Source: Candidatus Eiseniibacteriota bacterium
GTDB lineage: Bacteria > Orphanbacterota > Orphanbacteria > Orphanbacterales > Orphanbacteraceae
Reading direction: 5' to 3'
Assembly (NCBI GenBank): GCA_024276995.1
Contig: JAJRWB010000044.1
Coordinates: forward strand, 79,000 to 142,999
Length of the DNA: 64,000 bases
Shown: positions 1-64,000 of the stretch, in pieces
Numbering within the stretch: position 1 is the first letter of the stretch
Layout: every line of letters starts with the position of its first letter
The notes under the pieces: generated by a model
What the model was told of the DNA's origin: nothing
The model's input: only the letters and a program-made list of their open reading frames with translations
Database searches by the model: none
Made by a program: the position numbers and the translations under genes

Positions 1-981
1 ACGAAATTCTCGCTCGGCGTCGACCTCGACAGCGGCACCGTGATGTTCAGCCGCGGCGCAGATTTCTTCCTGCCGACGATCACCATCGACCCGTGGGAGA
101 AGATCGGTATCGGGACCCGCCACCCTAACGCCACACTCGACGTGAACGGCAGCATCAACTGCGTAAGCTCGGTGTGGATCGATGAGCTGATCGAAGGAAA
201 GGGGACGCGCATCGGTTTCGGCGCCATTCGGGACGTTTTTCCGGGGGACCTGCACTGGAATCCGGACTCCACACGGTTCGAACTGAACTACGGGATGCTG
301 ATCGACGGTCCGATCCGGGTGGGCAACGATTCCTACCAGGGGGCGAACAGCGATTACAACTACCTCTCGGAAGGAGCCTTTCCCGAGCCCGTTTCCGGCA
401 TGATGGACAACCAGGGTGATCTTTATGTCGAAAATGATCTCGAGACGGGCGGCGCCCTCGCCGTGGGCGGTCTATTCACGGTGACGTCTATCGACACCCC
501 ATCCGCGACGGACTATAACTACATCGCCTTGACTAAGGCACCCGCGCCGGTGAGTCAGACGATCGATGACGGCAACGATCTGTACGTGTGGGACGACATC
601 GAGGCGGGGGGAACGATCTCCGCATGGAACTTCGTCGATCTCCAGCCGGGACCGGCGAAAAGCGCACCGGGCGATACGCTCCCTCTCGCCACGGCCCGCT
701 CGGTGCTCTCGACCGTCAGGGCGGTTTCCTACCCCGAAACGGGGGGCGCGGGGCGAAGAGAGAAGCGAAACGACGGCGACGGAATTCATCTGAACGCGGG
801 GTTTCTCCCCGAAAGCGTCCCCGCCGAGATCGCGGGGCCGGGAGGAGTCGGCGTGAGCATCGTAGACCTGATCGCCGTGCTGACCCGTGTCGTCCAGGAT
901 CAAGATTCGGTGATCGCTGCGCAGAATGATCGGATCGACAGGCTGGAAGAACAGCTGAGCGCCCGGGACGGCGTACGATGA
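1..981 (+). CDS. tail-fibre-like surface protein, C-terminal part (5' end outside window)
   Basis: The frame is open to base 1, so only the C-terminal 326 residues are present. It carries the phrase GIGTRHPNATLDVNGSI, typical of phage tail-fibre and bacterial surface proteins of that style. Two imperfect copies of a module follow, containing GDLYVENDLETGG and NDLYVWDDIEAGG, about 50 residues apart and each preceded by a YNY segment. The last 40 residues form a heptad-like, probably trimerising coiled coil (QDQDSVIAAQNDRIDRLEEQ). Many family members end in a peptidase S74 chaperone domain, which I do not see here. Likely an exported or cell-surface structural protein; the ligand is unknown. 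The downstream gene is convergent. Confidence 0.7.
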   Translation, partial: TKFSLGVDLDSGTVMFSRGADFFLPTITIDPWEKIGIGTRHPNATLDVNGSINCVSSVWIDELIEGKGTRIGFGAIRDVFPGDLHWNPDSTRFELNYGMLIDGPIRVGNDSYQGANSDYNYLSEGAFPEPVSGMMDNQGDLYVENDLETGGALAVGGLFTVTSIDTPSATDYNYIALTKAPAPVSQTIDDGNDLYVWDDIEAGGTISAWNFVDLQPGPAKSAPGDTLPLATARSVLSTVRAVSYPETGGAGRREKRNDGDGIHLNAGFLPESVPAEIAGPGGVGVSIVDLIAVLTRVVQDQDSVIAAQNDRIDRLEEQLSARDGVR

Positions 982-989
982 GGTCCGGC

Positions 990-1003
990 GAGGCCGTGGC
1001 CTC
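990..1003. terminator. weak hairpin between convergent genes
   Basis: GAGGCC-GT-GGCCTC forms a 6-bp stem just after the stop codon at 981, in the gap between two convergent genes. The T-run is poor on both strands, so terminator function is only a guess. Confidence 0.25.
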
Positions 1004-1053
1004 TTCATCGCGCGGGTCATTCGTCCGGCACCGTACCGACACGCCCGCCCCTT

Positions 1054-2727
1054 TCAGCTTCCGGCCAGCGTCTCTTGTATGGCGCCGCACAGCTCGGTGA
1101 TACCGTACGGCTTTTGAACGTACCGCGCGATCCCGTCGACCATCTCCTCACCGATGTGACCGTCGAGGGTATAGCCGGAACTGAGGATCACCTTCACACC
1201 GGGTTCGATCTTCCGCAGGACTTCGTAGACGGCCTTTCCGTCCTTTCCCGGCATGATCATATCGAGCAGTACGAGATCGATCCTCGCCCGCTCTTTTCGA
1301 AAGCGTTCGATCGCTTCTTCTCCCCCGTGGGCCTCGATGATGCTATAGCCCGCCCTCCTCAGAATCCGGCCCACCACGTCGAGAACCTGTTCTTCGTCGT
1401 CCACCACGAGAATCGTGCCGCTCCCCTTCACGATTTCCTTCTTCGGAGATCCTACCGCCTCTCCAAAATACGCTCCGGACGCGGGCAGCACGATCCGGAT
1501 CGTCGTGCCACCGCCCGGCGGGCTCATCGCGTCGATCGAGCCTCCGTAGTTTCGGATCGTCCCGAGCACGACGGAGAGCCCCAGGCCCGTCCCACGGTCG
1601 GGCGCTTTCGTTGTAAAGAAAGGATCGAAGATTCTGTCGATATCCTCTTCCGGAATGCCCGTACCGGTATCGGTGGTCAGAATCTGGATATATTCTCCCG
1701 GCTCGACGCCGGAAAAATCGCGGCGATTCTTCTCGTCCACGGTGACCCGCCTCGTTTCGATCCGCAGTGTTCCCCCTCCGGGCATCGCATCGGAGGCGTT
1801 GGTGCAGATGTTCAAGAGTGCGAGCTGAATCTGGTTTCCGTCGACAACGACATCGGGCAGTTGTTCCTCCAGGTCGAGATCGATCTGGATGCTCTTCATC
1901 AGCGTCCTGGAGAGCATCTCGTGAAGGTCGCGGATGATCGCGTTGATCGAAGCGGGCCTGCTTTTCAGCTCCTCCTTTCGGGCGAAGGTGAGCATCTTCA
2001 TGGTCAGCTCCTTCGAGCGGAGGGCCGCCTCCTCGATCTGGAGAAACGCATCATACCCGGGATCTCCCGGTTTCAGATCGAGCTTTCCCAGCTGCGCGTT
2101 GAAGAGGATCACGGCGAGGAGATTGTTGAAGTCGTGCGCCACCCCGCCCGCGAGGTGGCCGAGGGCGTCGAGTTTGCTCGACTGCAGGAGCTGCTGGTGA
2201 AGTCTCTCCCTGTCGACTTCCGCCGCCTTCCGGTCGGTGATATCGATGATCGTGCTTTGCAGCCCTGTCACTTCGCCGTCGAGACCGGTAAGGGGTCTCG
2301 AATTGTTGAGCACCGTAATGACGGTTCCGTCTTTTCGCCTGAGACGATGTTCGAAGTTAGTGATCCGCTCGCCGTGGAGGAGTCGATCGTGGGCCGGCTC
2401 GACCGCCGCCGGATCGGCATCGACATCCGGAATACGCAGGCCGAGCAGTTCTTCCCGCGTGTATCCGAGAAGGTCGAGCCCCGCCTGGTTCGAATCGATG
2501 AAATGCATCTCCCTGTCGAACACGTAGATTGCCGCGATCGACTCGTCGAAGATTCCCCTGTACTTCTGTTCACTCTCGCGCAGTTCGCGAATCATGCGGG
2601 CACGGTCGGACAGATCACGAGTCGCCGCCTCTTCCTCGCCGGCACCACGCTCCCCCACACAAGCCGGCTCCGTCTTCAGCCCCCCGTCGAGCTTGCCCGA
2701 TTCCCCGCCGGACCGCTTCTCGATCAT
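1054..2727 (-). CDS. PAS-domain hybrid histidine kinase with C-terminal receiver
   Basis: A 557-residue cytoplasmic hybrid sensor kinase. A PAS domain spans about residues 50-166. A HisKA dimerisation helix follows, with the phospho-accepting His198 in the segment GGVAHDFNN. Next comes an HATPase domain with N box (NICTNASDAM), G1 (DTGTGIPEE), F box (FFTTK) and G2 (GTGLGLSV). The receiver starts near residue 439; Asp489 (LVLLDMIMPG) and Lys539 are the expected phosphoryl site and switch residue. No transmembrane segment is visible. I start it at the ATG at 2727, which has GGAGG seven bases upstream. The frame continues to a TTG at 2859, but the extra 44 residues look non-domain. No DNA-binding partner regulator lies next to it, so its output is unknown. 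Confidence 0.9.
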   Translation of the reverse strand: MIEKRSGGESGKLDGGLKTEPACVGERGAGEEEAATRDLSDRARMIRELRESEQKYRGIFDESIAAIYVFDREMHFIDSNQAGLDLLGYTREELLGLRIPDVDADPAAVEPAHDRLLHGERITNFEHRLRRKDGTVITVLNNSRPLTGLDGEVTGLQSTIIDITDRKAAEVDRERLHQQLLQSSKLDALGHLAGGVAHDFNNLLAVILFNAQLGKLDLKPGDPGYDAFLQIEEAALRSKELTMKMLTFARKEELKSRPASINAIIRDLHEMLSRTLMKSIQIDLDLEEQLPDVVVDGNQIQLALLNICTNASDAMPGGGTLRIETRRVTVDEKNRRDFSGVEPGEYIQILTTDTGTGIPEEDIDRIFDPFFTTKAPDRGTGLGLSVVLGTIRNYGGSIDAMSPPGGGTTIRIVLPASGAYFGEAVGSPKKEIVKGSGTILVVDDEEQVLDVVGRILRRAGYSIIEAHGGEEAIERFRKERARIDLVLLDMIMPGKDGKAVYEVLRKIEPGVKVILSSGYTLDGHIGEEMVDGIARYVQKPYGITELCGAIQETLAGS

Positions 2728-2827
2728 CGGACGACCTCCGGGTTCACCCGTTTCCGGCCTCAATCGCTTCTCGTCAAGGCGACGATGCTTCTTCCCCTGC
2801 TCCCATCGTATCCTTGCGGATGACCCG

Positions 2828-2855
2828 ATTACAAGCTCCGCGCGCAGCCGGTGAA
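2828..2855 (-). promoter_or_regulatory. candidate promoter for the hybrid kinase
   Basis: Read on the minus strand, TTCACC, a 16-base spacer and TGTAAT (5 of 6 to the consensus -10). It lies about 100 bases upstream of the GGAGG-preceded ATG at 2727, inside the longer open frame, and so agrees with the shorter gene model. Confidence 0.3.
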
Positions 2856-3215
2856 CCAAGGACGTTTCGTCGGGCGAGGCGCCCCTTCCTTTCCGTGAAG
2901 AAGATGTCCCCCGGGGACACCCGGAATTATGGGATATAGGAATTCTTGCGCCCCCCCCTGTTCCGATTCGATAAAAAATCCTATACCCGCAACGGTATGG
3001 TACGGAATCCGTTAGGAACCTCGTCCTTTGCGACAGAATCGGGTCGCTCTTCCTCCCCTCCCGGAACCGATGTTACCTCAGGGCCTTACCGTTTTCCGCT
3101 ATCGTAAAAAACTTTTCTTTCGAAAATGCCCTCGTTCCCCGACTTTCCTCCGCCCCTCGAGACCGATTCTCCCAAGATCGCTTAACTTACCGCTGAATCG
3201 GTCGAATTCGCGCGA

Positions 3216-3245
3216 TTGGTATGAGTATTGCGGTCAATGTATTTT
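3216..3245 (+). promoter_or_regulatory. candidate promoter for the M16 peptidase pair
   Basis: TTGGTA, an 18-base spacer and TATTTT. Both hexamers match the sigma-70 consensus at 4 of 6 positions. It would give a leader of about 240 bases before the ATG at 3498. Confidence 0.3.
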
Positions 3246-3497
3246 TCCATCGCCACTTCCCGATCACTGAACAAGTGTCGATGACGGAGTTCGCGAAGAT
3301 CTGCGCCCTGCTCGGTGATCCCACGCTGCCTGTCTACAGGCCGCGCCTCAATCCGTATATCGGAATACGCTCCGATGACGCTCGTTCACTGATTTGTTGC
3401 GGATGCATCGTGTGGAGCGCATGATCGTGCAACAGCAGGCACCGTTCGTTTCGCCACGATGGACAGGAAACGTTTCTCGAACCGGGAGAAAACAATT

Positions 3498-5066
3498 ATG
3501 ATGCTCAAGCTCCGGTCCCGCGGCCGGTCGATCCGGATATCGGTGTTTATCGGCATGTTCTGGTGTCTGGGAGCGTCCGTTTCCCCGGCAAGGGGAGAGC
3601 CGGCCGGGCGTCCTGTCCTTTTCGATCGCGTCGAGAAGTTTCGCCTCGACAACGGAATGCGCTTCCTTCTCCTCCCCCGTCATGACGTGCCGATCGTCGC
3701 CGGCAACATCATGGTGAAGGTCGGCAACGTGGATACCCCCGAAGGTTCCACGGGGCTCGCTCACGTGTTCGAGCATATGGCGTTCAAAGGTACCGACGTG
3801 ATCGGAAGTACCGACTTCACGGCGGAATCGGCGCTGCTCGACTCGCTGGTCGAAGCGGGCGAGCGACTTTCTTCCATCCGGAAGGGGCGGGATACGGCGG
3901 CTTCCGAGGATTCCTCCAAGGTGGAACTCGAAGTCGCCGCCCTGGAGGAGCGCGCCGGTCGCTTCAGCGAGCCGATGGCGTTTCCCCGCACATACGATAC
4001 ATATACGTTCGACTTCAACGCCTACACGAGTACCGATGTGACCGCCTACACCGCGTTGCTCGGCGCCAACAATCTCGAGGTCTGGATGCTGATGGAGAGT
4101 GAGCGACTTCAAAACCCCGTCTTCCGCGAGTTCTACTCCGAATTGGAGGTGGTCATGGAGGAGAGGCGCGCCAACACGGACGACAAGCCCGAAGCGGGCG
4201 CACGGGAGCTTCTGAAATCCCTCTTTTTCACGAAACACCCCTACCGTTTCCCGACCATCGGTTTCATGGACGATCTGCGCACGCTGACACCGAAGATGTT
4301 GCGGGAGTTTTTCGACCGGTATTACGCGCCGGGAAACATGGTGGGCGCGCTGGTCGGTGATTTCGATCCGGCGGAAGCCCGCACGTGGCTCACCTCCTAC
4401 TTCGGAGACATTCCATCGAGGCCACTGCCCCCCGGGATCGACACGGTCGAGCCGATTCCCACGAGTCCGAGACGCGGTGTCTACCGGCAGGGGAAGGAGC
4501 GCCGGCTGCAGATGGCGTTTCCCGGGTTCGGCCCGACCGATCCAGACCGGCCGGTTGCCGAGCTGCTCGGCGGCGTCCTTGCCGGGGACCGCACCCGCCG
4601 ACTGACTCGTCGACTCGACCTCGAGGAGGGGGTCGCCAGGGATGTACGGGTCTCTCCGAACGGTGGATTCGATCGTTACCCGGGGTATTTTCTCATCACC
4701 GTCGACGTGATGGCCGGTCATACGAACGAAGAGGCGGAAGAACTCGTCCGGGAGGAACTGCGCCGTCTCGTCGAGGAGCCGGTCACCGCGGAAAAGCTCG
4801 ATGAAATCAGGTCCGCCTGGCGCAAGTCTTTCCTGTTCGGCCTTCAGAAGAACGCGGATCTCGCCGACCTTCTCGCGTTCTACGAGACGATCGACGGCGA
4901 CTGGCGCCTCTCCTACAGACGTTTCGACGACTACGACCGCGTGACTCCGGCGGATGTGAGTCGCCTCGCCGGGGAACTCTTCCAGCCAAAGAACGCGACG
5001 GTCGTCTACCTGGAGCCGGAGGAAGCCTCCGGCGAAGATTCGGACAACAAGGAGGACCGGCCATGA
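3498..5066 (+). CDS. exported M16 (insulinase-like) zinc metallopeptidase, catalytic subunit
   Basis: A 522-residue protein with an N-terminal signal peptide (basic start, hydrophobic core, probable cleavage near SPARG). The inverted zinc motif HxxEH is intact at His89, Glu92 and His93 (HVFEHMAFKGT). The third ligand Glu lies in FYSELEVVMEE near residue 217. Two M16 repeats follow the usual order. The start at 3498 has GGGAG nine bases upstream, whereas the in-frame ATG at 3459 has none. The stop overlaps the next gene by ATGA. Paired periplasmic M16 proteins of this type form heterodimers that degrade or process peptides; the substrate is unknown. Confidence 0.9.
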   Translation: MMLKLRSRGRSIRISVFIGMFWCLGASVSPARGEPAGRPVLFDRVEKFRLDNGMRFLLLPRHDVPIVAGNIMVKVGNVDTPEGSTGLAHVFEHMAFKGTDVIGSTDFTAESALLDSLVEAGERLSSIRKGRDTAASEDSSKVELEVAALEERAGRFSEPMAFPRTYDTYTFDFNAYTSTDVTAYTALLGANNLEVWMLMESERLQNPVFREFYSELEVVMEERRANTDDKPEAGARELLKSLFFTKHPYRFPTIGFMDDLRTLTPKMLREFFDRYYAPGNMVGALVGDFDPAEARTWLTSYFGDIPSRPLPPGIDTVEPIPTSPRRGVYRQGKERRLQMAFPGFGPTDPDRPVAELLGGVLAGDRTRRLTRRLDLEEGVARDVRVSPNGGFDRYPGYFLITVDVMAGHTNEEAEELVREELRRLVEEPVTAEKLDEIRSAWRKSFLFGLQKNADLADLLAFYETIDGDWRLSYRRFDDYDRVTPADVSRLAGELFQPKNATVVYLEPEEASGEDSDNKEDRP

Positions 5067-6493
5067 ACACCGCGATGCAAAGAGTTGCTGTTGTCGCCCT
5101 CCTCGTGGTCCTGGCCGGGACATCGGCGAGTGCAACGCTGCGAGAACCTTCCGAACTGAAACTCGAACCGCTCGCCTTCACCATGCCCGAAGGGGAGGAA
5201 CTGCTTCTGAGCAACACCATCCGCGTGCTCGTCTTCGAGAACCACGACCTCCCCTTGGTCACGCTCTCCGCCCATGTCGTCATGGGGAAATACTATCTTC
5301 CCGTCGAGCGTGCCACCGCCGTGGAGGTTCTCTCCAGGGTCTGGGATGAAGGGGGCGCCGGTGCTCTCCCCCCCGAAGCGCTCGACTCTCTCGTGGGGAG
5401 ACTCGGCATGTCCCTTCATGCCGGCATCGATGATCGGGAGGCTTACGTCACGGCGCACATGGCGCGCGAGGACCTGTCGCGCGGCGCCGCACTCTGGCGC
5501 GATCTTCTCCTCGACCCCCGGTGGGACGAAGAGCGCGTGGCCCGCGCGAAGGCACGGAAAACCAAGGATCTTCTGTCGATCAACGACAACCCGCGATCGC
5601 TGGCGCGTGTCTGGTTCTGGAGATTGCTGGCCGGACCGGAATCCGCCGAGGGAAGAGTCGCGACACGGCGGGAAATCGAGGCGGTGACGCGCGACGAACT
5701 GCTGGCACTCCACAGGCGGTTCGTGATCCCCCGGGCCACGGTGATCGGCCTTGCCGGAGACATTACGCCCGATGAAGCGCGCGATCTTCTCGAGAAACTC
5801 CTCTCGGGCTGGTCCGCACGGGACGGGGTAGAGCTTCCCGAGATCCTTCCCCCGGTGCGCCGGGCGCGGCCGGGAGTCTACCTACTGCCGGGCGACTTCG
5901 AACAGTGCCGGATACGGATCGGCAGGAATCTCCCCGGACTGACCGACACGGCGGACGACTACCCGGCCGTCATGATCGAGGATTTCGGTGTGGGATACAT
6001 GCGTGTTTTCTACCGAACGAGGCAGGATGGCCTCTCCTACGGAACGGGATCACGGCTGATCGCCGGTCCCTTCGAAGGATCGTGCACCGCCTCGGGGAGC
6101 ACACGGCCGGAAAAAGTGGTGGAACTGGTGCGTGCGGTGCGCGAAGAGATCGACGGCATGGAACAGCGGCCCCTCACGGATCTCGAAGTACGCGGGAGCC
6201 GTACGTTTCAGCTTGGATTGTTCATCCAGAAACTGGAAAGAGCGCGGGATATCCTGCGGCTGCGCCTCCGGGAGATCACCCTCGATTTGCCTCCGAACTA
6301 CTATCCGGATCTCGTGGCGTCGCTGCAGAGCGTCTCGCCCGACGAGGTGGCGGCGGCCGGGAAGCGCTGGCTCGGCTTCGGCGACAATCCCGTGGTGCTC
6401 GTGGTGGGCACACCCGAAGGGGGCCCCGACGCACTCGAGCAGCTCGGTCTCGGCGAGGTCCATATTCTCGAACCGATCGCTTTCGGAGAATGA
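5063..6493 (+). CDS. exported M16-family protein, non-catalytic partner subunit
   Basis: A 476-residue protein with a clear signal peptide (VAVVALLVVLAGTSASA). It has the M16 fold pattern, but the HxxEH region reads YYLPVERATAVEVLSRVWD, so the zinc ligands are lost. Active/inactive M16 pairs are common, and here the two genes are translationally coupled through a 4-base ATGA overlap, which fits equimolar synthesis of a heterodimer. The inactive chain probably shapes the substrate chamber. The next gene, nadA, is convergent, with a 74-base gap in which I see no clear terminator. Confidence 0.88.
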   Translation: MNTAMQRVAVVALLVVLAGTSASATLREPSELKLEPLAFTMPEGEELLLSNTIRVLVFENHDLPLVTLSAHVVMGKYYLPVERATAVEVLSRVWDEGGAGALPPEALDSLVGRLGMSLHAGIDDREAYVTAHMAREDLSRGAALWRDLLLDPRWDEERVARAKARKTKDLLSINDNPRSLARVWFWRLLAGPESAEGRVATRREIEAVTRDELLALHRRFVIPRATVIGLAGDITPDEARDLLEKLLSGWSARDGVELPEILPPVRRARPGVYLLPGDFEQCRIRIGRNLPGLTDTADDYPAVMIEDFGVGYMRVFYRTRQDGLSYGTGSRLIAGPFEGSCTASGSTRPEKVVELVRAVREEIDGMEQRPLTDLEVRGSRTFQLGLFIQKLERARDILRLRLREITLDLPPNYYPDLVASLQSVSPDEVAAAGKRWLGFGDNPVVLVVGTPEGGPDALEQLGLGEVHILEPIAFGE

Positions 6494-6567
6494 GGAGCGT
6501 CGGCAGGCATCGGTTCTTCTGAAGGAGGCGATCACCCTTTCGGCGTAAAACGACACATCCGAATCGG

Positions 6568-7686
6568 TCAACCGTTCGCGAGCATCCGTTCGAGGGCGAC
6601 GAGGGCTGAGCGCGCCACGTCTTCGGGTACGGTGATCCGGTTGATCACCCTGTCGCCGACGAGCGCTTCGAGCGCCTCCATCAGGTTCGGCGGATCGATC
6701 TGGTACATGGTGGCGCAGTTGCACGCATAAGGCGATAGAGGGATGATCATCCTGTCGGGAAGCTCGGCGGCGAGTCGCTGCACCATGTGATGCTCCGTGC
6801 CGACCGCCCACTTCGAGCCCGGTTTCGAAGCGCGGATCGCGGCGATGATCCTCTCGGTGGAACCCGATTCATCCGCCTGCGCGATCACCTCGGCGGTGCA
6901 TTCGGGGTGGGCGATGATCCGGATGCCGGGAAACTTTTCGCGCATCAGCTCACAGTGTTCCGGCTGGAAGGTCATGTGAACGCTGCAGAATCCTTTCCAG
7001 AGGATCACCCTCGCCGCATCGAGCACCTCGCCCGTATTCCCCCCGTCGAATCTCGATGGATCCCACACCGTCATGTCGGAATCACCGATCCCCATCGCGT
7101 GGGCGGTGTTTCGTCCGAGGTGCTCGTCGGGTAGGAAGAGGATCCTCTTCCCCCTTTCGAATGCCCAACGAAACACGCCGGCGGCGTTCGACGAGGTGCA
7201 GACGATCCCGCCGTGGTCGCCGCAGAACGCCTTGATCGCCGCCGTGGAGTTCATGTATGTCACGGGAATCGTCGTGCCGCCGGTGCGCTGTTCGATCTCG
7301 TCCCAGCAGTCGAGCACTTGGTCGAGGTCGGCCATGTCCGCCATCGAACATCCCGCCTTCAGATCGGGCAAAAGGACCGCCTGGTCGGCCGAGGTGAGAA
7401 TGTCGGCGCTTTCGGCCATGAAGTGGACACCGCAAAAGACGATGAAGCGCGCATCGCTCTGCTTCGCCGCGCTGCGTGCGAGCTTGAACGAATCGCCGGT
7501 GAAATCGGCGAAGCGGATGATTTCGTCGCGCTGGTAATGGTGACCGAGGATGACGAGCCTCTTTCCGAGGCTCTTCTTCGCCGCCTCGATTCGATCGAGC
7601 ACTTCCGCGGGCGGAATCCTCGGGCCGGCCCCGTCGCGCACGCGGGGATGCCCCGGGTAAAGGGCGCTGTCGCTTCTCGTCTCCAC
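6568..7686 (-). CDS. nadA: quinolinate synthase
   Basis: A 372-residue NadA, which condenses iminoaspartate with dihydroxyacetone phosphate to quinolinate in de novo NAD synthesis, using a [4Fe-4S] cluster. The N-terminal signature LGHHYQRDEI and the repeated NadA domains are clear. Probable cluster cysteines are Cys113 (AGCSMAD), Cys234 (GFCSVH) and one in CNCATM at 322-324. The start is GTG, preceded by GGGAGGA six bases away. It follows a cysteine desulfurase by 3 bases; such pairs supply sulfur for the NadA cluster. nadC lies in another operon at 52920-53795, and nadB is not in this window. Confidence 0.96.
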   Translation of the reverse strand: METRSDSALYPGHPRVRDGAGPRIPPAEVLDRIEAAKKSLGKRLVILGHHYQRDEIIRFADFTGDSFKLARSAAKQSDARFIVFCGVHFMAESADILTSADQAVLLPDLKAGCSMADMADLDQVLDCWDEIEQRTGGTTIPVTYMNSTAAIKAFCGDHGGIVCTSSNAAGVFRWAFERGKRILFLPDEHLGRNTAHAMGIGDSDMTVWDPSRFDGGNTGEVLDAARVILWKGFCSVHMTFQPEHCELMREKFPGIRIIAHPECTAEVIAQADESGSTERIIAAIRASKPGSKWAVGTEHHMVQRLAAELPDRMIIPLSPYACNCATMYQIDPPNLMEALEALVGDRVINRITVPEDVARSALVALERMLANG

Positions 7687-7689
7687 CGC

Positions 7690-8886
7690 CTATCCTCCCG
7701 CGGCGCCGTCGCGCGCCGTGCCGTGGTAGAAGGGCGAGAATCGCCTGAGCCGCCGCACCGCCTCGATCACCCGCTCCGCCGCGAAATCGACTTCCTCTTC
7801 GGTGGTGAACCTTCCGAGGCCGAAGCGGAGACTGCTCCGGGCGAGTTCCTTCCCGACGCCGAGCGCCTCGAGAACATAGGATGATTCGTTGGCGCCGCTC
7901 GAGCAGGCCGAGCCGGGAGAGACCGCCACATCCTCCATCGCCATGAGGAGCGTCTCGCCGTCGACGTATTCGAAGCTGAGATTCAGGCTGTTCGGAAGAG
8001 TGTGCCTCGGATCGCCGTTCCGGTGGACGCCATCCGTCTTCTCCGCGATCCGCTTTTCCAGGCGGTCTCGCAGCGCTCCGATCCGCACCGCCTCTTCGGC
8101 CATCGCTTCGCCGGCAAGACGGCACGCCGCGCCGAGACCGACGACGCCGGGTACGTTGACCGTGCCGGAGCGCAATCCCCGCTCATGTCCGCCGCCGTGA
8201 AGTTGCCGCGCAATCCGGACGCGGGGATTTCTCCTTCGTACATAAAGCGCTCCGACGCCCTTCGGTCCGTACATCTTGTGGGCCGACAGCGAGAGGAGAT
8301 CGATCTTCATCTTCTCCACGTCGACCGGGATCTTTCCCGCGGCCTGGGCGGCGTCGGTGTGAAAGAGAACGCCCGCCTCCGACGTGATCGCCCCGATCTC
8401 GCCGACCGGGTGGAGAACACCGGTCTCGTTGTTCGCCGTCATGAGCGACACGAGAACCGTCTCTTCACCGATGGCGCTCCTCAACCGATCAAGATCGACA
8501 TGTCCCTCGTGATCCACCGGAAGGAGCGTAACCCTCGCGCCCCGCCCGGCAAGCCATTCGAGGGGATCGAGCACCGCCTTGTGTTCGGTGACACATGAAA
8601 TAATATGCGGCCGTGCGGCGCCGCTCGCCTCGACCACCCCCTTGATCGCCAGGTTGTCCGACTCGGTGGCGCCGCCGGTGAAGAAGATCTCCTTCGGCCG
8701 CGCGCCGATGAGAGAAGCGACCTCCTCGCGTGCGAGGTTCACCCCCTCTTCCGCTTCCCAGCCGAACGAGTGGCTCCGGCTCGCCGGGTTCCCGAAGCGT
8801 GTCGAAAACCAGGGGAGCATCGCCTCCACCACGCGCGGATCGCACGGCGTGGTCGCGTGGTGATCGAGATAGACAGGCAGCTTCAT
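7690..8886 (-). CDS. cysteine desulfurase (NifS/IscS family)
   Basis: A PLP enzyme of 398 residues that takes sulfur from cysteine for Fe-S cluster assembly. The PLP lysine is Lys204 (SAHKMYGP) and the persulfide cysteine is Cys328 in SPGSACSSG. The short loop and this cysteine motif mark the group I IscS/NifS type. I start at MKLPVYLDHHATTP (8886), where family homology begins. The open frame runs on to a TTG at 8925, but a TTGACA/TATTTT promoter occupies exactly that stretch, so the mRNA may be nearly leaderless. Operon partner nadA suggests a dedicated role in NadA maturation. Confidence 0.93.
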   Translation of the reverse strand: MKLPVYLDHHATTPCDPRVVEAMLPWFSTRFGNPASRSHSFGWEAEEGVNLAREEVASLIGARPKEIFFTGGATESDNLAIKGVVEASGAARPHIISCVTEHKAVLDPLEWLAGRGARVTLLPVDHEGHVDLDRLRSAIGEETVLVSLMTANNETGVLHPVGEIGAITSEAGVLFHTDAAQAAGKIPVDVEKMKIDLLSLSAHKMYGPKGVGALYVRRRNPRVRIARQLHGGGHERGLRSGTVNVPGVVGLGAACRLAGEAMAEEAVRIGALRDRLEKRIAEKTDGVHRNGDPRHTLPNSLNLSFEYVDGETLLMAMEDVAVSPGSACSSGANESSYVLEALGVGKELARSSLRFGLGRFTTEEEVDFAAERVIEAVRRLRRFSPFYHGTARDGAAGG

Positions 8887-8896
8887 AACATGTTTC

Positions 8897-8925
8897 AAAA
8901 TAGGTCCACCGGGCCGCATTGTCAA
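8897..8925 (-). promoter_or_regulatory. sigma-70 promoter giving a near-leaderless desulfurase mRNA
   Basis: On the minus strand: perfect TTGACA (8920-8925), a 17-base spacer and TATTTT (8897-8902). The expected transcription start is about base 8890, only some four bases before the ATG at 8886, which itself has no Shine-Dalgarno sequence. Confidence 0.55.
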
Positions 8926-9040
8926 GAAACAGTTGGAAATACGGGGGTTACGGCATGTCTCGGATCACACTTCCCCCCGATTCCACCGGCAATGCGCCCG
9001 GGAAATACCGCCGCAGGTCATTGGTTCGAAAAAACAGCTT

Positions 9041-9068
9041 TTCACAGGTCACTCGTTTCGCGTATCGT
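9041..9068 (+). promoter_or_regulatory. candidate promoter for the ferredoxin-like gene
   Basis: TTCACA, a 16-base spacer and TATCGT upstream of the gene at 9122, in the 235-base divergent region. The spacing is short and the -10 matches only 4 of 6. Confidence 0.3.
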
Positions 9069-9121
9069 ATCTGTTGAGTCGGCGATCCACTACTGCGCTT
9101 CCCCGCGAAAGGAGGTACGCG

Positions 9122-9898
9122 ATGAACGACCGAGGCGATCGGAATATCATCGTGATCGACGAGGAGAAGTGCGACGGATGTGGCGTATGCGTACCTTCCT
9201 GCGCGGAAGGGGCGATCGCCGTCGTCGGTGGGAAAGCCCGCCTGGTTCGCGACAGCTACTGCGACGGCCTCGGGGCGTGCATCGCCGATTGCCCGCAAGG
9301 AGCGCTTACCGTGGAGCGACGCGACGCGGAGCCGTTCGATGCCGCCGCGGTGGCGCTCCACCTCGCCGAAGAGGCGACCCGGAAGGACCGCGACGACCCG
9401 GCCGGCCCCTTCTTCCCGTCGTGCCCCGGGTCGAAGCCGAGGGCGTGGGTCGACGAATTCCCCCGTCCCGCCGCCGAGAAAGCCGTCTTGCCGTCCGAGC
9501 TGCGACAGTGGCCGGTGCAGCTTCACCTCGTCCCCCCCGACGCCCCCTGGCTCGACGGTGCCGACCTTCTCCTCGTGGCCGATTGCGTTCCGGTGACGCT
9601 CTCCTCGTTTCACCGAGACTATCTTCGCGGGAAGCGGATCGTCATCGCCTGCCCGAAACTCGACGGCCGCCAGGAGCGATACATCGAGAAGCTCGCCGCC
9701 ATGATGGACGGCTCCGGCGTGCGAAGCCTCACGGTGATGATCATGGAAGTGCCGTGCTGCTCCGGCCTCTTTCGGATCGCCGAGGCGGCGGCGGAGAAGG
9801 CGACCACCGCGGTCCGGCCCGCTCTGGAGGTGGTCGGAATCGACGGCGCCGTAGCGGTGCACGGGAGAGAGATCCCCGGCGCATCCGCCGGTCAGTGA
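9122..9898 (+). CDS. ferredoxin-like iron-sulfur protein with incomplete second cluster motif
   Basis: A 258-residue cytoplasmic protein. The N-terminus has two cluster motifs. The first, CDGCGVCVPSC, is complete (Cys17, 20, 23, 27). The second, CDGLGACIADC, has Leu50 where a cysteine is expected (Cys47, 53, 57). This YCDGLGAC form recurs in a family of anaerobe-type ferredoxins. The C-terminal 190 residues contain further cysteines (PSCPG, VADCVP, ACPKLDG, PCCSG) and could bind another cofactor or a partner. The start is fixed by AAAGGAGGT just before ATG 9122; an upstream in-frame extension lacks this. The electron partner is unknown. The 3' end overlaps the convergent sulfatase-like gene by 7 bases. 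Confidence 0.85.
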   Translation: MNDRGDRNIIVIDEEKCDGCGVCVPSCAEGAIAVVGGKARLVRDSYCDGLGACIADCPQGALTVERRDAEPFDAAAVALHLAEEATRKDRDDPAGPFFPSCPGSKPRAWVDEFPRPAAEKAVLPSELRQWPVQLHLVPPDAPWLDGADLLLVADCVPVTLSSFHRDYLRGKRIVIACPKLDGRQERYIEKLAAMMDGSGVRSLTVMIMEVPCCSGLFRIAEAAAEKATTAVRPALEVVGIDGAVAVHGREIPGASAGQ

Positions 9899-11298
9899 AT
9901 GTAGCCGAGTGCCTTCAGCTCATTCATGTCGGTGCGCGACAGCGTGTCCTGCCCCGTCCGCCCCGGCCGGGAAGGGTACTCCTCCTCATGGCGGCGGAGG
10001 TCGTCCGCGAGCCGGGCGATCACGGCTTCGTTCCGCCCGCCGGCGCTCACATCCTCTTCCTCCGCCGGGTCGGCGACGAGATCGTACAGCTCGAACCGGT
10101 CTTGGCCGCCGCCGGGAATCCGGATCAGTTTCCACCGCCCCTTTCGGACCGCGCGCCACCGATCCTCGAACCGTTTCACCTGCCTCGGGTTCTGCGAGCG
10201 GGTGAGGCGGAAGTCGCTCTCCGAGAAGACCTCCTCCTTTCCGGCGAGATCGTCCACCCCCTTCCCGCCGATCGGCGTGCCTGCCTCGGCGGCGAGCGCC
10301 GGAAGAAGGTCGTAGAGGCGCGTCCACCCTTCGCGCACCACTCCCGCCCGCCGGGCGCGCCCACCCGCCGGGAAACGGACGATGAGGGGAACGCGCAGCG
10401 TCACGTCGTAGAGATACTCGCCGTGGCCGTAGTAGTAGTCGTTCTCCCCCAAGCTCTCGCCGTGGTCGGAGGTGAACGCCACGAGGGTATTCGAGTCGAG
10501 GTCGCCGCGGCGGATCGCATCGAGGAGCCTCCCGATTTCGTGATCGGCGAAGGCGATCTCTCCCGAGTAGAGCGCCTCCGCGGCGGCGCGCTTCTCGTCG
10601 CTCATCCGGTTCCGGAAGAGGATCTCCCCCTTCGTCATTTTCCCCCGGGCATACGCCCGGAAGGGATCGACCGCCTCCCGGCGCGGCCGGCCGAGAAAGC
10701 GATCGGCGTGCGGATCGGGAGGATCGTATGTCCAGTGAGGGTCGATGTAGTGGACCCAGAAGAAGAACGGACCCTCCCCCCCACCGGCGATCGAGTCGAG
10801 CTGCGCGATTGCCCGATCGGTGACCGTTCGCGCATCGCTTTTCATCCCCTCGTTGTGGGTGTGGATATACCGGTCGAAACCCTGGTTATATCCTTTCCCG
10901 CTGAGCATGTAGTTGGTCACCACCGCCGCAGTGCGGTAGTGCGCCTTTTTCAGCTTCTCCGCCACGGTGACCACCTTCTCCTCGAGGATCTCGCCGTGGC
11001 CGTGAACGCCGTGTGCCGACGGCGGCAGCCCGGTGAGTAGGGACGCCACCGACTGCGACGTGCGCGGCACCGGGGCGATCGCCCCCGCGAAGAGAATCCC
11101 CTCCCGAGCGAGGCGGTCGATGTTCGGCGTGAGCGCGAGATCCGAGCCGTAGCAGCCGAGACGATCGGCTCGGAGGGTGTCGACGGTGATCAGGACGATG
11201 TTGAGTCGCCGAACGCCGGAGCGGGAGCAGCCCGACGGCGCAAGAAAGACGACCGCGGCGGCGACGAGGAGGAGGAGGCTCTTCCGCCGGAGATTCAC
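9892..11298 (-). CDS. sulfatase/alkaline-phosphatase-fold lipoprotein
   Basis: A 468-residue lipoprotein with lipobox LAPSGC (Cys24). It shows the sulfatase-superfamily metal motif ITVDTLRADRLG and the later TSDHGESLGE. At the position where sulfatases carry Cys or Ser (CxPxR before LLTG) this protein has Thr80 in PVPRTSQSVASLLTG, so formylglycine formation is not possible. A Thr nucleophile is typical of the phosphotransferase and phosphodiesterase branches, so it may act on phosphoesters at the cell envelope. The GTG start overlaps the stop of def by GTGA. Confidence 0.85.
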   Translation of the reverse strand: MNLRRKSLLLLVAAAVVFLAPSGCSRSGVRRLNIVLITVDTLRADRLGCYGSDLALTPNIDRLAREGILFAGAIAPVPRTSQSVASLLTGLPPSAHGVHGHGEILEEKVVTVAEKLKKAHYRTAAVVTNYMLSGKGYNQGFDRYIHTHNEGMKSDARTVTDRAIAQLDSIAGGGEGPFFFWVHYIDPHWTYDPPDPHADRFLGRPRREAVDPFRAYARGKMTKGEILFRNRMSDEKRAAAEALYSGEIAFADHEIGRLLDAIRRGDLDSNTLVAFTSDHGESLGENDYYYGHGEYLYDVTLRVPLIVRFPAGGRARRAGVVREGWTRLYDLLPALAAEAGTPIGGKGVDDLAGKEEVFSESDFRLTRSQNPRQVKRFEDRWRAVRKGRWKLIRIPGGGQDRFELYDLVADPAEEEDVSAGGRNEAVIARLADDLRRHEEEYPSRPGRTGQDTLSRTDMNELKALGYIH

Positions 11299-11807
11299 GA
11301 GCGCATCGCTTTTTGCTGGATGGCGCGCAACTTCTTCTTCAGCAGGTTCCTCCTCGCCGCGCCGATCCTATCGACGAAGAGGATTCCGTCGAGGTGATCG
11401 ATTTCGTGCTGGAGCACCCGACCGAGCAGTCCGTCCACTTCCTCCTCGACGGTTTCCCCGTCCAGAGTGGTGTACGTAAGCCGGATCGCCTCCGGTCGCT
11501 CCACGTCGGCGCGGATCTCCGGAATGGAAAGACACCCTTCTTCATAAAGAACCTTCGTCTTGGAGAAATCGACGATCTCCGGATTGATGTACGCCCTTCC
11601 CTCGTCCCCTTCGAACACCGAACCGTCCACGACGAGGAGCCGGAGATTCATCCCCACCTGGGGCGCCGCAAGGCCGATCCCCTCCTCCTCGACCATGGTG
11701 TCGAACATCTTCGCCGCCAGGGCACGGATCTCATCGTCGATTTTCTCAACCTCCCGCGCCGTCTCCCGGAGCACCGGGTCGCCGAAGAGTCTCACCTCCA
11801 GAGTCAT
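11295..11807 (-). CDS. def: peptide deformylase
   Basis: A 170-residue enzyme of normal length that removes the formyl group from nascent proteins. All three motifs are intact: GIGLAAPQVG (43-52), EGCLSIP with the metal-ligand Cys92, and QHEIDHLDG with His134, Glu135 and His138. It lies 15 bases after queG and is coupled by GTGA to the sulfatase-fold gene downstream. The usual partner fmt is not adjacent. Confidence 0.97.
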   Translation of the reverse strand: MTLEVRLFGDPVLRETAREVEKIDDEIRALAAKMFDTMVEEEGIGLAAPQVGMNLRLLVVDGSVFEGDEGRAYINPEIVDFSKTKVLYEEGCLSIPEIRADVERPEAIRLTYTTLDGETVEEEVDGLLGRVLQHEIDHLDGILFVDRIGAARRNLLKKKLRAIQQKAMRS

Positions 11808-11822
11808 ATCGAACTCAACCTC

Positions 11823-12767
11823 TCACTCCATTCGTTTCCCGTATGAAATCGCCCGCTTCACGGCGCGCCGGAATCTCTCCCATCCCGCGCGGCGCACCGG
11901 CGTCCCGCGGAAGAAGAGATCGAACGCTTCCCGGTCGAAGCGCACCGCCCGGTTCAGCGTGAGACGCCTCGTCCCTTCGGCGGGAAGGAACCGCTTCTCC
12001 CGGCAGGGCGAGGAAAAGCGGTTCCACGGGCAGACCTCCTGGCAGATGTCGCAGCCGAAGATCCAGTCACCCGACTTCTCGTCCAGATGGTGATCCACTT
12101 CGCCCGCATGTTCAATGGTAAGATAAGAGATGCACCGTCTCGAGTCGACCCTGTAAGGTTCGACGATCGCGCCGGTGGGGCAGGCGTCGATGCAGCGCCG
12201 GCACGTGCCGCACCGGTCGGCGGCGGGGAGGTCGGCGGGAAGCTCCCTGTCGATCACGAGCCCGCCGAGGAAGAACCACGAGCCTTTCTTCGGCACGATC
12301 ACGTTCGAGTGCTTTCCCCGCCAGCCGAGCCCGGCGCGCTCGGCGTACGCCTTCTCGAGGATCGGCGCGGAATCGACGAACCATCTTCCCCGCACGCCGG
12401 GGAGAAGGCGTTCGATGGCGGGCATCGCCTTCCGCCAGAAGCGCCGGATCACCTTGTGGTAGTCCCGCCCCACGGCGTACCGGGAGATCCGCCCCCCCCC
12501 GGGAAGGGGACTCCATGCCGGGTCGTGATAGTTCACGGCGCCGATGATGACGGTTTCCGCCCCGGGAAGGAGCGTCGAGGCGTCGCTCCGCCCCCCGCTC
12601 GACCGGCCGATCCATTCCATGGTGCCGTGCATCCCCTCGTCGAGCCACTTCGTGAACCGCTCCCCCTCCACGGCGGGAAGGAGGGCCGGCGCGAATCCGA
12701 GCACGTCGAACCCCGCCTCGATCGCCTCGGTGCGGATCGCCTCTTTCGCCTCCTCCCCCCTCCTCAC
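11823..12767 (-). CDS. queG: epoxyqueuosine reductase
   Basis: QueG carries out the last step of queuosine formation in tRNA, reducing epoxyqueuosine with cobalamin and two [4Fe-4S] clusters. The motifs CGTCRRCIDACPTGAI and CDICQEVCPW supply the eight cluster cysteines. The N-terminal cobalamin-binding part (VLGFAPA, then GRDYHKV) is present. I start at the GTG at 12767, which overlaps the methyltransferase stop as GTGA. The frame extends to a TTG at 12803, which would overlap by 40 bases. The resulting 314 residues fit the shorter members of the family. Confidence 0.93.
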   Translation of the reverse strand: MRRGEEAKEAIRTEAIEAGFDVLGFAPALLPAVEGERFTKWLDEGMHGTMEWIGRSSGGRSDASTLLPGAETVIIGAVNYHDPAWSPLPGGGRISRYAVGRDYHKVIRRFWRKAMPAIERLLPGVRGRWFVDSAPILEKAYAERAGLGWRGKHSNVIVPKKGSWFFLGGLVIDRELPADLPAADRCGTCRRCIDACPTGAIVEPYRVDSRRCISYLTIEHAGEVDHHLDEKSGDWIFGCDICQEVCPWNRFSSPCREKRFLPAEGTRRLTLNRAVRFDREAFDLFFRGTPVRRAGWERFRRAVKRAISYGKRME

Positions 12768-13543
12768 GGCGCCGTCATCCCCTTTCGCGCCCGAGCGGTC
12801 CAAAGCGTCTTCGCCGTGAGATCGAAGTCTTCCTCGTCGGGAAACGGGTCGATCTCCTCCATTGCGATGTGGTCGAAGCCGGCGTCGCGAAGGAGACTCT
12901 CGACGAGAGGCGGGCTGTGGAACCTCTGGCGATGAACCGAGCGGTACGTCACCTTCTCTTCTCCCTCCTCCGTTTCGATATCCACCTCCGCTTCACCCAT
13001 CGACCGTTCCACGTCGAAGCGACTCCGTATGGTCACCATGCCGGCGCGGCACTTCGCACGGTACGGCTCGGGCGCGTTCCACACCTGTTCATACGCGGCG
13101 AGATTGTTCATGTCGAACAGGAATTCGCCCCCCGGGCGAAGGAGACGGCGCACTTCGCAGAAAGCGCGGCGCAGCTCCTCCTCGCCGAGGAGATAGTTCA
13201 GGCTGTCGTAGAAGCAAAGCGCCACGTCGAAGTCGGCGCGGAAGGGGAGCGCCCTGAAATCGCCCGCCGCGAGAAAGAACGGTCCCTCCTTCCGGTGCGC
13301 CTCGGCGAGCATGCCGAAGGAACGGTCGACGCCGATCACGGTTCTCCCGGCGGCGGCGATCCGCGCCAGGAGCGATCCGGTGCCGCACGCCAGCTCCAGC
13401 ACGCGCCGCGCGCCGCACCGCTCGAGGCGCCCCTCCACGCGGGAAGCGAGGAAAAGGGAGAACCGGTCGAAGCGCCCGTCGTCGTAAAGAGGGGCGAAGT
13501 GGTCGTACGAACCGGGGGGAAGAAGGACGACGCGGCCGCTCAC
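12764..13543 (-). CDS. SAM-dependent class I methyltransferase
   Basis: A 259-residue Rossmann-fold methyltransferase. Motif I is VLELACGTGS near residue 50, motif II ends in VIGVDRS, and the motif IV region is FDVALCFYDSLNYLL. The substrate cannot be read from sequence. It is joined by GTGA overlaps to dnaE upstream and queG downstream. The GTG start at 13543 is chosen from that overlap. Confidence 0.88.
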   Translation of the reverse strand: MSGRVVLLPPGSYDHFAPLYDDGRFDRFSLFLASRVEGRLERCGARRVLELACGTGSLLARIAAAGRTVIGVDRSFGMLAEAHRKEGPFFLAAGDFRALPFRADFDVALCFYDSLNYLLGEEELRRAFCEVRRLLRPGGEFLFDMNNLAAYEQVWNAPEPYRAKCRAGMVTIRSRFDVERSMGEAEVDIETEEGEEKVTYRSVHRQRFHSPPLVESLLRDAGFDHIAMEEIDPFPDEEDFDLTAKTLWTARARKGMTAP

Positions 13544-16500
13544 GACGCGGCATCGCCCACGAGGTGGACATGTTCTTCGCCGACGGCGTCGCGGAGCGCT
13601 TCGATCAGTTCCTCCCCCGGCTCGACACGGAACCGGCGGGAACGCACCTCGACCCCCTTTCCCGCACCGGTGTTCACCAGAAGCTGCACCGGGCAGATGC
13701 CGGGGTGGTTCTCGAGGATCTCCCGGATCGAGTCGAGCGTCTCCTCGGTGAACGAATCGACGGGCGCCGAAATGCGGATCAGTTTGGTGAAACGCGCCTT
13801 GCAGTCCGCGAGAAAGATCATTTCGTCCGCCACGATTTTCGGGTGTTCCTCGTCTCTCAAGGAGACCTTGCCGCGTACAAGGAGAGGTTCGTCCGATTCG
13901 AGGTACGATTTCACGTCAGGCCAGGTGCGCGAGAAGACGATCACCTCCACCGACCCGGTGAAATCGGCCACCGTGACGAATGCCATCGTCTCCCCCTTCT
14001 TATCGAGGATCGTCCTTTTCGCCGATACGATTCCGGCGAGAGCGACCGGTTCGCCGTGCTCCAGGCGGACGATCGTCTCGGTGGTGGCGTTGGCGAAACG
14101 GAGTTCGTCCGGGTAGTCGGCGAGGGGGTGACCGCTCAGGTAGAACCCGAGCACCGATTTCTCCCGCTCGAGCGTCTCCCGCCGGTTCCACGCCACCACC
14201 TTCGGCAAGGGAGGCTCCGGAAGGGCGACCCCCTCGTCGGCGGCGCCGTCGAAGAGCATCGTCTGACCGCGGTTCTTGTCGTGCTGGATCCGGTTCGCCC
14301 TCTCGAGCGCCGACTCGGCCGCCAGAAGAAGCGACGCGCGGTTCGGTTCGATCGCGTCGAACGCTCCCGCCTGGATGAGCGACTCGAGCACCCTCTTGTT
14401 CACCAGACGAAGATCGAGCCCCTCGCAGAAATCGAAGAGACTCTCGAAGCAGCCGCATTCCGCGCGCGAGGCGAGTATCGATTCGATGGCATGGCGCCCG
14501 ACGTTCTTCACCGCGCCGAGGCCGAACCGGATCGCTTCACCCTCGCAACGGAACTCGACGTGCGAAGCGTTCACGTCGGGAGGGAGCACAGGGATCTTCA
14601 TCTCCCTGCACTCGGCGATCAGCACGACGATCCTGTCGATATCCCCCATTTCGCTCGTCATGGTGGCGGCGAGAAACTCCCTCGGGTAGTGGGTCTTCAG
14701 GTACGCCGTCCTGTAGGAGAGGAGGCCGTACGCCGTGGAGTGGGACTTGTTGAATCCATAGCCGGCGAAGAACGCCATCAGATCGAAGATCCGCGTCGCC
14801 ACCTTCCTCTTGTAGCCCGCCGCCACGGCGCGCTCGGTGAAGAGCGTCCGATTCCGCGCCATCTCTTCCTCGTCCTTCTTCCCCATCGCCCTGCGGAGGA
14901 TGTCCGCTTCCCCGAGAGAGTAGCCCGCCATCACGTTGGCGATCTGCATCACCTGTTCCTGGTAGAGGATCACGCCGTACGTATCCTTCAGGATCGGCTC
15001 GAGACACGGGTCGAGGTACTCGATCTTCTTGCGCCCGTGCTTCCTGTCGATGAAGTCGTCGACCATGCCGCTGCCGAGCGGTCCGGGGCGGAAGAGGGCG
15101 TTCACGGCGATCAGGTCCTCGAAGAGAGTCGGCTTCAGCCGCACGAGAAGATCGCGCATACCCGACGACTCGAACTGGAAGACCCCCACCGTCCGGCCGG
15201 CCGAGAGGAACTCGTACGTCTCGGCGTCGTCGAGGGGGATCGCATCGAAGTCGATCTCCACGCCCCGCTCTTCGCGGATCATCTCGACGGCGTCGTGGAT
15301 CACCGTGAGCGTCCGCAACCCGAGGAAATCCATCTTGAGCAGACCGACCTTCTCGCACGCCTTCATGTCCCACTGGGTGGTGATGTCGCCCGAACCGGAC
15401 CGGTAGAGGGGGACATAATCGGTGAGATCCCCCGGCGCGATGAGCACCGCCGCCGCGTGGGTCGAGGCGTGGCGCGAGTTCCCCTCGAGGTTGCGCGCGT
15501 GGGTGAGAAGCTTGTCGTACGCCTCGCTCTCGCCGCGCAGCGCTTTCAGCTCGCCGACCGTTTCCTCCGCCCTTTCGAGGGTCATGCCGAGTTCGGCGGG
15601 AACCATTTTGGCGATCCGGTCGACCTCGCCGTAGGGGATCTTGAGCACCCGCCCGACGTCGCTGATCGCCGCACGCGCCGCCATGGTGCCGAAAGTGATG
15701 ATCTGCGACACGTTCTTCGCGCCGTACTTCTCAGCCACATAGTCGATCACTTCCCCCCGTCGCTCGTAGCAGAAATCGATGTCGATATCGGGAAAGCTGA
15801 CACGCTCCGGATTGAGGAACCGCTCGAAGAGAAGGGAAAAACGGATCGGGTCGACATCGGTGATCCCGAGAAGATAGGCGACGATACTCCCCGCCGCCGA
15901 TCCCCGCCCGGGCCCGACCGGGATCCCCCTCCGGCGCGCCGCCTCGATGAAGTCGCGCACGATGAGGAAGTAGCCGGCATAACCGACCCGGGAGATCACG
16001 TCGAGTTCATACCGGAGCCGCTCGTCGATCTCGTCCGATGCCGACGGGTAGCGGTGGGGGAGTTTTTCCCTGCACAGGTGCTCGAGGTACCGATCGAGGG
16101 AATCGAACCCTTCCGGCACCGGCACGTCGGGAAGAAGGAGGTTCGACATGTCGATCTCGAGATCGACCATCTCCGCGATGCGAAGGGTGTTGTCGAGCGC
16201 TTCCGGAATCCACGAGAAAAGCTCCGCCATCTCTTCGGGTGAGGCGAAGTGGTTCCGGTTCGTGTTGTAGCGCATCCGGTTCGGATCGTCGAGATCCTTC
16301 CCCGTGCCGAGACACAGGAGCACGTCGTGCGATTCGGCGTGCGCGGGGGTCAGGTAGTGGCAGTCGTTGGTGCCCACCACGGGGAGGCCGAGCCGCGACG
16401 CGAGGGCGGGCAGTTCCCTGCAGATCATCTCGTCGCCGTCGATTCCATGGTTTTGCACTTCGAGATAAAGATGGTCATTGCCGAAGATCTCCGCCAGCGT

Positions 16501-16995
16501 CCCCGCCCGTTCCTTCGCCGCCTCCTCGTCGCCCGAGAGGATCGCCTTCGCCACAGGACCTTGCATGCAGGCGGTGGTGCAGATCAGCCCCTCGCTCCGC
16601 TCGGCGAGCAGCTCGAGGTCGATTCGCGGCTTGTAGTAGAACCCCTCGAGAAACGCGGCGGACGAGAGCTTCAACAGGTTCCGATAGCCCGTTTCATTCT
16701 TCGCCAGGAGGACGAGGTGGTAGCGCCGCTCCCCCCCTCGCCGTCCGCTCTTCTTTTCGAAACGGCTACCGAGGGTGAGATACATCTCCGAGCCGAGGAT
16801 CGGCTTGATGCCGGCCTTCCGGCACTCCTGATAGAACTTGATCGCCCCGAAGAGGTTGCCGTGGTCGGTGAGCGCCAGCGCGCCCATGCCGTATCTCTTC
16901 GCCGCCGCCACCATGTCGCCGATCTTCTGCGCGCCGTCGAGGAGGCTGTAGTCGCTATGGTTGTGCAGATGCACGAACGGGGCGTGCCGAGCCAT
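13540..16995 (-). CDS. dnaE: DNA polymerase III alpha subunit
   Basis: A 1151-residue replicative polymerase, DnaE1 length. The PHP domain is at the N-terminus (HLHNHSDYSLLDGA, LTDHGNLFGA). The palm has GPGRGSAAGS and the catalytic aspartates in PDIDIDF near residue 403. The finger, HhH, OB-fold (LAGIVSAKRTILDKKG) and C-terminal tau-binding regions follow in order. I see no intein or frame break. It starts 55 bases after the M23 gene on the same strand and is coupled to a methyltransferase by GTGA. Confidence 0.98.
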   Translation of the reverse strand: MARHAPFVHLHNHSDYSLLDGAQKIGDMVAAAKRYGMGALALTDHGNLFGAIKFYQECRKAGIKPILGSEMYLTLGSRFEKKSGRRGGERRYHLVLLAKNETGYRNLLKLSSAAFLEGFYYKPRIDLELLAERSEGLICTTACMQGPVAKAILSGDEEAAKERAGTLAEIFGNDHLYLEVQNHGIDGDEMICRELPALASRLGLPVVGTNDCHYLTPAHAESHDVLLCLGTGKDLDDPNRMRYNTNRNHFASPEEMAELFSWIPEALDNTLRIAEMVDLEIDMSNLLLPDVPVPEGFDSLDRYLEHLCREKLPHRYPSASDEIDERLRYELDVISRVGYAGYFLIVRDFIEAARRRGIPVGPGRGSAAGSIVAYLLGITDVDPIRFSLLFERFLNPERVSFPDIDIDFCYERRGEVIDYVAEKYGAKNVSQIITFGTMAARAAISDVGRVLKIPYGEVDRIAKMVPAELGMTLERAEETVGELKALRGESEAYDKLLTHARNLEGNSRHASTHAAAVLIAPGDLTDYVPLYRSGSGDITTQWDMKACEKVGLLKMDFLGLRTLTVIHDAVEMIREERGVEIDFDAIPLDDAETYEFLSAGRTVGVFQFESSGMRDLLVRLKPTLFEDLIAVNALFRPGPLGSGMVDDFIDRKHGRKKIEYLDPCLEPILKDTYGVILYQEQVMQIANVMAGYSLGEADILRRAMGKKDEEEMARNRTLFTERAVAAGYKRKVATRIFDLMAFFAGYGFNKSHSTAYGLLSYRTAYLKTHYPREFLAATMTSEMGDIDRIVVLIAECREMKIPVLPPDVNASHVEFRCEGEAIRFGLGAVKNVGRHAIESILASRAECGCFESLFDFCEGLDLRLVNKRVLESLIQAGAFDAIEPNRASLLLAAESALERANRIQHDKNRGQTMLFDGAADEGVALPEPPLPKVVAWNRRETLEREKSVLGFYLSGHPLADYPDELRFANATTETIVRLEHGEPVALAGIVSAKRTILDKKGETMAFVTVADFTGSVEVIVFSRTWPDVKSYLESDEPLLVRGKVSLRDEEHPKIVADEMIFLADCKARFTKLIRISAPVDSFTEETLDSIREILENHPGICPVQLLVNTGAGKGVEVRSRRFRVEPGEELIEALRDAVGEEHVHLVGDAAS

Positions 16996-17050
16996 CCGGT
17001 CCCGTCTCCCTTCGCCATGATTCGAGTTCTGTTGCCGGTCTCGGCTCGGG

Positions 17051-19432
17051 TCAGTTTCCCGATACGAAGAAGGTCGCTTCTTTGCGCGAGCTGTTCCCCG
17101 CCTGGTAGAAAGCGTGGATCACTACCGTGTGGGAACCGGCGCTGAGATGCTTTCGCACATGGAACATCACCAAGTCCCTCTCCGGGTCCCACTCGGCGAT
17201 CACCCGATTCCCGTCGAGAATGATCTGGACGTCCTCGGCGCCGAAACCCGATCCGACGTCGGTCACCTTCGCCTGGAGCCTCGGTTTCTTCGTGCCGACC
17301 ACGGCGCCCTGCGCGGGCCGCAGACCGTAGATGCGCGGCGGTTCGTCGTCGCGAATGAGGGCGTATCGCGACAAGATCCGCGCCCGCGACCAGATCGTAC
17401 CGTCCTCCTCCTGCTGGGGACGGCTCATGAAGTTCCACCGGTTGTGCACGTCGAGACGATAGACGGAGACCTTCTTCCGCTCGCCGCTGTCGACGAACGG
17501 CTCGATTCCCACTTCCACATCCTCCCGGAGGAGGGCACCGGCCGGCTCGTATCGGTAGACAGGGCTCATGTAGACGAGACCCTCCTCGAGGGGAGGCGCC
17601 TCGATCTGCTCGATTCGAAAATAGCTGTCCCGCACAAGGGCGGTACGCGGCACCTTCAGCTTCGCCCTCCCCTCCCGGTCGGTCACGAGGCCTCCCTTAC
17701 GCCCCCCCACCTTGGCGGCGCGGATCTCCTTCACCACCGACCACTCACCGCCACCGTTCCCCGTGACGGAGACCTCCACCCACGCCGGCTCCGACCCGAG
17801 ATCGGAAAGCTGTACGAGCGCCTCGAAGCGCAACGGGGAGACCCGTTCGATCGGGGGACGAAGCACCGACCGGTCGCTTCTCACGACCCGGAGGTTCACG
17901 TCGTAAGGAAAAGCCCTGTCGAGTTCGAGCACGGCGAGCGCCGCGTCGGCGTGGTACTCGATGTCGAGATTCATCACCGGTTCGGGCGCGTCGATCCCCT
18001 TGTAATTGCGGAAGAGATAGACCGGTTGGAGGATAGCGCCCTCGGGGGTGGTCGCTTCCACCTTGAAAACGAGCGGCTTGCGGGCCGCCTGGGTCGAGGG
18101 GAACCCCTTCGCCACCCACGCGCCCCGCTTGGACGACCAGAACGCCTGGCGTTCCTCCCACCGGCGCGCCCCGTTGAGGGAGCGCGACACGGTCACTTCG
18201 CCGAGATCGGCGGGCGAGCGGTCGAAGAAGACGGTCACCTCGCTGTCGTCGACGACCCGTGCCCGGCGCACCGACGGAAGCGTCCCCGCGATCACGTCGA
18301 GCACCGCCTTCGCCTCGTTGCCGCTCGCATCGCCGGCGATCAGCTCGATCGTGTGCCTTCCCGAGCCGAGAAGCGTCTCCTCCGAATCCTCATCCCCGTC
18401 TCCCACGAGCACGCCGGCGTTCCGGCGGTCGGTGATGGTGAAGGGAAGGAGGTTCGACGCCGTTGTGAAAAGCCTGTGGTAACGGCTCCCCCCCTTCTCG
18501 ATCGATTCCTGGTCGAACTCGATCCCCACCAGGTGGGCGACGTCGTACGAAAACTGGTCGAACTGCGCCACGTAGGTGACGTTGTCGTCCACCAGGAGGT
18601 CGAGGCGGTAGACGCCGAGCACGTAACCGCACGACTTCTGCCGGTCGTCGGTCTGCATCTTGATGCCCACCGGCCCGCGAATCGTGACCGGGTGGTCGAC
18701 ACGGTAGACCCCCTCTTCCTCCGACCAGGTGAAGTCGAGCGTCGTCGGCCTCACCGATCCGTTCACCGCGGCGGTCCCCTCGAGGGGGGTGAGGACGACC
18801 GAACGGATCTCGGGCGGGTAATCGTCGTTGATGGGAAAACCGTTCAAAATCGGGTTGATCGGCTTGTCCTCCCCGTCGCGAAGCTCGAAGTGAAGATGGG
18901 GCGCCCCTACGCCGGTCTGCCCCGAGTAGCCGATCACCTCGCCCCCCTTCACCGGGATGCTCCCCGGCTCGAGCCGGAGATCGACGGTGTAGCGATCCCT
19001 CTTCAGCTGTTCCCTCTCCACCGCCTCGCGGATCCGGGGAACGAAATCGGAAAGATGGGCGAACACGGCGATCCTGCCGTCGGGAAGACGAAGATAAACC
19101 GCCTTGCCGTAGCCGTAAGGGGAGGTCCGGATGCGATACACTTCGCCGTCGGCGATCGCCCGCACCTTGAATCCCGTCTTGCCGTTGGTCGACAGGTCGA
19201 TGCCCGCATGGAAGTGATTCCGCCTGTACTCGGCGAACGATGAGGTGAGGCATCCCTTGTAGGCGAGCGGCCAGAGATAGTGGGGGTCCGAACTCCCCGC
19301 CGGCACGGCGGAAGGCAGGAGGAGGCCCGCCAGGAGCATCGGGGCGAAAAGAGTGCCGCGGACGCGCTTCGCCGCGACGGCCGGCGGCCGGTTCGATCGG
19401 TTCGCACTCTGCCGGAAAATGCCGCTCACCAC
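17051..19432 (-). CDS. exported M23 (LytM) peptidase-domain protein with long C-terminal beta region
   Basis: A 793-residue protein with a signal peptide (FAPMLLAGLLLPSAVPAG). The M23 domain spans about residues 50-195, with ligands His75 and Asp79 (HAGID) and His179/His181 (PHLHFEL), so it should be an active zinc endopeptidase or peptidoglycan-binding LytM domain. The remaining 600 residues are predicted beta-rich, with Ig-like segments (IYGLRPAQGAVVGTKKPRLQAKVTDVGSGF near the end), suggesting a surface or periplasmic scaffold. Tandem GTG codons begin at 19432, seven bases after GGGGAG. It is divergent from ppiD and heads the dnaE operon. Confidence 0.9.
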   Translation of the reverse strand: MVSGIFRQSANRSNRPPAVAAKRVRGTLFAPMLLAGLLLPSAVPAGSSDPHYLWPLAYKGCLTSSFAEYRRNHFHAGIDLSTNGKTGFKVRAIADGEVYRIRTSPYGYGKAVYLRLPDGRIAVFAHLSDFVPRIREAVEREQLKRDRYTVDLRLEPGSIPVKGGEVIGYSGQTGVGAPHLHFELRDGEDKPINPILNGFPINDDYPPEIRSVVLTPLEGTAAVNGSVRPTTLDFTWSEEEGVYRVDHPVTIRGPVGIKMQTDDRQKSCGYVLGVYRLDLLVDDNVTYVAQFDQFSYDVAHLVGIEFDQESIEKGGSRYHRLFTTASNLLPFTITDRRNAGVLVGDGDEDSEETLLGSGRHTIELIAGDASGNEAKAVLDVIAGTLPSVRRARVVDDSEVTVFFDRSPADLGEVTVSRSLNGARRWEERQAFWSSKRGAWVAKGFPSTQAARKPLVFKVEATTPEGAILQPVYLFRNYKGIDAPEPVMNLDIEYHADAALAVLELDRAFPYDVNLRVVRSDRSVLRPPIERVSPLRFEALVQLSDLGSEPAWVEVSVTGNGGGEWSVVKEIRAAKVGGRKGGLVTDREGRAKLKVPRTALVRDSYFRIEQIEAPPLEEGLVYMSPVYRYEPAGALLREDVEVGIEPFVDSGERKKVSVYRLDVHNRWNFMSRPQQEEDGTIWSRARILSRYALIRDDEPPRIYGLRPAQGAVVGTKKPRLQAKVTDVGSGFGAEDVQIILDGNRVIAEWDPERDLVMFHVRKHLSAGSHTVVIHAFYQAGNSSRKEATFFVSGN

Positions 19433-19450
19433 TCTTTCTCCCCGGACAGG

Positions 19451-19480
19451 AAACTAGCACCCGCTCCGACGGGAAGTCAA
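19451..19480 (-). promoter_or_regulatory. candidate promoter of the M23-dnaE operon
   Basis: TTGACT (5 of 6), an 18-base spacer and TAGTTT on the minus strand. Transcription would start near 19444, leaving a 12-base leader that still holds the GGGGAG ribosome site. Confidence 0.4.
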
Positions 19481-19514
19481 GGGAATGAAACGATTTCCCC
19501 GCGAATTGTCCCGG

Positions 19515-19544
19515 TTGCTCCCGCCGGGGAAGGTGTGTTATCGT
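19515..19544 (+). promoter_or_regulatory. candidate promoter of the ppiD-like gene
   Basis: TTGCTC, an 18-base spacer and TATCGT, preceded by TG as in extended -10 promoters. It is divergent from the M23 promoter and about 105 bases before the ATG at 19653. Confidence 0.35.
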
Positions 19545-19652
19545 TCACCGGTTGAACGCCCGGGGCCGGGTCGCCGGTTCCCGCTCTCTCCGCATTGGCC
19601 CCGCGGCGGCGGGAGAGATCATTCATACCGCAGAACCAGGAGATCGGATCAG

Positions 19653-21470
19653 ATGCTGCAACAGATGAGGCAGAACACGAAGGTGATCCTTTGGATCGTC
19701 ATCCTTGCCTTCGTGGGACTCATATTCGCCGTTTGGGGGATGGACCTTAAGAGATCGGGGGGATCGTCCCGCACCGGCGCGGTGGGCAAAGTGAACGGCC
19801 GCCAGGTGAGCGCCGACGCCTACAACCAAGCCTACCAGCAAGAGGTGGAGGCCTACCAGGGGCAGACCGACCTCCCGGTGATGCCCGGCGTGGTGAAGGC
19901 CCTCGAGGAGCGGGCGTGGGAAAGGGTGGTCAACCAGAAGATCATCGAAGAGAACGTCGCCCGCAGGGGAATCGTCATCTCCGACGACGAAGTGGTGTTG
20001 AACATCCGCACCAATCCGCCCGATTTCGTCCGTCAAAGCGAAACGTTCCAGAAGGACGGGCAATTCGACTACCAGAAATACGTTCAATACGTGAATGATC
20101 CGAGCATCGACTGGCGCTGGCTGGAGAAGTATTTCCGCGAACAGCTTCCCATGGCCCATCTGCAAACGCGGGTCTGCTCCAACGCGCGGATCACCGAGGG
20201 GGAACTGCGCGACCTGTACGCCCAAAGAAGCGAAATGGTCGATTTTTCGTATATCGCCTTTCTCCCGTCGGAATTCGAGTATGTGCCGGTTTCCGTCACC
20301 GACGAGGAGGTGCGCGCCTACTACGACGGCCACACCGATGAGTTCACCGCCGAGGAAGAAGCGGAGATGGAATTCACGGCGGTTCCCATCGAGGTGGCGG
20401 AGAAAGACAAAGAGACGATCCGCGACCGGATGAACCAGGTGCTTCAGAAGATCGAGGAAGGCACCTCTTTCGAGGACCTCGCCCGTTTCTTTTCCCAGGG
20501 GATGACCGCGTCCGACGGCGGGAACCTCGGTGTCTTCCGTAAAGGCTCGCTCACTCCCGACATCGAAGAGACCGCCTTCTCGCTGAAGGCGGGAGAGGTG
20601 AGCGACATCATCGAACGGGATACGGACATGCAGATTCTCAAGTGCTACGAGCGAACCGAGGACGACCAGGGAGTGTCGATCCGTCTCGGGCAGATCTACC
20701 TGCGCATCGAGCCGGGACCGGAGACGATCGAGGCGGTTCGCGCCAGGACGGAGAAGCTGAAAACCACGGCGGAGGTTTCCGGGCTGGCGGCGGCGGCGGC
20801 GGAAGAGGGGCTCGATCTCCTCGGCACGGGGCCGTTCCCCCGCGGCACGTACGTTCCCGCCGTGGGCGAACTGGCGCCGGCGAACGTCTTCGCCTTCTCG
20901 GCGGAGCCGGGCGACGTGAGCGACCCGATCCTGAAAGACAACCGTTATTATATCTTCTCCCTCGTCCGCCGCGATTCGGTTCACACCCGTACTTTCGAGG
21001 AAGTGGCCGACCTGGCGCGAAAGGGTGCGGAGCGGGAAAAACGTCTCGTTCTCGCGAAGAACGGCGCGGAACGTTTCCGCACGGAAGTCGAGAAGGGCGC
21101 CTCCCTCGAGACGATCGCGAAAAAGGTGAAGAGAGAAGTGATGCCGGCAAACGGTGTTTCCCGGCTCAGCGCCGTGCCGGGTCTCGGGCAGGATCTCGAT
21201 CTCGTGCTCGCGGCGTTCGCCGCCCCCGACAGCACCGTCATCGGACCGGTGAACACGTCGATGGGGAGTTTCTTCCTCTACAGAACGGGCGTGACCCCCT
21301 TCAACGAACAGCAGTACGCCGCCGAGAGAGGGTCGCTCATCCGCTCCCTCCTGTATACGCGGGAAGACTTCTTCTTCCGGAACTGGCTGAAAACGCAAAG
21401 GGAGAAGGCGGACATCGAGGATTACCGTCCCGAGCTGGCGGCGGCGTCGAAGAAATCGAACCCGAACTGA
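19653..21470 (+). CDS. PpiD/SurA-like membrane-anchored peptidyl-prolyl isomerase
   Basis: A 605-residue periplasmic folding factor. One transmembrane anchor lies at about residues 10-29 (VILWIVILAFVGLIFAVWG). An N-terminal SurA-type chaperone region follows, then a parvulin (PpiC) domain around residues 240-330 with GNLGVFRKGSLTPDIEETAF, then a C-terminal chaperone segment. This is the PpiD arrangement: it helps exported proteins leave the Sec translocon. I start at ATG 19653, preceded by AGGAG at 10 bases; an in-frame extension to 19485 has no such site. A hairpin terminator follows immediately. Confidence 0.92.
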   Translation: MLQQMRQNTKVILWIVILAFVGLIFAVWGMDLKRSGGSSRTGAVGKVNGRQVSADAYNQAYQQEVEAYQGQTDLPVMPGVVKALEERAWERVVNQKIIEENVARRGIVISDDEVVLNIRTNPPDFVRQSETFQKDGQFDYQKYVQYVNDPSIDWRWLEKYFREQLPMAHLQTRVCSNARITEGELRDLYAQRSEMVDFSYIAFLPSEFEYVPVSVTDEEVRAYYDGHTDEFTAEEEAEMEFTAVPIEVAEKDKETIRDRMNQVLQKIEEGTSFEDLARFFSQGMTASDGGNLGVFRKGSLTPDIEETAFSLKAGEVSDIIERDTDMQILKCYERTEDDQGVSIRLGQIYLRIEPGPETIEAVRARTEKLKTTAEVSGLAAAAAEEGLDLLGTGPFPRGTYVPAVGELAPANVFAFSAEPGDVSDPILKDNRYYIFSLVRRDSVHTRTFEEVADLARKGAEREKRLVLAKNGAERFRTEVEKGASLETIAKKVKREVMPANGVSRLSAVPGLGQDLDLVLAAFAAPDSTVIGPVNTSMGSFFLYRTGVTPFNEQQYAAERGSLIRSLLYTREDFFFRNWLKTQREKADIEDYRPELAAASKKSNPN

Positions 21471-21497
21471 CCGCGCACACAATCGTTGTGACAACCG

Positions 21498-21526
21498 AAA
21501 ACGGCCGCCCGCGGGTGGCCGTTTTT
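21498..21526. terminator. rho-independent terminator, probably bidirectional
   Basis: AAAACGGCC (21498-21506), a 10-base loop and GGCCGTTTT (21517-21525), followed by T. The inverted repeat has A- and T-runs on both sides, so it can end both the ppiD transcript and the convergent operon that finishes with tatA. Confidence 0.85.
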
Positions 21527-21572
21527 CATCGCGCCCGCTTAAGAGCAGGGCACGCCCGAAGAGGCAGGGACG

Positions 21573-21839
21573 TCATTCTCCCTCGGGCTTCTTCTCGTCG
21601 CCGGCGCTCTCCTCTTTGGTGTCGGGTCCGTCGCCGGCGCTTTTCTTCTTCGAGGAATCCTTCTTCTCGTACTCGTCGAGGTCGATGTCCGCCTGGATCT
21701 CCTTCGTCGCCTTCTTGAACTCCCGGATTCCCTTTCCCATCGCCTTGCCCACCTCGGGAAGTCGCTTCGCCCCGAAGAGAAGAAGCACGAGAAGAAAAAT
21801 CAGAAGCAGTTCCTGAATACCGATCCCCCCGAATCCCAT
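21573..21839 (-). CDS. tatA: Sec-independent translocase subunit TatA
   Basis: An 88-residue protein with the TatA pattern: a short N-terminal membrane helix (QELLLIFLLVLLLFGAKRLPE) with the FGxxRLPE hinge, an amphipathic helix (VGKAMGKGIREFKKA), and an acidic and lysine-rich tail. TatA forms the pore of twin-arginine export. TatB and TatC are not in the window. GGTGGAG precedes the ATG. It is the last gene of the groES-folK-panBC run. Confidence 0.95.
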   Translation of the reverse strand: MGFGGIGIQELLLIFLLVLLLFGAKRLPEVGKAMGKGIREFKKATKEIQADIDLDEYEKKDSSKKKSAGDGPDTKEESAGDEKKPEGE

Positions 21840-21887
21840 GATTTCTCCACCTTCCCGGCGCCGGGCCGGCGCCTTTTCGGTGCGCGC

Positions 21888-22370
21888 CTATTCGGTTCGC
21901 GCCTGAGGATCGGGAAGCCGTTTCCGGCTGTCCGATCCGAGGGTGACCGACACGTCGAGCATTTCGGTCGAATCGGGCGCGAGGACCACCCGGCCGAAGC
22001 CGAGGGCGTCACGCACCCGCACCGCCGCGTCGCGGTTTCGCGTGAGCGCCACCACTTCCGTCTCCTCGCAGTCGAAGGAGGGGGCGTTCTTCATTTCCAC
22101 CACGTCGAACCGCTCGAACCGGCGGAGATAGTGGGTCGCCTTCAGCGCGAGCCCCTCTTCGCCGCACCCATTGAGAATCCTCACCGTGATCCTCTCCCCC
22201 GGCGCCGACAGGGCGGTGCCGTCGGAGTCGTCCGCCACGTGGGCGGACAGGGGAAAAAGATACAGAGCGATCAGCGCCGCGGTGAGGGCGAGGAAAACCC
22301 GGTTGAACATCCGGACCACGCCCCCTTTCTTCTTCCGCGAACTCTTTCGCGATCGGCTCTTCTTCCTCAC
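21888..22370 (-). CDS. LytR C-terminal-domain (LytR_C) membrane protein
   Basis: 160 residues: a very basic cytoplasmic start (KKSRSRKSSRKKKGG), one membrane helix at about residues 22-42, then a LytR_C domain opening with ITVRILNGCGEEGLA. The domain is found in envelope proteins, often without the catalytic LytR-CpsA-Psr part, as here; its molecular role is not settled. The GTG start at 22370 overlaps the HIT gene stop as GTGA. A longer frame upstream is antisense-like low-complexity and was not used. Confidence 0.82.
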   Translation of the reverse strand: MRKKSRSRKSSRKKKGGVVRMFNRVFLALTAALIALYLFPLSAHVADDSDGTALSAPGERITVRILNGCGEEGLALKATHYLRRFERFDVVEMKNAPSFDCEETEVVALTRNRDAAVRVRDALGFGRVVLAPDSTEMLDVSVTLGSDSRKRLPDPQARTE

Positions 22371-22867
22371 CGCTCCCTTTCGTGGCGCGCGAAACTCTCG
22401 CGCAGCCTGGCGCCGGTTTCGTCGAGCCCCTGGGGAATCACCCTGGCGTTCCCGAAAAGGGGCATGAAGTTGGTGTCTCCCTGCCAGCGCGGTACGAGGT
22501 GGATGTGCAGGTGTCCCGGAACGCCGGCCCCCGCCGCGCGCCCCTCGTTCACCCCCATGTTGATCCCCTCGGGGCGGAACACGTCCCGGACGACCCTTTC
22601 GCACAGCGCGAGAAGGGAGATCACCTCGCCCCCCTCCTCCGAGGTCAGTTCGTCGAACGAGCCGACGTGTCGAAAGGGCGCGATCATGATGTGACCGGGA
22701 TTATAGGGGAAGGCGTTCAGGATGACAAAAGTTTTCCCTCTCCTAAGGAGAATATGGTTCGCCTCGTCGCTTTCCTCGGCCGGTTTGTCGCAGAAGATGC
22801 ACCCGCCCTCCTTCTTTCCCACGCTTTCGATATAAGGCATCCTCCACGTCGCCCAGAGTCTATCCAT
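22367..22867 (-). CDS. HIT-family nucleotide hydrolase/phosphorylase
   Basis: 166 residues, with the histidine triad HLHIHLVPRW (His119, 121, 123; His121 the expected nucleophile) and the zinc-type CIFC start (Cys23, Cys26). The shape matches Ap4A phosphorylase/hydrolase-like HIT proteins that act on dinucleoside polyphosphates. It overlaps the nucleotidyltransferase gene by 8 bases and the LytR_C gene by 4. Confidence 0.9.
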   Translation of the reverse strand: MDRLWATWRMPYIESVGKKEGGCIFCDKPAEESDEANHILLRRGKTFVILNAFPYNPGHIMIAPFRHVGSFDELTSEEGGEVISLLALCERVVRDVFRPEGINMGVNEGRAAGAGVPGHLHIHLVPRWQGDTNFMPLFGNARVIPQGLDETGARLRESFARHERER

Positions 22868-23600
22868 GATTCCTCCCCTCCAGGTGCCGCTCCGCCAGGC
22901 GGAGATGCTCCGCCGTGTTGATTCCGAAAATCTCCCAAACGTCGTCGAGAACGAAGGGGAGAACGGCGAGACGCTCGTCGCGGAAACGGCCGATCACGTA
23001 GGTGAGATAGTACTCGCCGCTCGCGTTGTCGTTCCCGAGAATGGGAAGAGTCTCGAAGAGCGGCCCGGCGGCGAAGCAGTACGTGCCCGAATTGATCTCG
23101 CCGATCTTCCGCTCTTCCTCGGTGGCGTCCTTCTGCTCGACGATCCGCTCGACGACGCCGCCCGGTCCCCGGACGATCCGGCCGTACCCGGTCGGATCGG
23201 CGAACTCGGCGGTCACCACCGTGGCGGCGGGACCGGCCTCCTCGTGGGCGCGCAGCAGGTCGAGCAACGTCTTCGAGCGGACGAGCGGCACATCGCCGCT
23301 GAGCACCACCACCGAACCGCTCTCCCCTTCGAGGAGTTCCTTCGCCTGGAGCACGGCGTGGCCCGTCCCCTTCTGCTCCCGCTGCCAGGCGAACTCGACG
23401 TTCCGATCGCCCACCGTGTCGATCACCCGCTCACCCCCGTGACCGACGATGAGCACCGTCCTGTCGAAGCGGGCGCCCTCGATGGCGTCGAGCACGAAAC
23501 GGATCAACGGCTTCCCTTTCAGCAGATGGAGCACCTTGGGAAGGTCCGATTTCATTCTCGTTCCGGCGCCGGCCGCGAGGATGACGGCGATTCTCTTCAT
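22860..23600 (-). CDS. GlmU-type nucleotidyltransferase domain only
   Basis: 246 residues matching the N-terminal uridyltransferase domain of GlmU. It has LAAGAGTRMKSDLPKVLH, the GTGHAVLQA and LSGDVPL substrate motifs, GYGRIVR and EINSGTY. The C-terminal left-handed beta-helix acetyltransferase of bifunctional GlmU (about 200 residues) is absent, so another protein must acetylate glucosamine-1-phosphate if this is the UDP-GlcNAc enzyme. It joins panC by a one-base TAATG overlap. Confidence 0.87.
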   Translation of the reverse strand: MKRIAVILAAGAGTRMKSDLPKVLHLLKGKPLIRFVLDAIEGARFDRTVLIVGHGGERVIDTVGDRNVEFAWQREQKGTGHAVLQAKELLEGESGSVVVLSGDVPLVRSKTLLDLLRAHEEAGPAATVVTAEFADPTGYGRIVRGPGGVVERIVEQKDATEEERKIGEINSGTYCFAAGPLFETLPILGNDNASGEYYLTYVIGRFRDERLAVLPFVLDDVWEIFGINTAEHLRLAERHLEGRNHG

Positions 23601-24487
23601 TAGGGAAGTATCTCCTCCACCTTCTCTCCGATCCGAAGACAGATGTTATCGATCAGCCGCGCTCCCCCGACGTTCGCCGCGACCGCCAGGATGAGGTCGC
23701 CGGTCGCCTCTTTCACCGGCCCGAGGGTCGACAGATCGACGCAGCAAGCGTACTCGCAAACCACCGTCGGCCCGGCGGCCGCCAGAACGCCCTCCATGAT
23801 CTTCACGAGACGGTTCGCCGCCCTTTCTCCCTCCTCCGCCGCGCGCCGCGCGGCGGTGAGAGCGCCGAAAAGCGCCGGCGCCGCCCGTCGCTCTTCGGGC
23901 GAGAGATAGGCGTTCCGCGAGCTGAGGGCGAGACCGTCCGCCTCGCGCACCGTCGGCACGGCGACGATCTTCCAGGGGCCGCACAGGTCACGCACCATGG
24001 CGCGGATCACCACGAGTTGCTGCGCGTCCTTCGCTCCGAAGTACGCCGCTCGCGGATCGACGAGAGTCAAGAGCTTCCAGACCACCGTGGCGACTCCGCG
24101 GAAGTGCCCTTTTCGCTTTTCGCCGCAAAGAACGTCCGAGAGGCCTTCCACTTCGATATACGTTCTATGGCCGGCGGGATAGATCTCGTCCGCGCCCGGA
24201 TGAAAAAGAATCGTCGCCCCCGCGTCGCCGGCGAGCCGGCGATCCCGCTCGAAGTCTCTCGGGTACTTCTCAAAATCCTCGCCCGGTCCGAACTGGGCCG
24301 GGTTGACGAAGACGCTCACCACGACGTCGTCGTTCTCCTCCGCCGCCCGGGCGATGAGCGAAAGATGGCCGTCGTGAAGCGCCCCCATTGTGGGAACGAA
24401 CCCGATCGTCCTCCCCTTCGCGCGGCGCTCCCCTAGCAGCGCGGCGAGATCGGCGCCGCTCGACGGTGCCGCCGGCGAAGCGGTCAC
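23600..24487 (-). CDS. panC: pantoate--beta-alanine ligase
   Basis: A 295-residue PanC that joins pantoate and beta-alanine using ATP. The nucleotidyl motif TMGALHDGHLSL (33-44), VFVNPAQFGP and the GAKDAQQLVV region are intact. Its GTG start overlaps the panB stop as GTGA, so the two pantothenate genes are translationally coupled. panD is not in the window; coaX, the next pathway enzyme, is at 51170-51943. Confidence 0.97.
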   Translation of the reverse strand: MTASPAAPSSGADLAALLGERRAKGRTIGFVPTMGALHDGHLSLIARAAEENDDVVVSVFVNPAQFGPGEDFEKYPRDFERDRRLAGDAGATILFHPGADEIYPAGHRTYIEVEGLSDVLCGEKRKGHFRGVATVVWKLLTLVDPRAAYFGAKDAQQLVVIRAMVRDLCGPWKIVAVPTVREADGLALSSRNAYLSPEERRAAPALFGALTAARRAAEEGERAANRLVKIMEGVLAAAGPTVVCEYACCVDLSTLGPVKEATGDLILAVAANVGGARLIDNICLRIGEKVEEILP

Positions 24488-25302
24488 CGGTCGCCGTCCG
24501 GCTCATACGAATGCTCCGCCCCCGGGAAATGTCCCTTCTTCACGTCGTCCACGTATTCCCGGAAGGCGCGGTCCATCTCGTCTCGTATCTTCGCGTAGAC
24601 CTTTACGAATTTCGGCGTGAACTCGTCATAGATGCCGAGCATGTCGTGGGTGACGAGCACCTGCCCGTCGCAATCGGGCCCGGCGCCGATGCCGATGGTC
24701 GGAATGGTCACCGCCTCGGTCACCTCTTTCGCCACGACCGCGGGGATCGCCTCGAGGACGATGGCGAAACAACCCGCCCCTTCGAGCGCCTTCGCCGCCT
24801 CGACGAGTCTCTCGGCGGAGCGCGGGTTCTTCGCCTGCACCTTGTAGCCGCCGAAACGGAGGATCGACTGGGGCGTCAGCCCGAGGTGGCCCATCACCGG
24901 GATCGACGCCCTATGGAGGGCGCGCACCACCGGGAGCATCGCCCGCCCCCCTTCGAGTTTCACCGCCGAAACGCCTGCCTCCTTGACGAGCCTTCCCGCG
25001 TTCCGCACCGCCTCGGGCACGCTGATCGTGTACGAAAGGAAGGGGAGATCGCCGATCACCAGAGCGCGCGGGCGGGCCCGCACCACCGCCGAGGCATGCA
25101 TGATCACGTCCTCCACGGTGACCGGGAGGGTCGTCTCGTGGCCGTGGACGACCATGCCGAGCGTGTCTCCCACGAGGATCGCGTCGATCCCCGCGCCGTC
25201 GAGGATCTCGGCGGTGGGAAAATCGTACGCCGTAAGCATGGCGATCTTCTCCCCCTTCCTCTTCATCCTGACGAGACTCAGTGGGGTCATTCTCTTCTTC
25301 AT
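24484..25302 (-). CDS. panB: 3-methyl-2-oxobutanoate hydroxymethyltransferase
   Basis: A 272-residue PanB that makes ketopantoate from ketoisovalerate with methylene-tetrahydrofolate. It has MLTAYDFPTA, the metal-binding LVGDTLGMV and GHLGLTPQS, as in other PanB proteins. It is coupled to the kinase gene upstream by ATGA and to panC downstream by GTGA. Confidence 0.97.
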   Translation of the reverse strand: MKKRMTPLSLVRMKRKGEKIAMLTAYDFPTAEILDGAGIDAILVGDTLGMVVHGHETTLPVTVEDVIMHASAVVRARPRALVIGDLPFLSYTISVPEAVRNAGRLVKEAGVSAVKLEGGRAMLPVVRALHRASIPVMGHLGLTPQSILRFGGYKVQAKNPRSAERLVEAAKALEGAGCFAIVLEAIPAVVAKEVTEAVTIPTIGIGAGPDCDGQVLVTHDMLGIYDEFTPKFVKVYAKIRDEMDRAFREYVDDVKKGHFPGAEHSYEPDGDR

Positions 25303-25946
25303 ACCGCTCGTCCTCCCTTTCGCGACGTGAAGCCGGCGACACCGCTCCGGAGTTTTCCCATCTGCTCGATCAGATCGCCCAGGTCCGATTCGTTCGCGAG
25401 AAAATCGACCTCGCTCGTGTTCACCACGATGAGCGGAGACTGGGTGTAGTGGGAAAAGAAATAGTTGTACGCGTCCTGAAGGACCTCGAGGTAATCCTTC
25501 TCCAGGTTCTTCTCGAAAGGACGGCCCCTCCTGCGGATCCTCTCGAGAAGGAGTTCGGTGCTCGACTGGAGGTAGATCGTGATGTCGGGAGCGGGGATCT
25601 CGCGCTGCATCACCTCCATGAGCCTATCGTAGAGGCTCATCTCGTCGTCGGTCAGGTTGATGCTCGCGAAGATCCGGTCCTTGGCGAAGAGGTAGTCGCT
25701 CACCACGCGATCGACGAAGAGCGACTGCTGGCGCATCTCCTGCTGCTGGCGGAACCGGCTGAGGAGGAAGAAGATCTGCGTCTGGAAGGCATACGAGCGG
25801 ATGTCGTCGTAGAACTTCTTGAGGAACGGGTTCTCCTCGACGACTTCGAGATTGAGACTCGCGCCGAGCCGCTCGGCCAGGGCTCGTGACAAGGTTGTTT
25901 TTCCCGCGCCGATCACTCCCTCGACGACGATATAGCGGTGAATCAT
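25299..25946 (-). CDS. deoxynucleoside kinase family protein
   Basis: A 215-residue P-loop kinase (GVIGAGKTTL, residues 10-19) of the deoxyadenosine/deoxyguanosine kinase type, with FVDRVVSDYLFAKDRI and the lid RIRRRGRPFE. It phosphorylates deoxynucleosides for salvage; the base preference cannot be told from motifs. The ATG at 25946 overlaps the folK stop as ATGA, so a 31-residue upstream extension was rejected. Confidence 0.92.
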   Translation of the reverse strand: MIHRYIVVEGVIGAGKTTLSRALAERLGASLNLEVVEENPFLKKFYDDIRSYAFQTQIFFLLSRFRQQQEMRQQSLFVDRVVSDYLFAKDRIFASINLTDDEMSLYDRLMEVMQREIPAPDITIYLQSSTELLLERIRRRGRPFEKNLEKDYLEVLQDAYNYFFSHYTQSPLIVVNTSEVDFLANESDLGDLIEQMGKLRSGVAGFTSRKGGRAV

Positions 25947-26443
25947 TCGCCCTCCCCTTCCCAGAGGGAGACGCCGCTCGTGTCCGCCGTGCTTTCGAGA
26001 AGCTCCCTCTGCGTCCGGCCGAGGGCGGGATGGCTCCAACCGGGCTCGATTTCGTTCATCGGTACGAGCACGAAGCGCCTTTCGGGAATCGACGGATGGG
26101 GCACGCTAAGCGCGGGCGGGTCGTCGATCACCGCGTCACCGTAATAGAGGATGTCGAGGTCGATGGTGCGCGGCCCCTTCGCGACGGTCCGCTCGCGACC
26201 GAGTTGCTCCTCCACCCCCTTCGTGACGGTGAGAAGCGCTTCCGCCGACCCGCCGTAGCGCGCCGAGAGGGTGCAGTTCAAGAAGGCGGGTTGATCGGCT
26301 ACCGGCCCCACCGGTTCGGTTTCATAGAAAGAGGAGACGCGATCCACGTCGACGGCGGACCGGCGGAGGAGATCGATGGCGGCGCGCAGGTTCCCGCAGC
26401 GATCCCCCAGGTTGGATCCGAGGCCGAGGAACACTCTGGTCAC
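25943..26443 (-). CDS. folK: HPPK, folate biosynthesis pyrophosphokinase
   Basis: 166 residues: 6-hydroxymethyl-dihydropterin pyrophosphokinase of folate synthesis. It begins VTRVFLGLGSNLGDR and contains GPRTIDLDILYY, which carries the magnesium-binding aspartates, and VPHPSIPERRFVL. The GTG start at 26443 overlaps the stop of the aminotransferase-like gene as GTGA; an upstream extension of 87 residues is low-complexity and rejected. folP and folB are not in the window. Confidence 0.95.
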   Translation of the reverse strand: MTRVFLGLGSNLGDRCGNLRAAIDLLRRSAVDVDRVSSFYETEPVGPVADQPAFLNCTLSARYGGSAEALLTVTKGVEEQLGRERTVAKGPRTIDLDILYYGDAVIDDPPALSVPHPSIPERRFVLVPMNEIEPGWSHPALGRTQRELLESTADTSGVSLWEGEGE

Positions 26444-27642
26444 CCCTTTTCCGCTCCTCTCCCACCCCCTTGCCATCGGCGCGGGAGGGCCGTCGCGATT
26501 CGATCGAGGGCGTCGCGGATTTCCCCTTCGTCGCGGGTGAGATGGATGCGGATGAAGTCTTGTCCGAAATCGCCGAAAGTGAGGCCGGGCACGACGGCGA
26601 TCCCGGCGCGCCTGAGGAGCATGGCGGCGAAACGCATCGAGTGGAGTCGCCGCGGCGAGCGGATCCAGAGCGATTTTCCGCACGGATTCCCCTCCACCTC
26701 CCAACCGAGATCCCGGATCCCGGTCAACGCGGTTTTCCTCCTTTGCGCGTAGACACCGGCCGCGGCGGCGTGGGCTTGTTCATCCACGGCGAGGGCGCGG
26801 AGGAAGACCGGCTCGGCGGAAGGTTCCACCGGGGGGGTCACCTGGCGCCTGAGCATCTCCATCGCCGAGAGGATCTGCCGGTTCCCCACGGCGTAGCCCG
26901 GCCGCCAGCCGCGGAAATCGTGAAGCGGCGCCAGCTCGTGGAACTCGACACCCACATGAACACCGCCGGGAAAATCGAGTATCCCGCGGGGCACCGACCC
27001 GGTAACGGCTGCCGACGCCTCGGTCGCGTCGAAGGCGATCGGCACGTTCCGCTCGTGGCCGTATCGGATCACGCGCTCGTAGAACGACTCGTCCCCCGAT
27101 ACGCCGGTCGGTATGTTCGGATCGGAAAGGAAGAGGAGCCTCGTGCGGCGCCACGCCTCCGGTTCGATCCGATCGAGGTCGGGAAGATACCCCTCCCGCC
27201 TCGTGATCGGCACGGCGATCGGCCAAGCGCCGGCGAGTACCGCCGCCGCCCGGTAGGAACGCTCCCCCGGATCGGGGATGAGCACCACGTCCCCCGCATC
27301 GACGAACGCCAGGGCGAGGAGGCGGAAACCTTCCTCCACGTGGGTGAGTGGGATGATCTCGCTCAAGGGATCGACGGCGATCCCCCGGCGTTTCTCGAAG
27401 TGCTCGGCGAGAAGGCGGCGAACCTCGCCGTCGCCCGGCGGCGATGCGGGGGGCGGAGGAGGAAGATCGGAGACGACACGGGTGAAGTCGAGCACGCCGA
27501 CTCCCCGGCGCTCCACCCGGCTGCGTATGCGCGCCAGTTCATCCGCCGGGTCGGTCGCCAGGCGGTGGAAACGCTCCGATTCCTCGATCACGATTCCCCG
27601 CCTGAGCGGCCGGGGGATTTCCCGCTTCCCGGTGGGATGCAT
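26440..27642 (-). CDS. fold-type I aminotransferase homologue lacking the PLP lysine
   Basis: 400 residues that align along the class I/II aminotransferase pattern, but the key PLP residues have changed. Where family members have SFSKTxxMTGWRLGYAVG, this protein has ELAPLHDFRGWRPGYAVG, so the Schiff-base lysine position is Pro239. The NPxNPTG loop reads DPNIPTG (Ile177 for Asn). Asp205 and the substrate arginines in GWR and FIRIHLT remain. It is probably a pseudoenzyme with a binding or regulatory role; transamination is unlikely. It lies 27 bases after groES and is GTGA-coupled to folK. Confidence 0.8.
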   Translation of the reverse strand: MHPTGKREIPRPLRRGIVIEESERFHRLATDPADELARIRSRVERRGVGVLDFTRVVSDLPPPPPASPPGDGEVRRLLAEHFEKRRGIAVDPLSEIIPLTHVEEGFRLLALAFVDAGDVVLIPDPGERSYRAAAVLAGAWPIAVPITRREGYLPDLDRIEPEAWRRTRLLFLSDPNIPTGVSGDESFYERVIRYGHERNVPIAFDATEASAAVTGSVPRGILDFPGGVHVGVEFHELAPLHDFRGWRPGYAVGNRQILSAMEMLRRQVTPPVEPSAEPVFLRALAVDEQAHAAAAGVYAQRRKTALTGIRDLGWEVEGNPCGKSLWIRSPRRLHSMRFAAMLLRRAGIAVVPGLTFGDFGQDFIRIHLTRDEGEIRDALDRIATALPRRWQGGGRGAEKG

Positions 27643-27669
27643 CAGAAGAGCCTCGCTTCGATTCGTGAT

Positions 27670-27954
27670 CTACAGAATAGCGAGAATATCGTTCTCCCGC
27701 ATGATGAGGAGTTTCTCGCCGGCGAGGGTCAGCTCCGTCCCGGAATACTTGCCGAAGAGGATCCGATCCCCTTTCTTCACCTGCATCTTGCGGACCTTTC
27801 CCGACTCATCCCTCATACCGGGACCGACGGAAACGACCTTTCCCTCTTGCGGCTTTTCTTTCGCCGTGTCGGGAATGAGGATCCCCCCCGACGACCGGTC
27901 TTCGCCGGAAAGAGTCCGCACGAGAACCCGGTCTCCCAGTGGATTCAGTTTCAT
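27670..27954 (-). CDS. groES: co-chaperonin GroES
   Basis: 94 residues, full length: PLGDRVLVR, the mobile loop around [19 protein letters not shown], and [16 protein letters not shown]. It caps GroEL during protein folding. GGGAAAG precedes the ATG at 27954. groEL does not follow; the next gene is the aminotransferase homologue. No CIRCE operator (TTAGCACTC-N9-GAGTGCTAA) is visible, and a good housekeeping promoter stands upstream. Confidence 0.96.
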
Positions 27955-28027
27955 CTTTCCCACTCCCTGCAATCGAATCACCACCGTTGTGGACCGCGCG
28001 CTTCGCCCGGTCTTCCTTCCGGCTCGA

Positions 28028-28057
28028 AGTATAGGTCGCCTCACCGGAAAGGGGCAA
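28028..28057 (-). promoter_or_regulatory. sigma-70-type promoter of the groES-tatA run
   Basis: TTGCCC (28052-28057), an 18-base spacer and TATACT (28028-28033, 5 of 6) on the minus strand, about 67 bases upstream of groES. The TTGCCC hexamer recurs at two other promoters in the window. Confidence 0.6.
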
Positions 28058-28155
28058 GGGGAAACACGCCCATCTCGCCCGCCCGCCGGTGGCGATCTTG
28101 CATGTTTCGCCGGAATTACCGGGATTTTCCGCCGCCGCCGGATTACCATGAACGT

Positions 28156-28764
28156 ATGATCATCGATCCGAGTGGATTGAGCGGCGCGCAGCGCTACTTC
28201 TTGATGACGGCGACCATCGTGCCCAGGCCGATCGCCTTCGTATCGACCGTTTCGAAAAGCGGTGTGCTCAACGTGGCCCCTTTCAGCTTCTTCAACGGCG
28301 TCTCCGCCTCCCCCCCCGTGCTCGCCGTGGCGGTGGGAAACCGCGAAGGGGAGAAGAAAGATACGTGGCGGAACATCGAGGAGACGGGCGAGTTCGTGGT
28401 GAACGTGGTGGACGAGTCGCTCACCGAGGCGATGGTGCTCGCCTCGGGCGACTATCCGCCCGACGTGAGCGAGTTCGATGTCGCCGGGCTCACCCCCGCG
28501 CCGTCGGAGAAAGTCCGCCCGCCCCGAGTGGGCGAGGCGCCGGCGGCGTTCGAATGCACCCTCCGCGAGACGGTGCGCATCGCCGACGAGCCGCCGGGGA
28601 GCACCCTTTTCCTCGGCGACATCGTCCGCGTCCACCTGCGCGACGGCCTGATGAAGGAAGGGCGCGTCGAGCCGGGTGACCTTCGGGCCGTCGGACGGCT
28701 CGGTGGGAGCTACTACTGCGCCGCAGGCGACGCACTGTTCACCCGTAAACGGCCGAAGGTCTAG
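28156..28764 (+). CDS. flavin reductase-like domain protein
   Basis: 202 residues of the FMN-binding split-barrel flavin reductase family: [32 protein letters not shown] and [15 protein letters not shown]. Such proteins reduce flavin for partner monooxygenases or act as FMN oxidoreductases; no partner is next to it. The start is uncertain: ATG 28156 matches family N-termini, while ATG 28102 would add 18 residues; neither has a strong ribosome site. Its TAG stop shares the sequence CTAG with the stop of the convergent glycosyltransferase. Confidence 0.85.
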
Positions 28765-29963
28765 CCGCGGCGCGAAACGAACCACGATTTCACCGTCTCG
28801 CCGAACGGCTTCGCCGCGGCCTTCCCGCCGCCCAGACGGTCCATCAGCTCCAGCACGGTGTCGGTCACCCGGCCTGCGGTGTACTCGCGGTGCACCTTTT
28901 CGGAGGCGGCCTCGCTCAAGCGGCGTCGCAGCGCCGGGTCGTCGTGGAGGGCGCGGATCGCCTCTCCGATCGCCGCGGGCGATTCCGGTTCGACGATCCT
29001 TCCGCACCTTCCCGAATCGAGGATCTCGGGAACGGCCCCCGCGTCGGTGGCAACGATCGGCACGCCGGTGAGCATCGCCTCGAGGAGAACGAGACCGAAG
29101 GTCTCGCAGTACGAAGGTAAGACGAAGAGATCGGCGGCCCGGTAGTAGGGGGCGACATTCTCGCGCTCCCCCGCGAAGACGATCCGCCCCCCGAGGCGTG
29201 CCTCGTCCACCAAGCGGCGCAGCTCGGAATCGTACTTCTCGTGCTCATTGCGCGTGCGGCTCCCCACGATGAGAAGATGAAGATCGAGTCCCCGTCGTGA
29301 AAGATCGATCACCGCGTCGATCAGCTCGCGCTGTCCCTTCTTCGGATCGATCCGGCCGACGGTGAGGACGAGAAAGGCGTCCGGCGGAATGTGGTGGCGG
29401 CGCCGAACCTCCTTTGATTCCTCCTCGGTCGCCCGGAATCGTTCCGGGTCGACGGCGTCGGGAATGATCGACACTCTTCCGGGCGGCATCGACGTGGTCG
29501 AAAGAAAACCTTCCCTGGCCGGACGGGACAAGGTGATCACATGCTCGATCTTCCCGTGGATCAACCGGTGGGCCGGGTCGGTCTTCCGGACGGTTCGATT
29601 GATCATATGGTTGAAAAAGAGGATCCGCGTCCGCCGAGGGTCGACGGCGCACGCGGCGAGCCAAAGATCCTTTGAACTATGTACCATCAGGAAGTCGATC
29701 GACGATCTATCGCATGCGGAGCGGATCGCGTGAACCGCTCTCGGGTCGAAGTAACGGTTTCCCGGCGGAAGGGATACGAAAGGAAGGCCGTCGGCGTCGA
29801 GTCGCGCGTGAAGGGGCGAGCCGTTCCGGCAAATACAGACCCCGCACCGCTCTCTTTCACCCAACCGTTTGGACCACTCGACGACCGTCTGTTCCAGCCC
29901 TCCCCAGCTCGTGGAGAGGCAAAGCTGCACGGTGTGTCCCCGGCGGAGATTTGCTTCGGTCAT
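28761..29963 (-). CDS. GT4-family glycosyltransferase
   Basis: A 400-residue GT-B glycosyltransferase. The N-terminal acceptor domain begins [14 protein letters not shown], and the C-terminal half has [16 protein letters not shown] and the GT4 donor motif [14 protein letters not shown] with the paired glutamates. It probably builds a lipopolysaccharide, exopolysaccharide or glycolipid; donor and acceptor are unknown. The ATG at 29963 is preferred over a TTG nine codons upstream. It diverges from a GT-C type glycosyltransferase. Confidence 0.88.
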
Positions 29964-30009
29964 ATCGGTCCCGTCGTTTCCGATGGTCAACGGCGTTCGT
30001 CCCCGGTTC

Positions 30010-30038
30010 TTGCCCTATCCCCTCCGCTCGTCTACGCT
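30010..30038 (+). promoter_or_regulatory. candidate promoter of the GT39-like gene
   Basis: TTGCCC, a 17-base spacer and TACGCT. The same two hexamers with the same spacing stand before valS at 62195-62223. Confidence 0.5.
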
Positions 30039-30160
30039 GCGATTATGCGAGCGGCCGGCGACGAAATCAAGCCGCCGGGACCGTGACGAACTCCGCCGGA
30101 GGGACGGCGGATGCCGCGTGCGGCACAATGGAAACCGGCGACTCTTCCCGGAGGAGATCG

Positions 30161-31819
30161 GTGACACCGAAAGAAAAGCTCTTCCTCCTCCTCCTCCTCG
30201 GCGCGACGATTCTCCTGCGGCTCGGCTATCTCGGCGAGATCCGGGACAATCCGTTTTTCGAAAGCCCGACCCTCGACGAGGCGATTCATTATCAGTGGGC
30301 GTCGAATCTCGCGCGGCATATCCCCTGGTTTCCGGATGAGCCGTACTTCCGCGCGCCCCTCTACCCGTGGTTCCTCTCGGCGCTGCTGGCGCTCTCGAAG
30401 GGCGCCCTCTTCCTCCCGAGGCTGATCCAACTGCTGATCGGGGCGGTGACGCCGATCCTCCTCTACCTTCTCGGTCGGGCGGTGGTCGGGCGAAGCGCGG
30501 CGGCGGCGGGCGCGACGATCCTCGCTCTCTACGGCCTGGCGTTCTACTTCGACGGCCAGCTCCTCATCGTGCCGATCCTCCTTCCGCTGACGCTCCTGTA
30601 TCTTCTTGTCCTCCTGTGCGCCGTCGAGCGCCCCATGCCGCGAATCTCCTTTCTCGCGGGCGTCCTTCTCGGCGTGACCGCGACGGCGCGGCCGAACATC
30701 CTCCTCTTCGGCGCGGCGATCCCGGCGGCGATGCTCTTTTTTCGATCGATCCGGCGCGACACGGTACGACGGTTCGCCCTCCCCTACCTTCTCGGCACGG
30801 CGGGCGCGATCGCGCCCGTGACTCTTCACAACGTCGCCGCCGGCGACCGCGTGCTCATCTCCTGGCAGGGGGGCACCAACTTCTGGATCGGCAACAACCC
30901 CTCTTCCGACGGGATGACGGCGATCGCCCCCGGCACGGAAGGGACGTGGTGGGGCGGATACCGTGACCTGATCCGCATCGCCGAGAAGAACGAAGGGCAT
31001 GAACTCCTCAGGAGCGAAGTGTCGCGCTACTGGTTCCGCCGCACACTACGCTTCTTCGAAGATGAGCCGCGCAAGGCGGCGGCGCTCTTCGCGAAGAAGC
31101 TCTATCTGTTGCTGAACGACTTCGAAGTGAGCAACAACCAGGGGATCTACTTCTTCCTCCGTTACTCGAAGATTTTGACTTTCCTGACATCGTTCGGTTT
31201 CGGAATTCTCTTTCCCCTCGCCGCGGCGGGAATGGTTCTCATGCGGTGGGATCGGAAGAGTTTCCTTCTCTTCCTGTTTCTCGTGTTCTACGGCGCTTCG
31301 ATTGTCCTGTTCTTCGTCACCGCCCGCTATCGCATGCCGATCGTCGCGGTGCTTCCCCTTTTCGCGGGGCGCGCGCTCACAAGGTGGGCCGGAGCGGCGA
31401 GGGGGGCGTTCCGTCACCGGCCGATCGGCCGGCGTCTTCCCCTGTCGATCGGCGTTTTTCTCGCCGCGCTGCTCCTTTCGAATTCCAACCTCTACGGCCT
31501 CGACAGGGGAAGGATGACGCAAGGGTATTACAACGTCGGCGTCGTTCATCTCACGGCGCGCCGCTTCGACGAGGCGATCCCCTGGTTCCGGAAGGCCCTC
31601 GACGAGGAGGGTGACTACGTGAACGCCCGATATAATCTCGGCCTGTGCTATTCCTATCTCGGCCGGCTGGACGATGCGGAGCGGGAGTTCCGGCGGCTGC
31701 TGGCGGATCGTCCCGGATTCGCCCCGGCACGCGAGGCACTCGGGTCGGTGATCGAAAGAAAGAGGGCGGAGAAACCGACAGCCGAATCGAAGAGCCGCGC
31801 CGACGGTCGGGCCCGGTAG
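30161..31819 (+). CDS. GT39/ArnT-like membrane glycosyltransferase with C-terminal TPR
   Basis: 552 residues. About ten membrane helices start at residue 7 (LFLLLLLGATILL). The first periplasmic loop holds SPTLDEAIHYQWA, with the Asp39-Glu40 pair expected of GT-C enzymes that use lipid-linked sugars. The C-terminal 90 residues form two TPR units (YNVGVVHLTARRFDEAIPWF and YNLGLCYSYLGRLDDAEREF). The GTG start at 30161 is set by GGAGG six bases upstream. Related to the TMTC-like protein at 53785-55767 in layout but not a close copy. The acceptor is unknown. Confidence 0.85.
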   Translation: MTPKEKLFLLLLLGATILLRLGYLGEIRDNPFFESPTLDEAIHYQWASNLARHIPWFPDEPYFRAPLYPWFLSALLALSKGALFLPRLIQLLIGAVTPILLYLLGRAVVGRSAAAAGATILALYGLAFYFDGQLLIVPILLPLTLLYLLVLLCAVERPMPRISFLAGVLLGVTATARPNILLFGAAIPAAMLFFRSIRRDTVRRFALPYLLGTAGAIAPVTLHNVAAGDRVLISWQGGTNFWIGNNPSSDGMTAIAPGTEGTWWGGYRDLIRIAEKNEGHELLRSEVSRYWFRRTLRFFEDEPRKAAALFAKKLYLLLNDFEVSNNQGIYFFLRYSKILTFLTSFGFGILFPLAAAGMVLMRWDRKSFLLFLFLVFYGASIVLFFVTARYRMPIVAVLPLFAGRALTRWAGAARGAFRHRPIGRRLPLSIGVFLAALLLSNSNLYGLDRGRMTQGYYNVGVVHLTARRFDEAIPWFRKALDEEGDYVNARYNLGLCYSYLGRLDDAEREFRRLLADRPGFAPAREALGSVIERKRAEKPTAESKSRADGRAR

Positions 31820-31862
31820 GCAATGGAGGAGCCCCCGAACACCGCGGCGCGGAAGGATCCCC

Positions 31863-34253
31863 TCACTCCATCTTCCCGATCGCCCTTAAGATTCGTTCCG
31901 GCGTAAACGGAAGCTCGCGCAACCGGACGCCGAGAGCGTGTTTCAAGGCGTTGCCGATCGCCGGCGCGACGCCGTTCGTCGGGATCTCGGCGACCGCCTT
32001 GGCGCCGAAGGGAGCGGAAGGCTCGTAGGTCTCGATGAAGATCGTCTTGAGCCGGGGCATGCCGTCCGCCTTGACGATCTTGTAGTCGTTGAGGCCGCGC
32101 ATGAGCTGTGTGCCCGAGGAATCGACGGGCATCTCCTCGAAAAGGGCGTAGCCGATTCCCATCGAGACGGCGCCGTCGACTTGGCCGGAGGCGAGTTTCG
32201 GGCTGATGATGGTGCCCGCATCGATGGCGCTGACGAACTCGACGACCCGCACCTCGCCCGACTCGGTATCGACTTCGATCTCGGCGAACTGCGCCGCGAA
32301 CGGCGGTGGACTCACGGGAGAGACGAACCGGGCGGTGTGCTCGATCTGCTCCTTCTCTTTATACATCGAGTGGGTCGCCACGTCCCGGATCGGGATTGAC
32401 TTGTCCGACTTGGAGGAGAACACGGCGTGATTCTCGAGAACGAGGTTCTCGGAAGACTCCCCCAGCAGTTTCGAGGCGATGGCGATGAGGTCGTCGCGCA
32501 CCTCTTCGGCCGCACGGATCGCCGCGCCGCCCGAGACATACGTGGTACTCGAGGCGTACGCCCCCGAATCGAACGGTACGATATCGGTGTCCGCCGCATA
32601 GATCGTCACGTCCTCCGCGTCGAGCCCCAGCGTCTCGGCCACCATCTGGACGAGCACCGTGTCGCCCCCGGTGCCGAGGTCCGCCGCGCCGACGAAGAGG
32701 TTCACCGAGCCGTCCTCGTTCAGCTTCACCGTGGCGTTCGCCGTGTCGATGCCGGCGACACCCGAACCTTGGGAGAGGCAGCACATGCCGATCCCCTTGC
32801 GGAGGACGGGATTCTTCCCGTTCCATTCGTCGAAGGCGGAGCGCTTCTCCTTCCACGAGATCGCCTCCGCTCCCTTGACGAGGCACTCCTCCATGCCGCA
32901 GCTGTCGATCGGCCAGCCGGCGCCCTCCGATGGATCGACCGGGCCGGGGCTTTCCGTCTTCACCTCGTAGATGTGGGGCGAGAGTTCATCCTTGTCGCCG
33001 GCGCGGACGGTGGTGCGGATGCGAAGCTCCACCGGGTCGATACCGAGCTTCTCCGCTACCTCGTCGATGTGACACTCGAGGGCGAACGATCCCTGGGGGG
33101 TGCCGTAGCCCCGCATCGCGCCGGTGGGAACGAGGTTCGTGTATGCCGCGTCGAACTTGTAGTGCATGTTCGGGCAGCGGTAGCGGGGGAGGTTCTTGTT
33201 TCCCGTGTTCGTCGGCACCGTCGGGCTGTGGGAGCCGTACGCCCCCGCGTCGACGAGAGCGGTCAGCTCCATCGCCGTGAAGGTGCCGTCCTTCTTCGAT
33301 CCCGTGCGGCACGTCAGCTCCATCGCGTGCCGGCACCGGCACGCGACGAGGTCTTCCCGCCGATCGAGTTCGAGTCGCACCGGACGGTTCGTCGCCAGGG
33401 TCAAGGCGGCGCAGAGATCCTCGATCACCATCTCCTGCTTCCCGCCGAACCCGCCGCCGATGCGCGGCTTGATCACACGGATCCTGCCGACGGGCCATCC
33501 GAGCACCTGGGCGAGCTGGCGGCGCACATGGAAGGGGACCTGCGTGGCGGCGATCACCGTGAGCCGGCCGTCGCCGCCGAGGTAGCTGATCGCCGTGTGC
33601 AGCTCGAGTTGGGCATGCTGCACACGCTGCACGGTGTAGCTCCCCTCGACGATAAGGTCCGCCTCGGCGAGCCCCTTTTCGAGATCCCGAAGGTGGACGT
33701 CCACCGCGGCGCAGAGGTTCTTCCCGGCGTCTTCGATATTCCTCGCGTCCGGTTCGTCATGCACGATCGGCGCGCCTGGGGCGAGCGCCTCGCGGGGGGT
33801 CAGCACCGCGTCGTGCACCTCGTACTTCACGTCGATGAGATCGATCGCTTCGCGGGCGATTTCCGGCGTTTCGGCGGCCACCGCGGCGACACGATCGCCG
33901 ACGAAACGCACCTTCCGGTCGAGAAGAAAGAAGTCCCACGGCGACGGCTCGGGGTAATCCTGTCCGGCGCGGGTGTAGGCCACCCGTTCGAAAACCGGTT
34001 GCCTCGCCCCTTTCGCACCGGCGAGAAGCACGTTTTCGTGGGTCAGCACGGCGTGAACGCCGCGAAGCGCTTCCGCGCGGCTCGTGTCGATCGATAGAAT
34101 CGTCGCGTGGGCGTGGGGAGAGCCGAGAATCTTCCCATGGAGCATGCGCTCTTTCGGGAAATCGTCCGCGAACGCGGCGGCGCCGGTGACGAGTTGCACG
34201 CCGTCGACTTTGCGGATATCTTTTCCCACGGCGTGAAAATGGTCGCGGCTCAT
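31863..34253 (-). CDS. xanthine dehydrogenase-family molybdopterin-binding subunit
   Basis: The 796-residue large subunit of a molybdenum hydroxylase. It shows the family landmarks GGGFGGKQE (molybdopterin region) and MRGYGTPQG, and near the end GIGYALFEEM with the expected catalytic glutamate. MRGYGTPQ resembles the AFRGFG/AMRGFG motifs of purine and N-heterocycle hydroxylases rather than the AYxCSFR of CO dehydrogenase. The substrate is probably a purine or another N-heterocycle. It is coupled by ATGA to the 2Fe-2S subunit. Confidence 0.92.
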   Translation of the reverse strand: MSRDHFHAVGKDIRKVDGVQLVTGAAAFADDFPKERMLHGKILGSPHAHATILSIDTSRAEALRGVHAVLTHENVLLAGAKGARQPVFERVAYTRAGQDYPEPSPWDFFLLDRKVRFVGDRVAAVAAETPEIAREAIDLIDVKYEVHDAVLTPREALAPGAPIVHDEPDARNIEDAGKNLCAAVDVHLRDLEKGLAEADLIVEGSYTVQRVQHAQLELHTAISYLGGDGRLTVIAATQVPFHVRRQLAQVLGWPVGRIRVIKPRIGGGFGGKQEMVIEDLCAALTLATNRPVRLELDRREDLVACRCRHAMELTCRTGSKKDGTFTAMELTALVDAGAYGSHSPTVPTNTGNKNLPRYRCPNMHYKFDAAYTNLVPTGAMRGYGTPQGSFALECHIDEVAEKLGIDPVELRIRTTVRAGDKDELSPHIYEVKTESPGPVDPSEGAGWPIDSCGMEECLVKGAEAISWKEKRSAFDEWNGKNPVLRKGIGMCCLSQGSGVAGIDTANATVKLNEDGSVNLFVGAADLGTGGDTVLVQMVAETLGLDAEDVTIYAADTDIVPFDSGAYASSTTYVSGGAAIRAAEEVRDDLIAIASKLLGESSENLVLENHAVFSSKSDKSIPIRDVATHSMYKEKEQIEHTARFVSPVSPPPFAAQFAEIEVDTESGEVRVVEFVSAIDAGTIISPKLASGQVDGAVSMGIGYALFEEMPVDSSGTQLMRGLNDYKIVKADGMPRLKTIFIETYEPSAPFGAKAVAEIPTNGVAPAIGNALKHALGVRLRELPFTPERILRAIGKME

Positions 34254-34720
34254 TCCTCTTCCCCCCTCATCGCGCGGGCGGCCCGTTTCACGGCGCGCAC
34301 CGGGTTTTCATATCCCGTGCAGCGGCAAAGATTCCCCGAAAGCGCCGAGCGGATCTCCCCCTCGTAGGGCTCGGCGTTCTCTTCGAGAAGGGCGAATGAA
34401 CTGAGGAGCATGCCGGGAATGCAAAAGCCGCACTGCACGGCGCCCTCGTCGAGAAACGCCTCCTGAAGGGGATGGAGCTTCCCGTCCCGGGAGAGCCCTT
34501 CCACCGTGGTGATCGACGCCCCTTCCGCTTGGGCGGCGAGCATGAGACAGCTCACCACCGGCTCGCCGTCGAAAAGGACGGTGCACGTGCCGCAGTCGCC
34601 CGTGGAGCAGCCGATCTTGACGCCGAGCATTCCACTCCGGCGAAGCAGCTCGCTGAGCCGCTCCCCCGGCGCGGTTTCGAATGTGCGCGCCTCGCCGTTG
34701 AGCGTGAAATGGAGTTTCAT
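34250..34720 (-). CDS. molybdenum hydroxylase 2Fe-2S subunit
   Basis: 156 residues with two [2Fe-2S] clusters: the plant-ferredoxin-type set Cys38, 43, 46 and 58 (CSTGDCGTC) and the helical-domain set Cys97, 100, 132 and 134 (QCGFC, CRCTGY). It moves electrons from the molybdenum site to FAD. It lies between the FAD subunit (one base away) and the large subunit (ATGA overlap). Confidence 0.95.
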   Translation of the reverse strand: MKLHFTLNGEARTFETAPGERLSELLRRSGMLGVKIGCSTGDCGTCTVLFDGEPVVSCLMLAAQAEGASITTVEGLSRDGKLHPLQEAFLDEGAVQCGFCIPGMLLSSFALLEENAEPYEGEIRSALSGNLCRCTGYENPVRAVKRAARAMRGEEE

Positions 34721-34721
34721 C

Positions 34722-35576
34722 CTACGCCTCCCCCCTTCCCGCGAGACATTCTCGAATCGCCCGTTCCACGAGAACGCCGGTCACACGCCTCCGGTACGCC
34801 GCGCTCCCCCTCTGATCGGTGATCGGTTCGGCGGCATCCCGGGCGAGGCGTCCCGCCTTCTCGATCGCCTCGTCGTGCACCGCACCGCCGACGAGCGCCG
34901 CTTCCGCCTTCACCGCCCGGCGCGGCGTCGGCGCCACCGCGCCGAGGGCGATCCGCGCCGCGGTGCAGCGCTCCCCCTCCATCTCGAGGCGCGCCGCCGC
35001 ACTCGCGATGGCGATATCACCCGCCACGCGCCCGATCTTGAGGAAGGATGTTCGTGCCGGCGTCGCCGGCGTCGAAGCAACCGGGAAGCGGACCTCCACG
35101 AGGAGGTCGCCGCCGAGAACCGACTCGCGCGGCCCGGTGAAGAAGTGCCCGAGAGCCACCTCGCGGCGCCCCTTCGCGCCGGCGATCACGCAGCGCGCGT
35201 CGAGCACGAGAAGGACGGGCGCCAAGTCGGCGGATGGGACGGCTCCGGCGAGGTTCCCGCCCACCGTCGCCATGTTCCGGATCTGCACCGACGCGAAGTG
35301 CGCGGCGCATCGGCGGAGAAGACCGCCCTCGGCGCGCGCGAGATCGGCGCTCCGCTCGAGATCGCGTACCGTCGTGCCGGCGCCGAGGATGACCTCGTCT
35401 TTTTCGATCCGGATGTACCGGAAAAGCCGCCGCACATCGACGACGAAATCGCAAGGGTCGTCCTCGCAGATCAGATCGGTGCCGCCGGCGAGATACCGGC
35501 CGCGACCGGCACCCTCACCCATCAGCCGAAGCGCCTCCTCCTCCGACGAGGGACGATAGTACTCGGCGATTGCCAT
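34722..35576 (-). CDS. molybdenum hydroxylase FAD-binding subunit
   Basis: 284 residues, medium subunit with FAD-binding motifs RYLAGGTDLICED and QIRNMATVGGNLAGAVPSADL. It passes electrons on to NAD or another acceptor. The ATG at 35576 has GGAAGGAA just upstream; an extension to 35678 was rejected. Gene order FAD, 2Fe-2S, Mo is that of cox-type clusters, although the active-site motif is not of the CO dehydrogenase type. Confidence 0.93.
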   Translation of the reverse strand: MAIAEYYRPSSEEEALRLMGEGAGRGRYLAGGTDLICEDDPCDFVVDVRRLFRYIRIEKDEVILGAGTTVRDLERSADLARAEGGLLRRCAAHFASVQIRNMATVGGNLAGAVPSADLAPVLLVLDARCVIAGAKGRREVALGHFFTGPRESVLGGDLLVEVRFPVASTPATPARTSFLKIGRVAGDIAIASAAARLEMEGERCTAARIALGAVAPTPRRAVKAEAALVGGAVHDEAIEKAGRLARDAAEPITDQRGSAAYRRRVTGVLVERAIRECLAGRGEA

Positions 35577-35628
35577 GCTTGATTCCTTCCTTCCGCCGGG
35601 AAACCCCGTCTGGCCGAAGAGTGGCCGG

Positions 35629-35653
35629 CCGGTTCCGAAAAAACCGGAACCGG
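35629..35653. repeat. perfect 9-bp inverted repeat in the transporter/hydroxylase gap
   Basis: CCGGTTCCG, a 7-base loop AAAAAAC and CGGAACCGG. On the minus-strand transcript the loop is U-rich. It lies in the 152-base gap after the transporter gene and before the FAD subunit. There is no T-run outside the stem, so it is not a normal terminator; it may be a processing or protein-binding hairpin. Confidence 0.6.
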
Positions 35654-35728
35654 GTGGTCGAGCTGAAGTTACCATCACTCCACCGGTGAGGGGAAGCGAT
35701 TCCGGCGGGGGGTGTGGTTTTCCAAGGA

Positions 35729-38266
35729 TTAGGCCGAAGGGCGGTACCCCTTCTCTTCCGCGGCGGCGAGGGCGCGCCGGTGTCGCTCCATGGCGGCTTC
35801 GAGTTTGCGTCTCGCGTCCCGATCGGCCACGCGAGCCTCATTGCAAGCGGCGCGTCGTTCGTCCGGTTTCTCGCCGGCGTCTTCCTTTCCTTTCGAGTCG
35901 TCATCGGAGGAGCGTGCTTTTTCCAGACGTTTCGCGGCCGTTTCGGCTTCTTTCCGCGCCTTTCCGAGATCCTTTTCGGCGGCGCGGAGTCTCTCCACCG
36001 CCGCGGCCAGCGCCGCCGGCTCCCCTTCATCCGGTTCGGCGATGAGCGGGATGTCTTCCGCCGCGATCGAAAGGGCGACCACCGGGAGGCGCGTCAGCAT
36101 CTCCTCGAGCCGTTCGCCGAAGGGGTCGACCGGCTGGTTTCCTCGAAGGGTAAAGGGAACGAAGACGATACCGGCATCGGCGGAATACTCCACCATCCGA
36201 TCGAGGTTCGCCTCGTCCACGATGATCGATTCCGCCTCGATACGGACTCTTTCCAGAGTCGCATCGAGCTGCTCCTTCGCCTTCTCCTCGCTCTTCTTCC
36301 GCCTCGGCGCGAGGACGCGGATCTTCGCATCGCGCCAGTCGGCGGTCCGGGTCATCAGGTAGGCGAGCAATAGGTTGAGATGGCTCGTCGCGCCCTCCCA
36401 CCACCAGACATCGATTCTCCGTTCGGCCACCGGGCGCGCGATCAGTTCGTTCCACTCGTCTTTTTCGCTGTCGAGGACGACGACATTGCGCCCGAGGCGA
36501 AGCGATTCGCGGAGATGGCGGCCGTACAACCGCTCGTGGGAAGGATCTGCCTCGTCGGGAAGCTGGTCGAGCCAGTTGAGCAGCACGATGTTCGCCTTCA
36601 TCGGGCCGATCCCGTAGCACTGGAGAAGCTGTTCGAGCCCGGTGCGCACATCGTCCGCGCCGACGACGAGCGGAAAGGCGCTCACGCCCATGGCGGCGAG
36701 GTCCTTTTCCAACACCGCCCGACGCTCCTTCTTTTCGCGCTCCACGGCGTCTTTCTCCCCCGTGACGATTTCCACCGCCGTGGTGAGACCGCTCCCTCCC
36801 TCGATCCACGACGCGAAACGGAGAACGTGCTCGCGACGCTCGTTGCTGCTGGTGAACGCGAGGATCTGCGGGCGCCAGTCGCGCTCGTGGGCCGTGCCCG
36901 ACGCCATGGCGAAGAGATCGTCCCGTATCCGCTTGAAGAGGTACGCGTGGCTGCTGTCCGCCCACCGGGCCGGGCCGGCGGTGCGCTTCAGGTAGTGATA
37001 GATCGCGAAAAGGAGCGACACGCTGACGACACCGGCCGCCGGGTTGATGGCGAGCATCACACCGAGACAGCCGAGGGCGCCGAAAAGGCTGAGCCGCCTG
37101 TCGAACCAGCGGAACCGGGGACGGAACGCCGGGGACGACGCGCGCGCTTCGTAGTAGGTGGCGTAGTTCAAAAGGCCGTACGAGATGAGAAAGAACATCG
37201 AGACGATCGGCGCGATCACGTTCAGGTTGCCCAGAGCGATGGTGAGAAACGCGATTCCCGCCGAGAGGAGGATGCCGCGCCGCGGGTTGTTCGATCCGCC
37301 GACGCCCGCGGCGAACGGCTGAAGGAAAGGGACGATCCGGTCGGCGGCGAGCGCCTGCAGAATGCGCGGCGCGCCGAGGAAGGAAGCCATCGCCGACGAA
37401 AGCGTGGCGGCGATCACGCCCGCGTCGATCATCGATCCCCACGGCGTCGCGCGGCGCATCGCCTCGTAGTCGCGCACCAGCTCGGCGCCGGGAAGGGCGC
37501 CGGCGAAGAGGATCGCCGCGCCGAAGTAGACCACCATCGAAAGGCCGACCGCCAGGAAGGTGCCCATCGGGATGCTCCTTCCCGGATTCTTCAGATCTCC
37601 CGAGAGACTGACGCCCTGGGTGAACCCGGTGACCGCCGGAAAGAAGATGGCGAAAAGAACCCAGAATCCGGGACCGCCCGCCGGTGCGGCGAGGTTCGAC
37701 GAGAAGGTAACGCGGTCGAAGGCGCCGATGCTCCCGGCGGCGAACGCGACGATCGCCGCGCCGAGCACCGCCATGACGACGAACTGGAGGCGTGTCGCCA
37801 CGTCGGCGCCGAGCCAGGCGAAAAGGAAGATCACGCCCCCCGCGCCCGCCGCGATGATTCGAGCCGCCCCGGCGGGTGCGCCGGCGATTCCCGCCACCGC
37901 CTCGCCGAAACCGATACAGTAAAAAGCGATCGACACCGCCTGGGCGAGGAAGAGGACGATGCCGATGGCACCGCCGAACTCGACGCCGAGGGTGCGGGAG
38001 ATGAGGTAGTAGTCGCCTCCCCCCTTGACGCGGAAATTCGTCGCGATCGCGGAAAGTGAGATGCTCGTGAGAACGGAGATGGCGTTGGCGAGCGCGATGA
38101 TCAACAGCGTCTGGACGAGTCCCGCCGCACCGACGACGTAACCGAGCCGCCGGAAGAGGATGATCCCGAGAATCGTGAGCACACTCGGCGTGAAGACGCC
38201 TGCGAAGGTGCCGAGCGTACCGCCTCGTCGTCTCGCGCCGATCTTTGCCCGGCCCCCCCCGCTCAG
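35729..38266 (-). CDS. SLC12-type (cation-chloride cotransporter/APC) transporter, probable CTG start
   Basis: 845 residues. Helix 1 and its lead-in read GTFAGVFTPSVLTILG, the hallmark of SLC12 transporters, followed by FRRLGYVVG and about 12 membrane helices. A cytoplasmic C-terminal domain follows (LLNYATYYEARASSPAFRPRF marks its border), ending in a charged coiled coil of about 100 residues. No ATG, GTG or TTG exists before the GTG at 38182, which would cut away half of this motif. A CTG at 38264-38266 overlaps the upstream stop as CTGA and has AAAGGGA six bases before it, so I use it. The substrate is unknown; context suggests a purine-degradation link. Confidence 0.8.
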   Translation of the reverse strand: MSGGGRAKIGARRRGGTLGTFAGVFTPSVLTILGIILFRRLGYVVGAAGLVQTLLIIALANAISVLTSISLSAIATNFRVKGGGDYYLISRTLGVEFGGAIGIVLFLAQAVSIAFYCIGFGEAVAGIAGAPAGAARIIAAGAGGVIFLFAWLGADVATRLQFVVMAVLGAAIVAFAAGSIGAFDRVTFSSNLAAPAGGPGFWVLFAIFFPAVTGFTQGVSLSGDLKNPGRSIPMGTFLAVGLSMVVYFGAAILFAGALPGAELVRDYEAMRRATPWGSMIDAGVIAATLSSAMASFLGAPRILQALAADRIVPFLQPFAAGVGGSNNPRRGILLSAGIAFLTIALGNLNVIAPIVSMFFLISYGLLNYATYYEARASSPAFRPRFRWFDRRLSLFGALGCLGVMLAINPAAGVVSVSLLFAIYHYLKRTAGPARWADSSHAYLFKRIRDDLFAMASGTAHERDWRPQILAFTSSNERREHVLRFASWIEGGSGLTTAVEIVTGEKDAVEREKKERRAVLEKDLAAMGVSAFPLVVGADDVRTGLEQLLQCYGIGPMKANIVLLNWLDQLPDEADPSHERLYGRHLRESLRLGRNVVVLDSEKDEWNELIARPVAERRIDVWWWEGATSHLNLLLAYLMTRTADWRDAKIRVLAPRRKKSEEKAKEQLDATLERVRIEAESIIVDEANLDRMVEYSADAGIVFVPFTLRGNQPVDPFGERLEEMLTRLPVVALSIAAEDIPLIAEPDEGEPAALAAAVERLRAAEKDLGKARKEAETAAKRLEKARSSDDDSKGKEDAGEKPDERRAACNEARVADRDARRKLEAAMERHRRALAAAEEKGYRPSA

Positions 38267-40269
38267 AACCGGTCCCTTTCGAGGAGGGCGGAAAGGTACG
38301 ACGTTCCTTCCGCCGCGGCGAGCCCGCTAATGACGAACCGGATTTTCTGGTAGAGGCCGAGCCGGACGACGTGCCCTTCGTCGAGAGCACCGAAAAGGCG
38401 CGTCTCCGACGGCTCGGGCGAGTCGCCGGTGAACACCGTCTCCACCCCTCCCTCGCGGAAGATCCGCTCGCCACCGCCCGCCCGGCACTCGCCCCGCCGG
38501 TCGCCGAACCGCGCGTCCACCACGAGCATCGACCCCCGGCGCTCGAAGAAGAAACCGTCGCCGCCGTCCTTCTCGAAGCTCGCGCGGCTCGAGAAGATCC
38601 GCGGCTTCTTCACCTGAGGGCCTCCTTCTTCCGGGCAGAAGACGTCGCAGTTGCCGCAGTCGTTGCAAAGGTCCGCCATGTTGGCGATCTGCCGCTCGGG
38701 CTTCTTTCCCGTGCCCACGGCGAGAGCGATCTCCTTTCCGAAGGAGACGAGCTTCCCGTCCGCCACGACGAGGTCGCGGTATCTCACTTCCCCCGGCTCG
38801 AGAGACCAGGAGAAGTTCGCGTTATTCGGGCAGACGGGGATGCACTTGTCGCAGTTGATGCAGTCGAACAGCTCGAGCTTCGCGGTCGTCTTCTTCGGCG
38901 GTTTTCGGTTTTTCGCCGCCCGGTACCGCTCATCCTCCAGGGCGAGCGCCGCCGCCCTCCTATGATTGATGAGTGAAGCGTCCGCCACGGCGCGATCGTC
39001 CGCCGGATCGGCGTCCGCCCCCGCCGAGCGAAGGATGAACTCGCGAACCGTCCTCGCGCCCGCCTTCTTCATGGCGGCGACGAGAGCGTCCTGGTACGCC
39101 GATAACCGTCCGTACCCTCCCACCTTCAGCAGGTCGGTGCACGCCGTCACCGGCGTCATGCCGCACGAGACGGCGGCGGCGTAGTTGCGCGCATCGATGC
39201 CGGCGGAGAACGACACGACAAGATCGGCGCCGACCGTCTCGCGAAAGCGCCCGGCGAGACCGAGGGAGAGCACGTGGAGCGGCCGGCCCGAGAGGTACAT
39301 CGACTCCTCGCCCGGGAAGAAATCCTTGTGGTTCTTCACGAAAAGGGTGTTCGTGAACTTGGCGCCCACCATGAGGCCACGCCTCTTTCCGCTCGCGCGA
39401 AGAGACCGGATCAGGTCGACCCCCTCGTCGAACGTCGGGTCGTGATCGAACGGCTCTTTCGGGATCTCGATCTCGTCGTATCCGAGGGTGCCGCGCACCA
39501 GGTCGGTCACCTCCTCGTACCCCATGAGCGTCGGGTTCATCTTCACGACGACATGGAAGCCGTACTCCTCCATCAGGTGCTCGCAGATCGACTCGATCTC
39601 GTTCGGCGGGCATCCGTGAAACGTGGAGAGGGTAACGCACTCCGAGAGGCGCTCCGGCACGTCGATGCCGGCGACAAATTCCATCTCCCGCGGCAGACCG
39701 GCGCGAAGTTCCCGGCGGATCTCGTCGTACTCCGCCGATGCGTTGAGCATGGTGCGAAGGAAGCGGCGCACCTTTGCGCTCCGGATGCCGTCGAGATCGT
39801 AGCCGACACTCGTGTCGAAGAGGACGTCGGCGGCGCCGACTTCGAGCCGCTCGGGGATCCCCATCGCCGGGAGCGCGGCGATCAGGTAGCGCGCCTTGGC
39901 GTACTCGTGGGCCGACAGGTGAACGGGAAGCTCCTGCGACCACTCGACGTTGAAGCCGACCGTCGCCATGTCGATACACGGCCGGGTCAGCTCGAGGGCG
40001 TCGTTCACCTGCACCGTTTTCAATTCGAGAATCCGCCCGCCGGCGAGGAAGGCGAGCGCGATGTTCTGCGCGAGTTGGGTGTGAGGCCCGGCGGCGGGAC
40101 CGGCGGGTGTCGAAGCGCGCTCGCCGTGAAAGCTCACCGAAAGATCAAAACCGCCGCTCCCTTCGTAGAAGCGCCGCACGTCGAGATCGAACACCGCCCT
40201 GTCGCGATCGTACTGCGAAGACGCGCGCCGCAGCAGCACGGAAAGCGGCAGCGGATGCAGTTCGCTCAT
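38263..40269 (-). CDS. YgfK-like oxidoreductase, short form without the FAD/NAD(P) domain
   Basis: 668 residues similar to E. coli YgfK, a partner of the XdhD/YgfM molybdenum hydroxylase. The N-terminal dihydroorotate dehydrogenase-like barrel (about 1-440) has PAGPAAGPHTQLAQNI and ELKTVQVNDALELTRPC. Two ferredoxin-like motifs follow: CINCDKCIPVC near residue 470 and CNDCGNCDVFC near 540. E. coli YgfK has about 1030 residues including a nucleotide-disulfide reductase domain; that domain is missing here. The ATG at 40269 follows GGGGGAA. Coupled to the transporter by CTGA. Confidence 0.85.
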   Translation of the reverse strand: MSELHPLPLSVLLRRASSQYDRDRAVFDLDVRRFYEGSGGFDLSVSFHGERASTPAGPAAGPHTQLAQNIALAFLAGGRILELKTVQVNDALELTRPCIDMATVGFNVEWSQELPVHLSAHEYAKARYLIAALPAMGIPERLEVGAADVLFDTSVGYDLDGIRSAKVRRFLRTMLNASAEYDEIRRELRAGLPREMEFVAGIDVPERLSECVTLSTFHGCPPNEIESICEHLMEEYGFHVVVKMNPTLMGYEEVTDLVRGTLGYDEIEIPKEPFDHDPTFDEGVDLIRSLRASGKRRGLMVGAKFTNTLFVKNHKDFFPGEESMYLSGRPLHVLSLGLAGRFRETVGADLVVSFSAGIDARNYAAAVSCGMTPVTACTDLLKVGGYGRLSAYQDALVAAMKKAGARTVREFILRSAGADADPADDRAVADASLINHRRAAALALEDERYRAAKNRKPPKKTTAKLELFDCINCDKCIPVCPNNANFSWSLEPGEVRYRDLVVADGKLVSFGKEIALAVGTGKKPERQIANMADLCNDCGNCDVFCPEEGGPQVKKPRIFSSRASFEKDGGDGFFFERRGSMLVVDARFGDRRGECRAGGGERIFREGGVETVFTGDSPEPSETRLFGALDEGHVVRLGLYQKIRFVISGLAAAEGTSYLSALLERDRF

Positions 40270-40317
40270 GGCCGTTCCCCCTCCCCGGTCGGACTCGTTC
40301 GAACCGCCTGGAACCTG

Positions 40318-40346
40318 ATTATGATCGGCCGATCGTGCGTCGTCCA
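40318..40346 (-). promoter_or_regulatory. candidate promoter of the ygfK-like operon
   Basis: TGGACG (4 of 6), a 17-base spacer and CATAAT (5 of 6), about 50 bases upstream of the ATG at 40269. A perfect 14-base palindrome AGGGGACGTCCCCT at 40360-40373 lies directly upstream and could be an operator. Confidence 0.45.
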
Positions 40347-40511
40347 GTCCTGTTCGTCGAGGGGACGTCCCCTTCCGCCGGCTATCACCGCTCTTGCCGC
40401 CCCCCCCTTTTCCCCGCCTTTCGCCCGCGCGGCACATGCTGTATCTTGTGGGGGTGAATCAAACGGTCCCTGGGGACCTTCAACCGACGCGCACGACCTT
40501 CGGAGGATCTC

Positions 40512-43202
<2,691 letters not shown>

Positions 43203-43318
43203 CCGTTCGGCGGCGGTTGCCCGGAAGGCGCGGCGGATCACCTCGCCCGCGAAACGCCTGTTTCGACGACGAAAACCGGTCTTGCGGCCGGACGGAAATC
43301 TATGCAAGGAGTGAATCG

Positions 43319-45361
43319 ATGCATCTCATTGAGCCGGCGCGGTGGAAGAAGGGCGTCCGCCCGGAAGATCTCTTAAGAGCGGGAGAGAACGATCCGGCCC
43401 GCCGTGACGGGAACGAAAGCGCCGTCGTCCGCGGCAGGGCGCTCATCTTTCACGACCCGGCGCGCCCGGGAAAGAAGCTCGACGCCATCGACACCGACCA
43501 GATCACCCCGGCGAAGGATTGCGTCTCCACGAGCCTCGAGAAGCTCGACGAACGGTGGAAAGCGGGCGCCTTCCGTTACCTGATGCCCGATTTCCGCGAA
43601 AGGGTTCATCGGGGCGAGAACTTCATCGTCGCCGGCGACCGCTTCGCCATCGGGTCGTCGAGGGAAATGAGCCCCGCCGGTCTCAAGGCGATCGCCGCCG
43701 AGGCGGACCTCGAGATGGTGATCCTGTGCGGCGCGAATATGGGCGACATTTTCCGCCGGAACGCGCTCAACCTGGGGCTTCACGTGGCGCAGTCGGTCGA
43801 GGCGGTGGCCGACGCGCGCGACGGCGACGAGTTCTCTTTCGACACGAAAACGCGACAGATCACCAACGAGACGCAGGGGAAGACGTACACGCCGATCCCT
43901 CTCACCGGAAAGGAAGAGGAGATCCGCCGTTCGGGAGGGATCTTCGCCGTGGGGAGGCGGGAATTCGCCCGGTCGGCGGCGATGAAACCGGTGATCGAGT
44001 GGCCCGACGGCGCCGACGCCGACCGGCTCACCACCACCGAGCAGATCGTGTGGGCCCACCGTGTCGATCGCGACGCCGCCGTCGAACCGGGGGGCACGTA
44101 CCGCCTCTTCGCCGACCTCCTCCCCGCCTCGGACGGCACCGCCCCCTTCTCGATCCACACGTTCCAGGAAATCACGGGGGGCGATACGATCCATCCCCGC
44201 CAGATCGCCATCGCGAGCGACCACTTCGTCTTCACCGGGAAGGAACAGGACGATCTGCAGACCGCAATCTCCAGACAGTTCGTGCAGAAAGAAGGAATCG
44301 GAAAGCCATACATCGCCGAGCCGGGGGACGGCATTTTTCACTTCTATTTCCCCGAACAGGGACTCGTCTACCCGGGACAGTTCATCCCGGGCGCCGATTC
44401 CCACACGAGAACGTACGGCGCGTACGGCGCTCTCGCCGTCGGTGTCGGTTCCACCGCCCTCGGCTTCGGCTGGTCGACAGGTTATATCTATTTCACCCTG
44501 GCGAACCAGCGCCGGGTGACGTTCACCGGCTCGCTCCGGCCGTGGGTGAGCGGGAAGGATATCGTTCTCGCCCTCCTCGCGCACTGGGGGGAGGAGCAGT
44601 CGAAAGGGATGTGCGTCGAGTTGGTCGACGCCGATCGGCAGCTCCCGATCGCCTATCGCCACACGATCGCGAACATGATGGCCGAGGCGGAGGCGCAATG
44701 CGGCATCTTCGCGCCCGACGAGATCACGGAGGGGTGGTACCGTTCGCGGGGGATGACCGACCTCCCCTACCCGATGATCCGCCCCGGGAAGAAGGCGCAT
44801 TACGAGATCGACGAAACGTTCGACCTCGCCCGAGTAACGCCGCTCATCGCGAAGCCGTCGCATCCGTCGAACGGCGTCGATGCCGAGGAGGTGGCGAACG
44901 AGAAGATCGCTTTCGACAAGGCGTACATCGGTTCGTGCACGAACGGCGGTTACGACGACCTCCTCCAGGCGGCCCTCGTGATCCGCGCGGCGCGCGACAC
45001 GGGACACTCGCAGGCGAAGTGCGAGTTTCTCGTTTTTCCCGGTTCGCGCGGCGTGGCGGGAAAGATCCACGAGGCCGACCCGCGCCTCGGCGGCGAATCG
45101 ATCGCGGCGGTGTTCGAAGGGATCGGTGGGAAGATCCGCGAATCGTGGTGCGGGCCGTGTTTCGGCCAGGGACCGGACGCCCTCGCCGAGGGGGAGCGGG
45201 CGATCGCCACGTTCAACCGGAACTGGCGAAACCGGATGGGCATCGGCGGCGAAGGGTTCCTGGCGAGCCCGGCGGTGGTCGCCTCTTCCGCGCTCCTCGG
45301 CTATATGGCCCCCCCCTCGAGACTCGGCCTCGAGTGGGACGCGGATCTTTTCGGTATTTAG
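43319..45361 (+). CDS. AcnB-like aconitase-family hydro-lyase, swivel domain first, no HEAT domain
   Basis: 680 residues with the swivel domain at the N-terminus (about 1-200; FAIGSSREMSPAGL) and the Fe-S catalytic domains after it. Cluster ligands are Cys540 (GSCTNGG), Cys611 and Cys614 (WCGPCFG). The ending NRNWRNRMGIGGEGFLASPA resembles AcnB. Swivel-first order is that of AcnB, but AcnB (about 865 residues) has an N-terminal HEAT-like domain 5 that is absent here. It may be a second aconitase, a methylcitrate-type enzyme or an isopropylmalate-type hydro-lyase. AAGGAG seven bases before ATG 43319 fixes the start. Confidence 0.85.
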   Translation: MHLIEPARWKKGVRPEDLLRAGENDPARRDGNESAVVRGRALIFHDPARPGKKLDAIDTDQITPAKDCVSTSLEKLDERWKAGAFRYLMPDFRERVHRGENFIVAGDRFAIGSSREMSPAGLKAIAAEADLEMVILCGANMGDIFRRNALNLGLHVAQSVEAVADARDGDEFSFDTKTRQITNETQGKTYTPIPLTGKEEEIRRSGGIFAVGRREFARSAAMKPVIEWPDGADADRLTTTEQIVWAHRVDRDAAVEPGGTYRLFADLLPASDGTAPFSIHTFQEITGGDTIHPRQIAIASDHFVFTGKEQDDLQTAISRQFVQKEGIGKPYIAEPGDGIFHFYFPEQGLVYPGQFIPGADSHTRTYGAYGALAVGVGSTALGFGWSTGYIYFTLANQRRVTFTGSLRPWVSGKDIVLALLAHWGEEQSKGMCVELVDADRQLPIAYRHTIANMMAEAEAQCGIFAPDEITEGWYRSRGMTDLPYPMIRPGKKAHYEIDETFDLARVTPLIAKPSHPSNGVDAEEVANEKIAFDKAYIGSCTNGGYDDLLQAALVIRAARDTGHSQAKCEFLVFPGSRGVAGKIHEADPRLGGESIAAVFEGIGGKIRESWCGPCFGQGPDALAEGERAIATFNRNWRNRMGIGGEGFLASPAVVASSALLGYMAPPSRLGLEWDADLFGI

Positions 45362-45394
45362 CGGCGCGCCGAAGAGAGGCCGGCGCCGCGCGGC

Positions 45395-47407
45395 TCAACG
45401 ACGGCGTTTCCCGGCGCGCCCTTCCTCCGGCGCGTCGGGCTCGTCCGCTCCATCCCGTCCATCGCCGGTGAGCCGTTCGAGTTCCTCCGCCAGTTCCTCC
45501 CATCGCTCCGTTTTCGAGGCGATCACCGCGCGGGTGTCGTTGTACTCGCGAAAGACGTCGCCGAACCGCTCCCCCTTCTCGTAAAAGGAAGGATCGGCCA
45601 TCTCCTCCTCGAAGCGCGCCGCCTTCTTCTCGAGCGCGCCGATCTCCTCCTCGAGGGACGCGATCTTCTCGCGCAGCGGCCGCGCCACGCGGTAAAGTTC
45701 GTTCCGCCGGAGCGCTTCGGCGCGCCGCTCCTCTTTAGACTTGATCTTCCGCCCGGTGCGGCGCGGCGCGTCCCTCTTCTCCGCCGTCTCGCCGCTCGCC
45801 GCCAGCTCTTCCTCCCGGCGACGGAGGTAGTCGGCATACGTACCGAGTCGGCTCGCGATCGTCCCCCCTCCCGCTTCGACGACACGCGTCACGAGGGCGT
45901 CGAGAAAGCTCCGGTCGTGGGAGATGATCACCAGCGAACCGCCGTACTCGCCGAGTGCCTCTTCGAGCACCTCCCGGGAGCGGATATCGAGATGGCTCGT
46001 CGGCTCGTCGAGGAGGATCACATTCGGCGGCGACGCCAGCAGCTTCGCCAGCGCCACGCGGACCTTCTCCCCACCCGAGAGGACACCGATCTTCTTGAAC
46101 ACGTCGTCCTTGGTGAAGAGGAAGCGACCGAGGAGGGAGCGCACCTGCTCGGTCGTCATGCCGGGCGCCGCCGAGGCGACCTCGTCGAGCACGGTGGCGT
46201 CGTACCGGAGGGATTCCATCTGGTGCTGCGCGAAATAGCCGACTTCCACCCCCTTGCCGAGGCGTCTCTCGCCCGCCTCGAAGGGGAGCACGCCGGCGAG
46301 GATCTTCATGAGCGTCGATTTCCCCGCGCCGTTTCGTCCCACCAGCGCGATCCGCTCCCCCCGTTCGACGGCGAAGTCGATGCCGGTGTACACGGCGTGA
46401 TCGCCGTACGATTTCGAAAGTCCCTTCAGCTCGAGCTGGATCCGCGCCGATGGGGGGGGCTCCGGCATCCGGATTCGCACCGATTTTTGCGCCGCGCGCC
46501 CGGTGATCGTCTCCATCTTCTCGAGTCTCTTGATCCGGCTTTGAACCGCTTTCGCTTTCGTATTCTTATATCGAAATCGTTCGATGAAGCGCCGCTCCTT
46601 GGCGAGAAACCGCTCCTGCGCCTTCTTCGCGGCGGCGAGCTGTTCCTCCCTCAACCTTCTCGCGCGGATCGAGGCGTCGTAGTTTCCCGTATACGACACG
46701 ATCTGTTCGCCGTCGATCTCCCAGATCCGGTTCGCTACGGCGTTGAGGAGGGTGCGGTCGTGAGAGACGGCGACGAGGGCGCCTTCGTACGAACGGAGAT
46801 ACGCCTCGAGCCAGACGACCGATTCGAGATCGAGGTAGTTCGTCGGCTCGTCGAGGAGCAGCAACGACGGCTCGATGAGGAGGAGCCGCGCCAGTGCGAG
46901 GCGCATCAGCCAGCCGCCGGAGAACTCCCCCGCCGGGCGGGTGAAGTCGCTCTCCCGGAAGCCAAGCCCCCCGAGGATCTTCTTCCCCGCCGAGGGAAGA
47001 TCGTACCCACCTTCGCTGTCGAAGCGCCTCTCCAGTTCGCCCTGCTTCTCCGCGAGGGATCGCAGCTCCTCTTCGCCGGAGGCGCGGCGCATCTCCTCTT
47101 CCACCAGGGTAAGCTGGGCGCGAAGATGATCGATCGTCTCGTGACCGGCGAGCAATTCATCGAGCAACGCGCGGTCGGAGAAGCGGGGAACCTCCTGCGG
47201 CAGGTAGCCGACCGTCGCCCGCCGGTTCCTCGAAACACTCCCCTCGTCCGGCTCGATCCTCCCGGCGAGAATCTCGAGGAGTGTCGTCTTCCCCGAGCCG
47301 TTCGGACCGACGAGACCGATCCGGTCGGAGATGCCGATGGTGAGGTTCACCTTCGAGAAGAGGACCCTCGGGCCGATCTGTTTTCCCATGGACGCAAGTG
47401 ATATCAT
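45395..47407 (-). CDS. ABC-F family ATPase (Uup/YheS type)
   Basis: 670 residues with two ATP-binding cassettes and no membrane part. Walker A motifs are GPNGSGKTTL and GRNGAGKSTLM; signatures are FSGGWLMRLALA and LSGGEKVRVALA; each Walker B ends LLLDEPTNYLD or ILLDEPTSHLD. A linker with basic residues lies between the cassettes, and a C-terminal coiled coil follows (REKIASLEEEIGALEKKAARF). ABC-F proteins act on the ribosome, in stalling rescue or antibiotic protection. Start 47407 (MISLASMGKQIG) matches the family; ATG 47422 is an alternative. The very long open frame upstream is antisense to the next gene. Confidence 0.93.
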   Translation of the reverse strand: MISLASMGKQIGPRVLFSKVNLTIGISDRIGLVGPNGSGKTTLLEILAGRIEPDEGSVSRNRRATVGYLPQEVPRFSDRALLDELLAGHETIDHLRAQLTLVEEEMRRASGEEELRSLAEKQGELERRFDSEGGYDLPSAGKKILGGLGFRESDFTRPAGEFSGGWLMRLALARLLLIEPSLLLLDEPTNYLDLESVVWLEAYLRSYEGALVAVSHDRTLLNAVANRIWEIDGEQIVSYTGNYDASIRARRLREEQLAAAKKAQERFLAKERRFIERFRYKNTKAKAVQSRIKRLEKMETITGRAAQKSVRIRMPEPPPSARIQLELKGLSKSYGDHAVYTGIDFAVERGERIALVGRNGAGKSTLMKILAGVLPFEAGERRLGKGVEVGYFAQHQMESLRYDATVLDEVASAAPGMTTEQVRSLLGRFLFTKDDVFKKIGVLSGGEKVRVALAKLLASPPNVILLDEPTSHLDIRSREVLEEALGEYGGSLVIISHDRSFLDALVTRVVEAGGGTIASRLGTYADYLRRREEELAASGETAEKRDAPRRTGRKIKSKEERRAEALRRNELYRVARPLREKIASLEEEIGALEKKAARFEEEMADPSFYEKGERFGDVFREYNDTRAVIASKTERWEELAEELERLTGDGRDGADEPDAPEEGRAGKRRR

Positions 47408-47417
47408 CGCGTGTCCG

Positions 47418-47444
47418 ATCATATCAGAAAGAGACCGTACGGTC
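47418..47444 (-). promoter_or_regulatory. extended -10 promoter with overlapping palindrome (ABC-F side)
   Basis: On the minus strand, TGATATGAT (47418-47426) forms an extended -10 (TATGAT, 5 of 6). A perfect 12-base palindrome GACCGTACGGTC at 47433-47444 covers the spacer and -35 zone, a good place for a repressor. The divergent acyltransferase gene starts 20 bases beyond. Confidence 0.45.
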
Positions 47445-47464
47445 GGCAGGCGGAAGGAGCGCCC

Positions 47465-49657
47465 ATGAAGGACACGATCAGCCGGTACTCCACGGGGCTC
47501 GCCCTGGAGCTTCTCGAAAGGCTGATCCGCGCGAAGATCACCGTCACCGGCGAGAAGAATCTCGACGCCGGTCCGACGCTCTTCGCGATCAATCACTTCA
47601 CCCGCGCCGAAACGTTCCTCATTCCCCACGTCATCCTGAAGAAGAGCGGCCGGTATGTCCGCACCCTCGCGGACGACGCCCTGTTCGTCGGGAGATTCGG
47701 CGATTATCTCCGCCGTCTCGGGGTGATGTCGACCCGCGAGGCGCACCGGGACGAGAAGATCATCGGCGACCTGATGACCGGCCGGCAAAGCTGGGCGATC
47801 TACCCCGAAGGGGTGATGGTCAAGTCGAAGCGGCTGATCCGCCGGGGGCGGTTCCGCCTCGCGCGCTCGGGGCGGATCGGGGCGCCGAAGACGGGGGCGG
47901 CGATGCTCGCCCTCAAGGCGGAGATCTACAAGAAACGATACGCCCGCGCCGTGGTGGCGGGCGACGCGGAGCGGGTGGAGGAGCTCGGCCGGCGCTTCGC
48001 CATCCGCTCGACGGAGGAACTCGCCCCGAAGGAGACGGTCGTCGTTCCCGTGACGATCACCTACTACCCCCTCCGCCCGGGGGACAATGCGATCAAGACG
48101 CTGGTGAAGCGGTTCGCCCGCGAGATCCCTCCCAGGCTCGAGGAAGAACTCGAGGTGGAGGGAAATCTCCTCCTTTCCGATTCCGACATCCACATCCATT
48201 TCGGCGATCCGATCCGCCTCACCGGTTTCGTAACGAGACACTTCTTCTTCAGCCGGTGGATCCCGACCTTTCTCAGGACCCTCGAGAAGAGCAACCTCCT
48301 TCTCCGCCACGAGGCGCGCCGTCTCACCAGGCGCTTCATGAAGGCGATCTACTCGAATCTTTGCATCAACATCGACCATCTCTTCTGCTCGGGATTCCGT
48401 CTTGTCGGCTCGGGAAAAGTGGACGTCCTGCACTTCCACCGCGCCGTCTACGCCACGGCGAAAGAGATCGGCCGCGGCGGGAAGCATTTTCTCCACCCGA
48501 CGCTGAGAAAGAACCTGGTCCGCCTCCTCTCGAATCCCGATTACCGCCCGGCGGCGTCGATCCTCCGCCTCGCCGGGGAGAGCCGCATCGTCCGGCGCGA
48601 AGGGGACACGTACCGGATCAACAAGCTGCAGCTCGAGATGATGCACATGTTCCACAACGTGCGGCTGAAGAACCCGATGGTGGTGATCGCCAACGAACTC
48701 GAGCCGCAGAAGGAGGTGATCCGCCTTTTGTCGAGTCGCCTCGACAGCACGCCGGCGAAGCTGCGGGAAGAGACGGCGGCGATCCTCACGCGGGAGGATC
48801 TCGACCTTTTCGAGGCGGACTACGAAAAGTTCCGCGAAGAGGGCGTCTCCCGCGGAAGAGACGTCGGCCGGCCCTTTCTTCTCCGGGGTGATTCGAATCG
48901 ACCGGGCATCGTGCTGTCCCACGGCTTTCTCGCCGCCCCCGAGGAGGTGCGCCTCCTCGCCGAGCTGCTGCACGAGGAGGGATACACGGTCTACGCCGTC
49001 CGCCTCGAGGGGCACGGCACGTCTCCCGCCGATCTCGCCCGGGTGAAATGGCGGGCGTGGTACCGGTCGTACCTGCGCGGATTCGAGACGCTCCGATGCT
49101 GCTGCGACCGGGTGATCCTCGGCGGCTTTTCCACAGGAGGTGTCGTGGCGATGCTCGCCGCGGCGCGCCTTCGAGGCGCCGCCGGCGTTTTCGCCATCAG
49201 CGCTCCCTACGACCTGGGCGACATCCGCGCACGGCTCGTCCCGGCGGTGCATTTCTGGAACGAGCTGGTCGGCCGCTTCCGCATGGAGAAAGGGAGGATC
49301 GAGTTCGTCGACAATCACCCCGAGAATCCGGACATCAATTACCACCGCATCCCGGTGCGGGGCCTCCGGCAGCTCGAGAAGCTGATGGTGAAGTGCCGGG
49401 GGGAACTGGAACACCTGCGTGTTCCCGTCCTGCTGATGCACGGGACGGACGACCCGGCGGTGAACCCGGCGAGTTCGAAGAAATACTTCGACGCCATCGC
49501 GTCGGCAAAGAAGCGGATCCTCCCGTTCGAGTGCGACCGCCACGTGATCGTCCGCCACGAGGCGCGCCACGCGATCGCCCGCGAAATCGACCGGTTCGTG
49601 AAAGGGACGTGCGCGGACTCTCTTCGATCTGGATCGATCGGCGCCGATCGGATATAA
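47465..49657 (+). CDS. PlsC-like acyltransferase fused to an alpha/beta hydrolase
   Basis: 730 residues in two enzyme domains. The N-terminal part (about 25-330) is a PlsC/GPAT-type acyltransferase: the HX4D box reads HFTRAE (His44, Glu49 in place of Asp), and the phosphate-binding motif is YPEG (113-116). The C-terminal part (about 475-715) is an esterase/monoacylglycerol-lipase-like hydrolase: nucleophile Ser556 in GGFSTGG, Asp662 or 663 in HGTDD, and His693 in CDRHVIV. The middle 140 residues are unassigned. The pairing suggests acyl transfer and hydrolysis on one lipid. AAGGAG precedes ATG 47465, so the upstream in-frame start is not used. Confidence 0.85.
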   Translation: MKDTISRYSTGLALELLERLIRAKITVTGEKNLDAGPTLFAINHFTRAETFLIPHVILKKSGRYVRTLADDALFVGRFGDYLRRLGVMSTREAHRDEKIIGDLMTGRQSWAIYPEGVMVKSKRLIRRGRFRLARSGRIGAPKTGAAMLALKAEIYKKRYARAVVAGDAERVEELGRRFAIRSTEELAPKETVVVPVTITYYPLRPGDNAIKTLVKRFAREIPPRLEEELEVEGNLLLSDSDIHIHFGDPIRLTGFVTRHFFFSRWIPTFLRTLEKSNLLLRHEARRLTRRFMKAIYSNLCINIDHLFCSGFRLVGSGKVDVLHFHRAVYATAKEIGRGGKHFLHPTLRKNLVRLLSNPDYRPAASILRLAGESRIVRREGDTYRINKLQLEMMHMFHNVRLKNPMVVIANELEPQKEVIRLLSSRLDSTPAKLREETAAILTREDLDLFEADYEKFREEGVSRGRDVGRPFLLRGDSNRPGIVLSHGFLAAPEEVRLLAELLHEEGYTVYAVRLEGHGTSPADLARVKWRAWYRSYLRGFETLRCCCDRVILGGFSTGGVVAMLAAARLRGAAGVFAISAPYDLGDIRARLVPAVHFWNELVGRFRMEKGRIEFVDNHPENPDINYHRIPVRGLRQLEKLMVKCRGELEHLRVPVLLMHGTDDPAVNPASSKKYFDAIASAKKRILPFECDRHVIVRHEARHAIAREIDRFVKGTCADSLRSGSIGADRI

Positions 49658-49658
49658 T
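49630..49658 (+). promoter_or_regulatory. candidate promoter of the TPR lipoprotein gene
   Basis: TGGATC, a 17-base spacer and a perfect TATAAT (49653-49658) that overlaps the stop codon of the preceding gene. It lies 84 bases before the ATG at 49743. Confidence 0.5.
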
Positions 49659-49742
49659 CCGCTACGTGACGTCGGTCGCGGTTCGCCTGCGCCCCGCCCG
49701 AGCCGGCGAGCAAGCGGCGACATCGAATCGAAAGGACTGTTC

Positions 49743-50399
49743 ATGTTTTTCATCAATAGACGGTGCGACGGCGCCCTCGTTTTCCTTCCCTTTCTCTTCG
49801 CCGGTTCCCTCCTGTTCACCGCCGGCTGCGGCGGGGGAGACGGCGGAGACGACGGCGGTGGAAACGGCGGAGGGGGGACGCTGACGGCGGAGGAACTCAC
49901 TTCCCAGGGGTGGGAAGCGTTCGAGACGGATAGCCTCGACGCTGCGCGCTCGTCGTTCGGTGACGCCCTCGCCGTCGACTCGTCATGGGCCGATGCGTGG
50001 ACCGGCATCGGCTGGAGCCGCCTCGCCGTCGACTCGGTGGACGGCGCCCTCACCGGGTTCGCAAGTGCTCTCGCCCTCGACAGCGCGGCGACCGACGCCC
50101 TCGCCGGAAAGGCGGCGGCCTATCCCGTAGCGACTCCTCCTTCCGACGGCGAAGCGGTCGCGGCCGCCGGTGGAGTGCTCCGTACCTCGCCGCGTTACGC
50201 CTTCCACCACGACAGCCGCTTCGACTGGCGTGACCTGAGGTTGATCCGCGCCGAATCGTTCTTCGCCCTCAGCGAGTACGACTCGGCGAACAGCGAGGTC
50301 GATTCCCTCGGCGGAAACCGGGCCGATCCGGGGTCGGCGTCGTTCGTGAGCGATCTTCTCGCCGAGATCGAGCGCCTCGCCGGGACGATCGCCGACTGA
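49743..50399 (+). CDS. TPR-containing lipoprotein
   Basis: 218 residues. The signal peptide ends in the lipobox LFTAGC, followed by a Gly/Asp-rich linker. Two TPR-like units follow (LTSQGWEAFETDSLDAARSS and WTGIGWSRLAVDSVDGALTG), then a less clear helical tail. Probably an outer- or inner-membrane-anchored protein-interaction factor; the partner is unknown. AAGGA precedes the ATG. Confidence 0.83.
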   Translation: MFFINRRCDGALVFLPFLFAGSLLFTAGCGGGDGGDDGGGNGGGGTLTAEELTSQGWEAFETDSLDAARSSFGDALAVDSSWADAWTGIGWSRLAVDSVDGALTGFASALALDSAATDALAGKAAAYPVATPPSDGEAVAAAGGVLRTSPRYAFHHDSRFDWRDLRLIRAESFFALSEYDSANSEVDSLGGNRADPGSASFVSDLLAEIERLAGTIAD

Positions 50400-50408
50400 T
50401 TGTTCCCC

Positions 50409-50437
50409 TTGACACGGCGCCTCTTGTGCACTAAACT
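50409..50437 (+). promoter_or_regulatory. strong sigma-70 promoter before the structured leader
   Basis: Perfect TTGACA (50409-50414), a 17-base spacer and TAAACT (50432-50437, 4 of 6). The predicted start of transcription is near 50444, giving a 200-base leader before the 3D-domain gene. Confidence 0.65.
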
Positions 50438-50443
50438 GAAACC

Positions 50444-50560
50444 TGAATGAAATCAAGGGGGCCCTCGGGGTCCCCGAGGCATATAAGCCGAGTTTTTACA
50501 ATGACTTGGCAATACGCCTTCAGGGAGATCATGAAGGACCAACCAGGAACGGTTGGTTTT
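50444..50560 (+). ncRNA. candidate structured RNA: four consecutive hairpins, leader or small RNA
   Basis: Four hairpins stand in a row. H1 is CCTCGGGG-T-CCCCGAGG (50463-50479). H2 is GCCGAGT ... ACTTGGC (50487-50510, one G-U pair). H3 is CCTTCA ... TGAAGG (50517-50537). H4 is ACCAACC-AGGAAC-GGTTGGT ending in TTTT (50538-50560), which resembles a weak terminator. The segment starts right after a strong promoter and does not match any riboswitch consensus I can recall. It could be a 115-base small RNA, or an attenuating or ligand-sensing leader of the 3D-domain gene. Confidence 0.45.
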
Positions 50561-50646
50561 CGTGCGTTTGATCCCGACGCCTCCCGGCGCGCCGCGATCG
50601 GGTCGGAATCGGGTGACGAGATACCGGCAGGGAGAAGGTTTCGGAG

Positions 50647-51213
50647 ATGTTCGCTCATTTTCACCACATTTCGATCGCCCGTCGTGCCGCGATCGTCCTC
50701 GCCGTGGGGGGAGTGCTTTTCGCCCTGCCGGGAAAGGACGCCGTTCCGGCCGGGGCGATCCCTCCCGGGCCTGCGCCTTGCCCCGACGAGTTCGACCTCG
50801 CCGACGTGCGCCTCGAAAGAGAGCTACGGATCTCCCTGCTGCCGCCCCTTGATGTGATCGTCACGGCATACTCGTCCACCGCGTCGCAAACCGACGCCAC
50901 GCCGTTCACGACGGCGTCGATGACCCGTGTCCGGCCGGGGGTGATCGCCCTTTCGCGCGACCTGATCCGGAGGTACAACCCGCGGGCGCCCTTCGATTTC
51001 GGCGACCGGGTTCATGTCGAGGGACACGGCGTCTTCACCGTGGAGGACACGATGAACGAACGCTACTCCCGGCGGGCCGACATCTGGTTCGCTTCCACGA
51101 CAGAGGCGATCGCCTTCGGAAAGAAGGAGCTCACCCTCTCCCGTGTCGGCCCGGCCGGCGGGGGAGGGATCAGCGGTTGTTCGCCTCGATCCACATCAGC
51201 CCCTTCAAAGTAA
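50647..51213 (+). CDS. 3D-domain (RlpA/MltA-like barrel) exported protein
   Basis: 188 residues with a signal peptide (AAIVLAVGGVLFALPGKDAVPAG). The 3D domain follows, named for its three aspartates: VTAYSSTASQTDATPFTT, ALSRDLI, FGDRVHVEG and VEDTMNERYSRRADIWF. Such double-psi beta-barrels act on peptidoglycan, often as lytic transglycosylases in MltA-like or Rpf/YuiC-type proteins. The last 15 residues are coded by bases that also encode the end of coaX on the other strand. A structured leader RNA precedes it. Confidence 0.85.
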   Translation: MFAHFHHISIARRAAIVLAVGGVLFALPGKDAVPAGAIPPGPAPCPDEFDLADVRLERELRISLLPPLDVIVTAYSSTASQTDATPFTTASMTRVRPGVIALSRDLIRRYNPRAPFDFGDRVHVEGHGVFTVEDTMNERYSRRADIWFASTTEAIAFGKKELTLSRVGPAGGGGISGCSPRSTSAPSK

Positions 51214-51943
51214 GAAGAAGATCGACTTCGTCGATCCTCTCCGAATGAGGCGCCACGAGAGGCGCGATACCGCCGGTGGCGATCACCGTCGGCCCGCCGC
51301 CGCCGCCGATCTCGCCCGCCATGAAGCGAAGAAGGCCGTCGATCTGCGCCACCGACCCCCAAAGCATACCCGACCGGATCGCGCCGGCGGTGGAGCGTCC
51401 GATCGCTTCGTCGGGCCATTCGATCGACGGGCGAGAGAGCTTCGCGCCACGGGCGGCGAGGGCGTCGGCCGCGGTGAAGACGCCCGCGAAAATCGCGCCG
51501 CCTAGGAAGGCGCCGCTCTTGTTGACCACTTCGATGGTGGTCGCCGTGCCGAAATCGACGACCATCACCGGGCCGCCATGGAGATGATACGCCCCTACCG
51601 CGTTGGCGATCCGGTCGGCGCCCAGTTCGTCCGGTTCGTCCACTTCGAGGCGGATCCCCAGGTGGAGCGCCGGTGAAATCTCGAGTGGTTCGGCGCCGGT
51701 GAACCGCCGGAGGACACCGGCGAGCGGTGCGGTGGCGGCGGGGACGACCGACGCGATGACGGCGCGCTCCATCGTCTCCCGATCGATGCCGGCGCGGCCG
51801 AACAGGTCGGTCACGGCGCAAGACGCCTCTTCTTCGTCGACGAGCGACTTCGTCGGCACGTCTCCCACGGCGGTCACCCCCCCGCCGGCGATCATGCCGA
51901 ACGAGGTGCTCGTGTTGCCGATATCGACGGCGAGGCGCGTCAT
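51170..51943 (-). CDS. coaX: type III pantothenate kinase
   Basis: A 257-residue CoaX, the first step of CoA synthesis from pantothenate. It has the ASKHA phosphate motif VDIGNTSTSFG, the pantothenate site GADRIANAVGAY and DFGTATTIEV. Start ATG 51943 overlaps the birA stop as TGATG. The pairing with birA is common in bacteria. The 3' end overlaps the convergent 3D-domain gene by 44 bases. Confidence 0.96.
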   Translation of the reverse strand: MTRLAVDIGNTSTSFGMIAGGGVTAVGDVPTKSLVDEEEASCAVTDLFGRAGIDRETMERAVIASVVPAATAPLAGVLRRFTGAEPLEISPALHLGIRLEVDEPDELGADRIANAVGAYHLHGGPVMVVDFGTATTIEVVNKSGAFLGGAIFAGVFTAADALAARGAKLSRPSIEWPDEAIGRSTAGAIRSGMLWGSVAQIDGLLRFMAGEIGGGGGPTVIATGGIAPLVAPHSERIDEVDLLLTLKGLMWIEANNR

Positions 51944-52923
51944 CACGGCGCCTCCCACGAGAGAACTTTCGTCACCTCGCCCGCGCGATATTCCTTCGGT
52001 CCTCTTCCCGTGTCGACGATCAACCCCCCGCGCGGCCCGATCCCGGCGGCGACGCCGCGCACTTCGCCGCCGCCTACATCGAGGATCACCCTCTTGCCGA
52101 CGAGACTCGAGAATCGCTCCGCCTCGGCGCGCACCGGCTCGAACCCCTCGAGCGCCATCCGGTCGATCCTCTCTTCCATCCGGTGGAGGATCGACGCGAG
52201 CAGCCGGCCGCGCGAAAAAGAGCGCCCCGCGCCGACCGCCACCGACGTGGCTCCCTCGGGGAGGGCCTCTTCGCGCTGGTTGACGTTCAGTCCGACACCG
52301 ATGACGAGCGCCTTTTTCGCCCCACTGTACTCCGAGAGGATGCCGCAGATCTTCCTCCCCTCCAGGATGAGATCGTTCGGCCAGCGGATGCCGCACTCGA
52401 TGCCCGCCTCCTCGCGGAGCGCGGCGGCGACAGCGAGAGAGGCGGTGAGCGTCGAGAGCGCCGCCCCTTCCGCATCCCACCGGGGATGGAAGAGCACGGA
52501 GAACTGGAGCGCCTCGAAAGGGGGCGCCTCCCATCTTCGGCCGTGCCGGCCCCTTCCGGCGCTTTGCTCTTCGGCGACGATCACCGTACCGTCGCCGTAG
52601 ACGGTTGCCGCCCCCTTAAGAAGGATATCGTTCGTCGAGGTCACCGAGCGGAAGAAGTGGATCGGCCGGCCGACCCTCTTCGTCCCCAAGTGGGGCGTCA
52701 CCTCGCTGTGCACGAGAAGGGCGCTCCTTTCTCCGAGGGCGATCCCGCGCTCCGGGTGGCGGTCCCAGCGATAGCCCGCCGCGCCGAGGCGCTCGAGCGA
52801 TTCGCGCAGATCCTCCTCGTCGACGCCGGCGAGCTTCGCCGCCTCCGCCGCGGTGCGGTGGACACCGCCGGCAAAAAGGCGGAGCACCGCTTCATCCACC
52901 TCTTCCGAGCGCCGCCGGTTCAA
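51943..52923 (-). CDS. birA: biotin--protein ligase with N-terminal helix-turn-helix
   Basis: A 326-residue BirA. Residues 5-65 form a winged-helix-like DNA-binding domain, so it can also repress biotin genes. The ligase core has STNDIL, GRGRHGR (123-129), WPNDLI and VGVGLNVN, and the C-terminal SH3-like domain is present. Its TTG start overlaps the nadC stop as TTGA. No biotin synthesis genes or operator are seen in the window. Confidence 0.95.
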   Translation of the reverse strand: MNRRRSEEVDEAVLRLFAGGVHRTAAEAAKLAGVDEEDLRESLERLGAAGYRWDRHPERGIALGERSALLVHSEVTPHLGTKRVGRPIHFFRSVTSTNDILLKGAATVYGDGTVIVAEEQSAGRGRHGRRWEAPPFEALQFSVLFHPRWDAEGAALSTLTASLAVAAALREEAGIECGIRWPNDLILEGRKICGILSEYSGAKKALVIGVGLNVNQREEALPEGATSVAVGAGRSFSRGRLLASILHRMEERIDRMALEGFEPVRAEAERFSSLVGKRVILDVGGGEVRGVAAGIGPRGGLIVDTGRGPKEYRAGEVTKVLSWEAP

Positions 52924-53795
52924 GAGTGCGCCTCCTCGATCAGAAGGGAGACGTCCGCCGCCGGCGCCGAATGGGTGAGCGCGCCGATCGAGATGCCGTC
53001 CATGCCGAGCGAAGCGCTCTTCGCCGCGCGCTCGAGATCGAATCCGCCGCTCACCTCGATGTACGGCCCGCCCCCGCGGGAGCGGACGCGCCGCACCGCC
53101 TCGACGATCGATTCATCATTGAAATTATCGAGCATCACCCTTTCCACGTCGAGATCGAGCGTTTCCTCGAGCTCGTCGAGGTTTTCCACTTCCACTTCCA
53201 CCGCGACGCCGGGAAAGAGGGCGCGCACCTTGCGCACCGCCGCCTCGATCGAGCCGGCGGCGGCGATGTGGTTCTCCTTGAGAAGCGCCATCGATGCGAG
53301 ATCGACGCGGTGGTTCACCCCTCCCCCTGCGGCGACGGCGCGCTTCTCGAGATGGCGGAGGCCGGGGAGGGTTTTTCGCGTATCAAGAATCTCCACGCCT
53401 GTGCCGCGCACCGCCTCGACGTAGCGCGCCGTCCACGTCGCCACGCCCGACAGGTGCATCATGAAGTTGAGCGCTCCGCGCTCGGCACTCAAGATCGACC
53501 GCGTCCGCCCCTCGAGCCGCGCGATCACCGCACCCGGGCGAAGCCGGTCCCCCACCCCCACCGCCCATTCGACAACGACCTCTTCGTCGACGGTGCGAAA
53601 AAGCGCACCGGCGGCGTCGATCCCCGCGAGAATCCCGGCGGAGCGAAAGAGAATCCTTCCCCGGCAGCGCGCATCGGGGGGCACCGACGCGAGGGTGGTG
53701 ACATCCCGGTCGACACGGTCCTCGTCGAGAGCGCGCTCCACCGCCGCCCGAAGCGCCTCCTCGTACCGCTCATCATCATGCCGTTCATCGTTCAT
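52920..53795 (-). CDS. nadC: nicotinate-nucleotide pyrophosphorylase (carboxylating)
   Basis: A 291-residue NadC, converting quinolinate and PRPP to nicotinate mononucleotide. It has the PRPP/quinolinate residues in LDTRKTLPGLRHLEKRAV, GGGVNHR and KENHI, and later EVEVENLDE and SGG. The ATG at 53795 overlaps the TMTC-like gene by 11 bases. It completes NAD synthesis with nadA at 6568-7686. Confidence 0.97.
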   Translation of the reverse strand: MNDERHDDERYEEALRAAVERALDEDRVDRDVTTLASVPPDARCRGRILFRSAGILAGIDAAGALFRTVDEEVVVEWAVGVGDRLRPGAVIARLEGRTRSILSAERGALNFMMHLSGVATWTARYVEAVRGTGVEILDTRKTLPGLRHLEKRAVAAGGGVNHRVDLASMALLKENHIAAAGSIEAAVRKVRALFPGVAVEVEVENLDELEETLDLDVERVMLDNFNDESIVEAVRRVRSRGGGPYIEVSGGFDLERAAKSASLGMDGISIGALTHSAPAADVSLLIEEAHS

Positions 53796-55767
53796 CGCCG
53801 GTGGCCCCCTGCCTTTCATCGGTGCGCCGCGACCCATCTCGCTCCCCCAGTGTATCCCCTCTCGCGTCGCGAGAAAAGGAACGGCGCTCCCGCACGAGGT
53901 TCGCCGTCGCCTGGCGAAGAGACGGATCGATCGCCAAGGCGCGGTGGAAAGCGTCGATCGCGCCGTCATGATCGCCCCGGCTCGACCGAACGAGGCCCGC
54001 TGCGTTCCACAGATGCGCCGACGCGCCGGCATCGAGAAGGGGACGAAGGATCGCCTCCGCTTCGTCCGTCCTCCCCTCTTCCACCAGGCAGCGGACCAAG
54101 CCGATGAGGGCGCCCTCCCGGCCGGCATCGAGAGCGAGCGCACGCCGGTAGGTCTCCTCCGCTTCTCCGAACGCGCCCTCGCCGGCGAGAAGATCGCCGA
54201 GAAGGGCGAACCTCCCCGGCGTCTCCCCGGCGAGGCGGATCCCTTCCCGGATGAGAGCGATCCCTTCCCGGCGGCGGGAGAGCTTTCCTAGAAGGGCCGC
54301 TTCGAGATCGTAGGCCGGCCCGTAATCGACCGCCGCCGAGCGCGCCTTCCGATACCAAGTCAGGGCATCGTCGCTCTTCCCCGATCGTTCATACGAAAGC
54401 CCCAGTCCGACCATCGCCTCCACGAGAGCGCCGTCGAGCCGAAGGGCCCGGCGGTAATGCTCCACCGCCTCGTCGAATCGCCCCGCCGCGCGTTCGGCGC
54501 GACCGAGATTCACCCATGGGCGCGCCGCGCCGGGCGCCTTCTTCGCGGCGTCCTCCCAAAGGGCGATCGCGTCGGACCAGACCGTCGCGCGCCGGTGCGT
54601 GACGAATGCGAGGGGGACGACCATCACCGCCAGAAGAACGCCCCTCCGGGGAAGGCGGGCGAGGAGCGACGACGCGGCGATGAAAAGCCCCACCGAGGGG
54701 AGATACATCCGGTGCTCGACCATGACGTCCCGTATCGGAATGAACGACGATTCCACCGCCGAAGTGACGAGAAACCACGCCCATCCCGCCGTGACGAGCG
54801 GGAACCTCCTCCGTCCCTTCCACGCCGCCCATGTCAGCAGCGCGAGAAGCGCGCCGCCGGCGAGGACCGCCGACTCGGCGACTCCCGAGAGCGCCGCGAC
54901 GTCGTGATCGATGGTCAATCCTTTCGGAAAGAGGAAAAGGCCGAGATACCGGGGGAGCACGGTCAACTGCGTGGCGAAGTAGGCCCCCCTGCCGATGTCG
55001 GCCGTCTCCCGGAACGCGCCGAGCGTTTCGGCGGTGATATTCCGGCCCGTCCCCTCGCCGCCGAACAGGAGCGACGCCGGGATGAGCGGAAGGAGAAGAA
55101 GGAAAGGCGCCCCGGCGCGCCAATTCCTCTTCCCGGGCGGGAAGAAAAAGAACTCGCACAGCACGAGAATCACCGGCAGCGTGAAGGCGATCTCCTTGCA
55201 GCGCATCGAAAGGAAAGCGAGTGCGAAGGCGCCGATGCCGAGCGGGATGCTCCGGCGCTCCCTGGCGGCGAGATACGTCTCGAGCGCGCCGAGGTAGAAG
55301 AGCGTCGCCAGCGATGTGTAGCGCTGCGCCGCGTAGGCGACCGCCTGCGAAAGGAGAGGATGGACGAGGAAAAGGAGCGACGCGGCGAGGGGGAGGAACG
55401 ACCGGCCGCTTCCGCTCGGCCGCGCGCGCCGCGCGCACCTTCGGGCGAGTAGAAAGAGGAGGAACGCGCATAGGCCGTGCAGGGCGATGTTGACGGCGTG
55501 ATACGACGCCGGGGCGATTCCCGCGGCGGCGCGGTTGAGGGCGAAAGTAAAATCGGTGAGCGTCCTCCTGCCGGTGAGGGCGCGCACGGCGGTGCCGGCG
55601 GTGTCGTCGAGAGCGCCCTTCGCCGCGATCGCCGGGAAGTCGTCGTATGTCCACGTCCCCCTGAGGGAAGGAGCGTACAGGAGGAAGGCCGCCGCCACGA
55701 GGAGGAAGAGCATCGCCGCGGCGCCGGGGTACGTTCTCTCCGCCCGGCCGGCGGGCACGGCCGTCAT
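53785..55767 (-). CDS. TMTC-like multi-spanning membrane protein with C-terminal TPR
   Basis: 660 residues. About ten membrane helices cover the first 370 residues, with the periplasmic-loop motif WTYDDFPAI near residue 40, typical of TMTC/DUF1736 GT-C proteins. The border motif VWSDAIALWEDAAKKAPGAA leads into six or so TPR units (such as PWVNLGRAERAAGRFDEAVE). TMTC proteins are O-mannosyltransferases in animals; bacterial members are probably lipid-linked sugar transferases. The ATG overlaps the stop of the uvrB tail as ATGA, so its translation may depend on ribosomes crossing that tail. Confidence 0.85.
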   Translation of the reverse strand: MTAVPAGRAERTYPGAAAMLFLLVAAAFLLYAPSLRGTWTYDDFPAIAAKGALDDTAGTAVRALTGRRTLTDFTFALNRAAAGIAPASYHAVNIALHGLCAFLLFLLARRCARRARPSGSGRSFLPLAASLLFLVHPLLSQAVAYAAQRYTSLATLFYLGALETYLAARERRSIPLGIGAFALAFLSMRCKEIAFTLPVILVLCEFFFFPPGKRNWRAGAPFLLLLPLIPASLLFGGEGTGRNITAETLGAFRETADIGRGAYFATQLTVLPRYLGLFLFPKGLTIDHDVAALSGVAESAVLAGGALLALLTWAAWKGRRRFPLVTAGWAWFLVTSAVESSFIPIRDVMVEHRMYLPSVGLFIAASSLLARLPRRGVLLAVMVVPLAFVTHRRATVWSDAIALWEDAAKKAPGAARPWVNLGRAERAAGRFDEAVEHYRRALRLDGALVEAMVGLGLSYERSGKSDDALTWYRKARSAAVDYGPAYDLEAALLGKLSRRREGIALIREGIRLAGETPGRFALLGDLLAGEGAFGEAEETYRRALALDAGREGALIGLVRCLVEEGRTDEAEAILRPLLDAGASAHLWNAAGLVRSSRGDHDGAIDAFHRALAIDPSLRQATANLVRERRSFSRDARGDTLGERDGSRRTDERQGATGDER

Positions 55768-56063
55768 GAGCCGGTCGACCGGATTTCGAAGATCCGGTCC
55801 CTCAAAGAAGCCGCCTTCTCGAACTCGAGGTGCGCCGCCGCCTCGAGCATCTCCTTCTCGAGCAGCGCGATCAGTTCGTCTCCGGAAAGATCGGGGTCGA
55901 CTTTCACGCGGACCGGCTTTTCCCTCGTCCTCTTTCGCTTCGAATCGACCACCCCGGTGGAAAGGATCACTTCGTCGGTGCTCTTGCGGATCGAAACGGG
56001 GGTGATGCCGTGCTCCTTGTTGTACGCCACCTGCTTCTCCCGGCGCCGGTTCGTCTCGTCCAC
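55764..56063 (-). pseudogene. uvrB: C-terminal UVR part of uvrB, cut off by an amber codon
   Basis: 99 residues continuing UvrB in the same frame after TAG 56076-56078: DETNRRREKQVAYNKEHGITP, a variable linker, and the UVR motif LIALLEKEMLEAAAHLEFEKA that binds UvrC. Between the stop and the GTG at 56061-56063 lie four codons (IRAA) that also match UvrB. It could be made by readthrough, by reinitiation at the GTG (no good ribosome site), or not at all. Together with 56076-57746 the full reading gives about 660 residues, normal UvrB length. Confidence 0.8.
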
Positions 56064-56075
56064 CGCCGCCCGGAT

Positions 56076-57746
56076 CTAGCGGGTCACCGTCGATGCGTAA
56101 AGGACGACCTTTCCGCGCACGTTTCGCGCCGCCCGGCCCGCCGTCTGGATGAGCGACGTCTCCGATCGCAAGAAGCCCTCCCGGTCGGCGTCGAGAATCG
56201 CCACGAGACCGACCTCGGGCATGTCGAGCCCTTCACGAAGCAGATTGATGCCCACCAGGCAATCGAACTCCCCCATCCGAAGGGCCCGGATGATCTCGAC
56301 CCTCTCGAGAGCGCCGATATCGGAATGAAGATACCGTACGCGGATGTTCGCCTTCAGCAGATAGTCGGTGAGGTCTTCGGCCATCCTCTTCGTCAGCGTG
56401 GTGACGAGAACCCGCTGCTCCTCCTTCGCTTGGAGACGGATCTCCTCCATCAGGTCGTCGACCTGCTGTTCGACCGGGCGGATCTCGATTGCCGGGTCGA
56501 TCAGCCCGGTCGGGCGGATCACCTGCTCCACCAGGACCCCTTCCGACTTCTCCATCTCGTACTCGCCGGGCGTGGCGGAGACGTAGATCACCCTCGGCAC
56601 CGCCGCTTCGAATTCGTCGAACTTCATCGGCCGGTTGTCGAGCGCCGAGGGGAGGCGGAAACCGTACTCCACCAATTTCTCCTTGCGTGAACGGTCGCCG
56701 TTGTACATCGCCCTGAGCTGCGGAATCGTCACGTGCGATTCGTCGAGAATCACGAGAAAATCTTCGGGGAAGTAGTCGATCAGCGTGAGGGGATGCTCCC
56801 CCGGCGCGCGGCCGGTGAGATGGCGCGAGTAGTTCTCGATGCCCGAACAGCTGCCCACCTCGCGGAGCATCTCGATGTCGAACCGCGTCCGCATGTCTAA
56901 CCGCTGCGCCTCGACGAGCCGGTTTTCCCTCTCGAGTTCGCTCCGGCGCGCTTCGAGTTCCTCCTCGATGGCGCCCACGGCGCGCTCGAGTTTCTCCGCC
57001 GAGGTGACGTAGTGGCGTGCCGGATAGATCGGCAGGTAGGGATACTCCCCGAGCACCTCTCCCGTCAGGGGATGTACCTCGCAAAGCCTCTCGATCTCGT
57101 CGCCGAAGAGGCTGATCCTCACGGCGGTCTCCTCGTAGGCGGGCCAGATCTCCACCGTGTCGCCCCGGACACGGAACGTTCCCCTGGCGAGGAGGGCGTC
57201 GTTCCTCCGGTACTGGATATCGACGAACCGCCGGAGCATCTTCTCCCGCTCGACCTCTTCGCCCACCTTCAAGTAGACGTTGAGCGCCTCGAAATCTTCC
57301 GGCGAGCCGAGTCCGTAGATGCATGATACCGAGGAGACGATGATCACGTCATTTCGCCGTAGCAAGCTCGCTGTGGCGCGCAGGCGGAGACGGTCGATGT
57401 CGTCGTTGATCGACGCGTCCTTCTCGATGTATGTGTCGGTTCCCGGCACATACGCTTCCGGTTGAAAGTAATCGTAGTAGCTCACGAAGTACTCGACGGC
57501 GTTGTTCGGAAAGAAGGAGCGAAACTCCCCGTAGAGCTGCGCCGCCAAGGTCTTGTTGTGGGAGATGACGAGCGCCGGGGCGCCGTAGCGCTCGATCACG
57601 TTGGCGATGGTGAACGTCTTTCCCGAGCCGGTGACGCCCAGGAGTGTCTGGTGGGTGTCGCCGCGCGCAAGACCCTCGGAGAGTTCCTCGATCGCCTGGG
57701 GCTGGTCGCCCGTCGGCTGGTAGTCGGAGTGGAGCTCGAACCCCAT
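56076..57746 (-). CDS. uvrB: excinuclease ABC subunit B, interrupted by in-frame TAG
   Basis: 556 residues of the DNA-damage-verifying helicase of nucleotide excision repair. Walker [11 protein letters not shown], the beta-hairpin region ([20 protein letters not shown]), the DESH box in ILDESHVT, and motif [11 protein letters not shown] are all present. It ends VLYASTVTR-stop, where other UvrB proteins continue with Ser-Met. A single change TCG to TAG explains it. All helicase motifs are kept; the UvrC-binding tail is separated. The ATG follows the RodZ-like gene stop by one base. Confidence 0.9.
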
Positions 57747-57747
57747 G

Positions 57748-58119
57748 TCAACCGCGAAGAAAGAGGCGATAGACCGCCGCGCAGACGACGATCACCGACA
57801 CAGCGGCGACGATCCACCCGGCGGCGGGGCGCTTCTCTTCCTCCGGGGGGGTATCCTTCCAAAGAGCATCGTCGTCGCTCTCGGAGCTGGGAATCTCCTT
57901 CCGGTAAAGGCGGATCGCCTCGGAGCCGCTCATGCCGAGGAAATCGGCGTACGACCTCAGGAACGTGATGATGTACGTCTCGTCGGGGAGCATTTGGTAC
58001 CGCTCCTCTTCGAGGGCCTCGAGATAGCGCTTCGCGATGCGCGTCCTCTTCGCCGCCTCGTCGAGGGTGATCCCCTTCTCTTCCCGAAACTTCCTCAGCT
58101 CCTCGCCGATCGACTCCAT
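57748..58119 (-). CDS. RodZ-like helix-turn-helix membrane protein, short form
   Basis: 123 residues: an N-terminal HTH of the RodZ/Xre type ([22 protein letters not shown], then [19 protein letters not shown]), an acidic linker and a single membrane helix near residues 98-119 that ends the protein. RodZ links MreB to the membrane and sets cell shape; the periplasmic DUF4115 domain of full RodZ is absent. It lies between the DUF4139 gene and uvrB with gaps of one base on both sides. Confidence 0.82.
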
Positions 58120-58120
58120 C

Positions 58121-59473
58121 CTACCACCGACTCCTCACGGTGTAGGTGATCACCGTCTCGCCGTCCGGCGGAACGGAAACGGTCCACTCCGCCTTGCGGG
58201 CGCTCTCCTTCGTGAAATCATGGGATGAATGCTCGATCGTCCAGTCGCCGATCATCGCCTCGACCACCTTGATTTCGACAGCCTCTTCCTTCCGGTTCCT
58301 CAACCGGATCTCCACGTCCTGCTCCCGCACGCGACTCGTGATGCGCTTCTCGGCGAGCACTTTCCGCTCACCCACCAGGTCGAACGCCTCACCGACGACG
58401 AGACGGACCTTTTCATTCTTCGGCGTGTGGTCGATCCGGTCTTCGCCGATGAACTCCGATCCTCCCCTCCCATCGTCCTGGAAGACGCGCACCACGCCGG
58501 CGGGAAGGGGAATTCCGAGTCCCCCCGCCTCGTCGTTCACGAACTCGAGGATCACCTGCACGTTGTCGCCGTTTCGTCCCGCTTCGAACAGATACTCTTT
58601 CCTCACCGGAACGGTGGTACTCGGCACGAAGGCGATCTGCTTCACCTGGTTGTCGCGGAGCGTGGTGGAACGACCGACGTCGTAGATATGGTACTCGAAG
58701 AGGGAACGCTCCTCCACGCAGCGGCCTCCTCTTTTCATCATCGTCTCGACTTGGTACGCCGGACCGGGAGCGACCGGCGGGGCGCGATGCACCGTCCCCG
58801 CCATGAGCTTCAGCTTCGCGTCCCGGTACACGGCCCCCGAACGATTCTCCACCGACACCCAGCCGGCGAGGTCGATCGACTCGTTCTTCTCGTCCGCCAA
58901 CGCGACGTACTCGGCGTGCCACGACATCCCCGCCGTGAGGTACTCCACCTCCACGGTCCGCGTCTTCTCGCCGCCGTTTCGCACGGTCCAAACGAGGGTG
59001 GGGCGGGTGACGAAGCGGTCGAGACCGCCGGCGAGATCGACGTTTCTCAACTTGTCGGAGCGGACCACCGACAGGGCGGAACTCTCGTCGTTCCTCACGA
59101 TCATCCGGCCGCCGCCGTGGGAGAGGAGCGTTCCCGCGATGATCCCGCCGTCCTCGAGAAAGAGCTTCACTTCCTTATCGATATATCGGTCGTAGAGCTT
59201 GTCCGGCGAGAGGAGATCGTACTCGTAGTTCTGCTCCACCACCTCGAGTTCGCCGTTGTCCACCGCTTTCAGGTGAACCGACGTCGGGTCGATCCGCGCG
59301 GCCACGTCCTGGAAGGAGTAGATCGACTCCCCCTTCTCGAGGGCGATCACGCGATTCTCCCGAACGAGGCCGAGGTTGTCGTTGTAAACGGTCACGGCAA
59401 CGCTCACCGGACCGGCGGCGGCGCAGGCGGCACCGGCAAGAAGGAAGGCGACGGTCACGATTCTCTTCATCAT
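58121..59473 (-). CDS. exported DUF4139-domain protein
   Basis: 450 residues with a signal peptide (IVTVAFLLAGAACAAAG). The N-terminal segment VAVTVYNDNLGLVRENRVI and the central YLTAGMSWHAEYVAL are hallmarks of DUF4139 proteins. The rest is beta-rich and ends at a C-terminal strand (DGETVITYTVRSRW). Function is unknown; members are periplasmic or surface proteins. Tandem ATG codons at 59473 and 59470 follow GGGAG; the second has better spacing. Confidence 0.85.
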   Translation of the reverse strand: MMKRIVTVAFLLAGAACAAAGPVSVAVTVYNDNLGLVRENRVIALEKGESIYSFQDVAARIDPTSVHLKAVDNGELEVVEQNYEYDLLSPDKLYDRYIDKEVKLFLEDGGIIAGTLLSHGGGRMIVRNDESSALSVVRSDKLRNVDLAGGLDRFVTRPTLVWTVRNGGEKTRTVEVEYLTAGMSWHAEYVALADEKNESIDLAGWVSVENRSGAVYRDAKLKLMAGTVHRAPPVAPGPAYQVETMMKRGGRCVEERSLFEYHIYDVGRSTTLRDNQVKQIAFVPSTTVPVRKEYLFEAGRNGDNVQVILEFVNDEAGGLGIPLPAGVVRVFQDDGRGGSEFIGEDRIDHTPKNEKVRLVVGEAFDLVGERKVLAEKRITSRVREQDVEIRLRNRKEEAVEIKVVEAMIGDWTIEHSSHDFTKESARKAEWTVSVPPDGETVITYTVRSRW

Positions 59474-59543
59474 GATTCTCCCACGGGGCGGGGCGGCCCC
59501 ATTCATTCGGGGGGACGGCGCAACTGTAGCAGAGCGACGCGGC

Positions 59544-62165
59544 TCAGGAAAGACCTTCGAGATTGTCCCGCACTCTCGAGAGGATCTCCTCGAAACCGCG
59601 CTTCTTCTCGCGATCTTTCTCCACCACCTCGGCGGGCGCCTTTTCAAGGTACGCATGGTTCGAGAGCTTCCTGTCGATCCTCTCGACGGCACTCGAAAGC
59701 CTTTCCACCTCCTTCCCGAGGCGCAGCCGCTCTTTCTCGAGATCGACCACGCCCTCGAGGGGAACGAACACTTCCATTATATTCGATACCGACGCGACCG
59801 AACCGGCGGGTCGGGTCGTGGCCGCGAGGTCGAGATCGTCGATTCTCGCGAGAGCGCGAACCTGTTCGGCGTACTCTTCCACCGGCCTTCTCGCCTTCTC
59901 ATCGAGGAAGCGGACCGCCACGCGCACTTCCTCGCGCGGCGGGACATTCGATTCCGAACGGATCGTCCGCACCGCCGACACGAGTTGCCGGATCACCGAC
60001 ATCTCCCATTCCGCCTGTTTATCGACGAAGCCCTCCGCCCCGTCGTTCCAGACGGCGCGCGAGACGCACTCCCCTTCGATGCCCAGCTGCGCGCCGAGTT
60101 CCTCGGCGAGATGGGGCATGAAGGGCGAAAGAAGAATCACGCCTTCTCTTAATGTATGAAGAAGTACCTCCCGCGTCGACCCGCCTCCTTCGTCCCGGGT
60201 GAACACCGATTTCGACATCTCGACGAACCAGTCACAGTAATCGTGCCAGAGAAAATCGTAGATGCCGTACGCCGCCTCGTTCAGCTTCGTCTCCTCGAGT
60301 TGTTCGGTCATTTGCCGCTGCACACCGGTAAGGCGGCTTAAGATCCACCGCTCCGGAAGCGAGAGACCGGCCGGATCGTGGGTGAGCCTCTTCACCTCCG
60401 CCGTGTGAGGGAGGACGAACCGGGTGGCGTTCCAGAGCTTGTTGGCGAAACGCTTTCCGGTATCGAGCTTCTCCTCGGAGAAGATCTGGTCCTGCCCCGG
60501 GGGGGTGGTGAGGATGATCGAGAAACGGACCGCATCGGCGCCGAAGCGGCTGAGAATATCGATCGGGTCGGGAGAGTTGCCGAGCGACTTGGAGAACTTC
60601 CGCCCCTTCGAGTCTCTCACGATGCCGTGGAAGTAGACCTGGGAAAAGGGGACTTCTCCCATGAACTCGATCGACGACATGATCATCCGCGCCACCCAGA
60701 AAAAGATGATATCCCCGCCGGTCACCATCAGGTGGGACGGGAAGAAATAATTCAGCTCCGGGGTATCCTCCGGCCAGCCGAGGGTGGCGAACGGCCAGAG
60801 CCACGAACTCGCCCACGTATCGAGCACGTCTTCATCCTGTGCCAGGTCGGTGGAGCCGCACTTCGGGCACTTTCCGGGCGGTTCGCTCTCGACGATCGTC
60901 TCGCCGCACGGGCAGTACCACGCCGGGATCCGGTGCCCCCACCACAGCTGCCGCGACACGCACCAGTCGCGGATGTTCTCCATCCAATGGTAGTAGACCT
61001 TCTCCCAACGCTCCGGGAAGATCCGGACCTTTCCCGAACGGACCGCCTCGATGGCGGGCGCGGCGAGACTCCTCATCGCGATGAACCACTGCGTGGAAAG
61101 CCACGGCTCCACGAGAGTATCGCACCGGTAGCACCGCCCCACCGCGTGGCGGTGCTTCTCCTTTTTCACCAGAAGGTTCGCCTTCTCGAGGTCGGCGACC
61201 ACCTCCGCGCGGGCCTTCTCGCGCGACATCCCGCCGAACCGGCCGAACGCGGCCTTCACGACGGCGTCGTCCTCGAAGATCCCGATCGCCTCGAGGCCGT
61301 GGTCCTTTCCGATTTCGAAATCGAGGGGATCGTGGGCGGGGGTGAGCTTCACGCAGCCCGTGCCGAACTCGGGATCGACCCTATCATCCTCGACGATCGG
61401 GATCACGCGGTTCAACAGCGGGAGAATCGCCTTCCTTCCTCTCAGGTGCGCCGTGCGCGCATTGCCCGGATGGATCGCCACGCCGGTGTCGCCGAGCATC
61501 GTCTCCGGCCTCGTCGTGGCCACCACCAGTTCGCCTCCCCCCTCGAGGGGGTAGCGGATATGCCAGAGGTTCCCGTTCCTCTCCTGGTGATTCACCTCCT
61601 CGTCGGCGAGCACCGTCCGGCAGCGGGGGCACCAGCTGGTGATATAGTCGCCCCGGTAGACGATCCCCTTTCGATAGAGGCGGACGAAAACCTCGATCAC
61701 CGAACGGCTGTACGCCTCGTCGAGGGTGAACCGGAGCCGGCTCAAGTCGAACGAGACGCCGAGGGTCCGGAACTGATCGAGAATGCGGTCGCCATGCTGT
61801 TCTTTCCACTCCCACACGCGCTCGACGAACTTCTCGCGGCCGAGATCGTGGCGGGAGAGTCCTTCCGCTCGCAGCGCCTTTTCCACCACGTTCTGCGTGG
61901 CGATGCCGGCATGGTCGAGACCGGGTAACCAGAGCGCCTCTCGGCCGGTGAGCCGCCGCCACCGGGTGACCACGTCCTGGATCGTGTAATTCAGCACATG
62001 TCCCATGTGAAGGGCGCCGGTGACGTTCGGCGGCGGAATGAAAATCACGAACGGTTCGCGGTCTTCGCGGATCGACGTGCGGAAGGTGTCGTTCTCCTTC
62101 CAGTACGACTGCCACTTCTTCTCGACCGACACCGGGTCATACGTTTTGGAAAGCATGAGGGGCAT
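59544..62165 (-). CDS. valS: valyl-tRNA synthetase
   Basis: A 873-residue class I synthetase. HIGH box HMGH (53-56), KMSKS box KFSKS near residue 520, the editing domain with TTRPETMLGDTGVA, a zinc-type pair CPCG and CPKCG, and the ValS C-terminal coiled coil (LEKERLRLGKEVERLSSAVE). ATG 62165 follows GGAGATAAGG; an upstream in-frame start was rejected. It heads the operon running to coaX. Confidence 0.98.
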   Translation of the reverse strand: MPLMLSKTYDPVSVEKKWQSYWKENDTFRTSIREDREPFVIFIPPPNVTGALHMGHVLNYTIQDVVTRWRRLTGREALWLPGLDHAGIATQNVVEKALRAEGLSRHDLGREKFVERVWEWKEQHGDRILDQFRTLGVSFDLSRLRFTLDEAYSRSVIEVFVRLYRKGIVYRGDYITSWCPRCRTVLADEEVNHQERNGNLWHIRYPLEGGGELVVATTRPETMLGDTGVAIHPGNARTAHLRGRKAILPLLNRVIPIVEDDRVDPEFGTGCVKLTPAHDPLDFEIGKDHGLEAIGIFEDDAVVKAAFGRFGGMSREKARAEVVADLEKANLLVKKEKHRHAVGRCYRCDTLVEPWLSTQWFIAMRSLAAPAIEAVRSGKVRIFPERWEKVYYHWMENIRDWCVSRQLWWGHRIPAWYCPCGETIVESEPPGKCPKCGSTDLAQDEDVLDTWASSWLWPFATLGWPEDTPELNYFFPSHLMVTGGDIIFFWVARMIMSSIEFMGEVPFSQVYFHGIVRDSKGRKFSKSLGNSPDPIDILSRFGADAVRFSIILTTPPGQDQIFSEEKLDTGKRFANKLWNATRFVLPHTAEVKRLTHDPAGLSLPERWILSRLTGVQRQMTEQLEETKLNEAAYGIYDFLWHDYCDWFVEMSKSVFTRDEGGGSTREVLLHTLREGVILLSPFMPHLAEELGAQLGIEGECVSRAVWNDGAEGFVDKQAEWEMSVIRQLVSAVRTIRSESNVPPREEVRVAVRFLDEKARRPVEEYAEQVRALARIDDLDLAATTRPAGSVASVSNIMEVFVPLEGVVDLEKERLRLGKEVERLSSAVERIDRKLSNHAYLEKAPAEVVEKDREKKRGFEEILSRVRDNLEGLS

Positions 62166-62194
62166 CGCCTTATCTCCTCGCGGTGGAAGTGAGC

Positions 62195-62223
62195 AGCGTA
62201 GCATACCGCTCGACGCCGGGCAA
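62195..62223 (-). promoter_or_regulatory. candidate promoter of the valS operon
   Basis: TTGCCC, a 17-base spacer and TACGCT preceded by TGC (extended -10), about 30 bases before the valS ATG. It is the same hexamer pair as at 30010-30038. Confidence 0.5.
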
Positions 62224-62249
62224 GGATCGGCGCGAGCCGGGCCGCACCG

Positions 62250-63215
62250 TCAAATCCCTTTCCTGGCGTACATCGCGATGTTTCCCCCCTGCATTCCCCA
62301 CCGCCGGGCGAGAAAATCGAGGAGGCGGAAAAGCGTCTTCAACAGTCGCCCGGTGAAACTTTTCGCCCCGTCGAGATCATCGGGACGGGGAACGCGGGCG
62401 AAGGTGCGCTCCACGTGAAAACCGTTCTTCTTGAGGAGCGCCGCCAGCGTGGCGCGACGGAACTCATAAAGGTGGTACGGGGGGATCGTCTCGTCCGGCC
62501 CGGGAAACTTGAGCGCCCTCAAAAGAGAGCTTCCCCCGATGCCGGCTTTCCTCAAGGCGGGCACCGCGACGCGAAGGGTACGGAAATAGAAGGAGTCGAT
62601 GTACGTCGGCACCTCGACGAGGAAGACCCCCCCGGGGCGGAGGAGACGCGCCGCCTCGGCGGCCGCAGACGACGGGCTCGGCGTGTGCTCGAGCACGTGG
62701 CCCATGTAGACCACGTCGAACGACTCGTCGTCCCACCAGGGGGCGGGTGGAAACGCGCCGCGGCGCACGTCGAGGCCGAGCCGCGCGCGGGCGTACTGCT
62801 CGCCCGCGGCCGTGATCTCCACACCCTTCACGTTCCATCCCCTCGACCGGGCGAGATCGAGGAAGTAGCCGCCGGCGCAGCCCGCCTCGAGAAGATCGCC
62901 CGCGCCGGCGAGGCGCTCGAGTTCGTCGAGAATCGCGCCGTAACGTTCCTTCAATTTCCGCGTGTTGTCGAAGTAACCGCTTTCAGACAGGCAGCTGTCG
63001 TAATCCTTTTCGAAGTAGCCGTCGTCGTAGAGCGCGGCGATCTTCTCGTCCGGCGGGAGGGGCCGAACCTGGACGAGAGTGCACGAGCGGCAGCGGACGA
63101 GGCCGAACGATTCGGCGCCGGCGCGGTAGATCGCCGGGGCATAGTCGCGGAACGCCCGCCCTCCGCACAGGTCGCAGGGGAAGGCGCCCTCCCTTGCGCG
63201 GCCACCGCCGCTCAA
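62250..63215 (-). CDS. class I SAM methyltransferase with N-terminal zinc-like motif
   Basis: 321 residues. Two CxxC pairs at the N-terminus (CDLCGG, CRSC) suggest a zinc ribbon, as in sugar C-methyltransferase-like proteins. The SAM motif is LLEAGCAGGYFLDLA, followed by VKGVEIT and the motif FDVVYMGHVLEHTPSP. The TTG start overlaps the GT2 stop as TTGA, so it probably modifies a glycan or lipid made by its neighbour. Confidence 0.87.
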   Translation of the reverse strand: MSGGGRAREGAFPCDLCGGRAFRDYAPAIYRAGAESFGLVRCRSCTLVQVRPLPPDEKIAALYDDGYFEKDYDSCLSESGYFDNTRKLKERYGAILDELERLAGAGDLLEAGCAGGYFLDLARSRGWNVKGVEITAAGEQYARARLGLDVRRGAFPPAPWWDDESFDVVYMGHVLEHTPSPSSAAAEAARLLRPGGVFLVEVPTYIDSFYFRTLRVAVPALRKAGIGGSSLLRALKFPGPDETIPPYHLYEFRRATLAALLKKNGFHVERTFARVPRPDDLDGAKSFTGRLLKTLFRLLDFLARRWGMQGGNIAMYARKGI

Positions 63216-63931
63216 GCCGACCGTCCGAGCAGTTCGCCGATCCTCAGACGGAGCACGGCGACGTACCCCCCCCAGAGCTGGCGAAAACCGAGTTTCGAAT
63301 CGCCCCGCTTCCTGTCGGTGAACACCACCGGGATCTCGCGCAGGACGAGCCCCCTCCTATGCGCGCGGAAGAGCACTTCCTGGACGATGGCCGGCCCCCG
63401 GGATCGGAGCGTCGCGGGGTCGATCTTCTCGAGCGCCTCGCGGCGGAAACAGCGAAAACCGGAGTTCGCATCGCCCACCGGTATTCCGAGGAGGAGGCGG
63501 ATGTAGCCGTTGGCGAGCACGGTGATCCCCCTCCGCCAGAAGGCGCGCTCCGCATCCTCTCCGCCCGGCACGAAGCGGGAACCGAGGGCCACATCGCACA
63601 CCTCGGTCGCCGCCAGGAGGGTTGTGATGTGGCGCGGGTGATGGGAGAAGTCGGCGTCCATCTCGACGATCCGGTCCGCACCCGCATCGAGGGCGGCGAG
63701 AAAACCTTCCCTCCCGGCGAGGCCCCTCCCCCTCGGCCCGACCCGCCGGATCAGCCGGACGTCGTCCCTCCCGGCGGCGATCCGCTCCACTTCCTCCGCC
63801 GTGCCGTCGGGCGAGGCGTCGTCGACGACGATCACGCCAAGATCGCCGGCATCGAGACGGAGAATCTCCTCGAGCAGGGGGCCGATGTTCTCCTTCTCGT
63901 CGTACGTCGGGATGATCACCACCGTCTTCAG
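63212..63931 (-). CDS. GT2 glycosyltransferase, dolichol-phosphate-mannose-synthase-like, probable CTG start
   Basis: 239 residues with VVIIPTYDEKENIGPLLEEI at the start, the DxD-type VVDDASPDGT, EMDADFSHHP, and later NSGFRCFRREAL: a polyprenyl-phosphate hexose transferase of the DPM1/GtrB type without C-terminal membrane helices. Homology begins at the first residues. CTG 63929-63931 overlaps an upstream stop as CTGA and has GGGAGG eight bases before it; an in-frame TTG at 63997 would place the start inside the upstream gene. Confidence 0.88.
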   Translation of the reverse strand: MKTVVIIPTYDEKENIGPLLEEILRLDAGDLGVIVVDDASPDGTAEEVERIAAGRDDVRLIRRVGPRGRGLAGREGFLAALDAGADRIVEMDADFSHHPRHITTLLAATEVCDVALGSRFVPGGEDAERAFWRRGITVLANGYIRLLLGIPVGDANSGFRCFRREALEKIDPATLRSRGPAIVQEVLFRAHRRGLVLREIPVVFTDRKRGDSKLGFRQLWGGYVAVLRLRIGELLGRSA

Positions 63932-64000
63932 CTCGACTTCCTCCCGAGACGAACGACGGCGTCGTGAACCTCTTCGGCAAGGATCGCCCGGTCGCAACCC
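63928..64000 (-). CDS. C-terminal end of an unidentified upstream gene
   Basis: A frame open from the window edge ends at TGA 63928-63930, reading CDRAILAEEVHDAVVRLGRK and two serines. It looks like a helical protein tail. It matters mainly because its stop overlaps the CTG start of the GT2 gene. Too short to identify. Confidence 0.4.
   Translation of the reverse strand, partial: GCDRAILAEEVHDAVVRLGRKSS

Follow-up and report, generated by a model that had tools for sequence, protein, structure and literature searches.

An in-frame TAG interrupts uvrB

In the window, i.e., the whole 64,000-nucleotide stretch of DNA that was analysed, uvrB occupies positions 57746 to 55764 on the minus strand, interruption included. 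The part before the interruption (56079 to 57746, minus strand) begins with ATG at 57746 and comprises 556 codons, which by translation and profile matches encode the helicase domains, the UvrA-interaction domain, and Helicase_C. It is followed by an in-frame TAG (56076 to 56078, minus strand) at residue 557 and then by 103 codons and a TGA (55764 to 56075, minus strand) that encode the remainder of the PF12344 region along with the UVR motif. Translation of the reverse strand confirmed the in-frame TAG described in an earlier note on this DNA and, as also claimed there, the frame is the same before and after it, with no frameshift. Both the head (556 amino acids) and the tail (103 amino acids) match UvrB; scored against TIGR00631, for which the curated cut-off is 750 bits, uvrB read through reaches 1050 bits compared to 958 bits for the head by itself. 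Compared with bacterial UvrB (TIGR00631, PF12344, and PF02151), the gene has all UvrB domains once read through and a score like those of intact relatives, but it differs by the one in-frame TAG at residue 557, which falls within the conserved PF12344 region and leaves no uninterrupted frame through domain 3 and the UVR motif.

Directly downstream, and considered here as context only, lies an ORF for a TMTC-like membrane protein with repeats (53785 to 55767, minus strand). The ATGA overlap of the two genes that the earlier note reported is real, with the uvrB TGA at 55766 to 55764 and the ATG of the TMTC-like gene at 55767 to 55765. uvrB is a single-copy gene in this genome: a second intact uvrB was considered and rejected, the remaining matches being weak, partial, and located within longer intact frames, and a search of plasmid records returned nothing.

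The TAG stands at a conserved serine codon

Among 100 UvrB homologs, the column at the TAG contains Ser in 95 cases and Ala in the other 5, and the codon is TCN in 93 and TCG in 24. For comparison at the DNA level within the family, we used one relative, L020, which is the nearest readable one and the UvrB of which is 78% identical to the protein here. The codons CGC TAG ATC of this genome correspond to CGT TCG ATT in L020. Based on the Ser in the homologs and the TCG in L020, a single C>A change (G>T on the other strand) suffices to generate the TAG, as the earlier note had proposed. That note also stated that other UvrB proteins have Ser-Met at this point; the serine holds for 95 of the 100 homologs, whereas the departure from Met is not specific to this gene, as the residue after the stop is Ile here as well as in L020 and the difference is therefore inherited. 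The UvrB matches in 59 other genomes had no internal stops, which argues that the stop in uvrB is not a chance occurrence.

Identity to UvrB of L020 is 81% before the TAG and 64% after it. Because the average over the 100 homologs drops in the same manner from head to tail (64% and 44%), the tail of uvrB is not unusually decayed. Among 193 invariant UvrB columns, two deviate in this gene, and one of these (L374M) fits a C>A change; these are too few for a test based on missense changes.

Similar in-frame stops are scattered over the genome

We read 2.45 of the 3.76 Mb of the genome for stops flanked on both sides by coding-like sequence in the same frame. An automatic screen of 5,191 stops for spanning homologs was swamped by antisense frames, and we kept to sites whose coding frame was recognised. 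In the 2.45 Mb, the conserved protein is interrupted by a stop in at least 18 conserved genes, including those for GroEL, GAPDH, TrpD, phosphomannomutase, McsB, an RND pump, kinases, and sulfatases. When 20 candidates were tested against Pfam, the domain match spanned the stop in approximately 16. Matches crossing the stop included those of enoyl-CoA hydratase, TrpD, the RND pump, a GH130 enzyme, a CCG-domain protein, an ABC ATPase, HlyD, an amine oxidase, a subtilase, a thioredoxin-like protein, a McsB-like kinase, a glycosyltransferase, a PP2C phosphatase, and two sulfatases. PhoU and phosphomannomutase each have their stop between two domains of a single protein. Separately, we observed a TAG in an apparent Lon-type protease (contig C36, approximately 43027 to 43029; LPAANEP-TAG-LSEFPDEI), where two homologs have Asp.

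The excess of stops belongs to this genome. The only GroEL gene contains an in-frame TAA at C8:12384-12386 and the GAPDH-I gene an in-frame TAG at C41:5012-5014, and both genes are intact in six of six relatives. Similarly, 2 of 10 RND transporter matches have a TAG here (one of the two located outside the 2.45 Mb read) compared to 0 of 57 in the six family relatives. The RND transporter stops are found at C66:3799-3801 and within C74:27968-29575. The stops are spread over approximately 20 contigs in genes regardless of their importance. By eye, approximately 40 stop contexts shared no sequence motif of the sort that methylation-linked base-calling errors are expected to leave.

For an external measure, we used proteins from nine 50-kb blocks of E. 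coli K-12, to which 75,751 codons of this genome aligned. In our own reading, these codons contained six mid-gene stops and no credible frameshifts; two automatic frameshift candidates were discarded, as they appear to stem from spurious antisense ORFs inside E. coli ribosomal genes. The resulting rate, approximately 8 stops per 100,000 codons, extrapolates to approximately 90 in the genome, with a Poisson range on six counts of approximately 30 to 190. Given that 13.5% of codons are one G:C>T:A step from a stop, the same extrapolation gives approximately 6 changed positions per 10,000 susceptible G:C positions.

The callable stops fit one type of base change

At 10 sites, the homologs give a residue from which the stop can be explained by one base change, and at all 10 the lost residue is Glu or Ser. 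Ser was lost in UvrB, GAPDH, phosphomannomutase, a kinase on contig C4 (in a mixed column with Ser in three of nine), and a FAD enzyme on contig C49 (based on one paralog), and Glu in GroEL, TrpD, a kinase on contig C30, an NtrC-type regulator on contig C31, and a sulfatase on contig C59 (also based on one paralog). The tally leaves out approximately eight mid-gene stops, in the genes for enoyl-CoA hydratase, the RND pump, the ABC ATPase, McsB, HlyD, and others, at which the ancestral residue is not callable. Random nonsense changes are expected to fall on Glu or Ser in 36% of cases with the codon usage of this genome and in 30% with a twofold transition bias. Glu codons can become TAG or TAA only by G>T and Ser codons can become TAG only by C>A, and all 10 changes are therefore G:C>T:A. 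Thus, one type of base change accounts for the stops in many unrelated genes at 10 of 10 callable sites.

Sequence error is the best explanation of the uvrB stop

These data make it very probable that the uvrB stop is one of a genome-wide set of G:C>T:A base errors in the DNA or the consensus rather than a property of the living cell. Accounted for in this way, the TAG would be a single-base C>A change (G>T on the opposite strand) of a TCG serine codon and one among several dozen similar in-frame stops scattered over the draft genome. The error would have entered through the DNA or the consensus, e.g., by oxidised guanine being read as T in a thinly covered or amplified template, and the organism itself would encode an ordinary full-length UvrB. 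Both the origin of the change outside the cell and its chemistry are inferred.

An artefact is favoured because the stops occur regardless of gene importance, including in the only chaperonin gene, and consist of one type of base change without indels. With the same kind of one-letter stop in many unrelated housekeeping genes, including the only GroEL gene, a base-calling or DNA damage error is the most likely cause; a living cell would not be expected to have its single-copy GroEL truly disrupted. The lack of indels would argue against uncorrected long-read errors and would suit guanine oxidation or an amplification that started from few template molecules. Oxidative damage is known to give G>T and C>A artefacts in sequencing data (PMC12390751). 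The stops here share with such artefacts the single base-change type, the scattered distribution, and the lack of indels, but they differ in being seen in an assembled consensus. Some points count against a sequence error: the contigs are long, so that coverage is perhaps not low; this genome yielded no fpg (mutM), an absence that would suit a mutator; and the ancestral residue is clear at only 10 sites, at some of them from a single paralog.

The earlier note, which had listed both an assembly error and a recent nonsense mutation among its options, is partly supported: that the stop is one of many lay beyond its view. Given that numerous unrelated genes contain in-frame TAG, TAA, and TGA codons comparable to that in uvrB, the weight now rests on a genome-wide process of G:C>T:A errors.

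Real mutations and altered decoding are less likely

The main rival, which we consider unlikely, is that the stops arose by real mutation in a living lineage of G:C>T:A mutators that is losing genes, e.g., due to defective repair of oxidised guanine. Mutators defective in mutM or mutY (the GO system) have an excess of G:C>T:A changes (PMC3676378), and the spectrum here equals theirs. Moreover, fpg/mutM, which encodes formamidopyrimidine-DNA glycosylase, had no match in this genome. However, mutY is present without stops, and the genes hit include ones expected to be essential, in contrast to those mutators. The lineage would also have to live with its only GroEL, as well as GAPDH-I, broken. 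Finally, three of the six relatives (G002, G003, and G006) also have no fpg match, yet they have no such stops in the UvrB, GroEL, GAPDH, and RND genes; sub-cut-off matches in the other three (G001, G004, and G005) indicate that fpg is patchily present in the family. In G003, mutY is split over two overlapping frames (C88:6376-7238), possibly by a frameshift or an assembly error.

It is improbable, to a greater degree, that the approximately 90 in-frame stops, including that in the only GroEL gene, are real in living cells, the bacterium either tolerating them by undetected readthrough or undergoing a mutational meltdown of the G:C>T:A type. Many bacteria can dispense with uvrB, and one base change is enough to interrupt it. 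If, however, the sequenced strain had acquired a real nonsense mutation in uvrB independently of the other stops, this would have coincided by chance with the same base change occurring throughout the genome, and we regard it as very improbable.

Translational readthrough or suppression yielding full-length UvrB would agree with the preserved frame and tail and with a tail identity that is not unusually low. The decoding machinery points the other way. RF1 (prfA) is intact (497 bits, no stops), and none of the 43 tRNA genes above the Rfam cut-off, all of which were read in an assembly that is 96% complete, has a CUA anticodon; the four serine tRNAs are all ordinary. In addition, no single suppressor accounts for stops of two kinds, TAG and TAA, that stand at Glu as well as Ser positions. 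We therefore give readthrough hardly any weight. On the same grounds, genome-wide recoding and an amber suppressor were rejected, in line with the doubt about recoding in the earlier note and contrary to the suppressor tRNA that it had offered as an option. The genome also contains a tRNA-Sec (TCA) at C75:142962-143059 and an intact selB at C69:71449-73311, and the organism probably makes selenoproteins by reading UGA as selenocysteine, a capacity that is irrelevant to UAG. An in-frame TGA in a thioredoxin-like protein (L095:16808-16810, contig C32) stands at the first Cys position of a CxxC-like motif (FYTDW-TGA-SGC) and may be a genuine selenocysteine codon or a TGC>TGA change of the same error set.

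Least likely, to the point of being negligible, is reinitiation beyond the TAG to yield a split UvrB, for although the tail keeps the UVR motif and has an in-frame GTG five codons past the TAG, the cut lies inside the PF12344 region, inspection by eye revealed no Shine-Dalgarno-like stretch before the GTG, and no UvrB examined in the 59 other genomes is interrupted. A split UvrB and programmed readthrough, both raised in the earlier note, need uvrB-specific explanations for which the data do not call.

Implications for the genome and the organism

The draft genome, for which completeness is rated at 96% and contamination at 0.2%, appears to contain approximately 90 false or damage-type stops. 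Consequently, claims of gene loss, pseudogenes, recoding, or split genes based on this genome are not trustworthy without reads. If the stops were real, they would represent a striking case of tolerated nonsense or of ongoing mutational decay. Most likely, the organism has an ordinary full-length uvrB, and the stop is not a biological feature.
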